Positions 1-64,000 of a stretch of 64,000 nucleotides of DNA are shown piece after piece. This DNA comes from Sinomonas sp. ASV486 (GTDB lineage: Bacteria > Actinomycetota > Actinomycetes > Actinomycetales > Micrococcaceae). The notes under the pieces are model-generated. The model was not told the origin of the DNA, ran no database searches, and saw nothing but the letters and a program-made list of their open reading frames with translations. The DNA is taken from the NCBI RefSeq assembly GCF_030908215.1, contig NZ_JAVFJK010000013.1:5528-69527 (forward strand), written 5' to 3'. The number at the start of each line of letters is the position of its first letter. The stretch's first letter is position 1. A program made the position numbers and the translations under genes.

Positions 1-5
1 GCGGT

Positions 6-80
6 GGGGGGGGGGGGAATCGGGCCCTCCTTGTGTGGGGCGGCGGGGGGGGGCCCCCCCGCCGTCGTCCGCTCACCGGT
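6..80 (-). terminator. G-rich hairpin downstream of the 838-aa membrane protein gene
   Basis: A run of twelve G (6-17) precedes a near-perfect palindrome at 41-64: CGGC plus a G run, then a C run plus GCCG, about 11 bp of stem with a two-base turn. It continues into GCCGTCGTCCGC (61-72), which matches the right arm of the hairpin family found at other gene 3' ends in this window. It lies directly after the stop of the minus-strand gene ending at 85, so a terminator role is inferred. Confidence 0.45.
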
Positions 81-84
81 TCGC

Positions 85-2601
85 TCAGGACCCCGGCTTG
101 TAGATCCCGTACGGCACGAACTGGAACTCGGCCTTGCCGTCCTTGACCTTCGCGACTCCGTACAGGGAGATGCTCAGGGTGTCCTTGGTGTCCGTGTACG
201 GGCTGTCCTTCGCGTAGCTGGAGGTGCTCTTGCTCTGGTACGAGAGCTCGGCCGTGCCGGTCGTCTTCGGCTCAACCGCTACGGCACCGTCCGGATAGAC
301 GCGGTCGCCCACCGCGTACGTCGGTGCCTTCGTGATGCTCCAGTGCACGTTGCGGTAGTCGTAGCCGGACCAGCCTGACCGGTCGAAGGGGCACTCGGCG
401 TCCGTGAAGCCGGTGGAGGCCGGAAGCGCTGTCCGCGCCGCGCAATGATCCAGGAACGCCTTGACCGATGCATCGAGCTGGTCCCGGAACTCCTTGCTCG
501 GCGCCGCCTTGAGGGTCGCCGAGGCAGGGGCCTGCGCCCCGATTGCCACGGTGGCCCGCTGCTTCGCGCCGTCGAGCAGCGGACTGCCCGTGTCGACTCC
601 GAACGTGTACTGGCCCGGCAGCGCGTAGAACGTGAGCGTCGTGGTGCGGTCCGAGAGCCAGCCGTCGGGGCCGGTCTGCGCGGAGGCTGACCCGAGGCTG
701 TACGAGGACCCCACGTTCACGTCCGGTCCAGCAGCCGTGACCGCCGAGCCGTTGGCCGTCATCTTCGGGTTCTTGGTGTTCACCGTGACCTTGACGGGGC
801 GGACGAGACTGCCCGAATCGACTGCCCAGTTGTCGTCGAACACGTTGGGATCGCGTTTGGAGACCATGAAGGTCGTCCGCTCGGTGCGGCCGCCCTGACT
901 GAGCTCCACGACGACGGACGACGACGTGCCCTTGGACTCGGTGCTCACCACCGAGTAGCGGTCGATCCGCCCGCCGGCCTTTCCGTAAATTTCATCGCTC
1001 AGCAGCGCCCGCGACTCGTTGGGCACGTTCGGTGAGACCTTCCCCATCGCACCTTGAGCCCGCCCTGCTACGACATCGTCCAGATAGGCCCGCACCACGG
1101 CGTCCGGTCCCCTGCCGGCTTTCACCACGGCGAGCGCAACGGCACCGGCGCCCACGAGCAAGCCAACACCGACGACGACGGCGAGCGCCACGAGCGCGCG
1201 CTTCCTCGCCCGCGGGCTCAGGGTCCCGACGGCGGGCAAGGCTGCGGCAGGCGCCGGTGGCGCGGAGGGCGAGGGCGCGGCGTCGTGCGCGGGGACTGCC
1301 GTGGGGCCAAAGCCCCTGCCCAGCCTGACAAGGACCGGACCCGGGAGAGCAGCCAACAGAGATGGAGCCAGGACGCGGCTCGCGGCTTCGGCGAGGAGGC
1401 CCCATGCGGCAAGGACAAGGGGGAACCACCCGGCCGGGCCCGCCGATGCTTGGACCGACCCTGCCCCGAGGAAGGCGCTGAAGCTAGCGCTCATCGACAC
1501 GTGGAACAGGCCCAGGATCGCAAGTCCCGCGAGTCCGTACACGACAGGCCCGACCCAGGTGTGCCTCCAGTCCTGCGACGAAGCACCGCGGGCCAGGGCC
1601 AACACGGTTCCTGCCACCATGGTCACGAGGATGGCGAGGACCACGAGGAGCCACGCCGCCCAGACCGGCACGGGCCCGCTGTCCCCAGCGAGGAAGTAGT
1701 AGAGGCCTTCGTTCCGGACGGCACCGAAGGCGCTTCCGCTCGTGATCCCTCCGAGGTGGCCGATCGTGAACGCGCCAGCGGCCGCGTGGCCGAGCCACAG
1801 CAGGGCTGACAGCGTCGCGCCCCAGCCGCCCTGGATGCCGCCGGCGATCCAGGCCGCGGGGACGGCGATGACGCTGAAGGCCAGAAGGTGGACGGCGCAA
1901 GCCTTGGCGCCGGGCAGCACCATGGCCGCCAAGCGGGCAACCTGCGGGCCCACAGCAGGCTTCGGTACCTGCGCACGGCCCATTCCGGAGCCGAGCCATG
2001 CCATGCCCGCGCCGAGCACCAGGGCCACAAGGAACGGCACGAACCCCGCCGCACTGAGATCTACCGCCGCGCCCGACGATGCGGAGCGCACGGGCGCCGA
2101 AACGGCGATGACAGTTGTCGCCACCGCGAAGCCGAGGCCGAACGCACCAGCCTGGGCTGCGCGTACAGCGACGCTCGTGGCGGGCGAAAAGCGGGCTTGG
2201 AGCGCGCCGGCAGCGAGGGCGAGCAGGGCTGCAACGAGCGTGAGCCCTGCGGGCACGGCGAAGATGCTCGCCGAACCCTGGACACCGAACGCTGCCGAGG
2301 CGTGGCCCTCCGCGGAGCCCAGCAGCGCCATCGCGCCCAGCTGCGCCGCGATCGCCGCGACGGCACCGGCGGCCTCGCTGGCGACCGCGTCCCCCACTGC
2401 GGGCACCGACTTGCCGACGGATTCGACGGCCCCTCCGGCCGCAGCCAGAAGCACCGTGGCCAGACACAGGAGAAAGAACGCGAGCCCGGCGGCGACGCCC
2501 GCCGCAGCGCCCTGCCAGGGAATGGTGAATCGGTTGGCTGGTGCTGGAGCGGGAGGCTTCGCCTCCGCGTTCGCACTGTCAGCAGGCACATCAGAAAGCA
2601 T
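85..2601 (-). CDS. Large polytopic membrane protein with extracytoplasmic C-terminal domain
   Basis: 838 aa. After a short Ala/Pro-rich N-terminus there are roughly ten hydrophobic segments between residues 28 and 430, a Pro/Ala-rich linker (about 440-465), one more membrane helix (about 468-495), then about 340 soluble residues. That tail begins with a DUF4878-like stretch (AVVRAYLDDVVAG) and is rich in Ser/Thr and beta-type sequence, so it probably lies outside the membrane. The ATG at 2601 is preceded by GGGGGGAG about nine bases upstream. I do not recognise a defined family; the layout resembles actinobacterial membrane proteins of unknown function with a zinc-ribbon or linker plus sensor tail. 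It is monocistronic; the hairpin at 2722-2767 separates it from the permease gene upstream. Confidence 0.75.
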   Translation of the reverse strand: MLSDVPADSANAEAKPPAPAPANRFTIPWQGAAAGVAAGLAFFLLCLATVLLAAAGGAVESVGKSVPAVGDAVASEAAGAVAAIAAQLGAMALLGSAEGHASAAFGVQGSASIFAVPAGLTLVAALLALAAGALQARFSPATSVAVRAAQAGAFGLGFAVATTVIAVSAPVRSASSGAAVDLSAAGFVPFLVALVLGAGMAWLGSGMGRAQVPKPAVGPQVARLAAMVLPGAKACAVHLLAFSVIAVPAAWIAGGIQGGWGATLSALLWLGHAAAGAFTIGHLGGITSGSAFGAVRNEGLYYFLAGDSGPVPVWAAWLLVVLAILVTMVAGTVLALARGASSQDWRHTWVGPVVYGLAGLAILGLFHVSMSASFSAFLGAGSVQASAGPAGWFPLVLAAWGLLAEAASRVLAPSLLAALPGPVLVRLGRGFGPTAVPAHDAAPSPSAPPAPAAALPAVGTLSPRARKRALVALAVVVGVGLLVGAGAVALAVVKAGRGPDAVVRAYLDDVVAGRAQGAMGKVSPNVPNESRALLSDEIYGKAGGRIDRYSVVSTESKGTSSSVVVELSQGGRTERTTFMVSKRDPNVFDDNWAVDSGSLVRPVKVTVNTKNPKMTANGSAVTAAGPDVNVGSSYSLGSASAQTGPDGWLSDRTTTLTFYALPGQYTFGVDTGSPLLDGAKQRATVAIGAQAPASATLKAAPSKEFRDQLDASVKAFLDHCAARTALPASTGFTDAECPFDRSGWSGYDYRNVHWSITKAPTYAVGDRVYPDGAVAVEPKTTGTAELSYQSKSTSSYAKDSPYTDTKDTLSISLYGVAKVKDGKAEFQFVPYGIYKPGS

Positions 2602-2721
2602 CGAGCGATCTCCCCCCGGGATAGACCTTGTGGATGTCTTCGACAGACACTGCGAGCCTATCTGCGATCGATGCCCTGGGGTCCCGGCGGCGGAGGTCCT
2701 GTGGATAACCCGGCCAGGAAA

Positions 2722-2767
2722 GGCGAGCGAACGACGGCGGGTGCGCCCCCGCCGTCGTGCGCTCGCC
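2722..2767 (-). terminator. Long hairpin terminator after the APC permease gene
   Basis: GGCGAGCG (2722-2729), a mismatch, then ACGACGGCGGG (2731-2741) pair with CCCGCCGTCGT (2748-2758) and CGCTCGCC (2760-2767): a 19-bp stem with one mismatch and a 6-nt loop. It begins 18 bases after the permease stop and is the best-formed member of the dispersed hairpin family. Confidence 0.75.
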
Positions 2768-2784
2768 CCGCGAGACGAAGCGCC

Positions 2785-4236
2785 TCAGGCGCGGCGGCTC
2801 GCTTCCCGCGCATGCCGCGGGCTGTCGGGGTTGAGGAGGGAGTGCTTGCGGCCATAGGCGAAGTAGATGACCAGCCCGATCGCGAGCCAGACCACGAACC
2901 GCACCCAGGTCTCCCAGTGCAGCTGCGTGATCAGGGCAAGCGAGGCGATCACGCCGAACGCCGGCACCACGGGCATCCACGGCAGGCGGAAGGTGCGCGG
3001 CGCGTGCGGCTTGGTGCGGCGGAACACGATGACCGAGACGCACACCACCACGAAGGCGGCGAGGATGCCGATGTTGGTCAGGTCGGCCACGGCCCGGATC
3101 GGGAAGACGCCTGCGAGGAACGCGGAGCCCGCGCCGGCGATCCACGTCACGCGCTGCGGGGTCCCGCCGCGGTCCACCTTAGAGAACCACTTGGGCAGCA
3201 GGCCGTCGCGGCTCATGGAGAACCACACGCGGGTCACGCCGAGGAGGAAGGTGAGCATCACGGTGAGGATGGAGAGCACTGCGAACACGGAGATGATGCT
3301 CGCGACGATGGGCAGGCCCACGCCCGCGAAGGCGGAGGCGAAGCCCGCCTTGGGGTCGATGTCGTGGTAGTTCTGCATGCCCGTCAGGACGAGGGTCGCC
3401 GCGACGTAGAGGAGCATCGCGATGACGAGCGAGAGGATGATCGCCTTGGGCATGTGCTTCTTGCCGTCGGTGGCCTCCTCGGCGGCGGTGCTCATCGCGT
3501 CGTAGCCGAAGACGGCGAAGAAGACCGTGGCCGCGCCGCTGGCCACCGGGGCGAAGCCGCTCGGCATGAACGGCACGTAGTTGTTCGTGTTGATGTAGAA
3601 CACGCCCAGGCCCACGATGAACAGGATCAGGACCACCTTGACGACGACCACGGCGAGCTCGAAGCGGCCGAACGCCTTGGTGCCGCGGCTCAGGATCAGG
3701 GTCACCAGAAGGCAGATGAGGATGGCGGGCAGGTTGATGATGCCGCCCTTTCCCTCGTCCACGGTCGAGGCCATCCAGGCGGGCAGGTGCACGCCGAAGC
3801 CACCCAGGAACGCGTCCAGATAGCCGGAGATGCCGATGGCGACGACGGCCACGATGGCGATGTACTCGAGCAGCAGGTCCCAGCCGATGAACCAGCCCGC
3901 GAGCTCCCCGAGCGCCACCGAACCGTACGTGTACGCGGATCCGGCGCGTGGGATCATGCCCGCGAATTCGGCGTAGGAGAGCGCGGCCGCGGCCGACGCC
4001 AGCCCCGCGATGAGGAAGGAGATGAGCACCGCAGGCCCCACGCCCGGGTTGTCTGCATCGCCGTGCGCCACCAGACCGGCGAGGGAGAAGATGCCGACAC
4101 CGATGATCCCGCCCACACCGATCGCCGTGAGCTGCCACAGCCCCAGGCTCTTGTGGAGGCCGCTCGTGGCGCTTTCCTCTTCGATCGCGTCCAGCGGCTT
4201 GCGGCGCCACACCGACCGGGCTTCTATGGAACTCAT
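2785..4236 (-). CDS. APC-family amino acid permease (cationic amino acid transporter type)
   Basis: 483 aa with about 12 membrane helices. The N-terminal cytoplasmic stretch is followed by GVGGIIGVGIFSLAG (about residues 41-55), the unwound-helix-1 substrate motif of the APC superfamily, and by YAEFAGMIPRAGSAYTYGS in helix 3, typical of the YfnA/CAT amino acid:proton symporter branch. Length is normal for the family. The ATG at 4236 has AGGAG eight bases upstream. It stands alone, with a strong hairpin behind it; nothing nearby specifies which amino acid is carried. Confidence 0.88.
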   Translation of the reverse strand: MSSIEARSVWRRKPLDAIEEESATSGLHKSLGLWQLTAIGVGGIIGVGIFSLAGLVAHGDADNPGVGPAVLISFLIAGLASAAAALSYAEFAGMIPRAGSAYTYGSVALGELAGWFIGWDLLLEYIAIVAVVAIGISGYLDAFLGGFGVHLPAWMASTVDEGKGGIINLPAILICLLVTLILSRGTKAFGRFELAVVVVKVVLILFIVGLGVFYINTNNYVPFMPSGFAPVASGAATVFFAVFGYDAMSTAAEEATDGKKHMPKAIILSLVIAMLLYVAATLVLTGMQNYHDIDPKAGFASAFAGVGLPIVASIISVFAVLSILTVMLTFLLGVTRVWFSMSRDGLLPKWFSKVDRGGTPQRVTWIAGAGSAFLAGVFPIRAVADLTNIGILAAFVVVCVSVIVFRRTKPHAPRTFRLPWMPVVPAFGVIASLALITQLHWETWVRFVVWLAIGLVIYFAYGRKHSLLNPDSPRHAREASRRA

Positions 4237-4421
4237 CGCCTACTCCTGCCTCAGTTCGAACACTCTTGGGTGACACAAGCCACACAAGTCCTGACCAGTA
4301 TGGGAAGGCGATACCCATCAGGTAAAGCGACTTTTCTAGGCCAGTACTCTTCGGTTCTACCGACGAATCGGCCCGAGAGCCACTCCGCAGGGATTAGGCA
4401 CGACGGCGGCGGCGCGCCTTC

Positions 4422-4504
4422 GCGGGTCGCGTCGCCGTGCTACTCCAGCTGCTCGCGCCGCTGTCCTATCCCAGCGGGTCGCGTCGCCGTCCTATCCCAG
4501 CGGG
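4422..4504. repeat. Imperfect ~26-bp tandem repeat around the sigma-factor stop codon
   Basis: GCGGGTCGCGTCGCCGT occurs exactly at 4422-4438 and 4474-4490, and TCCTATCCCAGCGGG exactly at 4464-4478 and 4490-4504, with a more diverged unit between. The stop codon of the sigma gene (4492-4494) and its last four codons lie inside one unit, so the downstream copies look like duplicated gene ends. Confidence 0.7.
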
Positions 4505-5736
4505 CCCTCAAGCTCGTCGCGACGGTGGACGAGGTACGCGGTCTCCGCGGAGTGGCCGGGCAGCCCGATCGCTCTGTCGTAGGCCGCGCGGGATTCATCG
4601 CTGCGGCCCAGGCGCCGCAGCAGCTCCGCGCGGGCGGAGTGGTAGGCACGGTAGCCGGCGAGCGCCTGGCCGAGCAGGTCGACGGCCGCGAGGCCCGCCT
4701 GGGGACCCTCGAGCTCGGCGACCGCTACAGCCCGGTTGAGCGCGACCACCGGCGAGGGGTCGAGGCGGATGAGCTGACTGTAGAGGGCCACGACCTGCGA
4801 CCAGTCGGTGTCGCGGGCATCGCGGGCGGAGGTGTGCACGGCGTTGATCGCCGCCAGGATCTGGAAACGGCCCGGGGCATCGCCGGAGGCAAGGCGCTCC
4901 CGCACGAGCCTGTGACCCTCGGCGATGAGCACCGCGTCCCAGACCGCGCGGTCCTGCCGGTCGAGGGGGACCAGCTCACCGTCGGCCGAGACCCGGGCGG
5001 TGCGGCGGGCCTCGGTCATGAGCATGAGCGCCAGGAGGCCTACCGCCTCGCCGTCATCCGGCAGGAGGGCCCGGACCAGGCGGGCGAGCCGGATCGCCTC
5101 GGACGTGAGGCCGGGACGCACGGGATCAGTGCCGGGGCCGCTCGCCAGATAGCCCTCGTTGAACACGAGGAAGAGGACGGTGAGCACGCCGGAGACGCGC
5201 GCCGGGAGGTCCTCGGCCGAGGGCACGCGGTACGGGATGCGCGCCGTACTGATCTTGTCCTTGGCGCGCGTGATCCGCCGCGCCATGGCGCCTTCCTGGA
5301 CCAGGAAGGCACGCGCGATCTCGGGCACGGTCAGGCCCGCGACCATGCGCAGCGTCAGCGCCACCCGGGCCTCCATCCCTAGCGCCGGGTGGCAGCAGGT
5401 GAAGACCAGCCGGAGCCGGTCGTCGTCGATGGCGCCGAGCGATGGGTGCGGGTCGCCGTCGTGCATCAACAACGCCTCCCGATGCTTGTCGTCGCGCTTC
5501 TTCTCGCGCCGGATCCGGTCGATGGCCCTGCGGTTCGCCGTGGTGGTGAGCCAGGCACCCGGGTTGGGCGGGACGCCGTCGTGCGGCCAGCGCTCGACGG
5601 CGACGGCGAACGCCTCGGCGGCAGCCTCCTCGGCGATGTCGAGGTCGCCGAAGCGGCGGGCCAGCGAGGCCACCACCCGGGCCCACTCCTCGTGGTGCGC
5701 CCGGGTGATCGCGGAGGCGACGTCAAGCGGGTTCAA
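4492..5736 (-). CDS. ECF-type RNA polymerase sigma factor, ECF42-like with long C-terminal extension
   Basis: 414 aa from a TTG start that overlaps the stop of the upstream DGPF gene (TTGA). I chose it over the ATG at 5847 because that extension is Arg/Gly-rich and lies over the DGPF gene. Sigma-70 region 2 lies in about residues 10-75 (ARRFGDLDIAEEAAAEAF; AWLTTTANRRAIDRIRREKK) and region 4 in about 115-165 (ALTLRMVAGLTVPEIARAFL). The remaining ~240 residues (FNEGYLASGPGTDP; ALNRAVAVAELEGP) are the TPR-like extension of ECF42 factors. ECF42 factors lack a classical anti-sigma and are encoded with a DGPF/YCII-domain partner, exactly as here. The promoter they recognise is usually that of the partner operon. 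Confidence 0.9.
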   Translation of the reverse strand: MNPLDVASAITRAHHEEWARVVASLARRFGDLDIAEEAAAEAFAVAVERWPHDGVPPNPGAWLTTTANRRAIDRIRREKKRDDKHREALLMHDGDPHPSLGAIDDDRLRLVFTCCHPALGMEARVALTLRMVAGLTVPEIARAFLVQEGAMARRITRAKDKISTARIPYRVPSAEDLPARVSGVLTVLFLVFNEGYLASGPGTDPVRPGLTSEAIRLARLVRALLPDDGEAVGLLALMLMTEARRTARVSADGELVPLDRQDRAVWDAVLIAEGHRLVRERLASGDAPGRFQILAAINAVHTSARDARDTDWSQVVALYSQLIRLDPSPVVALNRAVAVAELEGPQAGLAAVDLLGQALAGYRAYHSARAELLRRLGRSDESRAAYDRAIGLPGHSAETAYLVHRRDELEGPLG

Positions 5737-6065
5737 AGGAACGGCCGCACCTCGATCTTCCGGTTGCAAGCCTTCGAACCCTCGGCGGCGAGCTTGAGCG
5801 CCGCGTCCAGATCGGGAGCTTCCACGATCCAGAAGCCCACGATCCACTCCTTCGTCTCCACGAAGGGCCCGTCGGTGACCACGGACTCCGCCCCCCTGTT
5901 GTCGATCACTGTGGCCATGTCCGGCCCGCCGAGCCCGCCGGCGAAGACCCAGTGGCCCTCGGCCTGGAGCCGTTGGTTGAACACATCGATCGCCGCGTCC
6001 TCCTCGTCGGTGGCGAGGTCGCTGCTGTCATTGATCACGGACACCAGATACTGCATCTCGGTCAT
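5733..6065 (-). CDS. DGPF/YCII-related domain protein, partner of the ECF42 sigma factor
   Basis: 110 aa. It carries the VVTDGPFVETKEWIVGFWIVEAPDLDAAL motif, the DGPF signature (about residues 63-90) of YCII-related proteins. The gene is translationally coupled to the sigma factor (TTGA overlap). In ECF42 loci these small alpha/beta proteins are the usual sigma target or cofactor; their biochemical role is not established. The ATG at 6065 (MTEMQYLVSVIND) is preceded by AAGGAGATGACCG, a good ribosome site. Confidence 0.9.
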   Translation of the reverse strand: MTEMQYLVSVINDSSDLATDEEDAAIDVFNQRLQAEGHWVFAGGLGGPDMATVIDNRGAESVVTDGPFVETKEWIVGFWIVEAPDLDAALKLAAEGSKACNRKIEVRPFL

Positions 6066-6185
6066 CTCCTTCGGCTGGGGACGCCCCGCGTGGGCGGCCG
6101 CTCACCCCTGCAACGAACGGCCCTGCCCCCATCGGACACCGCCGGCTCGATTTCTTTCAAGCCGCCCCCGCCCCGCCCGCGCGGC

Positions 6186-7187
6186 TCACTCGACCGTCAG
6201 CACCACCCGGAAGCGCGCCTCGCCGGACATCATGCGGTCGAACCCGTCGGCAGCCTTCTCGAGCGGGTACTCCTCGATGAGCGGCCGGACGCGGGTGAGG
6301 GCGGCGAAGCGGAGGGTGTCTTCGGAGTCCTTCGCGGAGCCGGACGCGTGCCCTGCCACCGACTGGCTGCCGCCGACGATCGCCCCCGCGCTGACGGCAA
6401 GCGGGTCGTGCGGGACGCCGAGCACCACAAGCTTCCCGCGCGGTGCGAGCCCGCCGATGGTGGCCGTCATCGCCGCGGCATCCGTCACGGTGGCGAGCAC
6501 GACGCTCGCCCCGCCGAGCGCGGAGAGCGCGCCCGCGACGTCGTCCGCCGTGCTGTCGATGTAGTGGTGGGCGCCGAGCTCGCGGGCGAACTGCTCCTTC
6601 TCGGCGCCGCGCGCGATCGCCACGGTCTCGAAGCCCATCCGGCTCGCGAACTGAACCCCGAGGTGCCCGAGTCCACCGAGCCCGAGGACGGCGACGACGT
6701 CGCCGGGCCGGGCGCCGCTGTTGCGGAGCCCGTTGAACGTGGTCACGCCCGCGCACATGAGCGGCGCGGCCTCCGCATCGCTGAGGGCGTCAGGTACCGC
6801 CGCGAGCGCGTCGGCTGGGGCCACGACGAACTCGGCGTACCCGCCGTCCGACGTGAGGCCGGTGACCTTACCGGCGCGGCACGAGATGAAGTCGCCGTCG
6901 CGGCACGCGTCGCATACGAAACAAGCACCGCCGAACCAGCCGACCCCCACACGCTGCCCGGGCTTCCACTGCTCGACGCCCTGCCCGACGGTCTCGACGG
7001 TCCCGGCGATCTCGTGGCCCGGGATGCGCGGGTAGGACGAAGCGAGGCCAGCGCCGGGCATTGTGTCGCTGTGGCAGATGCCGGAGGCGGCCACGCGGAC
7101 GAGGACGTGTCCGCGCGGTACGTCGGGGACATCGCGCTCGACGGCTTCGAAGGACTCGCCGGGTGCTGGAATCTGGACGGCTCGCAT
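6186..7187 (-). CDS. Zinc-dependent alcohol dehydrogenase (AdhP-like)
   Basis: 333 aa. It oxidises primary alcohols or reduces aldehydes with NAD(P). Visible: catalytic zinc ligands in GICHSD and GHEIAG, the structural zinc lobe C-x2-C-x2-C-x7-C (FVCDACRDGDFISC region), and a Rossmann GLGGLGHLG. I start at the ATG at 7187 (MRAVQIPAPGES), which follows GAAAGGTGTCACC, rather than at 7253, because the extension is unlike the family. It stands between the alpha-glucosidase gene (upstream) and the DGPF/sigma pair (downstream). Substrate cannot be read from context. Confidence 0.88.
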   Translation of the reverse strand: MRAVQIPAPGESFEAVERDVPDVPRGHVLVRVAASGICHSDTMPGAGLASSYPRIPGHEIAGTVETVGQGVEQWKPGQRVGVGWFGGACFVCDACRDGDFISCRAGKVTGLTSDGGYAEFVVAPADALAAVPDALSDAEAAPLMCAGVTTFNGLRNSGARPGDVVAVLGLGGLGHLGVQFASRMGFETVAIARGAEKEQFARELGAHHYIDSTADDVAGALSALGGASVVLATVTDAAAMTATIGGLAPRGKLVVLGVPHDPLAVSAGAIVGGSQSVAGHASGSAKDSEDTLRFAALTRVRPLIEEYPLEKAADGFDRMMSGEARFRVVLTVE

Positions 7188-7341
7188 GGTGACACCTTTC
7201 GTCGAAGGGCTTGCCTGACCGCGGCACAGGGCTAAGAGGGGCACCCCGGCCAAGGCTGGCGGGCGGACGCCCTGAATGCTGCGTTACCTACCGCCTTACC
7301 CGCGTACGGCGCCAGCGAATCACCCGCCCGGGCCGGGTCGC

Positions 7342-7364
7342 CGACGTCGTGGGTTTCGACGTCG
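7342..7364 (-). terminator. Hairpin after the alpha-glucosidase gene
   Basis: CGACGTCG (7342-7349) and CGACGTCG (7357-7364) flank a 7-nt loop, directly after the stop of the minus-strand gene at 7366. An 8-bp perfect stem; terminator role inferred. Confidence 0.5.
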
Positions 7365-7365
7365 C

Positions 7366-9108
7366 TCAACCGCCGTCCCCCGTCCGCAGCCGGCAGGTGA
7401 ACTCCCAGGGGCGCAGGTCCAGGCTGGGGCTGCCGGAGTAGTTCCCGAGCAGAAGGTCCGCGTTCGCCCAGCCGGGGTCGCCAACGTCCACCTGCTGGGG
7501 GTCCCCGGAGAAGTTGCCCAAGACCAGCAGCTCCGTCCCGCCCAGTCGCCGGGTGAAAGCGTAGACGGCCTCGTGGTTCGGCAGGAGCATCGTGAAGTCG
7601 CCGTCGGCGATCACCGGCAGTTCGTGGCGGAGGCGGATGAGCTGGCGGTAGAAGCTGAAGACGGAGTCCTCCCTGTCGACTTGGTCGGCGGCATTGATCT
7701 CCACCGCATTCGGGTTCACCACGATCCACGGCGTCCCGGTGCTGAAGCCGGCGGCAGGGCCGGCGTCCCACTGGACGGGAGTGCGCGCGTTGTCGCGGTT
7801 GAGCGGCGCGATGGAGGCGAGGACCTCGATCGGGTCGAGCCCCAGCCCGCCCGTGGCCTCCTGGTAATGGTTGAGGACCTCGATGTCCCGGTGGGCGTCG
7901 ATCCCGGTGAAGGCCATGTTGGTCATGCCCAGTTCCTCGCCCTGATAGATGTACGGGGTGCCGCGGTGAAGGTGCAGGACCCCAGCGAGCATCTTCGCCG
8001 AGAGCTCGCGGTACGCGCCGTCGTCGCCGAAACGGGAGACGGCGCGCGGCTGGTCGTGGTTGCCCCAGTAGAGGCTGTTCCACCCCCGCTCCGCGAGCCC
8101 CGACTGCCAGCGCCCGAGGGAGGCCTTGAGGTCGGTGAGGCGGAGTGCGCCCGGCCGCCACTTGTTGCCGTCAAGGTGGTCAAGGTTCACGTGCTCGAAC
8201 TGGAAGACCATGTCCAGCTCCGCACGCGCCGGATCGGTGAACAGGACGGCGTCCTCGAGCGTGACGCTGGGCATCTCGCCGACCTTCAACAGGCCCGCGG
8301 CACGGCTGGCGAACACCTCGCGATGCATCTCCTGGAGGAACTCGTGGATGCGCGGGCCGCAGACATAGCCGCTGCGGTCGTGGCTGTAGGGCTCGCCCTC
8401 GGTGGCCGGGGCATCCCCCAGCGCCGGGTCCTTGGAGAGGAAGTTGACGACGTCCATGCGGAACCCGTCCACGCCGCGGTCCAGCCACCAGTTCATCATC
8501 GCGTAGACGGCCCGCCGCACCTCGGGGTTCTCCCAGTTCAGGTCCGGCTGCTTCTTCGAGAAGAGGTGGAGGTAGTACTCGCCGGTGGCCTCGTCGAATT
8601 CCCAGACCGGGCCGGAGAAGAACGATGCCCAGTTGTTCGGCTCTGCCCCGGGCGTGCCCGGTTCGTGGCCGGGCCGCGGCGGGCGCCACCAGTACCAGTC
8701 GCGCTTGGGAGATTCCTTGGAGGCGCGGGACTCCGCGAACCAGGGGTGCTCGTCCGAGGTGTGGTTGACCACGAGGTCCATGACCAGCTTCATGCCGCGC
8801 TCGTGCAGGCCTGCGATGAGCTCGTCCAGATCGGCGAGGGACCCGAAGAGGGGGTCGATGTCCTGGTAGTCGCTGATGTCGTAGCCGTTGTCGTCCTGCG
8901 GGGAGCGATACACGGGCGAGAGCCAGACGACATCCACGCCCAAGTGCCCGAGGTAGTCGAGGCGGTTGATGACGCCGCGGAGGTCCCCGACGCCGTCGCC
9001 GTTGGAGTCCGCGAAGCTGCGCGGATAGATCTGGTAGACGACCGCGCTGTGGAACCAATCGCGGGCGATGGCAGTGTCCTCGGAAGGCGATGTGTTGGGA
9101 TTGGGCAT
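7366..9108 (-). CDS. GH13 alpha-glucosidase (oligo-1,6-glucosidase type)
   Basis: 580 aa, normal for the family. It hydrolyses terminal alpha-glucosyl bonds of maltose- or isomaltose-type oligosaccharides in the cytoplasm (no signal peptide). All conserved GH13 regions are present: DLVVNHTS (region I), DGFRMDVVNF with the nucleophile Asp, KVGEMPSV with the acid/base Glu, and WGNHDQPR with the third carboxylate. The start at 9108 (MPNPNTSP) has a perfect AGGAGG six bases upstream; the 45-residue upstream extension is Arg/Ser-rich and was rejected. The GntR regulator gene is divergent, so it may control this gene. Confidence 0.93.
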   Translation of the reverse strand: MPNPNTSPSEDTAIARDWFHSAVVYQIYPRSFADSNGDGVGDLRGVINRLDYLGHLGVDVVWLSPVYRSPQDDNGYDISDYQDIDPLFGSLADLDELIAGLHERGMKLVMDLVVNHTSDEHPWFAESRASKESPKRDWYWWRPPRPGHEPGTPGAEPNNWASFFSGPVWEFDEATGEYYLHLFSKKQPDLNWENPEVRRAVYAMMNWWLDRGVDGFRMDVVNFLSKDPALGDAPATEGEPYSHDRSGYVCGPRIHEFLQEMHREVFASRAAGLLKVGEMPSVTLEDAVLFTDPARAELDMVFQFEHVNLDHLDGNKWRPGALRLTDLKASLGRWQSGLAERGWNSLYWGNHDQPRAVSRFGDDGAYRELSAKMLAGVLHLHRGTPYIYQGEELGMTNMAFTGIDAHRDIEVLNHYQEATGGLGLDPIEVLASIAPLNRDNARTPVQWDAGPAAGFSTGTPWIVVNPNAVEINAADQVDREDSVFSFYRQLIRLRHELPVIADGDFTMLLPNHEAVYAFTRRLGGTELLVLGNFSGDPQQVDVGDPGWANADLLLGNYSGSPSLDLRPWEFTCRLRTGDGG

Positions 9109-9310
9109 GGGTCCTCCTGTGGCGGTCTCGGGCATCGTAGGCACGGCGGTGAGTGCCCGGCCAGAGCCGATACGGGAGCCGCCGTCGTGTGCGCGCTGGA
9201 AACTTCGGCGAGAGCCGACGCGTCGCGCCGCCGAAGAAAACATTGAAGTTTATGATTTACATATTCAGTGCAGACCAACGTGGAGGATGGTGGGGACCCT
9301 GGCCGAGCCC

Positions 9311-10093
9311 ATGAGTGACCTCGCCGGCTCCGTCTCGCTCCGAGCCCTCGACCTGGCCGCACAGGTCCGCGCCCCCGGCCATGACGCGTCCGGCCGCGCC
9401 GAGCAGGTGACCCACCAGCTGGAGAGCGCCATCGGACTGGGGCTCCTCAGCCCCGGCGAGCGGCTTCCGACAGAGTCGATCATGGCCGAACATCTGGGGG
9501 TGTCCCCGCTCACCCTGCGGCAGTCTCTCGCCGTGCTGCGGAGCAAGGGGCTCCTCGAGACACGACGCGGACGCGGAGGCGGGAGCTACGTGACCGGGGT
9601 GCTCCCCGTTGTCGAAGCCGACATTGCCCGCATGCTGCTCAGCCACACGAGCGACGACCTTCGCGATCTCGTCGACCTCGCGGGCGCGACTGCGGGCTCG
9701 GCAGCTCGACTCGCGTGCCATCGCGCCGATGAGCAGGACCTCCGGCGGCTGCGCAGCCTCGCGAAGCGGTTTGCCGCGAGCTCCGAGGCCCCCATGCTCC
9801 GCCAGACGGACGCGCGGCTCCATATCGGGCTCGGCGTCGCCGCACAGTCCCGCCGCCTGACCGCGCTCCTGATCCAGATCCACGCCGAACTCTCCCCGCT
9901 GGCATGGAGCCACGCGTGGGAGCACGAGCAGGAATCCGCTGACACCGAGCACGGGGCGCTCCTGGACGCGATCGAACGAGGCGACGCCCGCGCGGCCGAG
10001 GACCTCGCCGTAGCGCATGTCGAACGGGAAGGTGCCCTCATCATCGACCAGCATCTGGCGCTCCTCACAGCGCACCTCGTGGACCCGCGATGA
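9311..10093 (+). CDS. GntR-family transcriptional regulator with FCD ligand domain
   Basis: 260 aa from ATG 9311 (MSDLAGS). An N-terminal winged helix lies at about residues 25-100: LLSPGERLPTESIMAEHLGVSPLTLRQSLAVLRSKGLLETRRGRGG. It is followed by an all-helical FCD-type effector domain (SHTSDDLRDLVDLAGATAGSAARLA to the C-terminus). The start is uncertain: GGAGG at 9282-9286 would favour GTG 9290, adding seven residues. It overlaps the following Cache-domain gene by ATGA, implying translational coupling and a shared signal. The divergent alpha-glucosidase gene and the permease/SDR pair beyond are candidate targets. The AT-rich stretch at 9241-9265 between the divergent genes is the likely promoter/operator region. 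Confidence 0.88.
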   Translation: MSDLAGSVSLRALDLAAQVRAPGHDASGRAEQVTHQLESAIGLGLLSPGERLPTESIMAEHLGVSPLTLRQSLAVLRSKGLLETRRGRGGGSYVTGVLPVVEADIARMLLSHTSDDLRDLVDLAGATAGSAARLACHRADEQDLRRLRSLAKRFAASSEAPMLRQTDARLHIGLGVAAQSRRLTALLIQIHAELSPLAWSHAWEHEQESADTEHGALLDAIERGDARAAEDLAVAHVEREGALIIDQHLALLTAHLVDPR

Positions 10094-10797
10094 GCTCCCT
10101 CAAGCAGGCCCTGGGCGCCGCGGCGGAGTCCCTCGCTCAGCTACTTGACGGCGTGTTCGCGGACCTGGCCGCGCTGTCGGCGGCAGCCGCCGGCGCCCTC
10201 GCCGCCTCTGCCCCGTCGCGGAGCACGCTAGAGTCCCTCCGTCCGGTCGTCGAGCGCATCGTCCTGGCGCAGGACGGCCTCGTGGAGAGCGCCGGGGTCT
10301 CTGTGGTCTCGGGACTGCTGGCTGATGCCGAGACATGGCACCAGTGGTGGAGCCTCGTCGGGGGCAAGGTCGTCTTCGTCCCGCACAATCTCAACCCCGC
10401 ATCGGTCAACTTCTACGACTACACCGAGATGACCTGGTTCCAGGGGCCGCTGGCATCAGGCCGCCCCAAGCTTGTCGGCCCGTACATCGACTTCGGCGGC
10501 GCCTTCGACAGGAAGGTCGTGACCGCCGCGCAGCCGGTGCTCCGGGACGGTCGAGCGGCCGCAGTGGCCGGGGCAGACCTCTCGATGGACCACCTCGAGC
10601 GCGCGTTCCTCCGGAAGCTGGGCCGCAGGGACGAGGACGTCGCCCTCATCACCGAAACCGGCAAGGTGGTCGCGTCCAATAGCGCGCGATTCGCCCCGGG
10701 CACCCGCTTCGAGGGCCCGCGGGCCGGGCTCCGGTCGGTGCCGATTCCCGCGGCGGCCCTCGCGTCCCCTCCTTGGCTCCTCATCGTCGCCGGCTGA
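10090..10797 (+). CDS. Soluble Cache-domain sensor protein coupled to GntR regulator
   Basis: 235 aa, starting at the ATG inside the GntR stop overlap. Residues about 70-235 look like a single dCache/PDC-type sensor fold: HQWWSLVGGKVVFVPHNLNPASVNFYDYTEMTWF is the region of aromatic and Asn/Tyr residues that binds small amines or amino acids in Cache domains, then GPYIDFGGAF and VTAAQPVLRDGRAAAVAGADLSMD. No signal peptide or membrane helix is visible, unlike most Cache proteins, which sense outside the cell. Function is inferred only: a cytoplasmic ligand sensor or buffer working with the co-translated regulator. Confidence 0.75.
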   Translation: MSSLKQALGAAAESLAQLLDGVFADLAALSAAAAGALAASAPSRSTLESLRPVVERIVLAQDGLVESAGVSVVSGLLADAETWHQWWSLVGGKVVFVPHNLNPASVNFYDYTEMTWFQGPLASGRPKLVGPYIDFGGAFDRKVVTAAQPVLRDGRAAAVAGADLSMDHLERAFLRKLGRRDEDVALITETGKVVASNSARFAPGTRFEGPRAGLRSVPIPAAALASPPWLLIVAG

Positions 10798-10898
10798 ACG
10801 CCTCGATCCGCTTCCAGGAAGGAGCACGACGCCGGTGGCCCACCCTCGGAGGGCGAGTCACCGACGTCGCGCGTCAGGCAGACACGGGTAAGCAGGGA

Positions 10899-12581
10899 TC
10901 AGCTGGCGGGACCGCGGCTGCCGGCCTGCTGCAGATCAGGATCGCGCGGCGCGGACCCGTGCGGGGCGTCGTGGTGATGGTGCCCGGGGTGGTGCTCCTC
11001 GTACTCGATCTCGAGCTCGTCTGCCGAGGTGAGCCCGTTGGGCAGCTCGACGGTGGAGCGGGGGCCGGTGTACGTGTGCCTGACCCGGACCTGCCACGCG
11101 ATCCACAGCGCGAGCAGGGTCCCGCCGACCACGAGGGGCGTGTAGTTCACGTACTTCCACTCGAACTCGGGGTTCCACGGGACGCCGCCCGGGGAAGTGG
11201 GGAGCAGGGCGATCACGGTAGTGACCGCGATCTCGATCACGGCGATGAGGTTGAGCCACGTGTAGTGGCGCCCGAGGTGCCAGGTGCCGCGCTTGAACGC
11301 GGAGCCTTTGCGCAGCCGCTGGAAGATCGGGATCGCGAACGCGAGGTACAGCCCCACGACGCCGATGGACACGACCGCGTTGAAGGCCACCGGCACGGGT
11401 GCGCCGTTGATGTCCACCTCGACGAGGGCGGGCAGTGTGAGGACGATCGCGAGCACGGCGACGAGGGCCACACTGTACAGCGGCACCCCGCGCTTGTTGA
11501 GCCGGGTCCAGAACCGGGCGCCGGGGACCGCGCCGTCGCGGCTGAACGCGAACAGCATGCGGGTTGTCGAGGTCATGCAGGCCATGGCGCAGAAGCACTG
11601 GCCGACGGTCGAGATCACGAGCACAGCGCTGACCCACGGTCCGCTCAGGGCCTGGTTCAGGACGGTGACCACGCTGCCGCCGCTCGCGCTCACGGCGTCG
11701 GCGTCCTGCACGGCGAACAGGATCGCGAGCAGGAGGATCCACCCGCCGATCGACGAGTAGAGGATCGCCCGCCAGATCCCCTTGGCCGCCGAGTCCGAGG
11801 CGCCCTGCGTCTCCTCGGACATGTGGCACGAGGCATCGTATCCGGTCACCGTGAACTGCGGCAGGATCGCTGCCTGCGGCAGGACGAGCAGCAGGAAGCC
11901 GATCCCCGAGGTTGCCCCGTCGAAGAAGCCCGTGTTGTTGATGCGCTGGGCGAAGACGTCGGAGATGCTCGCGTGCCGCTCGGGCAGGAAGGCGATGATC
12001 GCGATGATCGCGATGGTTCCGACCACATGCCACCACACCGAGATGTTGTTGAAGACCGCCAGCAGGTGGCTCGAGAAGATCGAGAAGAGCGTCACGACGA
12101 CGAGCACGCCGACGAAGATGAGGAACAGCCGCGCGAGGGAGTACCCGTCGGCCCACTCCTGGCTGAACGAGGAGATGGTCAGGTCGATGAAGGTCGCGCA
12201 CCCGTAGGAGACGGCCGCGACGATCGCGAGCAGTCCGACGAAGTCGAGCCATCCGGTGAAGTAGCTCGACCGCAGTGACCCGAGCTTCGCGGCCCAGTAG
12301 TACATGCCGCCCGAGGTGGGCATCGCCGAGACGAGCTCGCCCATGCACAGGCCGACCACGAGGATGAGCGCGCACACCACGGGCCAGCCCCAGCTCATGG
12401 CCATAGGCCCGCCGTTGTTCCAGCCGATGAAGAAGCTGATGAAGGGGCCAGAGAGGATGGAGATGACGGAGAACGAAATGGCGAAGTTGGAGAAGCCCGA
12501 CCACGATCGCTTGAGCTCGGGCTTGTAGCCGAGATCAGCAAGTATCTCGTCGTCGGTGCGCTGTGATTCAGAGACTGACAT
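10899..12581 (-). CDS. APC-family amino acid/amine permease with His-rich tail
   Basis: 560 aa, 12 predicted helices. The SWSGFSNFAISFSVISILSG N-terminus and MPTSGGMYYW in helix 3 are characteristic of the Uga4/BAT1 (GABA, choline, amino acid) branch of the APC superfamily. The last ~60 residues are cytoplasmic, acidic and His-rich (EEHHPGHHHHDAPHG), a possible metal-binding tail. The ATG at 12581 has AAGGA six bases upstream. It faces the Cache gene tail-to-tail (101 bases between) and lies just downstream of the SDR gene on the same strand, so permease and SDR probably form an operon for uptake and oxidation of one compound. Confidence 0.87.
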   Translation of the reverse strand: MSVSESQRTDDEILADLGYKPELKRSWSGFSNFAISFSVISILSGPFISFFIGWNNGGPMAMSWGWPVVCALILVVGLCMGELVSAMPTSGGMYYWAAKLGSLRSSYFTGWLDFVGLLAIVAAVSYGCATFIDLTISSFSQEWADGYSLARLFLIFVGVLVVVTLFSIFSSHLLAVFNNISVWWHVVGTIAIIAIIAFLPERHASISDVFAQRINNTGFFDGATSGIGFLLLVLPQAAILPQFTVTGYDASCHMSEETQGASDSAAKGIWRAILYSSIGGWILLLAILFAVQDADAVSASGGSVVTVLNQALSGPWVSAVLVISTVGQCFCAMACMTSTTRMLFAFSRDGAVPGARFWTRLNKRGVPLYSVALVAVLAIVLTLPALVEVDINGAPVPVAFNAVVSIGVVGLYLAFAIPIFQRLRKGSAFKRGTWHLGRHYTWLNLIAVIEIAVTTVIALLPTSPGGVPWNPEFEWKYVNYTPLVVGGTLLALWIAWQVRVRHTYTGPRSTVELPNGLTSADELEIEYEEHHPGHHHHDAPHGSAPRDPDLQQAGSRGPAS

Positions 12582-12634
12582 GGGAGTCCTTGGGGAGAGA
12601 ACGGATCCTGAGGGATGAGAGTGGCAAGAGCGTG

Positions 12635-13402
12635 CTACATCGAGGTCAGGCCGCCGTCGATGGGCAGCAGCTGCCCGGTGATGTAGCGGGCCCAGTCCGA
12701 GGCCAGGAACACGACCGCAGGGGCGATGTCCTCAGCGGTCCCCTGGCGCCCGAGCGGCACCTGAGTCCCGACGAGCCGGCTCAGGTCCTCCGGGTCGAGG
12801 TGGCCGAGGACCGGGTCATTGAAGCCCGTCTCGATCCACCCCGGGCAGACGCCGTTGACCCGGATGCCGCGCCCCGCGTACTCGACGGCGAGCTGCCGCG
12901 TGAGGTTCACGAGGGCACCCTTCGAGGAGTTGTAGGCCACGAGATCCGGCTCGCCGATGAGCCCCGACACCGACGCGGTGATGATGATCGCACCTGACTT
13001 CTGCTTGATCATCTGGGGAAGCACCGCGCGGACTGTGAGGAAGGTGCCGCGGACGTTGACCGTGAAGCTCTTGTCCCACTCGTCGAGTGTCTGCGTGAGC
13101 GCGGTGCCTGCCATGAGCACGCCGGCGTTGGCGTGGACGATGTCGAGCCGCCCCTGGGTGCGCACGATGTCATCGACCACAGCATTCATAGCCCGCTCGT
13201 CCGTCACGTCGGCGACGGCGGCAAGGCTCTCGAAGCCGGCCTCCTTGATGAGCTGCTCGGTCTCGGCAGCCCGCGCGTAGTCAATGTCGGACGCCACCAC
13301 GAGCGCTCCGGCTTGGGCAAGTGCAAGGGCACTTGCGCGGCCGATCCCGTGGCCAGCACCGGTCACCAGGGCCACTTGGCCTGTCAGGGACAAAGGGTTC
13401 AC
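12635..13402 (-). CDS. Short-chain dehydrogenase/reductase
   Basis: 255 aa, classical SDR. TGAGHGIG (about residues 14-21) binds the dinucleotide; ASDID after beta-2 has Asp, favouring NAD. NAGV, the catalytic Ser in ITASVSG, and YNSSK (YxxxK) are all present, followed by PGWIETGF and a terminal ITGQLLPIDGG. The start is GTG at 13402 with GGAGG seven bases upstream. The permease gene follows after 53 bases, so co-transcription is likely. The substrate is probably a hydroxy compound imported by the permease; this is inference. Confidence 0.88.
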   Translation of the reverse strand: MNPLSLTGQVALVTGAGHGIGRASALALAQAGALVVASDIDYARAAETEQLIKEAGFESLAAVADVTDERAMNAVVDDIVRTQGRLDIVHANAGVLMAGTALTQTLDEWDKSFTVNVRGTFLTVRAVLPQMIKQKSGAIIITASVSGLIGEPDLVAYNSSKGALVNLTRQLAVEYAGRGIRVNGVCPGWIETGFNDPVLGHLDPEDLSRLVGTQVPLGRQGTAEDIAPAVVFLASDWARYITGQLLPIDGGLTSM

Positions 13403-13515
13403 TATCAGCCTCCGCGGTTGTCATGCGTTGAGTTCGGGCACCCCGAATGTGACGACAGTCACTTCCGTGGGCGATGGTCCAACTCTAGGGACGGTCACCG
13501 CGTTGCGCAATAGTC

Positions 13516-13527
13516 TTTAAATTTAAA
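13516..13527. promoter_or_regulatory. AT-rich 12-bp palindrome between divergent genes
   Basis: TTTAAATTTAAA is a perfect palindrome in an AT-rich island (13513-13537) within otherwise GC-rich DNA, between the SDR gene (minus) and the small hypothetical gene (plus). An operator or promoter core is plausible. Confidence 0.4.
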
Positions 13528-13615
13528 TGTTTATTTCGGTGAACTCTCCGTCATCGCGACAGTTGCCCTTGGTCGAGGACGGCGACGACCGAGCGAGCGG
13601 GTGGACGATGGACCC

Positions 13616-13990
13616 ATGACCGAGGACATGGAAATGATCCAGCGCGGCATAGGGATTCTGACCGCCGCCCTCTCTTGGGAGCCGGACGACCCGACCGCAA
13701 CGGCGATGTTCAAGGAGTCGCTGAAGACGCTGGCCCGGGTGGACGACACGGTGTCGGTGTCGTTCGCGGGTGGCTCCCCGGAGCAGGCCGCTGTGCTCCA
13801 GAAGGTGCTGCCCCAGGTGGTCCGGCAGCTCATCGAGGCCATGGCGCCGGACTACACGCGCCTCGTCCTCGGGATGGCCATCGGGTTCAAGAGCGTCGCC
13901 GATGCCTACCGGCAGGACGTCCCCGCCGCGAGCATCGAGGGCATCCTCCAGGCCGCCTCGCTGCACCTCGCCGAGGGCGACGACGAGTAA
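13616..13990 (+). CDS. Small hypothetical helical protein
   Basis: 124 aa, MTEDMEMIQRGIGILTAALSW to HLAEGDDE. Entirely alpha-helical in character, acidic, without signal peptide or membrane segment. I do not recognise a family. Codon usage and third-position GC match real genes. The ATG at 13616 gives the acidic start; a GTG at 13601 in frame would add five residues. It is followed by the hairpin at 14002-14039 and faces the phosphodiester-glycosidase gene. Confidence 0.6.
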   Translation: MTEDMEMIQRGIGILTAALSWEPDDPTATAMFKESLKTLARVDDTVSVSFAGGSPEQAAVLQKVLPQVVRQLIEAMAPDYTRLVLGMAIGFKSVADAYRQDVPAASIEGILQAASLHLAEGDDE

Positions 13991-14001
13991 TCCCGGCAGC
14001 A

Positions 14002-14039
14002 GGCGGACGACAGCGAGTGCCCACCCGCCGTCGTCCGCC
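14002..14039. terminator. Bidirectional hairpin between convergent genes
   Basis: GGCGGACGAC (14002-14011) pairs with GTCGTCCGCC (14030-14039). The inner parts (AGCGAGTG against CACCCGCC) pair with two mismatches. It fills the 60-base gap between a plus-strand stop (13990) and a minus-strand stop (14051). Member of the dispersed hairpin family. Confidence 0.65.
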
Positions 14040-14050
14040 AGAGAGAGGCG

Positions 14051-15715
14051 TCAGGGACGCCGCGCGGCCTCTGAGTCTGTGCGGGTGGGCAGGACGAGGA
14101 TCGCGTCGCCGACGGGCCGCTCCGACGTTCCTGACGGGGTGTTGACCACCGCACCCTGGGCAACGGCGGTCGTGGAGCCGCCGCCGTCGAGGTTCATCGC
14201 CTGGATCATGCCAAGGGACTGGGCGACGCCGGCCTCCTCCTTCAGGCTCAGCCCGAGCGAACTGGTCGAGCGGCCGTCTGCAGTCACCAGCATCGTGCGA
14301 CCCTGGGCGTCAGTTCCAGCGAAGGTGCGCGGGTTCCGCTTGTGGACCCAACCGTAGTAGAAGCTGTTGGAGTCGTTCTGGTGGACCATGCCGTCCTGGC
14401 GGGCGGTCACGTCCTCCTTGCCGTCCTTCACGAGCATGGGACCGCCATTGACGACACTCGTGTCCTTCGTGGTCGGCAGCCTCTTGCCGTCCTCGCCGAC
14501 GGTGTCGACGTTGACCCTCAGCTTCTGCCCGATGTGGGCGAGGCCGCGCAGCTGCGCGATGCCGGTGCCGGTGGCCTGGACGGTGTGGCCACCGGCCGGG
14601 ACCGCGGTTCCGCGGGAGTCTGTGACGGAGGTTACGGTGCCGTGGCTATCGAGGACTGCCTCGAGCCCTGCGCCCGTGGGTGACTTGGCCCCGAACTCGG
14701 GGGTGAAGGCCACGAGCTCATCCGGGTTGGTGCAGGTGATGTCCTGCTGGGGCAGCTCGGTGGGCTGGTCGCCCTTCTCGCCGCAGTTGCGGATCAAGCC
14801 GGGAGCGCGGTTGATGCCCGTCAGGGGCACGTTCGCGCCGTCCGCCGACAGGGAGCCGGCCCAGGTGAGGCGCTGGATGCTCGTGCGGTTGGTTGCACCA
14901 TCGAGGATCAGGCCGGGGCGATCACCAACGGGCTCGCGAAGGGTCTTGCCGCCGTAGACGCCCACGCCTGCCGGGTCCCCTGGGGCGCCGGCAGTCGGGT
15001 CGAAGACGAAGAAGCCGGCGTTGACGCCCGCGACCGCGTATTGGGCCGCAGCGAGCTGACTCGTGGTCTCGGGCGCCTCCAGGTCCGGACCGAAGGATGC
15101 AGAAAGCTCGCCGTGGTACTGCTTCGGGTCGATCGTGATGACATCCAGGTTCCACGGGCCGCGCGTCTGGCCGATAGTTCCGGCGTCGCCATCCCAGCCG
15201 GTGTAGATGACCGACGAGGAGTAGCCGGCCGCCTTGATCTGGGCGATCAGGGCGGAGCCATCGGCCTTCACGGTGAAGTGTCCGGCACGGACCCGGTAGC
15301 CCAGAAGGCCTCCCGCGTCGGCCAGCTGCGGCGAAACCACCTGCTCAACGCGTGCGACCACACCCGCCGTCGCGAGCTTGGCGGCGACCGCCTCCGCGGC
15401 CGACTGGCTCGAAAGCGCCGATTTCGGCGCGTCGGGATCGGGTGAGCCAGTGGGGATCGCGACCTCCGCCGTCCAGAACAGCGAGCTGTCCGCGGCGCCG
15501 CGATGGATCTGCGTCAGCGTGACCCCTGGGGCGAGGGTCTTCTCGGTCCGGGTCTCCGGTAGGTCCTGGGCGCCGAGGTCAAGGTGGGCGGACGGAACCG
15601 ACGCGGGCTTCGTCTGGGAAGCCTGGGTCGGACCCGCCGGACCGAGGAGAGAGGCTGAGACGACGGCCGCGAGGCCGACGGCGAAGAGGCTTCGAGGGGT
15701 CTTGGGTGAGCGCAC
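14051..15715 (-). CDS. Secreted phosphodiester glycosidase-like protein (NAGPA/DUF2233 family)
   Basis: 554 aa. A Sec signal peptide is visible: basic start, hydrophobic SLFAVGLAAVVSASLLG, cleavage near TQAS. The C-terminal half carries the phosphodiester-glycosidase signature: AGVNAGFFVFD (about residues 230-240), VVNGGPMLV, TFAGTDAQGRTMLVTADGR and the diagnostic MNLDGGGSTT near the C-terminus. Homologues include the enzyme that uncovers N-acetylglucosamine phosphodiesters; bacterial members are thought to act on cell-wall or exopolysaccharide phosphodiesters. An N-terminal ~130-residue SPOR-like stretch (AAEAVAAKLATAGVVARVEQV; YRVRAGHFTVKADGSALIAQI) probably binds wall. The start is GTG at 15715. 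It lies 3' to 3' with the small gene at 13616. Confidence 0.85.
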   Translation of the reverse strand: MRSPKTPRSLFAVGLAAVVSASLLGPAGPTQASQTKPASVPSAHLDLGAQDLPETRTEKTLAPGVTLTQIHRGAADSSLFWTAEVAIPTGSPDPDAPKSALSSQSAAEAVAAKLATAGVVARVEQVVSPQLADAGGLLGYRVRAGHFTVKADGSALIAQIKAAGYSSSVIYTGWDGDAGTIGQTRGPWNLDVITIDPKQYHGELSASFGPDLEAPETTSQLAAAQYAVAGVNAGFFVFDPTAGAPGDPAGVGVYGGKTLREPVGDRPGLILDGATNRTSIQRLTWAGSLSADGANVPLTGINRAPGLIRNCGEKGDQPTELPQQDITCTNPDELVAFTPEFGAKSPTGAGLEAVLDSHGTVTSVTDSRGTAVPAGGHTVQATGTGIAQLRGLAHIGQKLRVNVDTVGEDGKRLPTTKDTSVVNGGPMLVKDGKEDVTARQDGMVHQNDSNSFYYGWVHKRNPRTFAGTDAQGRTMLVTADGRSTSSLGLSLKEEAGVAQSLGMIQAMNLDGGGSTTAVAQGAVVNTPSGTSERPVGDAILVLPTRTDSEAARRP

Positions 15716-15829
15716 CGTTCAAGGCTACGAAGGCGTCGAGGGTGCGGGGGCAGATCCGTGCACAGTTGGTCCAAGCTTCCCGCCGAGTTCACCTCAGCCT
15801 CGAAATGCCCCCTGCGCGGTGGGCATTCC

Positions 15830-15839
15830 TTGACGTCAA
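15830..15839. promoter_or_regulatory. TTGACGTCAA palindrome upstream of secreted glycosidase gene
   Basis: A perfect 10-bp palindrome about 115 bases upstream of the GTG at 15715. It could be a regulatory site for the minus-strand gene. No supporting second copy was found. Confidence 0.25.
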
Positions 15840-15908
15840 CTGTGCGGAGGCGAGCGGCGCACGCGGTCCCCCTCCCGTGGCGCCGCCGCCATCGACCGGC
15901 AGCCTGCC

Positions 15909-16470
15909 CTAGGGACCATTCAGGTACATCGTCACCGGTCTGCGCAGCAGCAGGACGATCGCGGGCACGGCGATCAACACGATGGGAAGGTTATAGAGGC
16001 CGAGCGCGACCGTGCTGATGCCCAGCGCCAGCGCCTAGATGGCCAGCACCCGCGCCCATCGCCGCCTGTTCAGTAGGTTCATCGACGCGACCAACGAAAG
16101 CCTCGGTGAGGATCAAGACGGACGCCCGGAAGTCCTCGAAGGATTCGCCTGGCATCGCACCCACGTCGAACTCGCGCCGCAGATCGTCCGAGTTGTAGTA
16201 ATCCATCTGAAGGGAGAAGGTGCCCACCCCGATGAGGAGCTGGATCGCCGCCGTCGCGATGACGAAACCGACAGCGAGGCGTGTCGCGAAGCGCTGGCCC
16301 GCCTCGGTGGGCTGGCGCCGCGGAAACGGCGCGGGCGGCGTCGCGTACCCATCGCCACGAGGCTGCAGGTAGGGGTACTGAGACTGGTTGTCGTAGGGGT
16401 ATGGGGGCCGAATGTAGTCGGGCCCATCGGGCAGCCGCTCCGAGTCCCGCCGCGGGTCCTGCCTCTCCAT
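15909..16470 (-). pseudogene. Broken small membrane-protein gene (frameshift and internal stop)
   Basis: The first ~130 codons read well: a Pro/Tyr/Gln-rich cytoplasmic start (YIRPPYPYDNQSQYPYL), a membrane helix (LAVGFVIATAAIQLLIGVGTF) and MDYYNSDDLRREF. The frame then runs into low-complexity Gly/Ala sequence, ending at 15991. In another frame the expected continuation appears: NRRRWARVLAI, a TAG at 16035-16037, then ALALGISTVALGLYNLPIVLIAVPAIVLLL and a stop at 15909. This is the usual four-helix small membrane protein of Arthrobacter relatives, with a frameshift near 16080-16110 plus one nonsense codon, so it is probably not functional. Confidence 0.65.
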
Positions 16471-16614
16471 GCAGGAAACCTAAGCAGCCGGAGGCGAACA
16501 GCACGAGAGCACAAGGGCCCGGAGTCTACGCGTTCTGAAGTCGGGACCGGGACCTTCGCAACTGGCGCCGTGCACCCGCGCACGGAAGCATTGACGCAAC
16601 GGAAGGGAGCCGAC

Positions 16615-17157
16615 ATGAAGAAGATCCTCATCGCCTATGGAACGACCGAGGGGCAGACCGAGAAGATCGCGGACGTCATCGCGGACTCCCTCCGCGGCCG
16701 CGGCCTGGACGCCACGATGCTCGACCTCAGGGATTCACAGGACGAGGCCCTGGACGCCTACGACGGCGTGATCGTCGGCGGCTCCATCCACGTCGGCAAA
16801 CACGACAAGCGCGTCGTCGACTTCGTCGAGAAGAACCGCGGCACGCTCACCTCGCGCCCCTCGGCCTTCTTCTCCGTGAGCCTCGACGCACGCAGCGCCA
16901 CCGGCGAGGCCGAGAAGTACGTCGACGAGTTCGAGGAGCAGACCGGCTGGCGGCCGGCCAAGGTGGCCCTGTTCGCCGGCGCGCTGCTCTTCACGCAGTA
17001 CGGCTTCGTCAAGCGCCTCATGATGAAGCGGATCGCGGCGGGCAAACCCGGCACCCTCGGCACCGACACGTCGCGCGACTACGTCTACACCGAGTGGGAC
17101 GGAGTGCGGCGCTTCGCCGAGGACTTCGCCGCGGGTCTCAGCGCGCCCGGCGCGTGA
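16615..17157 (+). CDS. Flavodoxin-domain protein (protoporphyrinogen oxidase HemG-like)
   Basis: 180 aa. The N-terminus KKILIAYGTTEGQTEKIADVIADSL is the FMN phosphate-binding loop of flavodoxins (T/S-x-T-G-x-T equivalent: GTTEGQT). DGVIVGGSIHVGKHDKRVVDFV and AFFSVSLDARSA follow the HemG/flavodoxin-5 pattern, and the tail carries KRLMMKRIAAGKPG with the basic patch of that group. Family members move electrons from FMN, in HemG to quinones; in actinobacteria the role is mostly unassigned. GGAAGGGAG lies six bases before the ATG. It is followed by a strong hairpin. Confidence 0.85.
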   Translation: MKKILIAYGTTEGQTEKIADVIADSLRGRGLDATMLDLRDSQDEALDAYDGVIVGGSIHVGKHDKRVVDFVEKNRGTLTSRPSAFFSVSLDARSATGEAEKYVDEFEEQTGWRPAKVALFAGALLFTQYGFVKRLMMKRIAAGKPGTLGTDTSRDYVYTEWDGVRRFAEDFAAGLSAPGA

Positions 17158-17199
17158 CGGCGGACGACGGCGGGTGCGCACCCGGCGTCGTTCGCCGCC
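17156..17199 (+). terminator. Hairpin terminator overlapping the flavodoxin-gene stop codon
   Basis: A 44-base near-palindrome: left arm 17156-17177 and right arm 17178-17199, 19 of 22 positions paired, with the core ACGACGGCGGGTGC opposite GCACCCGGCGTCGT. It starts within the TGA at 17155-17157. Member of the dispersed hairpin family. Confidence 0.65.
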
Positions 17200-17248
17200 T
17201 CGTGCGCAGCCCCTGTCCGAATGCGGCGGGGAGCCGCAGACTCGAGAC

Positions 17249-17923
17249 ATGAAGAAGCGCGTGACGGCCGTGGGCGCGGGCGCCGCTGCGGCCCTCGTAT
17301 ACTGGACGGCCATCCGGCCTCGGCTCAAGAACTGGGGCGCGACCCGCGAGGAGATCACAGGCCCTTACCCGGGTGCCGAGGTGGTCCCCGACGGCGAGCG
17401 CGGAGCGACCATGGCCGTGACGATCAATGCTCCGCCGGAGAAGGTCTGGCCGTGGCTCGTGCAGCTCGGCGGCGACCGCGGCGGGTGGTACTCGTGGGAC
17501 CGTCTGGACAACGGCGGCCACCCGAGCGCCAGAAGCATCCATCCAGAATGGCAGGCCCTCGCCGTCGGCGACACCGTGAAGTACTGGACGGGCCGCGACG
17601 GCGCCGTCGACGCCTGGACGGTGGCGGTCCTCGAGGCGAACCGGTTCCTCGGTCTCCATGGGCTCAGCGACCTGCGCGGCCGGCCCCTCGACCCGGCCAA
17701 GCCGCGGCCGGCGGCCTACACGGAAGGGCTCTGGGGGTTCCTCCTGAACGAGCTGCAGGACGGCGAGACCCGGCTCGTCATCGGCGGGTACCAGGCCTTC
17801 CGGCCACGATGGGTCAGCCCCCTCCTCTCCGACGTGCTCTTCCCCCCGATCGTATGGATCATGCAGGCCAGGATGCTGCGCGTGCTCAAGCGGAACGCCG
17901 AGAGCCCCGCGCCAACGGACTGA
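17249..17923 (+). CDS. SRPBCC-family (START/Bet v1-like) protein with N-terminal anchor
   Basis: 224 aa. A short N-terminal hydrophobic segment (RVTAVGAGAAAALVYWTAI) may anchor it. From residue 50 on, MAVTINAPPEKVWPWLVQLGGDRGGWYSWDRLDNGG is the hallmark beta-1/helix-1 region of polyketide-cyclase/SRPBCC proteins, which enclose hydrophobic ligands. The ligand is unknown. Later parts (GDTVKYW; RPRWVSPLLSDVLFPPIVWIMQARMLRVLK) complete the helix-grip fold with its long C-terminal helix. The ATG at 17249 follows GACTCGAGAC; no strong ribosome site. Confidence 0.8.
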   Translation: MKKRVTAVGAGAAAALVYWTAIRPRLKNWGATREEITGPYPGAEVVPDGERGATMAVTINAPPEKVWPWLVQLGGDRGGWYSWDRLDNGGHPSARSIHPEWQALAVGDTVKYWTGRDGAVDAWTVAVLEANRFLGLHGLSDLRGRPLDPAKPRPAAYTEGLWGFLLNELQDGETRLVIGGYQAFRPRWVSPLLSDVLFPPIVWIMQARMLRVLKRNAESPAPTD

Positions 17924-18012
17924 TGACCCGGCGGGCGGCGGAAGTCCCCGTCCGGTGACGGCGGGCCCTTGTGCCCAAGGCCCCCATGGGGCGGGATGCC
18001 TAACATCGAGGC

Positions 18013-18720
18013 ATGACACTGCTCCCCGGGCTCACCGCGCGCGCCTGGGTCCCGCTGTACCGGGCCGCCGGGATCGCGGCGCTCCTGTTCGTCGCCTTCG
18101 GGGTCGCGGCGCTCTCGCTCTACTTCGTCAACCCGCCGCCGGTCTCGGGCGGCGAGGCGACCCTGCGCTTCATCGCGGACCACAAGGCCTCGTACGTCGC
18201 CCAGCAGCTGCTGTGGCTCGTGCCGTCGCTGTTCGGGCTCGTCGTGTTCACGGCCCTGCTGGTGGCCCACCTGTCCGCCGGTCCGAGCCTCGCGGTGCTC
18301 GGCTTCGTCGTCGGCGCGGGTTCCTGGATCGCACTCCTCGCGGTGCCGACCACGAGCGTCGGGACGCTTGCGCTGGTGACGCTGAGCGACCAGTACAGGG
18401 CGGCGGACGCCGGCGCGCGCTCGGCCTTCGTCGCGGCCGCGGAGGCGCTCGTGGCCAGCAACAACACCGTCACGCTCGCGGGGATCCTCACGCCGCTCGG
18501 CGTCCTCCTGATCTGCCTCCCGATGGTCCGTGGGGTCCTCCCCCACTGGATCGGCTGGCTCGGGCTCGCAACCGGCGCCCTGGGTCTCGCAAGCGAGGCG
18601 CTGCGCTTCGCCGTCACCTCCCTCTACGCGGTCTACGGGCCGCTGCTGTGGGTGTGGTTCGCGGCGGTCGGAATCGCCCTGCTGCGGCTCGATCGGGCCT
18701 CGCCGGCCCCGCTCCCGTGA
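18013..18720 (+). CDS. DUF4386-type membrane protein
   Basis: 235 aa with six hydrophobic segments: about residues 18-40, 62-85, 93-112, 152-172, 178-195 and 205-225. The pattern (loop with a Tyr-containing dimension after helix 3, ASNNTVTLAGILTPLGVLLICLPMVRG, then PHWIGWLGLATG) matches DUF4386 proteins, for which no function is established. The ATG at 18013 lies ten bases after CATCGAGGC; the start is supported only by the hydrophobic N-terminus. Similar in plan to the gene at 43386. Confidence 0.72.
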   Translation: MTLLPGLTARAWVPLYRAAGIAALLFVAFGVAALSLYFVNPPPVSGGEATLRFIADHKASYVAQQLLWLVPSLFGLVVFTALLVAHLSAGPSLAVLGFVVGAGSWIALLAVPTTSVGTLALVTLSDQYRAADAGARSAFVAAAEALVASNNTVTLAGILTPLGVLLICLPMVRGVLPHWIGWLGLATGALGLASEALRFAVTSLYAVYGPLLWVWFAAVGIALLRLDRASPAPLP

Positions 18721-18879
18721 GCCTCGCCACGACGCTGGCGGAACCCAACGGGCCACGCGGCCATAGGCCGTGACGTTCCACGAGCCCACCCGTTTCCCAC
18801 CGAGAGCCTTCCCTGCGGATGCCGGAATCCGGGTCCTTTGCCCGGTGCGTTCCCTAGACGGCGCCCGTAGTCTGAAGCT

Positions 18880-20412
18880 ATGGCCGCGCAGGAAATCCTC
18901 GAAGTGGAACGCAAGTACAACGTCGACGACGACGCCGCCGTACAGCCCCTCGCAGGCCTCCCCGGCGTGGACCGTGTCGGACCGCCGGTCACACATCACC
19001 TCGTGGCCGTCTACTTCGACACCCACGACTTCACCCTCGCGACGCACGGCATCACGCTGCGCCACCGCACCGGAGGCTCGGACGCGGGCTGGCACCTCAA
19101 GCTGCCCGAGGGAGCCGCGCGCCGCGAGATCAGGGAGCCGTTGGGGGTCGACAGCAAGGCAGTGCCCGAACGGCTCCGCAGGCTCGTCGCCGTCCACGTT
19201 CGGGCCGCAGAACTCGTGCCGGTCGCCCAGCTGACGACGCGACGCACTGCCTCCCCACTGCTCACGGCCGGCGGCGAGGTGCTCGCCGAGTTCAGCGACG
19301 ACCGCGTCGAGTCCCAGGCGCCTCCCGGCATCGGGCAGCAGCAGCGGTGGCGCGAGTGGGAGATCGAGCTCGTCGACGGCACCCCGGACCTGCTCACCGC
19401 GGCCGACGAGATGCTCGCCTCCAACGGCGTGCACCCGGCCGAGCTCGCGTCGAAGCTGGCCCGCGCCCTCGGTCCCTCCCTCCCGCAGAAGCCGAAGCCC
19501 GCGGCGGCCCCGAAGCGCAAGGGGCAGGCCGGCGTCGTGCTCCTGACGTACCTGCAGCGACACGTCGACGCGCTCAAGACCGTGGACCCCGGCGTGCGCC
19601 TCGACGCGGAGGACGCCGTCCATCAGCTCAGGGTCAGCGCGCGCCGCATGCGCTCGGCGCTCGCAACGTTCAAGAAGCTCGTGGACGCCCCTACCGCAGA
19701 CCGCCTCCGTGCGGAGCTGCAGTGGCTCGCAGGCACTGTGGGCCAGGCGCGCGACGTCGAGGTCATGCGCGAGCGCCTGACCGCCCTCGCTGCGGGCGAG
19801 CTGCCCGAACTGCTCGTGGGTCCGGTCGCGCAGCGTATCCAGGAGGAGTCGGACTCCCGCTACCGGCAGGCGCACGACGTCGGTCTGGCCGCCATGGACA
19901 GCGAACGGTACTTCCACCTACTCGACTCGCTCGACGCTTTCGTTGCCGACCCGCCTCTGACCGACCGCGCGCACCAGAAGGCCAGCAAGACGGTGGCGCG
20001 CCACATCGCCAAGGACATCGAGCGGCTGAAGGAGGCCGTCCGCGCAGCGGAGGACGCCGATGATGCCGACTCCTCGGGCGAGGCGGCTGGTGAGGAAGCG
20101 GTCGATGCCGCGCTCCACGAGGTGCGCAAGAGCGCCAAGCGCCTGCGCTACGCGGCAGAGGCCGCGACCCCGGTGCTGGGCAAGCGGGCCTCCCGGCTGG
20201 CCAAATCCGCGGAGCGGATCCAGGAGACCCTCGGGACGGTCCAGGACTCGGTGGTGAGCCGCGCCCATCTCCTCGACCTCGCGGCGCAGGCGCATGACGA
20301 CGGCGACAGTGCGTTCAGCTTCGGTCGCCTGCACGCCCTCGAGCAGCAACGGGCCGCCGAGGCACGCGCACAGTTCGTCCGCGACTGGGCGGACTTCATC
20401 AAGAACCAGTAG
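18880..20412 (+). CDS. CYTH and CHAD domain protein
   Basis: 510 aa. Residues about 5-205 form a CYTH (triphosphate tunnel metalloenzyme) domain with EVERKYNVD (ExExK motif), HHLVAVYFDTHDFTLATHGITLRHRTG and WEIELVDG. Residues about 215-505 form a CHAD helical domain with its conserved His/Arg repeats: DAEDAVHQLRVSARRMRSALATFKKLV and HEVRKSAKRLRYAAEAATPVLG. CYTH domains bind triphosphates, CHAD domains bind polyphosphate, so the protein probably acts in polyphosphate metabolism. The ATG at 18880 is the start that includes the ExExK motif. Separated by 315 bases from cspA. Confidence 0.93.
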   Translation: MAAQEILEVERKYNVDDDAAVQPLAGLPGVDRVGPPVTHHLVAVYFDTHDFTLATHGITLRHRTGGSDAGWHLKLPEGAARREIREPLGVDSKAVPERLRRLVAVHVRAAELVPVAQLTTRRTASPLLTAGGEVLAEFSDDRVESQAPPGIGQQQRWREWEIELVDGTPDLLTAADEMLASNGVHPAELASKLARALGPSLPQKPKPAAAPKRKGQAGVVLLTYLQRHVDALKTVDPGVRLDAEDAVHQLRVSARRMRSALATFKKLVDAPTADRLRAELQWLAGTVGQARDVEVMRERLTALAAGELPELLVGPVAQRIQEESDSRYRQAHDVGLAAMDSERYFHLLDSLDAFVADPPLTDRAHQKASKTVARHIAKDIERLKEAVRAAEDADDADSSGEAAGEEAVDAALHEVRKSAKRLRYAAEAATPVLGKRASRLAKSAERIQETLGTVQDSVVSRAHLLDLAAQAHDDGDSAFSFGRLHALEQQRAAEARAQFVRDWADFIKNQ

Positions 20413-20727
20413 GCAGGCCCACTCGGTTCGCGTATGTGGATGATGTGTCAGTCAGGGGCGAGTCTTCGGCGCACGATCGACCGTGTAGACTAGTCAAGAA
20501 CGCCGCCTCCCAAGAATGGTGGTTTGGCCTAAGGCCTCGAACGCCTTCTCTCTGCGGCTCAAATTCTTCAGAGCATATCTCCACATCTGCTGCGCACGGC
20601 CACTCGGCCGGAGGACGCACCCACTGACTCTCATCTGACTCACTCACCCCCCATTGTCCGCGTCGGCGCCGTCGCCGCGGCTTATGACCGGCCGTCAACG
20701 GCCGGATGCACAAAAGGAAAAACAAGA
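20413..20727 (+). promoter_or_regulatory. Long upstream region of the cold-shock gene
   Basis: 315 bases without a credible gene. Near the 3' end is a perfect hairpin, CCGGCCGT / ACGGCCGG (20688-20705), immediately before AAAAGGAAAAACAAG and the cspA start. Upstream, TAGACT near 20487 is a possible -10 element, which would give a leader of over 200 bases. Long structured leaders are known to regulate cold-shock mRNAs; that is inferred here. Confidence 0.45.
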
Positions 20728-20931
20728 ATGGCCACTGGCACCGTGAAATGGTTCAACTCCGAGAAGGGCTTTGGATTCATCGCGCCCGATAACGGCAACC
20801 CCGACGTCTTCGCGCACTACAGCGCGATCGTCTCCAACGGCTACCGCTCCCTCGAAGAGGGCCAGCAGGTGGAGTTCGACGCCGAGCAGGGCCCCAAGGG
20901 TCCGCAGGCCGTGAACATCCGCCCTCTCTGA
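20728..20931 (+). CDS. cspA: Cold-shock protein
   Basis: 67 aa, the full length of a CspA-type single OB fold. [31 protein letters not shown] contains RNP1 (KGFGFI) and RNP2 (VFAHYS) with the conserved nucleic-acid-stacking aromatics; it ends [14 protein letters not shown]. Binds single-stranded RNA/DNA and melts mRNA structure at low temperature. A ribosome site (AAGGA) is nine bases upstream, after a hairpin in a long leader. A perfect terminator hairpin follows at 20946. Confidence 0.96.
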
Positions 20932-20945
20932 TTTTGAGGCATCTC

Positions 20946-20975
20946 GTGGGCGGGCCGCTTCTGCGGCCCGCCCAC
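20946..20975 (+). terminator. Perfect 13-bp hairpin terminator of the cold-shock gene
   Basis: GTGGGCGGGCCGC (20946-20958), loop TTCT, GCGGCCCGCCCAC (20963-20975). It lies 15 bases after the stop, separating cspA from the desaturase gene. Confidence 0.85.
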
Positions 20976-21049
20976 GGGCTCAACTCCTGCTGTTCACCCA
21001 CTGCGCTGAACTGAGCGCTAACCCCATAGAAGGTGCTCTGATCTCGACG

Positions 21050-22147
21050 GTGTCCAGCCCCACAGTCCAGGCCCCGCGCAGCCCCAAGGCGCACGCGGGC
21101 ACGGACACGTTCCCGCCCCTGACCCGGGCGTATCTCCAGGTTTCGCAGGTTGTCCGCGAGACTGGACTCCTTCGGCGCACGCCGTGGTTCTACTCCCTCG
21201 TGGGAGCGGCACTCGTGGTACTCCTCGGAGCAGGCCTCACCGGCTCGATCCTCCTGGGGCACAGCTGGTTCCAGCTGCTCATCGCCGCCGGCTTGGGGAT
21301 CGTCTTCACTCAGATCGCATTTCTCGCCCATGAGGCCGCCCACCGCCAGATCCTGGCGTCCGGACCAGCCAATGACAGGCTCGCCCGCGGGCTCGCAGCC
21401 GTCGTAGGCATGAGCTACTCGTGGTGGGACTCCAAGCACAGCCGCCACCATGCAAACCCCAACCGCGTCGGCAAGGACCCGGACATCGAGGTCGACACGA
21501 TCTCCTTCATCGAGGAGGACGCCTCCCAGGCCAAGGGCCTGAGGCGCCTCATCACACGCCGTCAGGGCTGGTTCTTCTTCCCCCTGCTGACCCTCGAGGG
21601 CATCAACCTCCACTTCCTCAGCGCGCGCCACCTCGCCTCCCGCGGCCCCGTGAAGGGCCGATGGATCGAGATCGGCCTGATCGTGCTGCGCTTCGCACTC
21701 TTCCTCACGCCCCTCTTCCTCCTGCTGCCGGTCGGAATGGCGTTCGCGTTCCTCGGTGTCCAGCTCGCGGTGTTCGGCCTGTACATGGGCGCGACCTTCG
21801 CCCCGAACCACAAGGGCATGCCGGTCATCGCGAAGGACGCCAGGCTCGACTTCTTCAGCAAGCAGGTCCGCACGTCCCGGAACATCTCGGGAGGCTGGTG
21901 GGCAACGTGGCTCATGGGCGGCCTCAACTACCAGGTCGAGCACCACCTGTTCCCGAGCATGCCCCGCCCTCATCTGGCGCAGGCCCGGCAGATCGTCCGC
22001 GAGCACTGCCGCACCCTCAAGGTCCCCTACACGGAGACCAACCTGTGGCGCTCCTACGGGATCGTCATCAGCTACCTCAACCGCGTCGGGCTCGCCGCCC
22101 GCGACCCCTTCGAATGCCCCATCACCGCGCAGTACCGGCGCGCCTGA
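21050..22147 (+). CDS. Membrane fatty acid desaturase
   Basis: 365 aa. Introduces a double bond into acyl chains with O2, a di-iron centre and external electrons. The three histidine boxes are present: HEAAH (residues 94-98), HSRHH (130-134) and EHH (297-299, in NYQVEHHLFPSMPR), the QxxHH-type third box of the DesA3/front-end group. Four or so hydrophobic segments flank them. The start is GTG at 21050; AGAAGG at 21029-21034 is somewhat distant. The gene stands right after the cold-shock gene, fitting membrane fluidity adjustment in the cold, though a terminator separates the two. Confidence 0.92.
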   Translation: MSSPTVQAPRSPKAHAGTDTFPPLTRAYLQVSQVVRETGLLRRTPWFYSLVGAALVVLLGAGLTGSILLGHSWFQLLIAAGLGIVFTQIAFLAHEAAHRQILASGPANDRLARGLAAVVGMSYSWWDSKHSRHHANPNRVGKDPDIEVDTISFIEEDASQAKGLRRLITRRQGWFFFPLLTLEGINLHFLSARHLASRGPVKGRWIEIGLIVLRFALFLTPLFLLLPVGMAFAFLGVQLAVFGLYMGATFAPNHKGMPVIAKDARLDFFSKQVRTSRNISGGWWATWLMGGLNYQVEHHLFPSMPRPHLAQARQIVREHCRTLKVPYTETNLWRSYGIVISYLNRVGLAARDPFECPITAQYRRA

Positions 22148-22175
22148 TGGCGAGCGGCCGGGCGTACCCTGAATC

Positions 22176-22583
22176 ATGAGAACGAACTACGTTCGGGGGG
22201 CCTCACTCAGCTGCTCCGAGTCTCAGGCGGAGATCAGGGACATGCTCGCCGCGTCTGGGATTCGGCAGTTCCAGTTCCGCTCCGAACAGGGCCGGGCCGG
22301 CGTGGCCTTCAGTACCGGCGACCGCCGGTTCCGGCTAGTCCTGCCGGTCGCGGTGGCCGCCGCTGGCCCGCCGGATTCACGGAGCTCGCAGGACGCCGCC
22401 CGCAGACACTGGCGGCAGCTCTCGGTGCTGATGCGGGCCAAGCTCGACGCCGTCTCCTCGGGAATCGTCACCTTCGACGAGGAGTTCCTGGCGTACATGG
22501 TGATGCCGGGCGGGGGCACTGTCTTCCAAGCGACCGCGCCTGGAATCGCGAGCGCCTACGCCGTGGCCCAACCGCACGTGTGA
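22176..22583 (+). CDS. Small hypothetical protein, phage/actinobacterial type
   Basis: 135 aa. Conserved-looking core: IRQFQFRSEQGRAGVAFSTGDRRFRLVLPV, a WRQLSVLMRAKLDAVSSGIVTFDEEFLAYMVMPGG block and ending in QPHV. I recall similar short proteins in actinobacteria and their phages, where the block AKLEAVxSGI-TFExEFLA recurs, but no function is known. It lies tail-to-tail with the alcohol dehydrogenase gene (one base between stops). The ATG at 22176 is chosen; the first ten residues are not well supported. Confidence 0.6.
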   Translation: MRTNYVRGASLSCSESQAEIRDMLAASGIRQFQFRSEQGRAGVAFSTGDRRFRLVLPVAVAAAGPPDSRSSQDAARRHWRQLSVLMRAKLDAVSSGIVTFDEEFLAYMVMPGGGTVFQATAPGIASAYAVAQPHV

Positions 22584-22584
22584 C

Positions 22585-23706
22585 TCACACGCCGTCGAAC
22601 GTCACCAGCTGCCGGATCACCGAGCCTGACGCGAGCGCGTCCATGCCCTCGTTGATCTCCTCGAGCGTGATCTGCCGCGAGACGAGCCGCTCGAGCGGGA
22701 GGCGTCCCGCTCGCCACAGCTCCTCGAACGCCGGCACGTCCCGCTTGGGCACCGCCGAGCCGAGGTAGCTGCCGACCACGGTCTGAGCCCGGGCCGTGAG
22801 CTGGAGCGGCTCGATCTCAGCCGTCGCCCCCGGCGCGGGGAGCCCCACCGTCACGAGGGTCCCGCCGAGCCCGAGCAGTCGGAAGGCGGTCTCGAACGCC
22901 CGCGGGTGGCCCACCGCCTCGAGCACGACGTCGGCCTCCACCTTTCGCTCGACGGCCTCCCCCGGGGTATAGGCCTCGGCGGCCCCCCACTCCCGCGCAG
23001 TGGCGAGCTTGGACTCCTGCGAATCCACCGCGATGACCCGGCAGCCCGTCGCGAGAGCCGTCAGCAGTCCTGCCATCCCCACTCCCCCGAGGCCCACGAC
23101 GGCGACACTCGTCTCTGCGGTGATCCTCCCCGCGTTCAGCAGCGCCCCGCCGCCCGTGAGCACCGCGCATCCGAGGAGGGCGGCGACGGTGGGCGGGACG
23201 TCGTCGCCCACGGGCACCACCGAACGCTCGTCGACGACAGCATGCGTCGCGAAGCCGGACACGCCCAGATGATGCTGCACCGCTTCTCCCCTGCGCGTGA
23301 GGTGGCGGGTCCCCGTGAGGAGCGTCCCGGCCGCGTTCGAGGCGCTCCCGCGCTCGCACGGCAGGCGGCCCTCAGTGGCACACGCCGCGCATTCGCCGCA
23401 GCGTGGCAGGAAGGTCATGACGACCCGCTGCCCGGGGCCCACGCCCACGACGCCGGGCCCCACCTCCTCGACGATGCCAGCCGCCTCATGGCCCAGGAGC
23501 ATCGGCACCGGCCGCGGGCGCGAGCCGTTGACCACGGAGAGGTCCGAATGGCACAGGCCAGCCGCCTCGATGCGGACCAGCAGCTCACCGGCCCCGGGGC
23601 CGGTGAGCTCGAGCTCGTCGATGGTGAGCGGCTGGCTCGCCGCGTACGGCGCGTGCGCGTCCAAGGTGTTCAGGACGGCGCCGCGGATGATGCGGGTGGC
23701 AGTCAC
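22585..23706 (-). CDS. Zinc-dependent alcohol dehydrogenase (class III-like)
   Basis: 373 aa. Zinc-type medium-chain dehydrogenase: catalytic ligands in GLCHSD and GHEAAG; structural zinc lobe C-x2-C-x2-C-x7-C in FLPRCGECAACATEGRLPCERG; Rossmann VVGLGGVGMAG with Asp (VDSQESK) pointing to NAD. The insertion around residues 115-150 (AGTLLTGTRHLTRRGEAVQHHLGVSGFATHAVV) is that of the class III/S-glutathione- or mycothiol-linked formaldehyde dehydrogenase branch. Next to a beta-hydroxyacid dehydrogenase gene nine bases away, so the two probably form an operon that oxidises an alcohol or hydroxyacid. Confidence 0.88.
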   Translation of the reverse strand: MTATRIIRGAVLNTLDAHAPYAASQPLTIDELELTGPGAGELLVRIEAAGLCHSDLSVVNGSRPRPVPMLLGHEAAGIVEEVGPGVVGVGPGQRVVMTFLPRCGECAACATEGRLPCERGSASNAAGTLLTGTRHLTRRGEAVQHHLGVSGFATHAVVDERSVVPVGDDVPPTVAALLGCAVLTGGGALLNAGRITAETSVAVVGLGGVGMAGLLTALATGCRVIAVDSQESKLATAREWGAAEAYTPGEAVERKVEADVVLEAVGHPRAFETAFRLLGLGGTLVTVGLPAPGATAEIEPLQLTARAQTVVGSYLGSAVPKRDVPAFEELWRAGRLPLERLVSRQITLEEINEGMDALASGSVIRQLVTFDGV

Positions 23707-23715
23707 GCTCGCTCC

Positions 23716-24597
23716 TCAGTTCCGGCCGCGGCCGGAGCCTGAACGGAAGGCCTCCACGACGGAGGCCATGTCCTCTGCGCCGTGGCCGGCCGCCGCCGCT
23801 GCCTCGAAGCGGTCACGCAGCGCGTCCATGAGCACCGCGCTCACGCCGCTGGACCGGAGCGCGTCGCCGATGAGCCCAGAGTCCTTGGCCGCACCCTCGA
23901 GAGGGAACGCCGGCGGATACTCTCCAGCGATCATGGCCGCGCCCTTGAGCTGCGCATACGCGCTGTCGGTCCCGGCGCCGGAGATCGTGTCGAGGAACAG
24001 CTGCGGGTCGAGCCCGAGGCCGCGCGCCAGGTCGATGGCCTGCGCCGTGCCGCCGACGAGCGTGAGCACCCACGAGTTCATCACGAGCTTGAGGCGCTGC
24101 CCGTCGTCTGGCCTCTCGCCGACCCACACCGTCTCCGAGCCGATCGCGTCGAACACCGGCTCGACGGCGCCCCGCACCTCGCCCGGACACCCCGCGAGGA
24201 CTGTCAGCGTCCCCTGCTCCGCGGGCTGGCGCGTGCCCATGACCGGCGCGTCCACGAACGCGACGCCCTGGGCACGGGCCAGCCCGGCCAGCCGCTGCGC
24301 GCCTTCCACGCCGACGGTGGCGCTCTGGACCCACACCGCGCCGTCCTTCATCGCGGGCAGGGCCTCACCCATGGCGTCGGCAATCGCGGCCTCGTCGAAC
24401 AGCATCGTCACCACGATGTCCGCGTCCCTGACGGCGTCGGCCACGCTCTCGGCGACCCGCGCGCCGTCGTCCGCGAGAGCCTCCGCCCGCCCGCGCGTGC
24501 GGTTCCAGACGGCGACCTCGAACCCCGCCTTGGCGAGGTTCTTCGCCATCCCCGCGCCCATGATCCCTGTGCCGAGTACGGCGACTGATGTGCCCAT
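23716..24597 (-). CDS. 3-hydroxyisobutyrate dehydrogenase-family oxidoreductase
   Basis: 293 aa. N-terminal Rossmann GTGIMGAGMAKNLAKAGFEVAVWNRT (residues about 10-35; Arg after beta-2 suggests NADP). Substrate motif FVDAPVMGTRQPAEQGTLTVLAG and the catalytic Lys in RLKLVMNSW, then PLEGAAKDSGLIGDA. These place it in the beta-hydroxyacid dehydrogenase family (HIBADH, GarR). The alcohol dehydrogenase follows at nine bases. Substrate not determinable. Confidence 0.88.
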   Translation of the reverse strand: MGTSVAVLGTGIMGAGMAKNLAKAGFEVAVWNRTRGRAEALADDGARVAESVADAVRDADIVVTMLFDEAAIADAMGEALPAMKDGAVWVQSATVGVEGAQRLAGLARAQGVAFVDAPVMGTRQPAEQGTLTVLAGCPGEVRGAVEPVFDAIGSETVWVGERPDDGQRLKLVMNSWVLTLVGGTAQAIDLARGLGLDPQLFLDTISGAGTDSAYAQLKGAAMIAGEYPPAFPLEGAAKDSGLIGDALRSSGVSAVLMDALRDRFEAAAAAGHGAEDMASVVEAFRSGSGRGRN

Positions 24598-24708
24598 GTG
24601 TGCCTCCTTAGACCTGTGCCCACGCTAGTTCGTGCAGCGCCGGGCCCTCAAGGCCGCGTGCCTCCGAAGGGCATTGCCCCGGCGAAGGCCCCCTGCGACG
24701 ATGTCTCC

Positions 24709-25041
24709 GTGGCATACGACACAGAGCTCGCGGACCGGATCCGCGGCGTCCTCATCGGCACGGCCGACTTCACCGAGAAGAAGATGTTCGGCGGCCTCGC
24801 GTTCCTGGTCGGCGGGAACATGGCAGTGAGCGCGAGCGGCAACGGCGGCATGCTCCTGCGCGCCGACCCCGCGGCCAGCGACGAGCTGTGCGCGACCCCG
24901 GGCGTCGAGCGCGCCGTCATGCGCGGGAAGGCGATGGACGGCTGGCTGCGCGTCGCAGACGAGGTGATCGACTCCGAGGATGGGCTCAGGCACTGGGTGC
25001 GGGTCGGCGTCGCATACGCGGGCTCACTGCCGCCGAAGTAG
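24709..25041 (+). CDS. TfoX/Sxy N-terminal domain protein
   Basis: 110 aa. DRIRGVLIGTADFTEKKMFGGLAFLVGGNMAVSASGNGGMLLR and the tail GWLRVADEVI fit the TfoX N-terminal domain. In proteobacteria TfoX activates competence; in actinobacteria these short forms have no known job. The start GTG at 24709 (VAYDTELADRI) is where the domain begins; upstream in-frame sequence is Pro/Arg-rich. Divergent from the hydroxyacid dehydrogenase gene. Confidence 0.82.
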   Translation: MAYDTELADRIRGVLIGTADFTEKKMFGGLAFLVGGNMAVSASGNGGMLLRADPAASDELCATPGVERAVMRGKAMDGWLRVADEVIDSEDGLRHWVRVGVAYAGSLPPK

Positions 25042-25086
25042 CCGCCGGGCTCCGACGCCGCTGCGCTGTGCCACCGGGCCCCCCGC

Positions 25087-25746
25087 TCAGCCGACGAGCA
25101 TGAGCCGCACCCCGCCGTCGTGCGCCACGGACACCGAGACGGCCGTGAAGTCCGGCACCCAGTAGGTCGGCGAGTACGACGCCGCGCGCTCGCCGACGCC
25201 GAGCACGCGCGCCCCCGCCGCAAGACCGGCGGCGATCCCTGCCTCGGAGTCCTCGAGCACGAGGCATGCGCCGGGATCCACTCCGAGCGTCGACGCGGCG
25301 AGGAGGAACCCCTCGGGATCGGGCTTGCTCGCCCTCACCATCTCGGCGGTTACCGCGACGGCCGGAAACGGCAGGCCGCCGGCGGCCATGCGGCGTCGCG
25401 CGAGGTCGTCGTCGGCCGAGGTGACGAGCGCGTGCGGCACACCGTCGAGCGCCGCGAGGAACACGCCCGCACCGGGCACGGCGACCACGCCGGCAACGTC
25501 CTCACGGGACTCGTCCAGCATGCGCTTCTCGTCAGCCAGGTTGTCCGCCGGGGGCCGATCCGGCAGAAGCAGCGACATCGTGAGCCAGCCCTGGCGCCCG
25601 TGGATGAGCGGCTCGACCGATCCCCACGCGAGGCCCTGCACGGCGGCCCACTCGGACCACAGCCGCTCGACCACGGCATCCGAGTTCACGAGTGTCCCGT
25701 CCATGTCGAGCAGGAGGGCGCTGGCGGTGACGGTCTGGATATTCAT
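25087..25746 (-). CDS. HAD-family sugar-phosphate phosphatase-like protein
   Basis: 219 aa. HAD motif I LLLDMDGTLVNSD (nucleophile Asp14, Asp16), a cap domain, motif II VTSADDD, motif III Lys in ASKPDPEGFLLAA, and motif IV LVLEDSEAG. This is the beta-phosphoglucomutase/glycerol-phosphatase branch; it probably dephosphorylates a small sugar phosphate. ATG 25746 is preceded by AGGAG nine bases upstream. Divergent from the DasR-like regulator across an 88-base region with the operator at 25803-25820, so it may belong to the amino-sugar regulon. Confidence 0.85.
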   Translation of the reverse strand: MNIQTVTASALLLDMDGTLVNSDAVVERLWSEWAAVQGLAWGSVEPLIHGRQGWLTMSLLLPDRPPADNLADEKRMLDESREDVAGVVAVPGAGVFLAALDGVPHALVTSADDDLARRRMAAGGLPFPAVAVTAEMVRASKPDPEGFLLAASTLGVDPGACLVLEDSEAGIAAGLAAGARVLGVGERAASYSPTYWVPDFTAVSVSVAHDGGVRLMLVG

Positions 25747-25802
25747 GGGTCCATTCTCCTGAGTCTCCCCACCGCACATGACATAATCCCCATAGTGGTC
25801 CT

Positions 25803-25820
25803 ATCTGGATCGCACCAGAT
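25803..25820. promoter_or_regulatory. DasR-type operator candidate at the regulator promoter
   Basis: ATCTGG (25803-25808), six bases, CCAGAT (25815-25820): a perfect inverted repeat with TGG-N6-CCA spacing, the same geometry as the known dre site of Streptomyces DasR and as the site at 27400. It lies 15 bases before the GTG of the GntR/UTRA gene, allowing autorepression. Confidence 0.55.
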
Positions 25821-25834
25821 GCGAGGAGGCCCCC

Positions 25835-26581
25835 GTGCCGGCGACCCAGGCTGACGCACCGCGCGTGGCATCCATCAGCAATTCGAGCGTCCCCAAGCAT
25901 GAGCAGCTCCGCTCCATCATCCTCAAGCTCGCCAAAGAGGAACTCGAGCCGGGTGCCCGGCTCCCGAGCGAGCGCACCCTGATGGACGCCTACGGCGTCT
26001 CCCGCATCACGGTCCGGGCAGCGATCGGCCGCCTCGTGACCGAGGGGCACCTCGTGCGCGTCCCGGGCAAGGGCACCTTCGTGGCGGACGCCGCGATCCA
26101 GTCCACCCTGCACCTCGCCTCGTTCACACAGGAGATGGAGTCGCGGGGCCTCACCGCGAGCACGGTGGTCCTGACCGCCGAGCGCACGACGGCGCCCGAG
26201 GACACCGCGGATGCGCTCGGCCTCGAGCCCGGCACCGACGCGATCCACCTGCGCCGGCTGCGCCTCGCCGACGGTCGGCCGGTGAGCGTCGACGACGCGT
26301 GGTACCACCCGACCCATGCCGAGCGGCTGCTGGACATAGACCTCACCGGCTCGGTGTACAAGGCACTGGCCGAGAAGTTCGGCCACCAGATCGACCGTGC
26401 GCGCCAGACCGTCCGGGCCGAAGGCGCGCCCGCAGACATCGGCGTGCTCCTCGGCACCGGCACGGGCGCACCGATCCTCTTCTTCGACCGCGTATCATTC
26501 TCGGGCGATCTGCCGATCGAACACGCGCGCTCGTGGTACCGCTCGGACCGCTATGCGTTGAGCATGGAAGTCCGGCTGTAG
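25835..26581 (+). CDS. GntR/HutC regulator with UTRA domain (DasR/NagR-like)
   Basis: 248 aa. Winged helix at about residues 20-85 (KLAKEELEPGARLPSERTLMDAYGVSRITVRAAIGRL, PGKGTFVAD) followed by a UTRA effector domain (residues about 100-240; LHLASFTQEMESRG, YRSDRYALSMEV). HutC-type regulators with this plan bind glucosamine-6-P or GlcNAc-6-P and repress nag genes. The PTS genes immediately downstream and the TGG-N6-CCA operators at its own and the PTS promoters support a DasR/NagR role. GTG 25835 has GAGGAGG six bases upstream. Tail-to-tail with the IIA gene. Confidence 0.9.
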   Translation: MPATQADAPRVASISNSSVPKHEQLRSIILKLAKEELEPGARLPSERTLMDAYGVSRITVRAAIGRLVTEGHLVRVPGKGTFVADAAIQSTLHLASFTQEMESRGLTASTVVLTAERTTAPEDTADALGLEPGTDAIHLRRLRLADGRPVSVDDAWYHPTHAERLLDIDLTGSVYKALAEKFGHQIDRARQTVRAEGAPADIGVLLGTGTGAPILFFDRVSFSGDLPIEHARSWYRSDRYALSMEVRL

Positions 26582-26598
26582 CCCAGCCTGCGCTCCGC

Positions 26599-27063
26599 TC
26601 AGGCGCCGTTGACTGAGAACAGGTCAGCCCCCGCGTCAACCGGACCCCTGGCCAGGACCCTCGCGGCGTCCGGCTTGGTGTCGAGCACGACGACGGGACT
26701 CACCAGCGAGTAGCCGGCGGCCACAGCGGCAGCCGGGTCGACCCGCATGACGGGAGCCCCGGCGTCGACCGTGTCCCCCTTCGCAGCGAGCAGCTCGAAG
26801 CCCTCGCCCTTGAGCTTGACCGTGTCGATGCCGACATGCGTGAGCACTCCACGCCCCGCCTCGTCCACGACGATGAACGCGTGGGGCAGGAGCTTGACGA
26901 TCTTCCCGGCGACCGGGGCCACGACGTCGAACACGGCACCCGCGGGCGGCTCGACGGCCGCGCCGGAGCCGACCATCTGCGCCGAGAACACCGGGTCGGG
27001 GACCTCCGCGAGGGGCATGGCCATGCCGGCGAGTGGCGCGCGGACCACGAGGGTTGCCGCCAT
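26599..27063 (-). CDS. crr: PTS glucose-family EIIA component
   Basis: 154 aa, standard EIIA-Glc length. VVRAPLAGMAMPLAEVPDPVFSAQMVGSGAAVEP begins the fold; the phosphorylated His lies in VLTHVGIDTVKLKG (about residue 77), with the partner His in LLPHAFIVVDE. It takes phosphate from HPr and passes it to EIIB. It overlaps the IIB gene by ATGA and is transcribed with it, opposite to the IIC gene. In Streptomyces the same split arrangement (Crr, NagF, NagE2) carries GlcNAc. Confidence 0.93.
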   Translation of the reverse strand: MAATLVVRAPLAGMAMPLAEVPDPVFSAQMVGSGAAVEPPAGAVFDVVAPVAGKIVKLLPHAFIVVDEAGRGVLTHVGIDTVKLKGEGFELLAAKGDTVDAGAPVMRVDPAAAVAAGYSLVSPVVVLDTKPDAARVLARGPVDAGADLFSVNGA

Positions 27064-27293
27064 CAGAGCAGGTCCTCGATGTCCTCGGCGAGCGTGTCCG
27101 CCTCGGGTCCCACGATGACCTGGACCGCGGTGCCCGCTGCCAGTACCCCGTGCGCTCCGGCGGCCTTCAGTGCGCCCTCATTGACGAGGGAGGCGTCCTT
27201 GACCTCGGTCCGGAGGCGCGTGATGCAGGCCTCCACCTCGACGATGTTCCCGGCCCCACCGAGGCCCGCGATGATCTTCTCTGCCTTCGACAT
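27063..27293 (-). CDS. nagF: PTS EIIB component (GlcNAc/glucose family)
   Basis: 76 aa, a free-standing EIIB. GGAGNIVEVEACITRLRTEVKD carries the phosphorylated Cys23 in the classical ACxTRLR motif; the end is IVGPEADTLAEDIEDLL. It relays phosphate from IIA to the incoming sugar at IIC. Starts at ATG 27293 with AGAGAGGACATGCC upstream. The ATGA overlap with crr couples their translation. The symbol follows the Streptomyces name for the split IIB and is by analogy. Confidence 0.9.
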   Translation of the reverse strand: MSKAEKIIAGLGGAGNIVEVEACITRLRTEVKDASLVNEGALKAAGAHGVLAAGTAVQVIVGPEADTLAEDIEDLL

Positions 27294-27399
27294 GGCATGT
27301 CCTCTCTGACTGTGCGCTTGCGACCAGCCCGCGGAGTCGTGAGCTCCTGACCGTTCGGATTGCCCCTTGACATCGGATCCCGGAGCCGTCCAGACTGAA

Positions 27400-27413
27400 C
27401 TGGTCATAACCAG
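27400..27413. promoter_or_regulatory. DasR-type operator candidate in the divergent PTS promoter
   Basis: CTGGT-CATA-ACCAG is a perfect inverted repeat; with flanks, ACTGGTCATAACCAGAC agrees closely with the dre consensus (ACTGGTCTAGACCACT type). It lies in the 184-base region between the divergent IIB-IIA and IIC genes, 64 bases before the IIC start. Confidence 0.65.
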
Positions 27414-27477
27414 ACAGTACCGGCTCGGGCCGGATACGCACAAGACCTCAAGACCAAGAACCGCAAAGGTGCATCTC

Positions 27478-28725
<1,248 letters not shown>

Positions 28726-28734
28726 GGCGAGGCG

Positions 28735-28766
28735 GCGCACGACGGCGACCGCTCGCCGTCGTGCGC
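28735..28766 (+). terminator. Perfect 14-bp hairpin terminator after nagE
   Basis: GCGCACGACGGCGA (28735-28748), loop CCGC, TCGCCGTCGTGCGC (28753-28766), starting nine bases after the stop. Member of the dispersed hairpin family. It implies that nagB has its own promoter or depends on read-through. Confidence 0.75.
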
Positions 28767-28823
28767 GGGCTCACCGCCCGCAGCTATCCCCACCCGACCC
28801 GTGACCCCAGAGGAAGAGTCAGC

Positions 28824-29602
28824 ATGGAGATCATCGTTCTGCCCGACGCCGATCAGGTGGCCCGCACCGCCGCCGACATCATCGAAGAGCGGGTGCGCCG
28901 CGGCCCTGCTGTTGTGGGCCTCGCGACCGGCTCGACGCCCCTCGGCACGTACCGCGAGCTCATCCGGCGGCACCGCGAGGAAGGGCTGAGCTTCACCGGC
29001 GCGCAGGCGTTCCTGCTGGACGAGTACGTGGGGCTGCCTGACTCGCACCCGGAGTCCTACCGGTCGGTGATCCGGCGCGAGATCGCCGACCACGTGGACT
29101 TCGCCTCGGATGCGGTGCACGGACTCGACGGCGAGGCCGCAGACCCCGCGGCCGAGGCCGCCCGGTACGACGCGTCGATCGCCGCGGCCGGCGGCATCGA
29201 CGTGCAGATCCTCGGCATCGGGACGGACGGGCACATCGGCTTCAACGAGCCCATGAGCTCGCTCGCCTCCCGCACCAGGATCAAGACCTCACGGAGCAGA
29301 CCCGCCGCGACAACGCGCGGTTCTTCGCGCGTCCCGACGATGTGCCCGAGCACGTGCTGACCCAGGGCCTCGGCACCATCCTCGAAGCGCGGCACGTACT
29401 GCTTCTCGGGCTCGGGGAGGCGAAGGCCGAGGCGGTTGCGGCCGCGGTGGAAGGACCCGTGGCCGCAGTGTGCCCGGCGTCGGCACTCCAGCTGCACCCG
29501 CACGTGACGGTTCTCATCGACGCCGCCGCGGCCTCGCAACTCGAGCACACGGAGTACTACCAGTACACGTACGGGAAGAAGCCGGCATGGCAGGGCTTCT
29601 GA
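28824..29602 (+). pseudogene. nagB: Glucosamine-6-phosphate deaminase with a one-base frameshift
   Basis: The first 154 codons read as Nag[30 protein letters not shown] (active-site Asp), [17 protein letters not shown]-type motif [29 protein letters not shown]. At 29286-29288 the expected ACC-CTC-ACG reads ACC-TCA-CGG: one C is missing. From 29288 the other frame continues the family sequence: [13 protein letters not shown], then [37 protein letters not shown] and [16 protein letters not shown]. With the base restored the product is 259 aa, normal for NagB. Either a sequencing/assembly slip in a C run or a true knock-out. Enzyme role: glucosamine-6-P to fructose-6-P plus ammonia. Confidence 0.9.
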
Positions 29603-30429
29603 GCCGCACGCCTGCGGTGATTGATCCCCCCGTGGTCGAGCGCAGTCGAGACCACGTCTCAAGCCCAGCCCTCGAGTTCGCGGTCGAGTCCGCAGCCGGC
29701 GTGAAAATCGCGCTCGCGGTCGGCGCGGACCGGGTCGAGCTGTGCGCGGATCTCGCCGCGACCGGCGGGGTCACGCCGACTCTCGCGGCCGTCGACGCCG
29801 CATGCGCGGTGGGCCTGCCGGTGCACGTGCTCGTGCGCCCGCGGCCCGGCGGCTTCACCTACACCGACGACGAGCTCGAGGCGATCGAGCGGGACTGCCT
29901 CCTCGCGGTGCGTGCGGGGGCGGCCGGAGTCGTGGTGGGCATGCTGGCGCCCGACGGCGGCCCCCACACCGAGGTTCTCAGGCGATTGGTCGGCGTCGTG
30001 CGCAGCGAGGAGCCAACGGCCCAGGTGACGTTCCACCGCGCGTTTGACGCCGCGCTGGCCTCGGGCGTGGACCCGGCTGCCGCGCTGGAGACCCTCTCGG
30101 GGGCCGGTATCGACAGAGTCCTCACGAGCGGCGGCGCGTCCGACTGCATGCGGGGACTCGAGGGACTGCGCCGGCTCGTGGAGCTCGCGCGGGAGGCGAC
30201 GGCGGGGCTCGAGATCATGGCCGGGGGTGGAGTGACCGCTGCCCTCGTGCCTCCGCTCGTCGGCGCCGGGGTGCATGCTGTGCACGCGTCGGCGCGAGGG
30301 CGACGCGTGACGATTGATGAGGCCGTGGCTAGCGCCATCGCCTGCCGCCATCGGGATGCGGTGACGCAACTGCGCATCCCTCCAGGCCGAAGGGAAGCCC
30401 GATCACCCCTGGATTTTACGGATTCTTAA
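29587..30429 (+). CDS. cutC: CutC family protein
   Basis: 280 aa from ATG 29587, or about 265-270 from downstream GTG codons (29617, 29632). It overlaps nagB by 16 bases. TIM-barrel motifs: [82 protein letters not shown] and EIMAGGGVT are all typical of CutC. The name comes from copper tolerance in E. coli, which has been questioned; no metal site is obvious. Its recurrent placement beside nag genes suggests amino-sugar metabolism. The N-terminal 25 residues are not conserved, so the true start is uncertain. Confidence 0.88.
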
Positions 30430-30440
30430 CGTTCCGAATA

Positions 30441-30456
30441 TTCACAAATTTGTGAA
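30441..30456. promoter_or_regulatory. Perfect 16-bp palindrome at the ABC operon promoter
   Basis: TTCACAAATTTGTGAA is a perfect palindrome 20 bases before the ATG of the ABC ATPase gene. The operon's third gene is a winged-helix regulator, so an autoregulatory operator is a natural reading. Confidence 0.6.
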
Positions 30457-30476
30457 GCCAGCGTAGCTTCAACATC

Positions 30477-31457
30477 ATGACAACGGTCATTAGAACAGTC
30501 GGCCTCCACAAGCACTTCGGCCGGGTCCACGCCCTCGACGGCCTCGACCTCGAGGTCACCCAGGGCGAGATCCACGGCTTCCTCGGCCCGAACGGCGCCG
30601 GGAAGTCCACCACGCTGCGCGTCCTGCTGGGCTTGGCCCGCGCTACCTCCGGAACCGCAACCGTCCTCGGCAAGAATCCGTGGACCGACGCCGTCGAGCT
30701 TCACCGCCGCATCGCAAGCATCCCCGGCGACGTGAGCATCTGGCCCAACCTCTCCGGCGGCGAGGCGATTGACCTTATCTCGAGGCTGCGTGGCGGCACC
30801 ACCGATCATGTGAAGTACAAGGCACGCAAGAAGGAACTCTGCGAGATCTTCGACTTCGATCCGACCAAGAAGGGCCGGGCGTACTCGAAGGGCAACCGCC
30901 AGAAGGTCGCCCTCATCGCGGCCTTCGCCACGGACGCGGAGCTCTACCTTTTCGACGAGCCCACGAGCGGCCTCGATCCGCTCATGGAGGCAGTGTTCAC
31001 CCGCGAGGTCCGCAAGCTCGCCGATCGGGGCGCCACAGTGCTCCTCTCGAGCCACATCCTCTCAGAGGTCGAGCGGCTCGCACACCGGGTCAGCATCATC
31101 CGCTCGGGCAGGATCGTCGACGGCGGCACCCTCGACGCGCTGCGCCACCTGACCCGCACAGAGATCTCCTTTGCGGTCGACCACATCGACACCGCCGCGC
31201 TCGGCCTGCGCCCCGAGGTCCACGACCTCACCGTCGCGGAGGGCCGCGTGAAGTTCGGCGCCGACTCCGACCACGTCGCCCAGGTGCTGCCGCTCCTCGG
31301 GAGCTTGAACGTCCAGAGCCTCCTCGTCTCGCCGGCCTCGCTCGAGGAGCTCTTCCTACGCCACTACGGCGACACGGTCGCACCGGCGGAGGACACCAAC
31401 CACGACGACGGCCGCTCGGCGCGCCGGCACCGCTCGACGACCAGCACAGGAGCCTGA
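30477..31457 (+). CDS. ABC transporter ATP-binding protein (drug-exporter type)
   Basis: 326 aa, single nucleotide-binding domain. Walker A GPNGAGKST (about residues 38-46), Q-loop, a signature region modified to SKGNRQKVALIAAFA rather than LSGGQ, Walker B LYLFDEPTSGLDP and the switch His in LLSSHILSEVERL. The last ~90 residues form the extra domain of ABC-2 exporter ATPases. The next gene (one base after) is its membrane partner. No clear ribosome site; ATG 30477 gives the family N-terminus TTVIRTVGLHKHFG. Export of an antibiotic or lipid-like compound is inferred. Confidence 0.92.
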   Translation: MTTVIRTVGLHKHFGRVHALDGLDLEVTQGEIHGFLGPNGAGKSTTLRVLLGLARATSGTATVLGKNPWTDAVELHRRIASIPGDVSIWPNLSGGEAIDLISRLRGGTTDHVKYKARKKELCEIFDFDPTKKGRAYSKGNRQKVALIAAFATDAELYLFDEPTSGLDPLMEAVFTREVRKLADRGATVLLSSHILSEVERLAHRVSIIRSGRIVDGGTLDALRHLTRTEISFAVDHIDTAALGLRPEVHDLTVAEGRVKFGADSDHVAQVLPLLGSLNVQSLLVSPASLEELFLRHYGDTVAPAEDTNHDDGRSARRHRSTTSTGA

Positions 31458-31458
31458 G

Positions 31459-33081
31459 ATGGACACCTTCCTCATGCTCTACCGGCAGAGGCTGCGCCGC
31501 GACCGCTGGCAGCTGGTCAGCTGGGTTGTGGGAATCGGCGCCATGACGGTCTTCGCGGCCGCAGCGGTCGCCAAGACCTACGGCGACTTCACCGAGCAGG
31601 CAAGCATCCTCAAGGTCGCTCTGGCAACGCCAGCCATCCTCATCTTCCGCGGCCTCGCCCGCGGACCCGGCCTCGGCCCGTTCACTTTCTTCGAGATCTT
31701 CACGTTCCTTGCGCTGCTCGCCGGCTGGATGAGCACGTTCATGGCCGTGCGCCACTCGCGAGCCGAGGAGGAGAGCGGGCGCTCGGAGTTGATTTCCTCG
31801 ACGCCGGCCGCACGCATGCTCCCCCTGGCGGCCACTGTCGTGCACGGAATCGTCGCGAACATCCTGGCCGCGATCGTCGTGGCCCTCGGGTTCATCGCCG
31901 CGAACCTCGACCCGGCCGGGTCTCTCCTCGCAGGCGCTGCCACCGGCGCCGTCGGCATCTCGTTCCTCGGGATCGGACTGCTCGCGGGCGAGTTCATGAG
32001 CACCTCACGCGGGGCGAACGCCATCTCGGCCTCGCTCGTGCTCGTCGCCTACCTCCTGCGCGGCTTCGGCGACGCCGCGGGCACCCCGGGCGCAGACGGC
32101 ATGTCCATGACGGCGGGATGGCCCAGTTGGATCTCCCCCATCGGCTGGGGCCAGCAGACGTTCGCGTACACGGGCGACCGCTGGTGGCCGCTCGTGCTTC
32201 CGCTGGCACTCGGGGCCGTGTGCATCGCCGCGACCGCCCTCATCATGGACCGCCGCGACGTCGGCGCCGCCCTCCTGGCGGGACGCACTGGACGGGCCGA
32301 CGCCCGCCCTGCCCTCGGCGGCTCCTTCGCCCTCGCGGCGCGGCTCCAGATGGGGTCCATCATCGGCTGGTGCATCGGCGGGCTCGCGACCGGGCTCCTG
32401 ACAGGCGGCCTAGGGTCCGCGGTCAATTCGATCACCGCCGCCAACGAGGGCACCACTGTGGCCCTGCGCAAGATGATCGAGGCACAGGGCAGCTCAATTT
32501 CCCAGCTCCTCGTTTCGGTGTTCTTCCTGCTGGCCGGCGTCCTCGCCGCCGCATGCGCCCTCCAGGCCGTCATCCGGGCGCGGCAGGAGGAGGCCGCGGG
32601 CACGGGGCCGTGGCTCGTGTCCCAGCCGCTCGGCAGGATGCGCTGGTTCGCGGACTACCTCGCTCTCGGGGCGCTGACCATCGTGGCGGTGCTGCTCCTG
32701 GCGGCCCTCGGCGCGTGGCTCTCGCTCGTCGCCTCGGGGGACACCTCCGAGGCCGTGGGCGACGTCTGGATGACCGCGATCGACCAGATCCCGGCGGCGC
32801 TCATCTTCCTGGCCGTACCGGCCATGGTGTTTGTGGTCTGGCCACAGGCCACGATCCCGGCCGGCTGGACGATCCTCGGGGTCGCCGTGCTGCTCGGCGT
32901 GTTCGGCGGCCTGATCGGCGTAGACAAGTCGATCCAGGACATCTCCCCGTTCACCCACACCCCGGTGCCCGGTCCGGGTGGCACGGACTGGACAGGCGGC
33001 TTCTGGATGCTCGGCATCTCGGCGGTGGCGGCGGGCGTGGCCCTCGCCCTCATGAGGCGGCGTGAGGTCGGGTCGGCGTGA
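31459..33081 (+). CDS. ABC-2 type exporter membrane protein, tandem six-helix halves
   Basis: 540 aa with about 12 hydrophobic segments, i.e. two six-helix halves fused, as in TipA/Antibiotic ABC permeases of actinobacteria. Begins MDTFLMLYRQRLRRDRWQLVSWVVG. The conserved cytoplasmic motif ERRSGRSELISSTPAAR-like (AEEESGRSELISSTPAARM) occurs early, and its counterpart RQEEAAGTGPWLVSQPLGRMRW in the second half. It pairs with the upstream ATPase. The regulator gene overlaps its stop (GTGA), so all three are one operon. Confidence 0.9.
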   Translation: MDTFLMLYRQRLRRDRWQLVSWVVGIGAMTVFAAAAVAKTYGDFTEQASILKVALATPAILIFRGLARGPGLGPFTFFEIFTFLALLAGWMSTFMAVRHSRAEEESGRSELISSTPAARMLPLAATVVHGIVANILAAIVVALGFIAANLDPAGSLLAGAATGAVGISFLGIGLLAGEFMSTSRGANAISASLVLVAYLLRGFGDAAGTPGADGMSMTAGWPSWISPIGWGQQTFAYTGDRWWPLVLPLALGAVCIAATALIMDRRDVGAALLAGRTGRADARPALGGSFALAARLQMGSIIGWCIGGLATGLLTGGLGSAVNSITAANEGTTVALRKMIEAQGSSISQLLVSVFFLLAGVLAAACALQAVIRARQEEAAGTGPWLVSQPLGRMRWFADYLALGALTIVAVLLLAALGAWLSLVASGDTSEAVGDVWMTAIDQIPAALIFLAVPAMVFVVWPQATIPAGWTILGVAVLLGVFGGLIGVDKSIQDISPFTHTPVPGPGGTDWTGGFWMLGISAVAAGVALALMRRREVGSA

Positions 33082-33677
33082 GCGCGGACCCTGCCCCCGC
33101 TGGGGCGCACGACGACGGTGCTGCCGCCGGCGGCGCCAAGCCCATCGCCGCCCCCGCAGCTGCAGCCGCCGGCGACCCGGCCGGCGTCGTGCGCCCCGAA
33201 GCCGGGATGAGTCGCATCCCGGAGGCAGCAGAAGGCTCGGCTGCGGTCATGATCGCGGCGGGCTTCCCCAAGATGCCGGCGCGGGCCCTCATGGCGCTCG
33301 TTGTCTCGGACGACGGTGCGCTGACCGCGGCCGAGCTGGCCGAGGTGCTCGGCGCGAGCCCGGCCGCGGTCTCGGGAGCCGTGCGGTACCTGCAGACGGT
33401 CGGGTTCGCGCACCGGGTCTCACAGCCGGGCAGCCGCCGCGACCGGTACGCCCTCCCGGACGACCTCTGGTACGTCGCCACCCTGCGCCAGAACCCCGTC
33501 TACGACCGCCTGGGCTCCCTTTCGTCGAATCTTGCCGACGAGCTCCCCGCCGGATCCGCCGCGCGCGCCCGAGCCGAGGACATGGCCCACTTCTACCGCT
33601 TCATCGCGCGGCGGATGCCCAGACTCCTCGACGAATGGGAGCAGGAGCGGGCTGCCGACCGGGGCCGCCCGGACTAG
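33078..33677 (+). CDS. GbsR/MarR-type winged-helix regulator of the ABC operon
   Basis: 199 aa from GTG 33078, overlapping the permease stop. A low-complexity Ala/Pro-rich N-terminal ~45 residues is followed by a winged helix: MPARALMALVVSDDGALTAAELAEVLGASPAAVSGAVRYLQTVGFAHRVSQPGSRRDRYALPDD, then helices YDRLGSLSSNLADELP and MAHFYRFIARRMPRLLDEWEQ for dimerisation. This is the arrangement of GbsR-like regulators that accompany drug exporters. The palindrome at 30441-30456 is the likely operator. Confidence 0.85.
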   Translation: MSADPAPAGAHDDGAAAGGAKPIAAPAAAAAGDPAGVVRPEAGMSRIPEAAEGSAAVMIAAGFPKMPARALMALVVSDDGALTAAELAEVLGASPAAVSGAVRYLQTVGFAHRVSQPGSRRDRYALPDDLWYVATLRQNPVYDRLGSLSSNLADELPAGSAARARAEDMAHFYRFIARRMPRLLDEWEQERAADRGRPD

Positions 33678-33706
33678 CGGGCCCAAGCCCAGGGGCGCGG
33701 GGCCCG
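33678..33706 (+). terminator. Weak hairpin after the ABC operon
   Basis: CGGGCCC (33678-33684) and GGGCCCG (33700-33706) could pair around a 15-nt loop directly after the regulator stop at 33677. Only 7 bp, so the terminator role is weakly supported. Confidence 0.35.
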
Positions 33707-33856
33707 TCGAAGGGGCGGACACCCGCCGCCGGCGCTCCACAGCGGCAAGGGTTCAACGTGTGGCAACCCAGATTTCATCTGGCAGTGGAAGGCTCCCCGC
33801 AGGGGACCGCGCACTGATCCGATCGCACCCACATCGATCGAGAAGAGGGCACCACC

Positions 33857-35953
33857 ATGCCAGGACTGAACCGCCGCCACTTCCTCCAGCTCTCGGCGGC
33901 GACCGCCGCGAGCACCGCGATCGCCGAAATGCTCGGGGAGAGCATCGCCCGCGCCGCGAGCATCCCGGCGAACCGCGCAACCGGATCCATCAAGGACGTC
34001 GAGCACGTCGTGGTCTTCATGCAGGAGAACCGCGCGTTCGACCACTACTTCGGCACGCTCAAGGGCGTGCGCGGGTTCTCTGACCCGCACCCCGCGATCC
34101 TCCCCACCGGGGAGAGCGCCTTCCACCAGAACAACGGCACGCGCGATGTCACGCCCTACCATCCGAACGTACCCAATCTCGGTCTGCAGTACCTCGAGGA
34201 CCTCGACCACTCGTGGAAGATGACCCACGAGGCGTTCAACGTGGGCAAGTATGACAAGTGGCTCCCCGCCAAGTCCGACGCGACCATGGCGTTCTACGAG
34301 CGCAATGACATCCCGTTCCACTTCGCCCTCGCGGACGCGTTCACCGTGTGCGACCAGTACCACTGCTCGGTGCTCGGACCCACGGACCCGAACCGGTACT
34401 ACATGTTCGCCGGCGGCGACGACCCGGCCGGCAAGGGCAACGGCTCGGGCATCGGCGGCGGCCCCGACCTCTGGAACGACGAGACCGGCTACACGTGGAG
34501 CACCTACCCCGAGGAGCTCGAGAAGGCCGGCGTGAGCTGGAAGGTCTACCAGGACATCGGCGAGGGCCTCGACCCGGCGCACTACGAGGGCTGGACGGGC
34601 AACCCGTACATCGGCAACTACGGCGACAACTCGCTCCTGTACTTCCTGCAGTACCAGAACGCCAAGCCGGGCACCCCGCTCTACGACAAGGCCCGCACGG
34701 GCACCAACATCCTCGGGGGCCACGACGACCTGTTCCGCATCTTCCGTGAGGACGTCAAGAACGGGACCCTTCCCCAGGTCTCGTACATCGTGGCGCCCGA
34801 GGCGTACACCGAGCACTCGAACTGGCCGCCGAACTTCGGCGCTTGGTACACCGCGAACGTCATGAACATCCTCACCTCGAACCCCGACGTGTGGAGCAAG
34901 ACGGCGCTGTTCTTCATGTACGACGAGAACGACGGCTTCTTCGACCACATCGTCCCGCCGCACCCCAACACCCCGCAGATTCCCGGCGCCTCGACCGTCT
35001 CGACGGATGGCGAGTGGTACGACGGCCGCATGACCTACTCGGGCGACAAGGACGTTCCCGGCCACTTCGGGCTGGGCGTGCGCGTGCCCATGATCGTCGT
35101 CTCGCCGTGGAGCATGGGCGGCTGGGTCTGCTCCGAGACGTTCGACCACACGTCGATCGTCCGGTTCCTCGAGACCCGCTTCGGTGTGAAGTCCCCGAAC
35201 ATCACGCCGTGGCGCCGCGCCGTCAGCGGAGACCTCACGAGCGCGTTCGACTTCTCCGCCACCGGCGGCGCGGTCCCGGCCCTGCCGAACATGTCCTCGG
35301 ACCACCCGACGGCCGCGGACATCGCGAGCGGCAAGAAGTACCCGAACTACGTGCCGACCCCGCCCCTCGTCAACACCATGCCCAGCCAGGAGAAGGGCAC
35401 GCGCCCGTCCCGCCCGCTCGGCTACGAACTCGACGTCGAGGCGACGCTCGACGCCGGCAAGCTCTCCGCGCACTGGACGAACGGCGGCTCGCTCGGTGCC
35501 CACGTCCAGGTCCGCTCGAACCTGCTCCCGGCCGGCCCGTACTCGTACACGATCGGCGCTGGCGCCTCGCTCGACGCCTCGTGGACTCTTGGCGCCGAGT
35601 ACGACGTGCACCTGCACGGTCCAGCCGGCTGGTACCGCCGTCTCGCAGGCACAACGACGGCGGCGGACATCCGCGTCACCGTCACCCGCAATGGGGCTGC
35701 CGGGCACGCGCAGTTCCGGATCACCAACGCTGGCTCCGCCGCGGCGGCGCTCACGCTCAAGGACGCGTACGGCGCCGGGTCCCAGGCCCTCGCGCTCAAC
35801 CCGGGGCAGGGCAAGACCGTGGTGATCCCGACGCAGGGCGGGTGGTACGACCTCACCGTCACGGCAGCTGCGGACCCGAAGCTCGTCCGCATCCTCGCCG
35901 GACGCCTCGAGGTGGGCGGGCAGCTCACGAGCGATCCGCAGCTGGGCCGCTGA
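33857..35953 (+). CDS. Phosphocholine-specific phospholipase C, Tat-exported
   Basis: 698 aa. The Tat signal is clear: NRRHFLQLSAATAASTAIAEMLGESIARAA, cleaved near ARAAS. The phosphoesterase domain follows: VEHVVVFMQENRAFDHYFGTLKGVRGF (metal-binding Glu/Asn), then TVCDQYHCSVLGPTDPNRYYMFAG, LFFMYDENDGFFDHIVPP and FGLGVRVPMIVVSPWSMGG. Two C-terminal ~85-residue beta domains (DUF756 type, about residues 515-600 and 610-690) complete the bacterial PlcC architecture. It hydrolyses phosphatidylcholine/sphingomyelin outside the cell, probably for phosphate or lipid scavenging. Monocistronic. Confidence 0.94.
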   Translation: MPGLNRRHFLQLSAATAASTAIAEMLGESIARAASIPANRATGSIKDVEHVVVFMQENRAFDHYFGTLKGVRGFSDPHPAILPTGESAFHQNNGTRDVTPYHPNVPNLGLQYLEDLDHSWKMTHEAFNVGKYDKWLPAKSDATMAFYERNDIPFHFALADAFTVCDQYHCSVLGPTDPNRYYMFAGGDDPAGKGNGSGIGGGPDLWNDETGYTWSTYPEELEKAGVSWKVYQDIGEGLDPAHYEGWTGNPYIGNYGDNSLLYFLQYQNAKPGTPLYDKARTGTNILGGHDDLFRIFREDVKNGTLPQVSYIVAPEAYTEHSNWPPNFGAWYTANVMNILTSNPDVWSKTALFFMYDENDGFFDHIVPPHPNTPQIPGASTVSTDGEWYDGRMTYSGDKDVPGHFGLGVRVPMIVVSPWSMGGWVCSETFDHTSIVRFLETRFGVKSPNITPWRRAVSGDLTSAFDFSATGGAVPALPNMSSDHPTAADIASGKKYPNYVPTPPLVNTMPSQEKGTRPSRPLGYELDVEATLDAGKLSAHWTNGGSLGAHVQVRSNLLPAGPYSYTIGAGASLDASWTLGAEYDVHLHGPAGWYRRLAGTTTAADIRVTVTRNGAAGHAQFRITNAGSAAAALTLKDAYGAGSQALALNPGQGKTVVIPTQGGWYDLTVTAAADPKLVRILAGRLEVGGQLTSDPQLGR

Positions 35954-35981
35954 GTCCGACTGTTCGCTGAACGGATGCGTG

Positions 35982-36072
35982 CGTTCCCGCTCGGTTGTCA
36001 GTCCCAGCCGGGCGGGAACGCGGCGTGTCGCGCCACGACACGGATTGGCGACGCGACAACTGGGCGGGAACG
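35982..36072. repeat. Structured intergenic element with nested inverted and direct repeats
   Basis: Outer arms 35982-35999 and 36055-36072 pair at 16 of 18 positions (CGTTCCCGC...GTTGTC against GACAAC...GCGGGAACG). Inside is a perfect hairpin CGTGTCG-CGCCA-CGACACG (36024-36042), and GGGCGGGAACG is also repeated directly at 36010-36020 and 36062-36072. It lies between the phospholipase and NAD(P)-binding protein genes. It may be a REP/MITE-like element or a structured RNA. Confidence 0.5.
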
Positions 36073-36132
36073 TACACCCGTGGCAGGGTAGACCCCGAAA
36101 CCCAGCACCGCCCTAGCGGAAGGAAGCGCGCC

Positions 36133-36783
36133 ATGTCCCGCATCGCCATCATCGGAGGCCACGGCAAGGTGGCCCTCCTCCTCGCGCCCCTGCTCGTGGC
36201 ACGCGGGGACGAGGTCACGTCGATCGTCCGCAGCGCGGAGCAGGTCGGGGACGTCGAGGCGACGGGCGCCACGGCGGTCGTCGCCGACATTGAGAACCTC
36301 GACGGGGCCGGACTTGCGGAAGTCCTGGCCGGGCACGACGCCGTGGTGTGGTCCGCCGGTGCGGGCGGCGGGAACCCTGCCCGCACCTACGCCGTTGATC
36401 GCGATGCCGCGATCCGGTCGATGAAGGCCGCCGCGACCGCCGGCGTGCCGCGGTACATCATGGTCTCCTACCTCGGCGCCCGACCCCACCACGGGGTGCC
36501 GGAATCGAACCCGTTCTTCCACTACGCGGAGGCCAAGGCCGCCGCGGACGAGCATCTGCGCGGCACGTCCCTCGACTGGACCATCCTCGGGCCCTCTTCC
36601 CTCACCCTCGAGCCGGGCACGGGGAAGATCGACCTCGCGGACTCAGGGGACTCCCGCAGCGTGAGCCGCGCTGACGTCGCCGCGGTTGCGGCCGCCACGC
36701 TCCGCGAGCCGCGCACCGTGCGTCTGTTCGTCGGTTTCAACAGCGGGCAGACGCCCATCGAGGAAGCCCTCGGCTCGCTCTGA
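36133..36783 (+). CDS. NAD(P)-binding atypical SDR (NmrA/YwnB-like)
   Basis: 216 aa. GGHGKVALLLAPLLVARGDEVTSIVRS carries the GxxGxxA variant of the Rossmann loop with Arg for NADP. YIMVSYLGARPHHGVPESNPFFHYAEAKAAADEHLRGTSLDWTILGPSSLT follows the atypical extended-SDR pattern of NAD(P)H-sensing or quinone-reductase-like proteins. Catalysis is uncertain. ATG 36133 has GGAAGG nine bases upstream. Confidence 0.87.
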   Translation: MSRIAIIGGHGKVALLLAPLLVARGDEVTSIVRSAEQVGDVEATGATAVVADIENLDGAGLAEVLAGHDAVVWSAGAGGGNPARTYAVDRDAAIRSMKAAATAGVPRYIMVSYLGARPHHGVPESNPFFHYAEAKAAADEHLRGTSLDWTILGPSSLTLEPGTGKIDLADSGDSRSVSRADVAAVAAATLREPRTVRLFVGFNSGQTPIEEALGSL

Positions 36784-36881
36784 CGCGAGCCCGGGGCACG
36801 CCCTGAAGCGACCGCACGCCCACGCCCCAGCTGGCCCGGTACTGTGGCCACAACAGGTCGTCCTTCCCTCAGGAGCACATC

Positions 36882-37310
36882 ATGACTGGACCCATCGTCG
36901 TCGGCGTCGACGGAAGCGCGACTGCGAACCGCGCGGCGGAGGAGGCTCGCAACCTCGCGGTGGCGCTCGGTGTGCCGCTGCGCGTGATCTCGGCCTTCGA
37001 CACGGACAACACCGAGGTCCTCGGCAGCGGCAGCGACACCTGGATCGTCTCCGACGCTGACACGACGGTGTCCATCGCGAAGAACGTCGCGCATGCACTC
37101 GAGGCGCCGGGCCTCACCGTCACCTACGGCGCGGTGCGCGGCAAGCCGGCCGAGGCCATCATTGCCGAGGCCGAACGCGTCGATGCGCGGATGATCGTGG
37201 TGGGCAACCGTGGCATGCAGGGCCTCACCCGGATTCTGGGCAGCGTGGCCAACACAGTGGCGCACTCCGCCCCGTGCGACGTCTACATCGTCAAGACCGT
37301 CGGCATCTGA
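36882..37310 (+). CDS. Universal stress protein
   Basis: 142 aa, single UspA domain. GPIVVGVDGSATANRAAEEARNLAVALGVPL at the start, then the ATP-binding motif VVGNRGMQGLTRILGSVANTVAHSAPCDVYIVK (G-x2-G-x9-G-S form), so it probably binds ATP. The degenerate SDR begins eight bases after it. AGGAGCACATC precedes the ATG. Confidence 0.93.
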   Translation: MTGPIVVGVDGSATANRAAEEARNLAVALGVPLRVISAFDTDNTEVLGSGSDTWIVSDADTTVSIAKNVAHALEAPGLTVTYGAVRGKPAEAIIAEAERVDARMIVVGNRGMQGLTRILGSVANTVAHSAPCDVYIVKTVGI

Positions 37311-37318
37311 GCCTTGCC

Positions 37319-37984
37319 ATGGGGGCCCGACCTCGTTGGGAGAGGCTCGACGGGCAGACCGTCGTCGTCACCGGCGGCACCACGGGCATCGGCTACTTCA
37401 CCGCGGAGGAGTTCGCCCGGTTCGGGGCCAGCGTGATCATCACCGCGCGCAGCCCCGGGCGTGGAGCCGCGGCGGAGGCGAGCCTCCGCGCCCGCGTGCC
37501 GGGCGCCGTCGTGCGTACCGAGGCACTCGATCTGGCGAGCCTCGCCTCGACGCACGACGCCGCCGCGCGCCTCGCGCGGCTCCCCCGCCTCGACGCGTGC
37601 CTCGGATTCGAGCTCGCGCGCAGGCTCGGGGGCACCTCCGCGTCCTCGGTCGTGGTCCATCCCGGCACGGCGATGGATGCCCTCTCGCCTGCCCTCTCCG
37701 GGGTGAGCACGAACCAGCCGGACGTCCTGACGGGCGCGCTCGCTGGCCTCCGCCCGCTGCTGCGCCTGTTCGGCCACGGAAAGGACCGCGCTGCCTGCAC
37801 CCTCGTCACCGCCGTTGCCGGCCGCGAGGTGGCGAACGGCGAGTACTGGGGTCCTTCGGGGCCCTTCCAGCTCCGCGGGCGCCCCGCACGCCACACGCCC
37901 CGTGCATCGGCCGTGGATCCCGGAGCCGCCGCACGGCTCGTGGCCCGCGCCGAAGAGCTGACGGGCGCCCGGCTCTCCGTGTGA
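37319..37984 (+). pseudogene. SDR with internal deletion of the catalytic core
   Basis: 221 aa. The cofactor half is intact: VVVTGGTTGIGYFTAEEFARFGASVIITARSPGRG. The sequence then jumps from LPRLDACL (where family members read LDALVLNAG) to GFELARRLGGTSASSVVVHPGTAMDALSP. The NAG motif, catalytic Ser and YxxxK, roughly 90 residues in related ~310-aa SDRs, are missing while the frame is kept. It therefore cannot be a normal dehydrogenase: either an in-frame-deletion pseudogene or a cofactor-binding relic. Start ATG 37319. Confidence 0.7.
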
Positions 37985-38114
37985 AGCGGCCGCTGCCCCG
38001 TCACCAAGCTGCAGTGGGCCGGCCCGGTGAGGCCGACATCACAGGACCGTCACAACTCGCCGACGGCGCCCGGGGGTGCCCCGCCCGGCGGCCCGCGCAT
38101 GATAACCGTTGAAC

Positions 38115-38426
38115 ATGAGCAACTGGGACAGCGAATACGAGCGGACCGTCGCCTCGCAGCCGGTCACCGAGTCGGACCGCAACTCGGAGGTGCTGCGCAT
38201 TCCGGGGAGCGCGCTGACAGCCTTCCCCATCACGCCGGAGGTCGTGACGATCTCCGTCAACGGTGCGGAGCGTTCGGTCCTGTGGAGCCCGCGAAGCAAC
38301 GATCGCCGCTCGGGCACCCTTGCCGTGGGGATCGACATCATGAGCGCGCTCCCTGTCAGCGAGCCGGTTCGGATCGGCGTCAAGGACGGCGTGTTCCACC
38401 TGCAGCCGGCGCTGCTCGCCGCCTGA
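38115..38426 (+). CDS. Small hypothetical protein
   Basis: 103 aa, MSNWDSEYERTVASQPVTESD to LQPALLAA. Mostly beta in character (ALTAFPITPEVVTISVNGAERSVLWSPRS; VRIGVKDGVFHLQPAL). No signal peptide, membrane helix or known motif. The ATG at 38115 is chosen over the TTG at 38109. No clear ribosome site, so moderate support; third-position GC fits a real gene. Confidence 0.5.
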   Translation: MSNWDSEYERTVASQPVTESDRNSEVLRIPGSALTAFPITPEVVTISVNGAERSVLWSPRSNDRRSGTLAVGIDIMSALPVSEPVRIGVKDGVFHLQPALLAA

Positions 38427-38799
38427 TTCCCGCGCCTCGGGCTCGCGTACGGGTCCCCATCGCCCCGCACGCTGCGCCGCTCGGGCCCTCGGCGAGCTCG
38501 GGCGCGAGAAATGTCGGACCCCTGAGGTCTCCTGAAAGTGCAGCCGGCCCCTCGCGGGCCGGCTGCACCACCGCCGCTGGGTCGGGACAGGATGCAGCGC
38601 GCGGGGAGACGTCCGGGACGGCGAATATGGGGGGCCGCCCCGGGCGTTCACCCTGCCTGAAGGCCTCTGGGCTGTGCTTGTGGTGCCTCGCGCGCTGCCT
38701 GTGGGGCGTCGGTCCGTCGCCGCGTCCGCAGGCCGGCTCCCGGGCGTCACGCCGCGCCGAGGCCTTGCCGCCCTGCCCGCGGGCGCCCCACAGTGGAGC
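38427..38799. other. Gene-free stretch of 373 bases
   Basis: Contains the perfect hairpin at 38538-38568 and otherwise GC-rich sequence with no ORF of family-like character. The ORF in frame upstream of the RibD-like protein (from 38674) is Arg/Pro-rich and looks non-coding. Confidence 0.5.
38538..38568 (+). terminator. Perfect 13-bp hairpin
   Basis: GTGCAGCCGGCCC (38538-38550), loop CTCGC, GGGCCGGCTGCAC (38556-38568), about 110 bases after the small gene ending at 38426. Terminator-like; alternatively part of an untranslated leader for the gene at 38800. Confidence 0.55.
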
Positions 38800-39354
38800 A
38801 TGGGCCTGCTCCACTACATGAACATCGCATCTCTCGACGGCTACATCGCGGACCGCGAGGGCAGGTTCGACTGGGCCCGGCCGGACGACGACGTCCATGC
38901 GGCGGTCAATGACCTCCTGCGAACGGTCAGCACATACCTCTACGGACGCCGGGTCTACGAGGTGATGCGCGTCTGGGATGATCCCGGCATCGCAACGGAC
39001 GCACCCGCCGTCGTGCGTGACTTCTCCCACATCTGGCGCGCTGCGGAGAAGATCGTCTACTCACGCACGCTCGCGGACGTCGATACCGAGCGCACGCGGC
39101 TCGAGCGTGGGCTCGACCCGGACATGGTCCGTGCCCTCAAGCGGGGCTCGGCCGCGGATCTCGCGATCGGCGGCCCGGGCCTCGCCGCGGCCGCGTTCGC
39201 GGAGGGCCTCGTGGACCGCGTCCATCTGTTCATCGCCCCGGTCACGGTGGGTGGCGGCACCCCCGCGCTTGCCGATCAGAGGCTCGATCTCTCGCTCAAG
39301 GAGGAGCGCAGGATCGGACGCTTCGTGTACCTGCACTACGGGGTGCGGATGTAG
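38800..39354 (+). CDS. RibD C-terminal/dihydrofolate reductase-like protein
   Basis: 184 aa from ATG 38800. LLHYMNIASLDGYIADREGRFDWARPDDDVHAAVNDLLRTVSTYLYGRRVYEVM is the pterin/NADPH fold N-terminus of the bacterial dihydrofolate reductase-like family. IAIGGPGLAAAAFAEGLVDRVHLFIAPVTVGGGTPAL is the NADPH-binding motif (here DLAIGGPGL). A standalone reductase, substrate unknown; such proteins are common singletons in actinobacteria. No strong ribosome site. Confidence 0.86.
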   Translation: MGLLHYMNIASLDGYIADREGRFDWARPDDDVHAAVNDLLRTVSTYLYGRRVYEVMRVWDDPGIATDAPAVVRDFSHIWRAAEKIVYSRTLADVDTERTRLERGLDPDMVRALKRGSAADLAIGGPGLAAAAFAEGLVDRVHLFIAPVTVGGGTPALADQRLDLSLKEERRIGRFVYLHYGVRM

Positions 39355-39485
39355 GCACGGAAACCCCGCCTCGCGCCCGGCGCACCACCGTGGGCCTCAC
39401 GGGAACCTCGGCGTGCCGTTTTCCAGAACATGATCTAATGCTCTGGTGCCGTGGTCGCGGTGCAGGGTGAGAAGGCAGGGCATCA

Positions 39486-41672
39486 ATGGTGGAAGCGGGC
39501 GTTCCCGAAGGTCAGTACTGGTTCGTCGGGTCGAACTCGGCAGACCAGGAGCCCCGGGACCAGACCGAACGGTTCATCTCCCAGCACATCTGGGAGAACG
39601 GCTTCGAGGACCGCTACCTGGACACCGTGAAGTCCATGAAGGTCGGCGACCAGATCGCCCTCAAGAGCACCTACGTCCGCCGCAAGTCCCTCCCCTTCGA
39701 CCCCAAGGGCCATGCCGTCCCCGTCATGGCCATCAAGGCGATCGGCGTGATCACCGCCAACCCGGGTGACGGGCGCAAGATCGGCGTGGACTGGACCCGC
39801 GTCGACCGCCCGCGCGAGTGGTACTTCTACACGGGCCGCCACACCATCTGGAAGGTCACCCCGGGCCACTGGATGCGCGAGGAGCTCCTCCGCTTCGCGT
39901 TCTGGGGCCAGCGGCAGGACACTGACCGCTTCCGCAACGACCCCGCCTGGGCCAAGCGCTTCGGCGACGTGGACCCGAAGCCCGAGCAGCGTTTCGAGTG
40001 GACGGCGTTCTACGAGGCGATGGCGACGGCGCTCCTGGCGTTCCGCAACCGCCGCACCGAACTGCTGGGCCACCTCCGCGAGATGCAGGAACGCCACGAG
40101 GAACTCGGCTTCCTCATGGACCGGGACTGGCGGGACAACCCCGTGCCGCTCAAGGACATCTGCCCGTTCACCGTGATGGGCACGTTCAACCGGGGCACCA
40201 CGCCTGCCAAGCGCACGGCAATCGCGTCCGACTGGGCGGAGTTCCTCGGCGTCACCGTCCCTGCCCCCACGGGCTTCGACGGCATCCCGCTGCTCAACAA
40301 CCAGAACTCGTGGTTCTTCCCGCCCGCCGGCACGCGCCAGCGCGACGACATCGAGAGCCTGTGGGACGTCCTCGCGTCGGCCTTGGCGGCAGCGGATTCG
40401 AGCGAGGACCATGAGCGCCTGCGCCTCGCCAACGCCTACGATCGGGCCCGCGACATCTACCGCGTGGGCACGAAGCTCACGATGGGCCTCTTCTGGATCC
40501 GCCCGTGGAACTATCTCCCGCTGGACGGCCGCTCACGCCAGTACCTCAAGACCGAGCTCATGCTCGACCAGGACTTCTTCACGGCCGACGGCACCGCGTA
40601 CGTGACGCTGCTGGACACGCTCGCCTCGAAGTTCGAAGACCCGCAGTTCGCGGTCCATTCCTTCCCCGAGCTGTCCTGGACGGCGTACCTCGAGCGCTAC
40701 GGCCATGGCGCCCACACCGAGGCGACCGAGGGCGATGCACCCGAGCCCGAGGACGATCCGACGCCGATGTCCCCGCAGGCCAGCTACACGGTCCGCGACA
40801 TCGTCACGGACGGCTGCTTCATCGGCGAGTCGGACCTCAACGGCTACCTCGCACGGTGGCGGTCCAAGAAGAACCTCATCCTCCAGGGCCCTCCCGGAAC
40901 GGGCAAGACGTGGCTCGCCCGGCGCCTCGCGTACGCGCTCATCGGCACGAAAGACAACAAGTCGGCGCTGCGCGCCACCCAGTTCCACCCGAACTCGAGC
41001 TACGAGGACTTCGTACGCGGCTGGCGTCCGGGCTCTGACGGCAAGCTGACCCTCGTCGACGGGCCGTTCCTCGAGATGGTTGAGCGGGCCAACGCCAACC
41101 CGGACGTGCCGCATGTGATGCTCATCGAGGAGATCAACCGCGGCAACCCCGTCCAGGTCTTCGGCGAGCTCCTGACGCTCATCGAGGCCGGGAAGCGCTC
41201 CCCGCGCGAGTCCCTCCAGCTGGCCTACCCGCGTTCGGGCACCGAGAGCGTCCACGTGCCGAGCAACCTGTACATCATCGGCACCATGAACCTCGCGGAC
41301 CGCTCGCTCGCGATCATGGACCTCGCGTTCCGACGCCGCTTCGCCTTCGTCTCGCTCGAGCCGAACGTCAACGACGCGTGGCAGACGTGGATGTCGGCAC
41401 GGCACGGCGTCGAGGCGAAGGAGCTCGAACTCGTCCGCTACCGCTTCGAGGCCCTCAACGATCGGATCGCGGACGATCCCTCGCTCGGTTCCGAGTTCCG
41501 GCTCGGCCACTCGTTCGTCACGCCTCCGGCCGAGGAGCGCGTCTCCTCGTTCTCCGACTGGTTCCGCGGCGTCGTCGACACCGAGATCGTCCCGACCCTC
41601 GAGGAGTACTGGTTCGACGATGCGGCGAAGGCCGAGGCCGCCTCGGCTGCCCTCCTCGAAGGCCTCGAGTGA
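39486..41672 (+). CDS. mcrB: McrB: AAA+ GTPase subunit of a type IV restriction system
   Basis: 728 aa. Residues about 10-160 form a PUA/EVE-like putative modified-base reader (QYWFVGSNSADQ; KSMKVGDQIALKSTYVRRKSLPF). After a long middle region comes the McrB-type AAA+ domain: Walker A QGPPGTGKTW (about 466-475), Walker B MLIEEINRG (about 545-553), and GTMNLADRSLAIMDLAFRRRF (about 599-619), where MNxxD is the GTP-specific signature. It would translocate on methylated DNA to drive cleavage by McrC. mcrC overlaps the stop (GTGA). ATG 39486 gives the shortest start that keeps the reader domain. Confidence 0.93.
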   Translation: MVEAGVPEGQYWFVGSNSADQEPRDQTERFISQHIWENGFEDRYLDTVKSMKVGDQIALKSTYVRRKSLPFDPKGHAVPVMAIKAIGVITANPGDGRKIGVDWTRVDRPREWYFYTGRHTIWKVTPGHWMREELLRFAFWGQRQDTDRFRNDPAWAKRFGDVDPKPEQRFEWTAFYEAMATALLAFRNRRTELLGHLREMQERHEELGFLMDRDWRDNPVPLKDICPFTVMGTFNRGTTPAKRTAIASDWAEFLGVTVPAPTGFDGIPLLNNQNSWFFPPAGTRQRDDIESLWDVLASALAAADSSEDHERLRLANAYDRARDIYRVGTKLTMGLFWIRPWNYLPLDGRSRQYLKTELMLDQDFFTADGTAYVTLLDTLASKFEDPQFAVHSFPELSWTAYLERYGHGAHTEATEGDAPEPEDDPTPMSPQASYTVRDIVTDGCFIGESDLNGYLARWRSKKNLILQGPPGTGKTWLARRLAYALIGTKDNKSALRATQFHPNSSYEDFVRGWRPGSDGKLTLVDGPFLEMVERANANPDVPHVMLIEEINRGNPVQVFGELLTLIEAGKRSPRESLQLAYPRSGTESVHVPSNLYIIGTMNLADRSLAIMDLAFRRRFAFVSLEPNVNDAWQTWMSARHGVEAKELELVRYRFEALNDRIADDPSLGSEFRLGHSFVTPPAEERVSSFSDWFRGVVDTEIVPTLEEYWFDDAAKAEAASAALLEGLE

Positions 41673-42841
41673 CCGATCTGCTCCCCGAAGAGGATCTCCT
41701 GGACGCGACAGAGCAGAAGGCGATGTCTGCGGCAGACGGCTCCGTCGTCGTCGCGGGCGGCGTCCGCATCCCCGTCCGCAACGTGTGGCTGCTGCTGCTC
41801 TACGCGTCGGAGTTCTACCAGTCGGGCCCCGAGGCGTTCGACGGCGTCGAGGAGTACCCGGAGAAGCTGCCAGAGCTGCTCGCCGAGCTGCTCATCGCGA
41901 GCACCGAGGACCGCCTGCGGAGGCCGCTGACGCCGTCGTTCTCGAAGACGTCGCGGGACCTCTCCCGCGTCCGGGGCGGGATCGACACGCTCCGCACCGA
42001 GTCGCACCAGCTCCTCTCGCGCGGGCTCGTCGCGTGCCGGTTCGAAGAGCTCACCGTCGACACCCCCCGCAACCGCCTCATCCGTACCGCGCTCGACTCG
42101 ATCGCGCGCCTGTGCGAGGACGAGGACCTCGTGCGCCGATGCCAGGGCCAGTCCCAGCGGCTCGCCCGGCTCGGGGTCGGCGTCATCGACCTCCGCGCCC
42201 GCCAGCGCGACGCCGAGGTGCGACTCACCCGCAACGACCAGCGTGACCGGTCCGTACTGCTCGCGGCCCGCCTTGCACTCCAGCTTTCCCTGCCCTTCGG
42301 CCGCAGCAACCCGGGGCACGGGCGCGGTGCCCTCGACGAGCGCCAGTTCCGGAACCTGTTCGAGCGGGCGGTCGGCGGCTTCTACTCGATCCATGGGCGC
42401 CCGCGCGGCTGGTCGGTGCAGCGCGGCCGCAAGGTGGGCTGGAAGACGAGCGAGGCGACCCTGGGGATGGCGGCCGTCCTTCCGCACATGGTGACGGACG
42501 TCTGGATCGACGTGCCGACGCGGGGCCGGCGCCTCATCGTCGACACGAAATTCACCGCTGCGCTGCGTCCTGGCCGGTTCGCACGGGAAACGCTCAGCTC
42601 GGGCCACCTGTACGAGCTGTACGCCTACGTGCGGGAGCAGGAGTCCGGCACCGACCCGGCCTCGCTCACCGCCGGGGGACTCCTGCTGTACCCGTCCACG
42701 GGCACTGCCCTGGCGGAGTCGTTCATCTCCTCGGGCCACCGCCTGGGCGCGGCGACTGTGGACCTCTCCGTGTCCTCGGTCCTCGTCCGGGAGCAGCTCA
42801 TCGACGCGGTCACCCCCTACCTGGGCCCGCGCAAGCCTTAG
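41669..42841 (+). CDS. mcrC: McrC: nuclease subunit of the type IV restriction system
   Basis: 390 aa, starting at the GTG within the mcrB stop overlap. The N-terminal half (IPVRNVWLLLLYASEFYQSG; LRTESHQLLSRGLVACRFEELTVDTPRNRLIRTAL) is the McrC bridging domain typical of the group. The PD-(D/E)xK nuclease lies at the C-terminal part: MVTDVWIDVPTRGRRLIVDTKFT, with Asp and the D-x-K motif. Together with McrB it cuts modified foreign DNA. Its stop overlaps the stop of the convergent MarR gene by two bases, so no terminator separates them. Confidence 0.92.
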   Translation: MTDLLPEEDLLDATEQKAMSAADGSVVVAGGVRIPVRNVWLLLLYASEFYQSGPEAFDGVEEYPEKLPELLAELLIASTEDRLRRPLTPSFSKTSRDLSRVRGGIDTLRTESHQLLSRGLVACRFEELTVDTPRNRLIRTALDSIARLCEDEDLVRRCQGQSQRLARLGVGVIDLRARQRDAEVRLTRNDQRDRSVLLAARLALQLSLPFGRSNPGHGRGALDERQFRNLFERAVGGFYSIHGRPRGWSVQRGRKVGWKTSEATLGMAAVLPHMVTDVWIDVPTRGRRLIVDTKFTAALRPGRFARETLSSGHLYELYAYVREQESGTDPASLTAGGLLLYPSTGTALAESFISSGHRLGAATVDLSVSSVLVREQLIDAVTPYLGPRKP

Positions 42842-43332
42842 GGGGCGCGGTAGCCCACGTGGACCTCGGTGTCGAGGCCTCGCAGGGAGCTCAGCTTCAC
42901 GAGGAGACCGAAAAGCTCGGCTGTCTGCTCCGCGGTGAGGCCCTCGACAATCGCGGCCTCCTGCGCCTCGGCTGAGTGCCGCAGTGAGCGGAGCACGCTG
43001 GTCCCGGACTCGGTGAGTCGCAGCTCTTGCACCCGCCGGTCGGCCGAGCTCCGCGTCCGGGTGACGAGCCCGGCGCCCTCCAGCCGGTCGATGAGCGCGA
43101 CCACGCGACTCTGGACGGAGCCGAGTCTCCCTGCGAGCTCACGCTGGCTGATACCCGGGGACCGGCCGATGATCCGGATCACGCCGGCCTCCGACGGGGA
43201 AATGCCTAGGCCTCGAGTCTGGTCGGCGAAGAGCTCGGTCGCGTGCGCTCCGAGCTGGGAGAGCAGAAACCCGATGCGGACTCGACCTCGCTTGTCCCCG
43301 AGGGGCACATCTTGCTGGGGACTATCTGGCAT
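42838..43332 (-). CDS. MarR-family transcriptional regulator
   Basis: 164 aa from ATG 43332 (MPDSPQQ). The ATG at 43359 would add nine residues but would almost reach the candidate operator. Winged helix: LGISPSEAGVIRIIGRSPGISQRELAGRLGSVQSRVVALIDRLEGAGLVTRTRSSADRRVQELRLTESG, with the conserved D-R-R wing. Helices 1 and 5-6 form the dimer interface. The divergent membrane protein gene at 43386 and an inverted repeat between them suggest local control. Not obviously related to mcrBC, with which it converges. Confidence 0.88.
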   Translation of the reverse strand: MPDSPQQDVPLGDKRGRVRIGFLLSQLGAHATELFADQTRGLGISPSEAGVIRIIGRSPGISQRELAGRLGSVQSRVVALIDRLEGAGLVTRTRSSADRRVQELRLTESGTSVLRSLRHSAEAQEAAIVEGLTAEQTAELFGLLVKLSSLRGLDTEVHVGYRAP

Positions 43333-43360
43333 AGATCCACGATACAGCATTGACTGCATA

Positions 43361-43375
43361 ATTCATCGTGTGAAT
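43361..43375. promoter_or_regulatory. Candidate MarR operator
   Basis: ATTCA-N5-TGAAT in an AT-rich stretch (43355-43384) between the divergent MarR and membrane-protein genes; flanks extend the symmetry partly (AATTCA / TGAATAATT). MarR operators are typically short AT-rich palindromes in such positions. Confidence 0.4.
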
Positions 43376-43385
43376 AATTATATCT

Positions 43386-44102
43386 ATGACTGATTCAGCA
43401 GCTCCGCTCGTCCACCACGAGGATGCGCGCTTGGGGCGTCGGCCCGACGGCCCGAACGCCGGGATCCTCGCGATCGTCGTGCTCGTGCTCTCGATCGCGT
43501 CGGTCGCCCTGCCTGCCATGGCAGCTGGCACGGCCTACCCCTCGACGTCGGCTGCCTCCGACGCCATCGCGCGCTACTTCAGGGATCACCCCTTCTCAGG
43601 GAACCTCACCGGCTTCCTCGCCTTCGGCGCCTCGGTCCCTCTAGGGATCTACGCTGCGACCACGTACGCGCGCCTCCTCCGGCTCGGCATCCGCGTGCCC
43701 GGCCCCAACATCTCCTTCTACGGCGGCATAGCAGCCTCGGTCATGCTCGGCGCGTCGGGCCTCCTCATCTGGGCCATGGGCCAGTCGGCAGGCGAGGCCC
43801 CCGCAGCCGTCGTGCGCCTCGTCGCGGACGCCGCGTTCGCGCTGGGCGGCTTCGGATTCGCCACGGGCACCGGACTGCTCATCGCCGGCATCGCGGTGCC
43901 CGCCCTCATCCTGCGGCTCACGCCACCATGGCTCGCTTGGGCCGGGCTCGTCCTCGCGGTCTTGGGCGAGATCTCGTTCTTGGGCATGTTCTGGCCGGGA
44001 CTCGACTATCTCCTGCCGATCGTCCGCTTCATCGGGCTGGCCTGGCTCGCCGCAGTCGGCTTCATACTCCCCCGCAACCGCCACCAGGTCCCGAAACGCT
44101 GA
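43386..44102 (+). CDS. DUF4386-like membrane protein
   Basis: 238 aa with six or so hydrophobic segments (AILAIVVLVLSIASVALPAMA; ITGFLAFGASVPLGIYAATTYAR; IAASVMLGASGLLIWAMG; VALLGGFGFATGTGLLIAGIAV; WAGLVLAVLGEISFLGMF; IGLAWLAAVGFILP-like order). The loop DAIARYFRDHPFSGNLTGFL resembles DUF4386-type proteins. Function unknown. Start ATG 43386, 53 bases after the divergent MarR start; the MarR-type operator may control it. Confidence 0.75.
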   Translation: MTDSAAPLVHHEDARLGRRPDGPNAGILAIVVLVLSIASVALPAMAAGTAYPSTSAASDAIARYFRDHPFSGNLTGFLAFGASVPLGIYAATTYARLLRLGIRVPGPNISFYGGIAASVMLGASGLLIWAMGQSAGEAPAAVVRLVADAAFALGGFGFATGTGLLIAGIAVPALILRLTPPWLAWAGLVLAVLGEISFLGMFWPGLDYLLPIVRFIGLAWLAAVGFILPRNRHQVPKR

Positions 44103-44111
44103 AGCTAAGCC

Positions 44112-44314
44112 GTCAATGTCCTCGCCGGCATGGTGCTCATGGGCGCGAGCCTCGCGGCGTACACGTTCGCGTCGTGCTCGGAGACCTGCTCGCCGGTACC
44201 CACTCATCGGGTCAGGCAGTCAACGCGTTCGCCACCGCCTTCTGGCTGCCGGTGGTCGCCGTCGCCCTGCTCCCGGCCACAAACACGGCCTCGGAAGCAA
44301 GCCGGGCACACTGA
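44112..44314 (+). pseudogene. Possible decayed 3' fragment of a membrane transporter gene
   Basis: One frame reads VNVLAGMVLMGASLAAYTFAS up to about 44176; another continues VLGDLLAGTHSSGQAVNAFATAFWLPVVAVALLPATNTASEASRAH to a stop at 44314. Joined by a frameshift they look like the last two helices of an MFS-type exporter. There is no 5' part. Family assignment is weak. Confidence 0.35.
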
Positions 44315-44364
44315 CGAACGTGGAGAGGCCCCCAAAGAAAAATCCGCACGGAAGGAGCACCATC

Positions 44365-44778
44365 ATGGAAACCATCACTGAAGACGTCTTGGACGTTGTG
44401 AACGCGTGGGCAGCGGCCGAACTGGAGGGAGACGTCGAAGCCTACGGCGCCCTGCTCATCGACGATTTCCAAGGCATCGGGCCGGTCGGGTTCGTCCTCG
44501 ACAAGGCACGCTGGGCCCAGCGGCATCTCGGCGACGTGGTCAACGAGGAGTTCGAGATCCTCGAGCCGCACCTGCGCCAGTACGGCGACACGGCCCTCGT
44601 CGAGGCCGTTCAGCGGCAGAAGACCCAGGCCCGCGGGCACGAGGCGAGCGCGTCGTTCCGCGTGCTCATCGTGCTCGTCCGCGACGACGATCGATGGCTC
44701 ATCACGAACATCCAGTTGAGCGGACCGCTCATCCCGCCCGGCGACACCGCATCCTGGCTGCGGGAGCAGAACCGATGA
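44365..44778 (+). CDS. NTF2/SnoaL-like (DUF4440-type) protein
   Basis: 137 aa. Cone-shaped alpha+beta fold: EDVLDVVNAWAAAELEGDVEAYGALLIDDFQGIGPVGFVLDKARWAQRHL, then FEILEPHLRQYGDTALVEAVQRQKTQARGHEASASFRVLIVLVRDDDRWLITNIQLSG. This is the SnoaL/DUF4440 pattern of small ligand-binding or steroid-isomerase-like proteins; no specific activity can be stated. GGAAGGAG precedes ATG 44365. A perfect terminator hairpin follows. Confidence 0.85.
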   Translation: METITEDVLDVVNAWAAAELEGDVEAYGALLIDDFQGIGPVGFVLDKARWAQRHLGDVVNEEFEILEPHLRQYGDTALVEAVQRQKTQARGHEASASFRVLIVLVRDDDRWLITNIQLSGPLIPPGDTASWLREQNR

Positions 44779-44796
44779 GGAGGGCGGAACCCCGGC

Positions 44797-44823
44797 GGGC
44801 AGCGTGTCACTGACACGCTGCCC
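44797..44823 (+). terminator. Perfect 13-bp terminator hairpin
   Basis: GGGCAGCGTGTCA (44797-44809), one base, TGACACGCTGCCC (44811-44823); 18 bases after the NTF2-like gene stop. Confidence 0.7.
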
Positions 44824-44888
44824 GAGGTACAGCGCGGTGAACCGAGTGCCCGCTGGGGTCCTCGCGTCCGGCGTGCGAGGATGGGCGC

Positions 44889-45260
44889 ATGGGTGAGGTC
44901 ACCGACTATCTCGCAACCCTCGACGGTCCCGACGCGGCCGCCGTGAGGCACGTGTACGACGTCGCCCGCGAGATCGCGCCCGAGGCAACCGAGGGACGCA
45001 GCTATGGCATGGCTGCCCTGCTCTGGCATGGCAAGGGGTATGCGAGTGCGATCGTGACGAAGAATCACCTCTCGCTGTTCCCTTTCAGCGGCCACGTCCT
45101 CGAGGGCGTCGGCGACCGCTTGGGCGACTTCGACTGGGCCAAGGGCACGCTTCGGTTCTCCCCCGGGCATCCCGTCCCCGACGAGATCCTGCGCGACATC
45201 TTCAGGGCCCGGATCGTCGAGATCGAGTCGAAGCTCAAGAAGCCATCGAACGGCGCGTGA
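44889..45260 (+). CDS. DUF1801/YdhG-type (frataxin-like fold) protein
   Basis: 123 aa. Opens with GEVTDYLATLDGPDAAAVRHVYDVAREIAPEATEGRSYGMAALLWHGKGYASAIVTKNHLSLFPFSG, the DUF1801 fold (helix then sheet with a Tyr/Phe cluster). TLRFSPGHPVPDEILRDIFRARIVEIE follows. Members are often called iron chaperone-like; no biochemical role is established. It stands alone. Confidence 0.85.
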   Translation: MGEVTDYLATLDGPDAAAVRHVYDVAREIAPEATEGRSYGMAALLWHGKGYASAIVTKNHLSLFPFSGHVLEGVGDRLGDFDWAKGTLRFSPGHPVPDEILRDIFRARIVEIESKLKKPSNGA

Positions 45261-45325
45261 CCAGGAGCTTTCCCGCACGCTCTGGACTACCCTCGAACTA
45301 GGCCCCTGTGGCCTTATCGGGGGGT

Positions 45326-46036
45326 ATGCGCGTGGTCGCGGGCATGTGGACCGCCAGGGCGTTTCTGGCGGCGCTGGAGTCCTTGAGCTCGGACGACGAG
45401 CTCAGGAAGTACAAACGCGCGTTTCCTCTGGCCCGTCGCGGCCGTGAACGCTTCCTCGGGGTGGCGATGGCCTCGGTTTCCGAACTCGCGCGGGCCTCGA
45501 CCGGCATGCCGCTCGACGAGGTAGAGAAGCTGCTCGAGAGTCCCTGGCACGAGGCGCGCGCCGGGGCTGTGGGCATCATGGACCTTCAGGCGCGCAACCG
45601 GATGACGACGCCCACGCACCGCCGCGCGCTGTTCGAGCTGTACCTGCGCAGGCATGACCGCATCAATTCGTGGGATCTCGTGGACCGTGCCGCGATCCAC
45701 GTGGTGGGCGGCTACCTCGCTGACAGGTCGCGGGACCCGCTGTACGCGCTCGCCCGCTCCCCCGAGCCGTGCGAGCGCCGGACGGCGATCGTGGCCACCA
45801 TGTACTTCCTCGGTTCCGGAGACACCCACGACCTGTTCGCGATTGCCCGCCTGCTCGCCGACGACCCTGACAGGGAGGTCCAGAAGGCGACGGGCTGGGC
45901 GCTGAGGGCGGCAGGACCGCCCGGGCTCGAGCACTTCCTGGACCAGTGGGCTCCGCGCATGGACCGGGTTGCCCTCCGGTACGCCGTGGAAAAGCTGCCC
46001 AAGGTGACGCGGGAAAGGTACCTCAAGGCCTCCTGA
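45326..46036 (+). CDS. AlkD-type DNA alkylation repair protein
   Basis: 236 aa from ATG 45326; ATG 45344 is an alternative. Helical HEAT-like repeats: FLAALESLSSDDELRKYKRAFPLARRGRERFLGVAMASVSELARAS, HEARAGAVGIMDLQARN, then RALFELYLRRHDRINSWDLVDRAAIHVVGGYLADRSRDPLYALARS, where NSWDLVD is the AlkD DNA-binding/active-site motif (W, D). Removes bulky or positively charged alkyl bases such as 3-methyladenine without base flipping. The tail is TGWALRAAGPPGLEHFLDQWAPRMDRVALRYAVEKLP. Confidence 0.9.
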   Translation: MRVVAGMWTARAFLAALESLSSDDELRKYKRAFPLARRGRERFLGVAMASVSELARASTGMPLDEVEKLLESPWHEARAGAVGIMDLQARNRMTTPTHRRALFELYLRRHDRINSWDLVDRAAIHVVGGYLADRSRDPLYALARSPEPCERRTAIVATMYFLGSGDTHDLFAIARLLADDPDREVQKATGWALRAAGPPGLEHFLDQWAPRMDRVALRYAVEKLPKVTRERYLKAS

Positions 46037-46039
46037 CGT

Positions 46040-46786
46040 TCACTCCGCCCGGCAGGCGGCCAGCAGCTCCCCCGCCTTGTCATGCTCGCCCTGGGTCATC
46101 CAGAGCCCGTACTCTCCCTTGACCTCGACGACGTCCACGGCATATTCGCATCGGAAGGCCTTGTTCGGAGGAAGCCACGTGGCGAGGTCTCCGTCGCCCT
46201 TGTCCTGGTTGGCCTGGCCGTCCGCGGAACGGAGGTTCGCCGGATCGTTGGCGAATTCGAGCCGCTTCTCGGCCGTCCACTGCTGGGCGCCCTTCTGCCA
46301 TGCGTCCGAGAGCGGAACCACATGGTCGATCTGCACATCGGCAGACCGCTCGCCGCGCCTGAACTCGATGGTCTTGCCCGTGTAGGGGTCATGCAGGGTC
46401 CCGGAGAGGACAAGGCAGTTGCGCGTGCCCTCCTTGAAGGTGGGATCCGCGAGGTCGCGCCCGAGGATGTCATTCCGGGTGTCGCAGCCGTTCCGGTCCG
46501 TGTCCGCCCAGGCCTGGCCGAACTGTGCGCGCGTGTAGCCCGTCTTCGGCGCCCGGCCCTTGACCGCGATGGCGTTCAACGACGCCTTCGCGGCCTCGAG
46601 CCGCGCGGCCGGCACTCCTCCGATCTGGGCGTGCACTCCTGGGACCGGGGACTCCAGCCCCGGGACGCGGACGAGCCCCACAAGCCATGCGAAGACGACA
46701 GCTACCAGCGCCGCCGGGAGCACGAAGCCCAGGGCGCCGGATCGGCCCCAGCGGCGCCGGTAGCTGCTTGACGATCGTTCAAGCAT
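46040..46786 (-). CDS. Secreted or membrane-anchored HNH nuclease-like protein
   Basis: 248 aa from ATG 46786 (MLERSSSS); an upstream ATG at 46816 would add ten residues. One N-terminal membrane helix (ALGFVLPAALVAVVFAWLVGLV) precedes an extracytoplasmic domain: TRNDILGRDL, FRRGERSADVQIDHVVPLSDAWQKGAQQW, DPANLRSADGQANQDKGDGDLATWLPPNKAFRCEYAVDVVEVKGEYGLWM. The DHV and the Asn and Asp/Lys residues are the HNH (DUF1524-like) nuclease signature. Outside roles such as DNA scavenging or competitor killing are possible; no immunity gene is seen. It converges with the AlkD-like gene (three bases between stops). Confidence 0.85.
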   Translation of the reverse strand: MLERSSSSYRRRWGRSGALGFVLPAALVAVVFAWLVGLVRVPGLESPVPGVHAQIGGVPAARLEAAKASLNAIAVKGRAPKTGYTRAQFGQAWADTDRNGCDTRNDILGRDLADPTFKEGTRNCLVLSGTLHDPYTGKTIEFRRGERSADVQIDHVVPLSDAWQKGAQQWTAEKRLEFANDPANLRSADGQANQDKGDGDLATWLPPNKAFRCEYAVDVVEVKGEYGLWMTQGEHDKAGELLAACRAE

Positions 46787-46887
46787 GACGAGCCCCCCAC
46801 CCGATGATGACCTCATAGGCTCACCGTAGGCGAAGGCCCCGACATTCTTCGGGCCGCGACCGGACTATGTGGACAACCTCCCGGCGA

Positions 46888-47757
46888 TCAGGAGAAGGCC
46901 ACGTCCTTGGTGGCGTGGTCGTACTCGATGGTGACCGACCCGCCGTCGTGCGCGAGCTCGTGGTTCGCCCCGTTGAAGGTACCGAACGCGCCGTAGTTCT
47001 CATCCCACGAGCGGTTGATCGCGATCTTGAAGGTGTAGTGGCCGGCGGGGAGGTCGACAGTGCGGACCCAGCGGCGCACCTGGGCGTCGAGGCCCATCTG
47101 GACGGCGTCCGGCTGGGGCTCCCAATCCGCGTCGGCCCCCAGATGCGTTCCGAAATCGCCGGCGATGGCGACTGCTTCGGGCTGATCAAGGTCGACGGCG
47201 CCCGGAACATCAGGTACGTCGGTTTCGTCTGCGGGGGCCTGTGCCGCAGCGGGCGCCGGGATCTCTGACGCAGTCGCCTCGATGGGCGCGGCCAGCTGCT
47301 CCGGCTGAGGCGCGGCGACGGTCTCCTTGACTGCCGCGGCCTTCTTCGCGGGGGCCTTCCGCGCGGGCTTCTTCTTCGCGGGCGGCGCTGCGGGAACTGG
47401 GGTATCAGCGGGGACAGGCGTGCCTGAGGCGAGGGCCTCGGCGAGCGCTTCGGCGGTCGGGAAGGCGACGGTAGCGCGGAGGCCGTCCTCGGTGATCGCC
47501 CAACCGGTCCGGCCCTTGACCATCCAGCCTGCCTTGACGAGCTTCGCTGTGGCAGCCGTCAGCGCCTTGTGCCCGCGCGGAATCCCGCCGGCCAGGAGGA
47601 AGGCCTCGGCCTCGTCGAAGGGAACCGCATCCACGGCCGCCGTCAGGACGGCCCGCGCATCCACCTGCTCGTCGGCCCATGCGGCCTCCGCGAGTCCGTC
47701 CAGCACCGCCTTGAGACGGAGTTCGAGCTTTCCTGCCGCGTTCGCGTTCCTGGGCAT
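46888..47757 (-). CDS. Winged-helix-like N-terminus fused to a pullulanase X25-type starch-binding domain
   Basis: 289 aa. Residues 1-100 are helical with a winged-helix flavour (RGHKALTAATAKLVKAGWMVKGRTGWAITEDGLRATVAF). Residues about 110-190 are a Lys/Ala/Pro-rich linker (PAKKKPARKAPAKKAAA) typical of nucleic-acid-associated actinobacterial proteins. The last ~95 residues (PEAVAIAGDFGTHLGADADWEPQPDAVQM...GHYTFKIAINRSWDENYGAFG...TIEYDHATKDVAFS) match the X25/pullulanase-associated beta domain. There is no catalytic domain or signal peptide. Start ATG 47757 has GAGGGGAAGAT upstream. Role unknown; it could tether DNA or another protein to glycogen. Confidence 0.75.
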   Translation of the reverse strand: MPRNANAAGKLELRLKAVLDGLAEAAWADEQVDARAVLTAAVDAVPFDEAEAFLLAGGIPRGHKALTAATAKLVKAGWMVKGRTGWAITEDGLRATVAFPTAEALAEALASGTPVPADTPVPAAPPAKKKPARKAPAKKAAAVKETVAAPQPEQLAAPIEATASEIPAPAAAQAPADETDVPDVPGAVDLDQPEAVAIAGDFGTHLGADADWEPQPDAVQMGLDAQVRRWVRTVDLPAGHYTFKIAINRSWDENYGAFGTFNGANHELAHDGGSVTIEYDHATKDVAFS

Positions 47758-47960
47758 ATCTTCCCCTCGTTGCGTTGCCTGCGGGACCCACATGCTCTCG
47801 GACCCCGTCTCCATGCTGTCCTGTTACTCGCGGGTCGCCACGTCGGTGACCGAGTGTGACGTGCAGAACAGGACTTCTGCCCAGCTTTTCGCGATCGGGT
47901 TTCGCGGAGGTTACAGGGACGCAACGGATTCGTGCCGGTACTCCTCGACGGCAGGCCCAC

Positions 47961-47990
47961 GCCCGTCAGCGGAATGATCCGCCGACGGGC
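47961..47990 (-). terminator. 13-bp hairpin after the DUF4190-like gene
   Basis: GCCCGTC-A-GCGGA, loop ATGA, TCCGC-C-GACGGGC (47961-47990), one mismatch, ten bases past the minus-strand stop at 48001. Confidence 0.65.
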
Positions 47991-48000
47991 GCGGCCAGCG

Positions 48001-48672
48001 TCAGCCCGCAGTTGCGCTGCAGAGCGCCGAGGCCAACGACCCACTGCCCGTCTTCTTGGCGACGCTGTGCCCATCGATGATGATCTCGCAGGACACGGCC
48101 GCGTTCTTGTTCTGGTAGTCCGAGGCCGTCACTGACAGGAGAGCCGAGGCGAATCCCGTCGACGTGACGTCCTTCGACCAGTCGGCAGCGACATCAGTCT
48201 GGCTGGAGCCGTCGGGCGCCCAGTAGTGCACCGTCGCTGCGCCATTCGTGCTCACCTTGTACTCGATCGTGTGCTTCGCGCTCGCCTTGGCGGAGTAGGT
48301 CTCGAGGCTCTTCGACACCGCAGTCGACGCCGACGACACTGCTGCTGCGACCACGACGTTGACGACGACGGCCGTGACGATGGCGATCACGGCGAGCACG
48401 AGCCCGATGATCGCCATGGCCTTCCCGCCCATCCTGCGAACGAGCGAGATCAGCGCACACACCACGCCCGCGATGGCCAGCACGAAGGCCATGACGTTCA
48501 CGATCGGGATGAAGCTGAAGACGAAGGCAAGCGCACCGAGAACGAGCGCGACGATCGCAAGAGCCGAACCGTTGCGCTGCTCACGGGGCCAGACCGGCCC
48601 CTGACCCGCCGGACCGGCAGGCATCCCCTGCGCGCCGGAATCACTGAGCGGCGACGTGGGCGTAGTAGACAT
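48001..48672 (-). CDS. DUF4190-type membrane protein with MmpS-like C-terminal domain
   Basis: 223 aa. A Pro-rich cytoplasmic start is followed by two or three close hydrophobic segments (NGSALAIVALVLGALAFVFSFIPIVNVMAFVLAIAGVVCALISLV; GGKAMAIIGLVLAVIAIVTAVVVNVVVAAAV), the DUF4190 pattern. The ~85-residue tail (TIEYKVSTNGAATVHYWAPDGSSQTDVAADWSKDVTSTGFASALLSVTASDYQ...CEIIIDG) resembles the MmpS extracytoplasmic beta domain. Probably an envelope protein; function unassigned. Terminator at 47961-47990 follows. Confidence 0.75.
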   Translation of the reverse strand: MSTTPTSPLSDSGAQGMPAGPAGQGPVWPREQRNGSALAIVALVLGALAFVFSFIPIVNVMAFVLAIAGVVCALISLVRRMGGKAMAIIGLVLAVIAIVTAVVVNVVVAAAVSSASTAVSKSLETYSAKASAKHTIEYKVSTNGAATVHYWAPDGSSQTDVAADWSKDVTSTGFASALLSVTASDYQNKNAAVSCEIIIDGHSVAKKTGSGSLASALCSATAG

Positions 48673-48805
48673 GGTGTCCCCCTTGGAATGATCTCAGACT
48701 CGCGGTCGCCAGCCCCATGCTGGCGATCCTCCGAGTCGTGATCATGCTGCGCAGGGCGTCCGACATTTCTGCCACCCATCCCCCCACCGTGATGAACATC
48801 ACGGA

Positions 48806-49333
48806 CTAGTGCGAGAAGAGCCCCGTCGCGACGTAGGGGGCGAGCCGTTCCCGCTGCTCCAGGGTGAGCCGCATGAGGCGGCCCGACGCCTCGTCGACAA
48901 AGGCGAGCTGCGTCGTCGCGCGCACGCACTCGTGCCCGTCGACGGGATCGTGCACCACGTAGTCCAGAGTCAGGGCTGCGGCCTTGAGCCCGCTCACCCA
49001 GACGTCCACCCTGGCGGGGACGTTGCGGTAGTCAAGCGGCCGGAGGTAGCGCACGCGATGTTCGACGACGAGTGCGAGCGTCCCGTCGGGCACGGCCGAG
49101 AAGAGCGGGACGAGGGGCTCGACGCCTGCTGCACCCGTGCCGCCAGGAGGGCCGAACGCCGCGATGCGGGCCTCCTCGAGCATGCGCATGATCTCGACGT
49201 TGTTGATGTGCCCATAGGCATCCATGTCTCCCCAGCGCATGGGAACGGCCACGCGGAGCCGCTGGCCGCCGTCGTGCGCCGCGGCGCCAGCCCCCTGGGC
49301 CCGCTGTGGTGATGCCGGGATCTCGCTGCTCAC
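48806..49333 (-). CDS. Acyl-CoA thioesterase (hotdog, 4-hydroxybenzoyl-CoA type)
   Basis: 175 aa. MRWGDMDAYGHINNVEIMRMLEEARIAAFG carries the catalytic Asp of the 4HBT hotdog family (D-x-D-x-x-x-H-x-N). RYLRPLDYRNVPARVDVWVSGLKAAALTLDYVVHDP and CVRATTQLAFVDEASGR follow. Hydrolyses acyl-CoA thioesters in the cytoplasm; substrate not known. The first ~20 residues are Ala/Gly-rich. It is divergent from the flavoprotein gene at 49735. Confidence 0.88.
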   Translation of the reverse strand: MSSEIPASPQRAQGAGAAAHDGGQRLRVAVPMRWGDMDAYGHINNVEIMRMLEEARIAAFGPPGGTGAAGVEPLVPLFSAVPDGTLALVVEHRVRYLRPLDYRNVPARVDVWVSGLKAAALTLDYVVHDPVDGHECVRATTQLAFVDEASGRLMRLTLEQRERLAPYVATGLFSH

Positions 49334-49734
49334 CCCATGGGTCTACCACACGTCGCGACGCCCCGACCCCGAGTGACCGTGGGGGCCGGGGCGCATCGCC
49401 GGGGCGGGTGCCTCTTCTCCCGGCGTGCGGTGCCGCGGGGAACGCCCGGGGCGCTTGGTGCCCCGCCGGCGCCGGCCCCGCGGCTGGCTGTGCGTCTGTC
49501 TGGTGGCTGCTGTGCTGGTGCTGTTCCCCGCAGGACCCAGTGCAATCTCTGGACGTCCCGTCTGAACCGATGGCTCCAGCCTACGGACGCGATCTTGCGG
49601 CGCGGTGTCCCCAGTGTTTAATCGTCGTTTCGCCCTGCACGGCGAGCCGGATCCGCGCGAGTGGGCCCCTAGCCACGACTCGCGCCGGACCCAGCCTTGC
49701 GCGTGGCTAGGATGGGATCAACTCCTCGCTTTAG
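49334..49734. other. 401-base gene-free divergent region
   Basis: Between the divergent thioesterase (minus) and RclA-like (plus) genes. ORFs here are low-complexity Arg/Pro. Structured GC-rich sequence lies at 49433-49483, where CCGCGGGG and CCCCGCGG flank smaller inverted repeats. A possible -10 (TAGGAT, 49708-49713) lies about 20 bases before the GTG at 49735, so the plus-strand leader may be very short. Confidence 0.4.
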
Positions 49735-51177
49735 GTGGTGCCAACGGTGGACGTGCTCGAATTCGACGACGTGGTGATCGGTTTCGGCAAGGGTGGCAAG
49801 ACGCTCGCTGGCGTTCTCGGCCGCGCTGGCCGCCGGGTCGCCGTCGTCGAGCAGTCCGAGCAGATGTACGGCGGCACGTGCGTCAACATCGGCTGCGTGC
49901 CCACGAAGGCTCTCGTCTACGCCGCCCACTTGGGTCACGACGGGGATGACGCCGCGCACTACACCGACTCGATCGCTCAGAAGGACGCCTTGACGGCGAA
50001 GCTCCGCGCCGCCAACTTCACGATGCTCGACTCCGTGGACACCATCACGGTCATCACCGCCCGGGCAGAGTTCGTCGGGCCAAAGCGCGTGCGGCTGAGC
50101 GCCGGCACGGACGAGCGGGAGCTGACCGCCGAGCGGTTCTACCTCAACACCGGATCGCTCCCCGCCGTGCCGGACATCCCCGGCGCCTCCGAGGGCGGGC
50201 ACGTCCTGAGCCCGCGGATCCACACGTCCACCGAGCTCATCTCCGAGTCGAATCTCCCGGGCCGCCTCGTGATTGTGGGCGGCGGGTACATCGCCTACGA
50301 GTTCGCCTCGATGTACGCCGCCTTCGGCTCCGAGGTCACGGTGGTGGACCGCTCCCCCATCCCGCTCAAGCACGAGGACCGCGACGTCGCCGCGGCGGTC
50401 GCATCGGCGCTGACGGGCGACGGCGTGCGGTTCCTCCAGGGCGCCCGTGTCACCGGGGTCGCCGAATCCGGCGAGACAGGCGTCCCCGCGCACGACGGCG
50501 CGCTCGCTCCGGCCCTCGTGGGAGTCGCCACCGCTTCCGGTCCGATCACGATCGAAGCCGACGCGGTGCTCCTTGCTCTCGGACGCAGCCCGGCTACGGC
50601 GGGGCTGGGCCTCGACAAGGCGGGGGTCGAGACGGACGGGCGGGGCGCCGTCGTCGTCGACGAACGCCTGCGCACCACGGCACCGGACGTGTGGGCGCTC
50701 GGCGACGTCAACGGCGGCCCGCAGCACACCTACGTCTCGCTCGACGACCACCGAATCGTCCTCTCCCAGGTGGCTGGCGGCCCCGAGCGCACCACGGCGG
50801 ACCGCCGGACCATCCCGACGACCACGTTCGTCACGCCCCCCATGTCCCGCGTGGGCCTCACCGAGGGAGAGGCCCGGGCGCAGGCCGACGAGCACGGCTG
50901 GGACGTGGGCGTCGCGTCGAAAGAGGTTGCGAAGATCGCTGCGATGCCCCGGCCGAAGATCGTCCGCGACCCGCGCGGCCTCATCAAACTCGTGGTCGAC
51001 CGGAAGACCGAGACCGTTCTCGGCGCCACGCTGTTCTGCGTGGACTCGCAGGAGATCGTCAACCTCGTCTCCTTCGCGATGGACCATGGCCTGCCCTACA
51101 CCGCGCTGAGGGACCGGATGTACACGCACCCGTCGTCCTCCGAGGCGCTCAACGAGGTGCTCGGCACGATCGTCTGA
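49735..51177 (+). CDS. FAD-dependent pyridine nucleotide-disulfide oxidoreductase (RclA-like)
   Basis: 480 aa. FAD motif VIGFGKGGKTLAGVLGRAGRRVAVVEQ (GxGxxG relaxed), the redox disulfide C49-x4-C54 in GGTCVNIGCVPTKAL, the NAD(P) motif VIVGGGYIAYEFASMYAAFGSEVTVVD, second FAD motif DVWALGDVNGG, and the C-terminal interface HPSSSEALNE (His of the catalytic pair; the usual T is S). This combination matches RclA-type hypothiocyanous-acid reductases and mercuric-reductase relatives. A PPOX gene follows at 54 bases. GTG 49735 is the most upstream of three GTG candidates. Confidence 0.88.
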   Translation: MVPTVDVLEFDDVVIGFGKGGKTLAGVLGRAGRRVAVVEQSEQMYGGTCVNIGCVPTKALVYAAHLGHDGDDAAHYTDSIAQKDALTAKLRAANFTMLDSVDTITVITARAEFVGPKRVRLSAGTDERELTAERFYLNTGSLPAVPDIPGASEGGHVLSPRIHTSTELISESNLPGRLVIVGGGYIAYEFASMYAAFGSEVTVVDRSPIPLKHEDRDVAAAVASALTGDGVRFLQGARVTGVAESGETGVPAHDGALAPALVGVATASGPITIEADAVLLALGRSPATAGLGLDKAGVETDGRGAVVVDERLRTTAPDVWALGDVNGGPQHTYVSLDDHRIVLSQVAGGPERTTADRRTIPTTTFVTPPMSRVGLTEGEARAQADEHGWDVGVASKEVAKIAAMPRPKIVRDPRGLIKLVVDRKTETVLGATLFCVDSQEIVNLVSFAMDHGLPYTALRDRMYTHPSSSEALNEVLGTIV

Positions 51178-51231
51178 CCAATTGTCTGACCACCAGATGT
51201 CGGCCGCCGTGCCGGAAGAGAGGGGAACACG

Positions 51232-51678
51232 ATGCTGTTCGACCACAACAACGATGAGCCGATCCGAGTCCTGACCGACGCCGAGAGCTGGGAGCTCCTC
51301 GACAACGCCCGCCACGGGCGCCTTGCCACGGCCGCTGCCGGCGAGCTGGACATCGTACCGATCAACTTCAGGGCCTCCGGCGGGAAGCTGTACCTGAAGA
51401 CGACCCCCGGCACGAAGCTCGCGGAGCTGACGATCCATCCGCAGGTGGCCTTCGAGGCGGATGGGATCCTCCAGGATGAGGCCTGGAGCGTAGTGGTCAA
51501 GGGAACGGCCCGGGTGCTCGAGCACGCCGACGAGATCGCGGCCGCCGAGGCGGTCGGCGTCGAGACCTGGCTGCCTACACCCAAGACCGTGTACGTCGAG
51601 CTGGCACCCACAACGATCGCGGGCCGGCACTTCCTGCTCGGCGCCGAGCCCGAGCAGACGACGGCGCGGGACTACTGA
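51232..51678 (+). CDS. Pyridoxamine 5'-phosphate oxidase-family (split beta-barrel) protein
   Basis: 148 aa. EPIRVLTDAESWELLDNARHGRLATAAAGELDIVPINFRASGGKLYLKTTPGTKLAELTIHPQVAFEADGI is the PPOX-fold N-terminus of the flavin- or F420-binding family (class 2 type). VKGTARVLEHADEIAAAEAVGVETW and FVELAPTTIAGRHFLLG-like end follow. Such proteins bind FMN or F420 and reduce small molecules; the pairing with the RclA-like flavoprotein suggests a redox-stress unit. GAGAGGGGAAC precedes ATG 51232. Confidence 0.88.
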   Translation: MLFDHNNDEPIRVLTDAESWELLDNARHGRLATAAAGELDIVPINFRASGGKLYLKTTPGTKLAELTIHPQVAFEADGILQDEAWSVVVKGTARVLEHADEIAAAEAVGVETWLPTPKTVYVELAPTTIAGRHFLLGAEPEQTTARDY

Positions 51679-51680
51679 CA

Positions 51681-51703
51681 CTCGGCGCCCAACCGGCGCC
51701 GAG
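51681..51703 (+). terminator. 9-bp perfect hairpin after PPOX gene
   Basis: CTCGGCGCC, loop CAACC, GGCGCCGAG (51681-51703), starting two bases after the stop at 51678. It separates the redox pair from the IclR gene and so from the chc locus. Confidence 0.7.
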
Positions 51704-51726
51704 GCGGCCCTGAAAGGGGCGAAAAC

Positions 51727-52509
51727 ATGGCCAACTCGCCGTCGGGCGAATCGATGGTGCACCGGATCGTGCGCGTCATCGAGGCGTTCGACGGCGAGCA
51801 CCACACCCTCAGCGCCGCGGAGCTCGCGCGACGCTCAGGGCTCCCGAGCAGCACCGCGTACAGGATCGTCGACGAGCTGCTCGCCGAGTCGGTCCTGGAC
51901 CGCGACGGCCAGCGGCTGCGCCTCGGGACCCGGCTGTGGGAGCTCGTCTCCCGCGGATCCAAGGTTCTGGGCCTGCGCGAGGCCGCGCTGCCCTTCATGG
52001 AGGACGTCCAGTCCGTGGTCGGGCACCACACGACGCTCGGTGTCGTCGACCAACAGGACGTGCTCTACATCGAGCGGATCGGGTCCAGCGAGTCCGCCGT
52101 CAACATCACCCGGGTCGCGGGGCGCCTGCCCATCCACGCGACGTCGACCGGACTCGTCCTGACCGCGTTCGGCCCGGTCGACGCCCAAGAGACTTTCCTG
52201 CGACGGCGCCTCCCGAAGCTCACGGACACCACTGTCACCGACCCGGACGAGCTGCGGCGCCAGCTCGCCGAGATCCGCCGCTCCGGGTACTGCGTCATGC
52301 CCGGCACGATCGTGCCGGAGTCTACGGGGGTGGCGGTCCCGGTCTTCAACGCCGACGGGGCCGCAGTCGCGGCCCTGAGCGTGGTCATCCCCCGCGTGAA
52401 CGGACCGGTCCAGACCTCCATTACCGCTCTCCAGACGGCGTCACGCGGCATCTCTCGCGCACTCGGATGGGACGGGACCCTCCGCGACGCCATCCGCCGG
52501 AGCCTCTGA
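51727..52509 (+). CDS. IclR-family regulator upstream of the chc cluster
   Basis: 260 aa. Winged helix (residues about 10-75: HRIVRVIEAFDGEHHTLSAAELARRSGLPSSTAYRIVDELLAESVLDRDGQ) and IclR effector domain (about 80-255: LPFMEDVQSVVGHHTTLGVVDQQDVLYIERIG, GLVLTAFGP, GVAVPVFNADGAAVAALSVVIP). It is paralogous to ChcR (59402) along its whole length: shared ARRSGLP, TAxRIxDELL, REAxLPFMEDVQ and PxTVTDPxxLRR. It lies 122 bases before chcC1, with the operator candidate between them; it may co-regulate chc. It is not part of the characterised chc gene set as I recall it. Confidence 0.87.
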   Translation: MANSPSGESMVHRIVRVIEAFDGEHHTLSAAELARRSGLPSSTAYRIVDELLAESVLDRDGQRLRLGTRLWELVSRGSKVLGLREAALPFMEDVQSVVGHHTTLGVVDQQDVLYIERIGSSESAVNITRVAGRLPIHATSTGLVLTAFGPVDAQETFLRRRLPKLTDTTVTDPDELRRQLAEIRRSGYCVMPGTIVPESTGVAVPVFNADGAAVAALSVVIPRVNGPVQTSITALQTASRGISRALGWDGTLRDAIRRSL

Positions 52510-52539
52510 CCCCCCACCTCCGACCGCCTCCCGAAGCAA

Positions 52540-52558
52540 CTTCCCGATCATTGGGAAG
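52540..52558. promoter_or_regulatory. IclR-type operator candidate at the chcC1 promoter
   Basis: CTTCCC (52540-52545), GATCATT, GGGAAG (52553-52558): perfect 6-bp inverted repeat 74 bases before the chcC1 ATG. The chcAa promoter has a near copy (CTTCCG-N5-CGGAAG, 60491-60507). Two bases after each repeat's right arm region lies GTGATC (52561; 60515), followed by ACACTC and GATGC at both loci. IclR regulators often use TTCC/GGAA-type palindromes. Confidence 0.6.
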
Positions 52559-52631
52559 ATGTGATCCACCGAACACTCTCGGATGCGACGCTCGATTCCA
52601 GCCAGTTCACCGGCTCGAAGGAGAGTCCCCC

Positions 52632-54386
52632 ATGAAATACCTCAACGGCACCCCTCAGGCCACGTACGACGTCGTCGTGCTCGGCTCGGGCGCGGGAGCG
52701 CTCACTGCCGCCGCGACCGCAGCGCGAGCAGGCAAGTCCGTCTTCGTCCTCGAGAAGGCCAGCCTCCTCGGCGGCACGAGCGCGATCTCGGGCGGCATGC
52801 TCTGGATCGCCGCCAACCACTATGCCCGCCAGCGCGGCAGCGGCGAGGGCGGCTTCAGCGACACGGCGGAGGCCGCCGCCCAGTACGTCCGGGCCGTCTC
52901 CCGGGGCCGCGGCCGCGAGGAGCTCCTCGACGCCGCCGTCTCCTACGGCGACTCCATGCTCCGCTACGCCGAAGACGAGCTCGGCGTCAGGTTCCTATTC
53001 CTCGACAACTTCCCGGACTACCGCCAGGATCTCCCGGGCGCAGTCGACGGCGGCCGGACCATCGAGCCGCAGCTGGCCGACATCGACGAGCTGCTCGGCG
53101 ACCTCGGCCAGCACGTGCGGTCGGACGGCCGCGCACCGTTCACGATGCAGGAGTACGAGGACTGGGGCGCCTTCACCCGCTTCCCGTGGGACGAGCTCGA
53201 CGCCCGTGCGAAGGCGGGCCTCGTCGCGAAGGGCCGCGCCCTCATCACGATGCTGCTCGCGGCCGCGGTGCGGGACGGCGTCCACGTCGCCGTCGAGGCC
53301 CGCGGCGAGCGGCTGCTGCACAACGGACAGCCGGCGCACGACGGCGGGCGGGTCACCGGCGTCGTGCTGGCCACGGGCGAGGAGATCGCCGCGGGCGAGG
53401 CAGTGGTGATCGGAACGGGCGGGTTCGAGTGGGACCACGCGCTCGCCGACTCGATGCTCGCGAGCCGCCTCCACACGATGTGCTCTCCGCCCACGAACGA
53501 GGGTGACGGCCTGCGAATGGCCCAGCGCCTCGGCGCCCAGACGCGCGGGACGCGCGAGGCCTGGTGGGCGCCCATGTCCATCACCGGTGACACGCGGGAC
53601 GGGCGCCCGATCGGCACGCTCCTGCGCTTCGAGCGGCAGGGCCCGGGGTCGATCATGGTCAACCGCCACGGCCGCCGGTTCGCCAACGAGTCCCAGAACT
53701 ACAACGACCTGGCCCGGTGCCTCCAGTCGTGGGACTCCCCGAACAACGCCACGCTCAACACCCCGGCCCACGTCGTCTTCGACCAGGCCTACCTCGAGCG
53801 GTACGGCCTCCTCGCCCACCGGGCGGGCGAGCCCACGCCGGACTACCTCGTCGAGGGCGCCACCCTCACGGAGCTCGCCGCGAAGATCAGCGTGCCGGCC
53901 GCGAACCTCGTCGCAACCGTCGAGCGGTTCAACGAGTTCGCGGTCAAGGGCGAGGACCCGGACTTCCATCGGGGCGAGACCGCCTACGACCGTTACTGGG
54001 GCGACGCCGGCAACGCGTGGCCCAATCCCTCGCTGGGCCCGCTCGAGCGGGGCCCGTTCTACGCCCTCGAGGTGGTCAACGGCGCGTTCGGCACGAACGG
54101 CGGCATCGCCACTGACGGGCGAGCGCGCGTGCTCGACGTCGACGGCGCCGCAATCCCGGGCCTGTTCGCCGTGGGCAACGCGACCGAGAGCGCCTACGCC
54201 GCGGGCTACCCCGGCGCGGGCGCAACGCTCGGCCCGCTCATGACCATGGGGTACCTCGTGGGCCGCACGATCGCCGGCCAGTCGGCGGACTACGAACCCG
54301 CCGCGGACGACGCCGTCCCGTCCGTCCGCGGGAACCTCGCCGACGCTGGGCTTGCGGGAGCCGAACTCGAAGGAGCCGTCCGATGA
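52632..54386 (+). CDS. chcC1: ChcC1: 4-oxocyclohexanecarboxylate desaturase (flavoprotein)
   Basis: 584 aa. KstD/fumarate-reductase-type flavoprotein: N-terminal Rossmann DVVVLGSGAGALTAAATAARAGKSVFVLEKASLLGGTSAISGGMLWI, FAD-binding C-terminus GGIATDGRARVLDVDGAAIPGLFAVGNATESAYAAGYPGAGATLGPLMTMG. As I recall the Sinomonas work, the first enzyme of this cluster dehydrogenates 4-oxocyclohexanecarboxylate to the 2-enone and carries covalently bound FAD; no attachment residue is evident to me. ATG 52632 lies 10 bases after AAGGAG. It overlaps chcX (ATGA), beginning a transcription unit with operator at 52540. Confidence 0.88.
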   Translation: MKYLNGTPQATYDVVVLGSGAGALTAAATAARAGKSVFVLEKASLLGGTSAISGGMLWIAANHYARQRGSGEGGFSDTAEAAAQYVRAVSRGRGREELLDAAVSYGDSMLRYAEDELGVRFLFLDNFPDYRQDLPGAVDGGRTIEPQLADIDELLGDLGQHVRSDGRAPFTMQEYEDWGAFTRFPWDELDARAKAGLVAKGRALITMLLAAAVRDGVHVAVEARGERLLHNGQPAHDGGRVTGVVLATGEEIAAGEAVVIGTGGFEWDHALADSMLASRLHTMCSPPTNEGDGLRMAQRLGAQTRGTREAWWAPMSITGDTRDGRPIGTLLRFERQGPGSIMVNRHGRRFANESQNYNDLARCLQSWDSPNNATLNTPAHVVFDQAYLERYGLLAHRAGEPTPDYLVEGATLTELAAKISVPAANLVATVERFNEFAVKGEDPDFHRGETAYDRYWGDAGNAWPNPSLGPLERGPFYALEVVNGAFGTNGGIATDGRARVLDVDGAAIPGLFAVGNATESAYAAGYPGAGATLGPLMTMGYLVGRTIAGQSADYEPAADDAVPSVRGNLADAGLAGAELEGAVR

Positions 54387-54688
54387 TCCGCCACGCCGTC
54401 CTGTTCAAGTTCACGCCCGATTTCCCCGCCGAGCAGCGCGCGGCCTGGACCGCCGGGCTCGACCGGATGCGCGGCAACGTCCCCGGCCTCCTGGCCCTCA
54501 CGCACGGGCCCGACGTCATCCGCTCGGAGCGGGCCTTCGACTACGCCATCGTCGCGGACTTCGCGTCCGTCGCCGACATCGAGGTCTACAACACCCATCC
54601 CCTGCACGAGCCGCTGAAGAAGTACTCCTTCCCGAACAGCGAGCAGATCATCTCCGTCGACTTCGAGATCCCCAAGGACACCCCATGA
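54383..54688 (+). CDS. chcX: ChcX: Dabb (stress-responsive A/B barrel) protein
   Basis: 101 aa. RHAVLFKFTPDFPAEQRAAWTAGLDRMRGNVPGLLALTHGPDVIRSERAFDYAIVADFASVADIEVYNTHPLHEPLKKYSFPNSEQIISVDFEIP is a complete Dabb ferredoxin-like dimer fold, with the conserved His4 and H-P motif (NTHPLHE). Dabb proteins include plant olivetolic acid cyclase and bacterial accessory proteins; this one has no assigned role. Translationally coupled to both neighbours (ATGA at each end). It may protect or tautomerise unstable enone intermediates; inference only. Confidence 0.85.
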   Translation: MIRHAVLFKFTPDFPAEQRAAWTAGLDRMRGNVPGLLALTHGPDVIRSERAFDYAIVADFASVADIEVYNTHPLHEPLKKYSFPNSEQIISVDFEIPKDTP

Positions 54689-56097
54689 GCACTGCAGCCC
54701 GCCCCCACCCAGCCGGCCCGTCAGCGCCCGGCGCCCCCGCGCCGTCGCACGTCGCCACGGACGCCCCGCGCAAGACGCCCGGCAAGACTCCGGGCAAGAC
54801 TCCGGGCAAGGCGGCACTTGCGTCCTTCCTCGGCTCCACCCTCGAGTACTACGACTTCTTCATCTACGGCACGGCCGCGGCCCTCGTGTTCCCGGCCCTG
54901 TTCTTCCCCGCCGACAACCCGACGGTGGGCCTCATCGCGGCGTTCGCCACGTTCGGCGTGGCTTATGTGGCCCGCCCCCTCGGCGGCATGGTCATGGGCC
55001 ACTTCGGCGACCGGCTCGGGCGCCGCAACGTCCTCCTCGTAACCCTGTCCCTCATGGGTCTGGCCTCGCTGGGCATCGGCTTCCTGCCCACGTACGACTC
55101 GGTTGGCCTCCTCGCCCCCGTGCTCCTGACCCTCGGACGGCTGCTCCAGGGCTTCTCCGCCGGCGCCGAGTCGGCGGGCGCCTCAACCCTGACGCTCGAG
55201 CACTCCCCCGAGGGCAGGCGCGGCTTCTTCACCTCGTTCGTCATGACCGGCTACGCGTCCGGCATGGTCCTCGCGACCATCGTGTTCGTCCCGATCACCT
55301 CCCTGCCGAAGGCCGACCTCATGGCGTGGGGCTGGCGCGTTCCGTTCTGGTGCTCGATCGTGGTGCTCGCGATCGCCTACTGGGTGCGGACGCACCTCGA
55401 GGAAACCCCGGTGTTCGAGGAGGCCCGCGAGTCGGACACGCGCAGGAAGCTCCCCCTCGGCCAGGTGCTGCGGTTCCAGGCGGCCGACGTGGTCCGCGTC
55501 CTGTTCATGTCCATTTTCTCTGTGATGCAGACGATCTTCACGGTGTTCGGCCTCTCCTACGCCACGGCCCACGGCGGACTCGACAGGGGCGCGATCCTCA
55601 CGATCAACGCGGTGACCATCGGCCTGTCCATGGCCGTCATGCCCGCCGTCGCCGCCCTGTCCGACCGGATCGGCAGGAGGCCCGTGCTCCTCGTCTCCAT
55701 GGTGGGCTGCATTGCCGCCCTCTTCGGCTACTTCTGGGCGCTCGGCACCGGGAACCTCGTCCTCGTCTTCGTCGCGAGCTTCCTCTTCATGACCGTCCTG
55801 TACTCGGGATTCAACGGCGCATGGCCCAGCTTCTTCGCCGAGCTCTTCGCCGCACCCGTCCGGTACACCGGCATGGCGCTGGGCAACCAGCTCGGCCTGC
55901 TCGTCGCCGGATTCGGACCCATGATCGGCGGCCTGCTCATGACCTCCGGCCCCACCGGCTGGATCCCCGTCGCCGTGTTCGGGTCGGTCTGCGCGCTCGC
56001 GGCCATCATCGCCGTCGCGACCTCGAGGGAAACCGCCCGCACCCCGATCGACGAGCTCGGCGAGCCGTACCTCAAGGCCGTCGCGGCCAAGCGCTGA
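54685..56097 (+). CDS. chcT: ChcT: MHS-family (MFS) organic acid transporter
   Basis: 470 aa, 12 helices. The MHS subfamily signs are GSTLEYYDFFIYGTAAAL at the first helix, GHFGDRLGRRNVLL (inter-helix 2-3 loop), GRLLQGFSAGAESAGASTL and the repeat loop SDRIGRRPVLL. MHS members import metabolite acids with protons (shikimate, 4-methylmuconolactone, proline/betaine). Here the likely substrate is cyclohexanecarboxylate. The N-terminal ~40-residue extension holds three KTPG repeats. It overlaps chcX by ATGA; chcC2 follows 18 bases after the stop. Confidence 0.9.
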   Translation: MSTAARPHPAGPSAPGAPAPSHVATDAPRKTPGKTPGKTPGKAALASFLGSTLEYYDFFIYGTAAALVFPALFFPADNPTVGLIAAFATFGVAYVARPLGGMVMGHFGDRLGRRNVLLVTLSLMGLASLGIGFLPTYDSVGLLAPVLLTLGRLLQGFSAGAESAGASTLTLEHSPEGRRGFFTSFVMTGYASGMVLATIVFVPITSLPKADLMAWGWRVPFWCSIVVLAIAYWVRTHLEETPVFEEARESDTRRKLPLGQVLRFQAADVVRVLFMSIFSVMQTIFTVFGLSYATAHGGLDRGAILTINAVTIGLSMAVMPAVAALSDRIGRRPVLLVSMVGCIAALFGYFWALGTGNLVLVFVASFLFMTVLYSGFNGAWPSFFAELFAAPVRYTGMALGNQLGLLVAGFGPMIGGLLMTSGPTGWIPVAVFGSVCALAAIIAVATSRETARTPIDELGEPYLKAVAAKR

Positions 56098-56115
56098 CCC
56101 ACAACACGAACAGGA

Positions 56116-57873
56116 ATGACACCAGTGAAGAAGACAGCAGCCTGCGACGTCCTCGTCGTCGGATCCGGAGCCGCGGGCATGGCCGCCGCGCTCAAGGCGG
56201 CCAGCCAGGGCCTGAGCGTGATCGTCGCCGAGAAGGAGCAGTACTTCGGCGGTACCACCGCAATCTCCGCGGGATGGGCCTGGGTTCCGGGCAACAGGGT
56301 GGGCGCCGCGGCAGGCGACACGCGTGAGGAGGTCGAGACCTATCTGAAGAACCTCGCTCCGGGGACGTACGACGCCGACGGCGTCGCGCAGTTCCTCGAT
56401 GCCGTCCCCGAGGCGCTGGACTTCTTCGAGCGGGAGACCGACGTCGAGTTCGTCTACCCCGAGAAGGCGCCCGACTACCAGATGGACCTCCCGGGCGCCC
56501 GCCTCGGTGGCCGCGCGATCCTGCCGAAGGACACCGACGCCCGCATCCTGGGCGACAAGCGCCTGCTCATGCAGCCCTACCTGTCCTCCTACACGGTGTT
56601 CGGGTACATGCCGCAGGTGGGACCCGACATGAATGAGTTCGTCCATGTCAACCAGTCGGTGAAGTCCTTCGTGTACGTCGCGAAGAAGCTCCTGCGCACG
56701 TGGCTCGACACCGCACGCTACCGCCGGCCCGTGCTCCGCACGAACGGAAACGCCCTCATGACCCTCATGGTCAAGAGCGCCTACGACGCGGGCGTGCGGA
56801 TGTGGACATCCTCGCCCGTCGTCTCGCTCACGCGAGGAGACGACGGCGCGGTCACCGGGGCGGTGCTCGGCGGCGAGCACCCCGTGCGGGTCGAGGCGAA
56901 GCTCGGCGTCGTCCTCGCCGCGGGCGGATTCTCCGGCAACGCCGAGCTGCGCAGGCAGTACTTCCCGCACGACGCCACGGGCGACGACCACTTCACGCCC
57001 ACCGTCGGCCACGGCGGCGACGCCGCGACTCTGGCCCTGGCCGCGGGCGGGCGGATCGACGACGGCGTGTCCTCCGTCGGCTCGTGGGCCCCCGTGACGG
57101 TGTTCCGCTACCGCGACGGGCGCCAGCGCCTCTTCCCGCACCTGCGGGCCATTGGCCTGCCCGGTCTCATCGCCGTGGATCGCCATGGCAAGCGCTTCGG
57201 CAACGAGGCCCTGAGCTACCACGACTTCGGCGGGGCGATGATCGCGCACAACGCGGGCGAGGACAAGACCTTCGGGTGGGTCATCGGTGACGCGAAGACG
57301 ATGCACAAGTACGGGATCGGCTACGCCAAGCCGTGGCCCATGCCGCGGGGCTACTTCTACAAGACCGGCTATCTGGTCAAGGGACCGACGCTGGACGAGC
57401 TCGCAAGCAAGATCGGCGTCGACGCCGCTGGTCTCAAGGAGACGGTGGCCGAATTCAACGTGGGCGCACGCGCCGGCGAGGACCCCGAGTTCGGGCGTGG
57501 CTCGACCGAGTACAACCACTTCCGCGGGGACATGGACCACAAGCCCAATCCCAACCTGGCGCCCCTGGACAAGGGCCCGTTCTACGCCGCCAAGATCCAG
57601 ATGGGCGACCTCGGCACGTTCGCGGGCATCGCCGTCGACCGCGACAACGTGGTCGTCACCGAGGAAGGCGCCCCGATCCCGGGCCTCTTCGCGGTCGGCG
57701 CGGCCGCGCGCAGCGTGTTCGGCGGCGGGTACCCGGGGTATGGCTCGCACATCGGCGCGGCGCTCGTGTTCGGGTACCGGGCGGGGCGCGATGTCGCCCG
57801 CCTCGCGGCAGCGAGAGGGATCAGGCGCGACGTGGAGCGAGGCCTCGAGGTCACCGAGGAGGCCGCACGATGA
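56116..57873 (+). CDS. chcC2: ChcC2: 4-oxocyclohexenecarboxylate desaturase (flavoprotein)
   Basis: 585 aa. Similar plan to ChcC1: N-terminal VLVVGSGAAGMAAALKAASQGLSVIVAEKEQYFGGTTAISAGWAWVPGN and C-terminal GIAVDRDNVVVTEEGAPIPGLFAVGAAARSVFGGGYPGYGSHIGAALVFGYRAGR. Introduces the second double bond so that the ring aromatises to 4-hydroxybenzoate, as I recall the pathway. Long middle segment with DFFERETDVEFVYPEKAPDYQMDLPGA. GTGAAG-type codons at the start: the ATG at 56116 follows CAGGA. It overlaps chcB1 by ATGA. Confidence 0.88.
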   Translation: MTPVKKTAACDVLVVGSGAAGMAAALKAASQGLSVIVAEKEQYFGGTTAISAGWAWVPGNRVGAAAGDTREEVETYLKNLAPGTYDADGVAQFLDAVPEALDFFERETDVEFVYPEKAPDYQMDLPGARLGGRAILPKDTDARILGDKRLLMQPYLSSYTVFGYMPQVGPDMNEFVHVNQSVKSFVYVAKKLLRTWLDTARYRRPVLRTNGNALMTLMVKSAYDAGVRMWTSSPVVSLTRGDDGAVTGAVLGGEHPVRVEAKLGVVLAAGGFSGNAELRRQYFPHDATGDDHFTPTVGHGGDAATLALAAGGRIDDGVSSVGSWAPVTVFRYRDGRQRLFPHLRAIGLPGLIAVDRHGKRFGNEALSYHDFGGAMIAHNAGEDKTFGWVIGDAKTMHKYGIGYAKPWPMPRGYFYKTGYLVKGPTLDELASKIGVDAAGLKETVAEFNVGARAGEDPEFGRGSTEYNHFRGDMDHKPNPNLAPLDKGPFYAAKIQMGDLGTFAGIAVDRDNVVVTEEGAPIPGLFAVGAAARSVFGGGYPGYGSHIGAALVFGYRAGRDVARLAAARGIRRDVERGLEVTEEAAR

Positions 57874-58649
57874 CCCCGGTATCGGATCGAGTCGCCGGGA
57901 AGGTCGCCCTCATCTCGGGTGCGGCCCGCGGCATGGGTGCCTCGCACGCGCAGGTCCTCGCGGAGCACGGCGCGAGCGTCGTCATCGCCGACCTGCTCGA
58001 CGACGAGGGCCGCACCCTCGCCGAGAAGATCAATGCTGAGTCCAACACCGGGATCGGGCGCGACGTCGCCCTCTTCGTCCACCTCGACGTCACGGACTAC
58101 GAAAGTTGGCAGCGCGCGGTGAATGCCGCCGTCGAACGCTTCGGGACGCTCGACGTGCTCGTCAACAACGCTGGGATCTTCACGCGCGGCAGCGTCGAGG
58201 ACGCAGACGTCGACGAGTGGCGCCGCACCATCGACATCGACCTGACCGGGAACTTCCTGGGCATGAAGGCCGCGGTGCCGGCCATGAAGGCCTCGGGCGG
58301 GTCGATCATCAACATCTCCTCGATCGCCGGGCTCGTCGGGTTCAAGAACCGGGCGGCCTACGCGGCCGCGAAGTGGGGGGTCCAGGGGCTCACCAAGACG
58401 AGCGCGATGGACCTAGGTCCGTACAACATCCGGGTCAACTCGGTGCACCCGGGCTCGGTCAAGACGCCCATGACGGCGGGCCTGGCGCGCGGCTTCGGGC
58501 AGATTCCGCTGGGCCGTGACGCCGAGACGCAGGAGATCTCGGACCTCATCCTGTTCCTTGCCTCGGACGAGTCGAGCTTCATGACCGGCGCGAACCTCGC
58601 GATCGACGGCGGCGAGACCGCGGGGAACAACCTGCGGCAGGACGCCTAG
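57870..58649 (+). CDS. chcB1: ChcB1: trans-4-hydroxycyclohexanecarboxylate dehydrogenase (SDR)
   Basis: 259 aa. Classical SDR: SGAARGMGASHAQVLAEHGASVVIADLLDDEG (Asp: NAD), DVLVNNAGIF, catalytic Ser in NISSIAGLVGF and YAAAK (YxxxK), then PGSVKTPMTAGL and MTGANLAIDGGETAG. Oxidises the ring 4-hydroxyl to the ketone in the chc pathway; trans specificity is assigned from the named cluster, not visible here. ATG within the ATGA overlap with chcC2; chcB2 follows directly after the stop. Confidence 0.9.
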   Translation: MTPVSDRVAGKVALISGAARGMGASHAQVLAEHGASVVIADLLDDEGRTLAEKINAESNTGIGRDVALFVHLDVTDYESWQRAVNAAVERFGTLDVLVNNAGIFTRGSVEDADVDEWRRTIDIDLTGNFLGMKAAVPAMKASGGSIINISSIAGLVGFKNRAAYAAAKWGVQGLTKTSAMDLGPYNIRVNSVHPGSVKTPMTAGLARGFGQIPLGRDAETQEISDLILFLASDESSFMTGANLAIDGGETAGNNLRQDA

Positions 58650-59399
58650 GTGGGCCAGGCATTCGCCGGCCGGGTGGCGGTGGTGACCGGCGCGGCGTCG
58701 GGCATCGGGGAGGCGACCGCGCGTCTGCTCGCCGGGCGCGGCGCCGCCGTGGTGATCGGGGACGTCGCGGAGGGGGCGGACGACGTCGCGCGCTCCCTCC
58801 GGGACGCCGGTCACCGCGCGCTGTGGGTACGCACTGACGTGACGGACGAGGACTCGGTGGCTGCGCTCATGGACCGCGCGGCCACCGAGTTCGGCTCGCT
58901 CGACGTCCTCGTGGCCAACGCCGGCATCGCCGAGCCGAAGGGGCCCCTGCACGAGCTCGATGTCGCCGCGTGGCGGCGGGTGGTCGAGATCGACCTCACC
59001 GGCGTTGCGCTGTGCGGCAAGCACGCGCTGCGGCACATGGTCGCTGCCGGGTCCGGGTCAATCGTCAACGTGTCCTCGATCCTCGGCACCGTGGGGCAGC
59101 GCAACAGTTCCTCGTACTCCGCCGCCAAGGCGGCCGTTGCGAACCTGACGCGGTCCACCGCCGTGACGTACGCGGCGAGCGGGATCCGAGTCAACGCCGT
59201 CGCACCCGGGTACGCGGACACGCCCCTCGTGGCAGGCCTGCCCGAGGACGTGCGCGGCGGCATCGCCGCGAGCCAGCCGATCGGCCGGCTCGCTCGGCCC
59301 GAGGAGATCGCCGAGGCCATCGCGTTCCTCGCCTCGGACGCGGCCTCCTTCGTCGTGGGCACGATCCTCGCCGTAGACGGCGGCTACACTGCCGTCTAG
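58650..59399 (+). CDS. chcB2: ChcB2: cis-4-hydroxycyclohexanecarboxylate dehydrogenase (SDR)
   Basis: 249 aa, GTG start (58650) with no gap after the chcB1 stop. TGAASGIGEATARLLAGRGAAVVIGDVAEGADDV (Asp), LVANAGIAEP (NAG), catalytic Ser NVSSILGTVGQRNSSSYSAAKAAVANL with YxxxK, and VVGTILAVDGGY. Partner of ChcB1 with the epimeric alcohol as substrate in the published scheme. The ribosome site lies in the chcB1 end (GCAGGACGCC), so translation is probably coupled. Confidence 0.9.
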   Translation: MGQAFAGRVAVVTGAASGIGEATARLLAGRGAAVVIGDVAEGADDVARSLRDAGHRALWVRTDVTDEDSVAALMDRAATEFGSLDVLVANAGIAEPKGPLHELDVAAWRRVVEIDLTGVALCGKHALRHMVAAGSGSIVNVSSILGTVGQRNSSSYSAAKAAVANLTRSTAVTYAASGIRVNAVAPGYADTPLVAGLPEDVRGGIAASQPIGRLARPEEIAEAIAFLASDAASFVVGTILAVDGGYTAV

Positions 59400-59401
59400 C
59401 C

Positions 59402-60190
59402 ATGCCCGAACCCACACGTGATTCCATCATCAGCAGGGTGGTGCGGATCCTCAGCTGCTTCGACCGCAGCACGGCGGCCCTGAGCCTGAGCAGCCTCGCC
59501 CGCCGCTCAGGGCTGCCGCTCACCACCGCGCACCGAATCACGGACGAGCTCCTGCGCCACGGGCTGCTCGAGCGCGACTCCGCGGGCGACCTCCGGCCCG
59601 GCCTGCGGATGTGGGAGCTCGCGAACCGCGCCTCGCATGCCCTGACGCTCCGCGAGGCCTGCCTGCCGTTCATGGAGGATGTCCAGGCGGCGGTCCACCA
59701 CCACGTCACCCTCGCCGTGCTCGACCGCGGCAGCGCCCTCTACGTCGAGAGGCTCTCCGCGCCCGAATCGCCGCTCGAGGCCGCGAACATCGCCCAGCGC
59801 ATGCCGCTGCACGCCTCCTCGAGCGGCCTCGTCCTGCTCGCGTTCTCCGAGGCCGCCGTGCAGGCCCGAGCCCTGGCCGGCCCACTCGAGAAGGTCACGC
59901 CGGAGACCGTCACCGACCCCGCCGCACTCCGCCGGACCCTCGCCGACATCCGCCAGAAAGGCTTCGCGGCGCCACCGGGCATCGGTCGGACCGAGTGGAT
60001 CGGCGTGGCCGTTCCCGTCTTCGGGTCCGAGAGGACGGCCGAGGGACCGGTCATCGCGGCGGCTCTCAACGCGATCCTCCCCCGCACCGAGGCCGACCTC
60101 GTCCCGCGGGTGGTCGTCGCACTCACGACGGCGGCCCACGGCGCCACCCGAGCCCTCCGCGGCACGATCGGCCAGCCCGCGACCCCCTAA
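59402..60190 (+). CDS. chcR: ChcR: IclR-family regulator of the chc genes
   Basis: 262 aa, two bases after chcB2. Winged helix ISRVVRILSCFDRSTAALSLSSLARRSGLPLTTAHRITDELLRHGLLERDSAGDLR and effector domain CLPFMEDVQAAVHHHVTLAVLDRGSALYVERL, HASSSGLVLLAFSE, GVAVPVFGSERTAEGPVIAAALNAILP. Likely sensor of cyclohexanecarboxylate or a pathway intermediate, activating the chcC1 and chcAa promoters; both carry TTCC/GGAA palindromes. A 463-base gap follows before the P450 genes. Confidence 0.87.
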   Translation: MPEPTRDSIISRVVRILSCFDRSTAALSLSSLARRSGLPLTTAHRITDELLRHGLLERDSAGDLRPGLRMWELANRASHALTLREACLPFMEDVQAAVHHHVTLAVLDRGSALYVERLSAPESPLEAANIAQRMPLHASSSGLVLLAFSEAAVQARALAGPLEKVTPETVTDPAALRRTLADIRQKGFAAPPGIGRTEWIGVAVPVFGSERTAEGPVIAAALNAILPRTEADLVPRVVVALTTAAHGATRALRGTIGQPATP

Positions 60191-60653
60191 CCTCGAGTGG
60201 CCGCCTCGCCGCGATCCGTGTCTGCGCACGACGCCGTCCCCCGCCGAACGCCGCCCCCTCCCCGGACGCAGGCCTCTCGCCAAGTTCAGGTCTCGCGACC
60301 AAGTGCGCTACGGGCCGACTCCATTGCGACAGCAGTACTTGACGACACGGACAGCGAGACGCGAAGCTCGCGGCGAAGTTCTGGCTGCCGGCTATCCCCG
60401 ATCCCGAGGCCACAGGGCTCGACGTCGGCCTCACAGGACCCGGCCTCGGCAGGGTGGCCACCGCTCGAGGCCCGAGCGGGGGAGGCAATTCTTCCGACCA
60501 CCGGAAGGGTCCCTGTGATCGGGTCCACGGGCACGCCACACTCGATGCAACGACGTGATCAGCGTCACGGGATGCGGCACAGAAGTCGCCCCGAAGCCCC
60601 TTGAGACCGCATAGCGTGCAATGCCGCGCGCCCGCGGCCGGAAGGAACTCATC
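60191..60653 (+). promoter_or_regulatory. Promoter/operator region of chcAaAbAc (463 bases)
   Basis: No credible gene. CTTCCG-ACCAC-CGGAAG (60491-60507) is the near copy of the chcC1 operator candidate. GTGATC (60515), ACACTC (60538) and GATGC (60544) follow in the same order as at chcC1. A weaker inverted repeat CGTGA-N6-TCACG lies at 60554-60569. GGAAGG precedes the ATG at 60654. This fits the P450 genes being a separate inducible transcript. Confidence 0.6.
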
Positions 60654-62021
60654 ATGACCCTCACCTGCCCGTTCACCGGAGTGACGGCCGACGCCGCCGG
60701 TGACGCTCCCAGCCCAGGCGCGGAGACCGCCGTCGTGCGCCAGGCAACGCCGGAGCTGCCGCCCTACTCCCACGAGCTCGACTGGCCCGAAGGCCTCGAG
60801 CCGTTCAAGGTTGTCGACGACGGCAGCCAGGGCGACCCGTACGCCCACTACCGCTGGATGCTCGAGAACGCCCCGGTGCTGCGGGCGGCGTCGCCCGTCT
60901 CGGACGTGTGGTTCATCTCCCGGTTCGAGGACGTCCGCAAGGCGCTTCGGGCGCCGAAGGTCTTCTCCTCGGAGGTCGTCAGGCCGGTCCCCCTCACGTT
61001 CCTGACGCTCATCGACGCCCCGGACCACTCGCGCCTGCGCCAGATCGTCGCGAAGGCGTTCACCCCCAAGGCCATCAACCTCTTCGAGGATCGGATCCGC
61101 GAGACCGCCGGGAAGCTCCTCGACGAGCTCATCACACGCGGCGGGGGCGACGTCGTCGAGGAGTACGCGATCCCCCTGAGCATGTCCACGATCAGCGCCC
61201 TGCTCGACGTCCCGGCCGAGGACTTCGACAAGATGAAGTTCTGGTCCGACGAGACCTTCAGCTACTTCGGCCGCCTGGCCCGCAACGCGCCGGGCACAGG
61301 CACCGACGAGGAGAGCGCCAACGCCTTCTTCGCATACCTCAAGGACACGATGGAGCGCCTCTACGCGGAGGGCAACGAGTCCGTGGGCGGGCACATCGCG
61401 CGCATGTGGAAGGAGGGGCAGCTCTCCGAGAAGGAGGCCAAGGAGCTGTGCGCGTTCGTGTTCATCGCCGGGCACGACACGACGACGATCCTGCTCGCCA
61501 ACGCGTTCCGCGTGTTCACGGAGCAGCCGGGGCTCCTGGACCGGATCCAGGCAAACCCAGCGGACGCGGACGCTTTCGTCGAGGAACTCGCGCGGTACCG
61601 GGGAACGGTCCAGCGCGTCTCGCGGATCACGACCGAGGAGGTCGAGGTCGCGGGGGTGACCCTGCCGAAGGGCGCGATCGTGCGGCTCATGCCCGCTGCC
61701 GCGAACCACGATGCGGCGAAGTACCCCGACCCCGACGTGTTCGCCATCGACCGCGACACCAATGGACACCTCGGCTTCGGCCACGGCGTGCACGCGTGCC
61801 TCGGCGCGCCGCTCGCGCGGCTCGAGACGCGGATCACCACCGAAATCCTGGGCAGCCGCCTCGCGCACATCGCCCTGGACCCCGCCCACGAGATCGAGTA
61901 CGTGCGCGGCAACAATCTGACCAACTCCGGGCCCGAGCGCCTCGTTGTGACCGTCGAAGCCCGCAACGGCACCAGCCAGAACACGGGAAGCCAGAACACC
62001 GCGGAGGTCCGCCATGCGTGA
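60654..62021 (+). CDS. chcAa: ChcAa: cytochrome P450 cyclohexanecarboxylate 4-hydroxylase
   Basis: 455 aa, bacterial class I P450. I-helix FIAGHDTTT (about residues 270-278; Thr of the oxygen pocket), K-helix ExxR in EELARYR, and heme loop FGHGVHACLG with Cys382 as ligand. It receives electrons from ChcAc via ChcAb and hydroxylates cyclohexanecarboxylate at C4. The start ATG 60654 is chosen over 60621, which adds a basic stretch; GGAAGG is eight bases upstream. Its stop overlaps the chcAb start by eight bases. Confidence 0.93.
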   Translation: MTLTCPFTGVTADAAGDAPSPGAETAVVRQATPELPPYSHELDWPEGLEPFKVVDDGSQGDPYAHYRWMLENAPVLRAASPVSDVWFISRFEDVRKALRAPKVFSSEVVRPVPLTFLTLIDAPDHSRLRQIVAKAFTPKAINLFEDRIRETAGKLLDELITRGGGDVVEEYAIPLSMSTISALLDVPAEDFDKMKFWSDETFSYFGRLARNAPGTGTDEESANAFFAYLKDTMERLYAEGNESVGGHIARMWKEGQLSEKEAKELCAFVFIAGHDTTTILLANAFRVFTEQPGLLDRIQANPADADAFVEELARYRGTVQRVSRITTEEVEVAGVTLPKGAIVRLMPAAANHDAAKYPDPDVFAIDRDTNGHLGFGHGVHACLGAPLARLETRITTEILGSRLAHIALDPAHEIEYVRGNNLTNSGPERLVVTVEARNGTSQNTGSQNTAEVRHA

Positions 62022-63312
62022 GAACATCCAGACCGCCCGTCCCGCCGTGGTCATCGTCGGATCCGGCCACGCGGGCGTCGGCGTCGCCGCCGGTCTGCGG
62101 TCACGGGGCTGGGAGGGCAGGATCGTCCTGGTCGACGCCGAGGGGCAGCTTCCGTACGAGCGGCCGCCGCTCTCGAAGGACCTCCTTGTGCCGGGCGCCC
62201 CGGCCGAGCCCGTGCCTATGCGCAAGGAGTCCTGGTTCGAGTCCCGCGGGATCGAACGCGTCCACGGAACCGCCGCATCCATCGACCGCGATCGTCGTGA
62301 GCTGCGGCTCGCGGACGGGCGGGCCCTGCCCTACGTGAAGCTCATCCTCGCGACCGGCTCAACGCCCCGGCGCCTCACCGTCCCGGGCGCGGACCTCGAC
62401 GGCGTCCTGATGCTCAAGACGCTCCCCGACGCCCGCCGCCTCGCGGCCGAGCTCGCCCCGTCGTCCGACACTGCCCCGGACGCGGCGCGCCACGTCGTCG
62501 TCATCGGTGCGGGGTACATCGGGCTCGAGGTCGCGGCCGCGGCGGCCAAGCACGGCTGCCGCGTGACCGTGCTCGAGTTCCAGGACCGGGTCATGAGCCG
62601 TGTGACGAGCGAGCCCGTCTCGCGCTTCTTCGAGGGCCTGCACGGGCGCGCCGGCGTCGAGTTCCGCTTCGGTGCCGCCGTCACGGCGCTCGAAGGGACC
62701 GACTCCCCGGACGGCGCCGGGCGCGTCGAGTGGGTCGTGACGGCCGACGGCGCGCGGCACCGTGCCGACGTCGTCGTCGCCGGGATCGGGGTGATCCCCG
62801 AGCAGGGTCTCGCGGCCGACGCCGGACTCGAGGCGTCCGACGGGATCCTCGTCGACGCCGGCGGACGCACCTCCGACCCAGATATCTACGCGGCCGGCGA
62901 CGCGACGCGGTTCGCGAGCCTGTACGACGGCGCGAGCCAGCGCCTCGAATGCATCCAGAACGCGCGGGCCCAGGCCGAGGCCATTGCCGCGGACATCGCC
63001 GGGCAGGCGCCGCCCGCGCCCGAGGTGCCGTGGTTCTGGACCGTCCAGCACGGGGTCCGGCTGCAGACGGCCGGCGTCCGGCATCCCGACGACGACGTTC
63101 TCCTGCGTGGCGACCCGGCCAACGGGAAGTTCTCCGTCATCTACCTGCGCGGCGGCCGGGTCGCCGCGGTCGACACGGTCGGCTCCCTCGCCGACTTCAA
63201 CGCGGGCAAGAAGCTCGTCGCCCAGCGCGCCACGATCGACCCGAGCCTCGCCGCCGACCCGTCCCTCCCGCTCGACCAAGCCATCGCTCCCCTTGAGCCC
63301 GCCGCGCTCTGA
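62014..63312 (+). CDS. chcAb: ChcAb: FAD-dependent ferredoxin reductase
   Basis: 432 aa, putidaredoxin-reductase type. FAD motif VVIVGSGHAGVGVAAGLRSRGWEGRIVLVDAEGQLPYERPPLSK, NAD motif VVVIGAGYIGLEVAAAAAKHGCRVTVLE, and FAD-binding C-terminus SDPDIYAAGDATRF and LECIQNARAQAEAIA. Passes electrons from NADH to the ferredoxin ChcAc. Starts inside the chcAa end (8-base overlap). The ferredoxin gene follows 41 bases after. Confidence 0.94.
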   Translation: MRENIQTARPAVVIVGSGHAGVGVAAGLRSRGWEGRIVLVDAEGQLPYERPPLSKDLLVPGAPAEPVPMRKESWFESRGIERVHGTAASIDRDRRELRLADGRALPYVKLILATGSTPRRLTVPGADLDGVLMLKTLPDARRLAAELAPSSDTAPDAARHVVVIGAGYIGLEVAAAAAKHGCRVTVLEFQDRVMSRVTSEPVSRFFEGLHGRAGVEFRFGAAVTALEGTDSPDGAGRVEWVVTADGARHRADVVVAGIGVIPEQGLAADAGLEASDGILVDAGGRTSDPDIYAAGDATRFASLYDGASQRLECIQNARAQAEAIAADIAGQAPPAPEVPWFWTVQHGVRLQTAGVRHPDDDVLLRGDPANGKFSVIYLRGGRVAAVDTVGSLADFNAGKKLVAQRATIDPSLAADPSLPLDQAIAPLEPAAL

Positions 63313-63353
63313 GGCGCGGATCCCACTGCCCACCACACCGAAAGGCCACTGAC

Positions 63354-63674
63354 ATGCCCACGACCATCATCGCCGTCGACCGCGACGGCACCCGGCACTC
63401 GCTCGTCTGGGACGAGGACCAGACCCTCATGGAGACCCTGCGCGACAACGACCTGCCTGTGCTCGCCTCGTGCGGCGGAACGGCGTCGTGCGCGACGTGC
63501 CATGTGTACCTCGAGGAGCCCGTCGCCGCGCGCCTCGGCGAGCGCAGCGCCGACGAGGCCGAGCTCTTGGCCGACGCGGAGGGGTTCCGCGAATGCGGCT
63601 CGCGCCTCTCATGCCAGATCGGGCACGACGCCGCGCACGATGGCATCCTCGTGGAGCTCGCGCCCGAGGGCTGA
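63354..63674 (+). CDS. chcAc: ChcAc: [2Fe-2S] ferredoxin (putidaredoxin type)
   Basis: 106 aa. Cysteine ligands 40, 46, 49 and 87 (C-x5-C-x2-C-x37-C), as in adrenodoxin/putidaredoxin. Sequence around them: LASCGGTASCATCHVYLEE and SRLSCQI. The C-terminal aromatic that putidaredoxin uses with its P450 is absent (ends LVELAPEG). It shuttles electrons from ChcAb to ChcAa. AAAGG lies before ATG 63354. The terminator at 63705 closes the cluster. Confidence 0.94.
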   Translation: MPTTIIAVDRDGTRHSLVWDEDQTLMETLRDNDLPVLASCGGTASCATCHVYLEEPVAARLGERSADEAELLADAEGFRECGSRLSCQIGHDAAHDGILVELAPEG

Positions 63675-63704
63675 TTCCTCGGCGGGCACTGACCGAAGAA
63701 AGCA

Positions 63705-63747
63705 CCTCGGTCGGGACCGTCGCGGATGACGACGGTCCCGACCGAGG
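63705..63747. terminator. Perfect 18-bp bidirectional terminator
   Basis: CCTCGGTCGGGACCGTCG (63705-63722), loop CGGATGA, CGACGGTCCCGACCGAGG (63730-63747). It lies between the plus-strand chcAc stop (63674) and the minus-strand ABC gene stop (63751), serving both. Confidence 0.85.
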
Positions 63748-63750
63748 CCG

Positions 63751-64000
63751 CTACGTCTGGCGCGTTCCCCCGGCCGAGGCCGCCGCGGCCTCCGCCTCGA
63801 AGTCGATCCCGCCGGCGAACTGGCTCATGTAGAGCCTGTGGTAGGCGCCGCCGCGCTCAATGAGCTCCTCATGCCGGCCCTGCTCGACGATCTTGCCCGC
63901 CTCCATGACCAGGATCGTGTCCGCGTCCCGGATCGTGGAGAGCCGGTGCGCGATCACGAACGAGGTGCGGTCCGTCCGCAGCGCGGCCATGGCCTTCTGC
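63751..64000 (-). CDS. ABC exporter ATPase, C-terminal part (runs past window)
   Basis: About 83 residues of the C-terminal end are in the window: [69 protein letters not shown] is the H-loop/switch His of ABC exporters of the fused membrane-ATPase type (MsbA/MDR-like). The 5' part continues beyond 64000. It converges with chcAc on the 18-bp hairpin. Confidence 0.9.

Follow-up and report, generated by a model that had tools for sequence, protein, structure and literature searches.

The question raised by this locus is whether ten genes in a Sinomonas, a soil actinobacterium, make up a whole pathway for turning a saturated ring into an aromatic one, an unusual direction for catabolism, and how such a gene set might be regulated. 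Yamamoto et al. (2021) are said to have described the cluster chcC1XTC2B1B2RAaAbAc in Sinomonas cyclohexanicum ATCC 51369, and the organism analysed here carries that full, already described gene set. Within the window (the whole stretch of 64,000 nucleotides that was analysed) ten intact open reading frames lie on the + strand from 52632 to 63674 in the order C1-X-T-C2-B1-B2-R-Aa-Ab-Ac (Table 1); a previous sequence-only reading had given this order and these coordinates, and both were borne out by the reading frames, Pfam families and NCBIfam models. We are highly confident that the locus is a complete chc operon pair, predicted to serve the aerobic aromatisation of cyclohexanecarboxylate (CHCA); The sequence itself shows which genes are present, their order and families, the aligned catalytic residues, the conserved sites and the downstream genes; CHCA as the substrate, and induction by CHCA, we infer from it. 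The chc system itself is known, and what is added here is an upstream IclR-family regulator, operator-like sites, a LigAB gene and a hypothesis for ChcX.

Table 1. Genes and candidate sites at the chc locus, in window coordinates
Feature	Assignment	Position	Strand	Basis
IclR2	second IclR-family regulator, candidate regulator of C1 unit	51727..52509	+	PF09339 + PF01614
palindrome TTCCCGATCATTGGGAA	candidate operator of C1 unit	52541..52557		conservation in gap between IclR2 and C1
chcC1	4-oxocyclohexanecarboxylate 2-dehydrogenase (desaturase 1)	52632..54386	+	NF053676 1003.9 bits, cut-off 1000
chcX	Dabb (dimeric alpha/beta-barrel) protein, candidate isomerase	54383..54688	+	PF07876
chcT	MHS-type metabolite/H+ symporter (MHS/MFS)	54685..56097	+	PF00083, PF07690
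chcC2	4-oxocyclohex-2-ene-1-carboxylate 5-dehydrogenase (desaturase 2)	56116..57873	+	NF053677 1024.3 bits, cut-off 900
chcB1	trans-4-hydroxycyclohexanecarboxylate dehydrogenase (SDR)	57870..58649	+	NF053702 446.4 bits, cut-off 400; YAAAK, GAARGMG
chcB2	cis-4-hydroxycyclohexanecarboxylate dehydrogenase (SDR)	58650..59399	+	NF053701 410.5 bits, cut-off 350; YSAAK, GAASGIG
chcR	IclR-family regulator	59402..60190	+	PF09339, PF01614
palindrome CTTCCGACCACCGGAAG	candidate operator of P450 unit	60491..60507		conservation before Aa
CGTGATCAGCGTCACG	CRP/GlxR-like site before P450 unit	60554..60569		exact only here in window
chcAa	cytochrome P450	60654..62021	+	PF00067; heme motif FGHGVHACLG; I-helix AGHDTT
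chcAb	ferredoxin reductase	62014..63312	+	PF07992 + PF14759; two GxGxxG motifs
chcAc	[2Fe-2S] ferredoxin	63354..63674	+	PF00111; C-x5-C-x2-C...C
hairpin	terminator-like, 20 pairs, directly after chcAc	63704..63748		scored on - strand

NCBIfam equivalog models with chc names and curated cut-offs cover C1, C2, B1 and B2, and each of these four proteins exceeded the cut-off of its own model, ChcC1 by just 3.9 bits. When the models were swapped the scores for C1, C2, B1 and B2 were just 315, 295, 203 and 204 bits, supporting C1 before C2 and the trans before the cis dehydrogenase, slots which the sequence-only reading had filled in the same way. No chc-specific model was found in NCBIfam for the P450, reductase, ferredoxin, ChcX, ChcT or ChcR; the families and positions of these six agree with the chc reading. 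The intergenic gaps from C1 through R are tight (-4, -4, 18, -4, 0 and 2 bases), followed by 463 bases between R and Aa and then -8 (Aa/Ab) and 41 (Ab/Ac), as would be expected if C1 to R and Aa to Ac were transcribed as two separate units. The region has 4 terminator-like sites against 2.8 expected, and a scan of it for sigma-70-type promoters found none, with 0.3 expected.

The gene for a second IclR-family protein, IclR2, which was missing from the gene list of the earlier reading, ends 122 bases before C1, and its product is 47% identical to ChcR. Of the 58 named loci in which C1 could be used, 55 have IclR2 no more than 2.5 kb upstream of that gene, and it appears to belong to the chc set. 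When up to 3 mismatches were allowed, TTCCCGATCATTGGGAA matched the window nowhere but at the palindrome between IclR2 and C1 (0.09 expected). TTCCCGATNATNGGGAA had a single exact match in the 4.28 Mb genome, at this same palindrome, and 14 of the 17 palindrome positions were invariant across 9 aligned Sinomonas and Tersicoccus sequences. Strict palindrome patterns missed 16 of 55 gaps in the named loci; a looser, general form was found behind IclR2 in 50 of the 55 (mean of 0.065 in shuffles), being missing as an exact match from five (loci L075, L086, L087, L090 and L094), and as it was written after the failed gaps had been read this count is a fit after the fact.

For the site before Aa, CTTCCGACCACCGGAAG, the window count is at chance (3 matches at 3 mismatches or fewer, 3.96 expected), and it is conservation that makes the case: the general form, with at most 1 mismatch, was found in 17 of 21 sequences preceding this gene (shuffles mean 2.3), with the Sinomonas form in 3 more. 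The CRP-like pattern GWGA-N6-TCAC was found in 15 of the 21 (shuffles mean 0.05), and both of these forms were written after the sequences had been read, with one position widened; the shuffles preserve base composition only, and the sequences, being related, are not independent. CGTGATCAGCGTCACG, which resembles the CRP/GlxR consensus, gave 22 window matches with up to 3 mismatches against 4.71 expected; this site suggests that the P450 unit may be under carbon-source control. Treating the C1 and Aa palindromes as one motif was rejected, as those of Sinomonas agree in the core only; agreement in Arthrobacter is closer.

One alternative, that IclR2 is an unrelated neighbour and that ChcR alone binds both palindromes, would accommodate the identity between the two regulators, the common core of the candidate sites before C1 and Aa and the position of the IclR2 gene outside the ten-gene cluster, but we consider it unlikely, as IclR2 keeps its place upstream of C1 with the palindrome directly behind it, in its general form in most loci, while a ChcR at least 60% identical was found in only 19 of 55 loci (in a fetched stretch of at most 10 kb either side of C1, and in some less). 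Among the 36 loci without such a ChcR, 20 have the C1 palindrome even by the strict patterns. We favour two regulators, in which the upstream IclR2 and the internal ChcR, as paralogues, would govern the two units through related palindromes, and which of them binds which predicted site is a pairing that we infer from sequence.

The C1 and C2 models matched 26 and 25 respectively of 295 sampled genomes of the family, with 24 in common, and each matched none of 14 control genomes, so the cluster is not a chance assembly. A same-species genome (G207) encodes cluster proteins 95-100% identical to these, and a search of plasmids with C1 gave one Rhodococcus plasmid (43%). The chc-like loci of Arthrobacter, Paenarthrobacter, Glutamicibacter, Corynebacterium, Cryobacterium and Microbacterium have IclR2 and C1, nearly always X and usually T, with C2 in many and R-Aa-Ab-Ac in some, and some of the genomes are without C2. 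In many Arthrobacter the chc-like genes form two divergent operons, and in many Arthrobacter loci ChcR homologues, mostly 62-66% identical, lie between C2 and the P450 genes. In 35 of 55 loci another SDR gene separates IclR2 from C1. The C2-less loci were considered as a possible new pathway, but decay is equally likely, given the in-frame stop in the P450 homologue of one C2-less genome (G300). Four relatives (L039, L088, L102 and L103) have a P450 module next to the operon. Of the six other C1-bearing Sinomonas genomes, three have C1-X-T-C2-B1-B2 but no close P450, so the hydroxylase is a separable module, and comparison shows the same for the second desaturase and for C1-X-T.

In the locus studied here the P450, ferredoxin reductase and ferredoxin form one unit by their families, motifs and close spacing, and the chcAa start at 60654 was preferred over 60621 because GGAAGGA precedes it. 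A table in a Delftia comparison names chcAa as cyclohexane-1-carboxylate 4-trans-hydroxylase, K27672 (PMC13141888). ChcT scored 367.5 bits with the general symporter model TIGR00883, under the cut-off of 443.45, and its next best match was the shikimate transporter model (305.2 bits, under the cut-off of 538). That match, and the three P450-less Sinomonas loci, where the substrate may be an already oxygenated ring acid or another hydroxylase may serve, could be taken to mean that the same architecture serves a compound related to CHCA, whether a shikimate-type acid, a cyclohexanecarboxylate with hydroxyl or other substituents or some other naphthenic acid, and that CHCA is only a side substrate. 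This is very improbable, as both this locus and the four relatives have the P450 module next to the operon, and C1, C2, B1 and B2 exceed specific chc cut-offs.

The key residues Tyr119, Tyr318, Tyr487 and Gly491 of KstD1, as given in PMC5348764, aligned to Y130, Y357, Y526 and G530 in ChcC1 and have counterparts in ChcC2 at Y121, Y368, Y539 and G543, so that family and key residues are alike while the substrate differs. The nearest solved structures by sequence are 3-oxosteroid 1-dehydrogenases, which might imply that both desaturases are no more than 3-ketosteroid dehydrogenases, in a cluster for the catabolism of steroids or other ketones. This reading is hardly credible and was rejected on model scores, three steroid dehydrogenase models giving 283-396 bits, far below cut-offs of 788-793, against 1004 and 1024 bits from the chc models.

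Assuming the chc reading, ChcT would import CHCA, and the P450 ChcAa would hydroxylate C4 with electrons from ChcAb and ChcAc. The trans and cis alcohols would be oxidised to 4-oxo-CHCA by ChcB1 and ChcB2, ChcC1 and then ChcC2 (KstD-like flavin dehydrogenases) would take off two hydrogen pairs, and the resulting dienone would tautomerise to 4-hydroxybenzoate; the chc pathway order is given, citing Yamamoto 2021, in PMC9795900. PobA would then convert 4-hydroxybenzoate to protocatechuate. The sequence-only reading had placed pobA (4-hydroxybenzoate 3-monooxygenase) outside the window, and it was indeed found elsewhere in the genome, adjoining an IclR gene; it passed the broader subfamily model NF006091 (487.1 bits, cut-off 351) and fell under the cut-off of TIGR02360 (385.2 vs 538.7). 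The genome also encodes, elsewhere, a fused protocatechuate 4,5-dioxygenase, LigAB (NF009912 870.7 bits, cut-off 837), with LigA and LigB domains, and the model for pcaH (protocatechuate 3,4-dioxygenase beta subunit) gave a best score of 51.5 on this 99.66% complete genome, nowhere near the cut-off of 296.4, so protocatechuate would probably be opened at the 4,5 bond by LigAB and not through the beta-ketoadipate branch.

The Dabb protein ChcX gave a profile match to olivetolic acid cyclase (OAC; E 8e-12), and its AlphaFold2 model (mean pLDDT 93.7) had an OAC structure as first match in Foldseek. ChcX Y69 and H75 are the equivalents of the OAC acid/base residues Tyr72 and His78 given in PMC7962319. 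The two proteins have the fold and the Tyr/His pair in common at 17-20% identity in the structure search; OAC differs in that it belongs to a plant polyketide pathway, where it carries out an aldol cyclisation. We propose that ChcX may serve as an acid/base isomerase for a keto-ene intermediate. A wider version, possible but doubtful, is that this OAC-related isomerase shifts or tautomerises the enone or dienone made by ChcC1 (with ChcC2) and drives aromatisation. The conserved core of IclR2, C1, X and T, whether or not accompanied by C2 and the P450, would then be a module of its own that various actinobacteria combine for various ring acids. None of the papers listed in our literature search dealt with the upstream IclR or with what ChcX does; Yamamoto 2021 may treat both.

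The locus offers a testable model of regulation, in which two paralogous IclR proteins go with matched palindromes, and it suggests what the Dabb protein may do. That its modules are separable is relevant to the breakdown of naphthenic acids and to the production of 4-hydroxybenzoate from alicyclic acids. Among known systems, the locus agrees with the chc cluster reported for S. cyclohexanicum ATCC 51369 in gene order, families and enzyme slots. In that strain pobA is flanked by a regulator gene, as in this genome, according to PMC5906575. The chcpca cluster of BCP1, in the same paper, has the substrate in common but uses a beta-oxidation route instead of aromatisation, and the CoA-dependent CHC pathways (bad/ali), as outlined in PMC9795900, likewise start from this substrate but proceed through a CoA thioester, not by aromatisation to 4-hydroxybenzoate.

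The ten intact genes of the cluster encode, in order, an FAD desaturase (ChcC1), a Dabb protein (ChcX), an MHS transporter (ChcT), a second FAD desaturase (ChcC2), two SDRs (ChcB1, ChcB2), an IclR regulator (ChcR), a P450 (ChcAa), a ferredoxin reductase (ChcAb) and a ferredoxin (ChcAc), just as the sequence-only reading had listed them. Intergenic gaps from chcC1 to chcR are -4, -4, 18, -4, 0 and 2 bases, chcR lies 463 bases from chcAa, and those within chcAa-Ab-Ac are -8 and 41, a pattern which fits two transcription units. C1 had also been placed before C2, and the trans-4-hydroxycyclohexanecarboxylate dehydrogenase (B1) before the cis (B2), and this is supported by the NCBIfam equivalog models bearing chc names, which matched in those slots (C1 1003.9 bits, cut-off 1000; C2 1024.3, 900; B1 446.4, 400; B2 410.5, 350) and gave only 315, 295, 203 and 204 bits for this set when swapped.

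In alignments with 3-ketosteroid dehydrogenase chains, Tyr119, Tyr318, Tyr487 and Gly491 of KstD1 (whose structure we take to be 4c3x) meet Y130, Y357, Y526 and G530 of C1 and Y121, Y368, Y539 and G543 of C2; these alignments were read by eye with the numbering offset by hand, and the computed check covers only the letters at those C1 and C2 places. The four are key residues of KstD1 in the text available from PMC5348764. ChcAa has heme and I-helix motifs and ChcAc a C-x5-C-x2-C pattern; the naming of chcAa as cyclohexane-1-carboxylate 4-trans-hydroxylase in a comparison table (PMC13141888, in extract) fits the presence of the trans-specific B1.

Features of the chc region, the lower pathway and the compared loci
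Feature	Position or loci	Strand	Remark
Open frame	46888-47814	-	C-terminal pullulanase X25 domain, sole Pfam match of the frame
Pyridine nucleotide-disulphide oxidoreductase gene	49735-51177		with dimerisation domain; before second IclR gene
Second IclR gene	51727-52509		122 bases upstream of chcC1
chc cluster	52632-63674	+	
pobA	C12:214736-215896		own genome
Fused LigAB	L114:6021-7646		own genome, C12; model match above cut-off
C1-X-T-C2-B1-B2 operons without P450 module	L104, L109, L110		genomes G175, G084, G121
C1-X-T cassettes	L042, L045, L046, L047, L050-L054, L067, L071, L081-L083, L085		genomes without C2 above cut-off

The source genome comprises 4.28 Mb in 19 contigs. Its nearest ChcC1 among named genomes is that of Sinomonas sp. 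R1AF57, and the same-species genome G207 has chc proteins 95-100% identical to those of the window, with 98.6% identity over 4617 bases around C1. At E limits of 1e-150 (C1) and 1e-200 (C2), the C1 model matched 26 of 295 sampled family genomes (25 above cut-off) and the C2 model 25, both together occurring in 24 (C1 without a C2 match in G063 and G137, C2 without C1 in G163), and neither matched any of 14 control genomes. Among the matches listed, outside which lie 249 matchless genomes, C1 was in 7 of 15 genomes of the genus.

Three of the six other C1-bearing Sinomonas genomes carry C1-X-T-C2-B1-B2 yet have no P450 match genome-wide at E 1e-80, a limit at which 4 of 12 genomes matched. C2 was searched for across 20 whole named genomes; none of the 15 chosen for having no C2 nearby had it above cut-off (four held a weaker relative of 503-507 bits), and the other five did. 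On the C1 tree (57 rows) the absence of C2 needs three changes, against a shuffled mean of 13.5, and by the model cut-offs the SDRs of the C2-less cassettes L051 and L105 qualify as neither ChcB1 nor ChcB2. The C2-less genome G300 has an otherwise close P450 homologue with one in-frame stop, which points to decay. C2 of G243 (locus L108) is likewise a close chc homologue with one in-frame stop.

The second IclR protein, whose gene the sequence-only reading had not listed, shares 47% identity with ChcR and 43% with the IclR protein encoded next to pobA in the same genome. Its gene is kept with C1 across genera, lying no more than 2.5 kb upstream in 55 of the 58 named loci with usable C1 (62 in total); L074 and L091 end at a contig edge, and L068 has none over 3 kb. 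The preceding oxidoreductase gene has a homologue at the same place in L039, L041, L102 and L109. A palindrome sits between this IclR gene and C1, with 14 of 17 positions invariant in nine Sinomonas and Tersicoccus sequences. Strict patterns found it in 39 of 55 such gaps, with 28 matches elsewhere in the 58 loci (1.15 Mb), and a general form, composed after inspecting the gaps so missed, was exact in 50 of 55 (200 shuffles: mean 0.065, maximum 1). Before the P450 gene, 17 of 21 sequences (window and same-species relative included) have a related palindrome with at most one mismatch (shuffles: mean 2.3, maximum 8), the Sinomonas form takes its place in L039, L088 and L103, and L086 lacks both. 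There, too, GWGA-N6-TCAC, presumably a CRP-like site by its consensus, occurs in 15 of 21 (shuffles: mean 0.05, maximum 1). The palindromes are candidate operators, through which we infer both IclR proteins to act.

In 53 of 55 loci chcX comes no more than 250 bases after C1 (L089 has no X after C1; the contig of L098 ends there). A profile of 24 ChcX proteins (that of the window and 23 of 55 collected) matched first 3bgu, a Dabb structure of unknown function (1.1e-14), and then olivetolic acid cyclase (OAC; 8e-12). The predicted structure (mean pLDDT 93.7) gave OAC first in Foldseek (E 4.6e-9, TM 0.76) and 3bgu second; a hydroxynitrile lyase also matched, as did, lower in the ranking, the catabolic isomerase 4-methylmuconolactone methylisomerase. 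Y69 and H75, identical in all 24 ChcX proteins, align with Tyr72 and His78, the acid/base residues of OAC according to PMC7962319, which also says that the enzyme was considered to be without aromatase activity. From sequence and model we propose isomerase or tautomerase as a candidate role, and the pair may only mark the family, since it is also aligned in 3bgu.

The product, 4-hydroxybenzoate, had been said to need pobA, which the window lacks; one was found elsewhere in the genome, beside genes for an IclR protein and for an aromatic acid symporter, each scoring under its model's cut-off. About 12 kb away, a fused LigAB protocatechuate 4,5-dioxygenase (870.7, cut-off 837) is accompanied by amidohydrolase, RraA-like and GFO/IDH/MocA genes, which we take to fit the protocatechuate 4,5-cleavage route. 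Over the genome the pcaH model reached only 51.5 bits (cut-off 296.4), which, with LigAB and its neighbours, suggests that the beta-ketoadipate route is probably unused. The sequence-only reading is right, and the cluster is well supported as a further member of a known system, to which likely regulation, the lower pathway and a possible ChcX role add new detail. In the portions of the sources available, the beta-ketoadipate route is named for the bacteria discussed in PMC9795900, unlike, probably, this strain. The adjoining of pobA by a regulator gene agrees with strain ATCC 51369, in which pobA is reported to be involved in cyclohexanecarboxylate metabolism and flanked by such a gene (PMC5906575).
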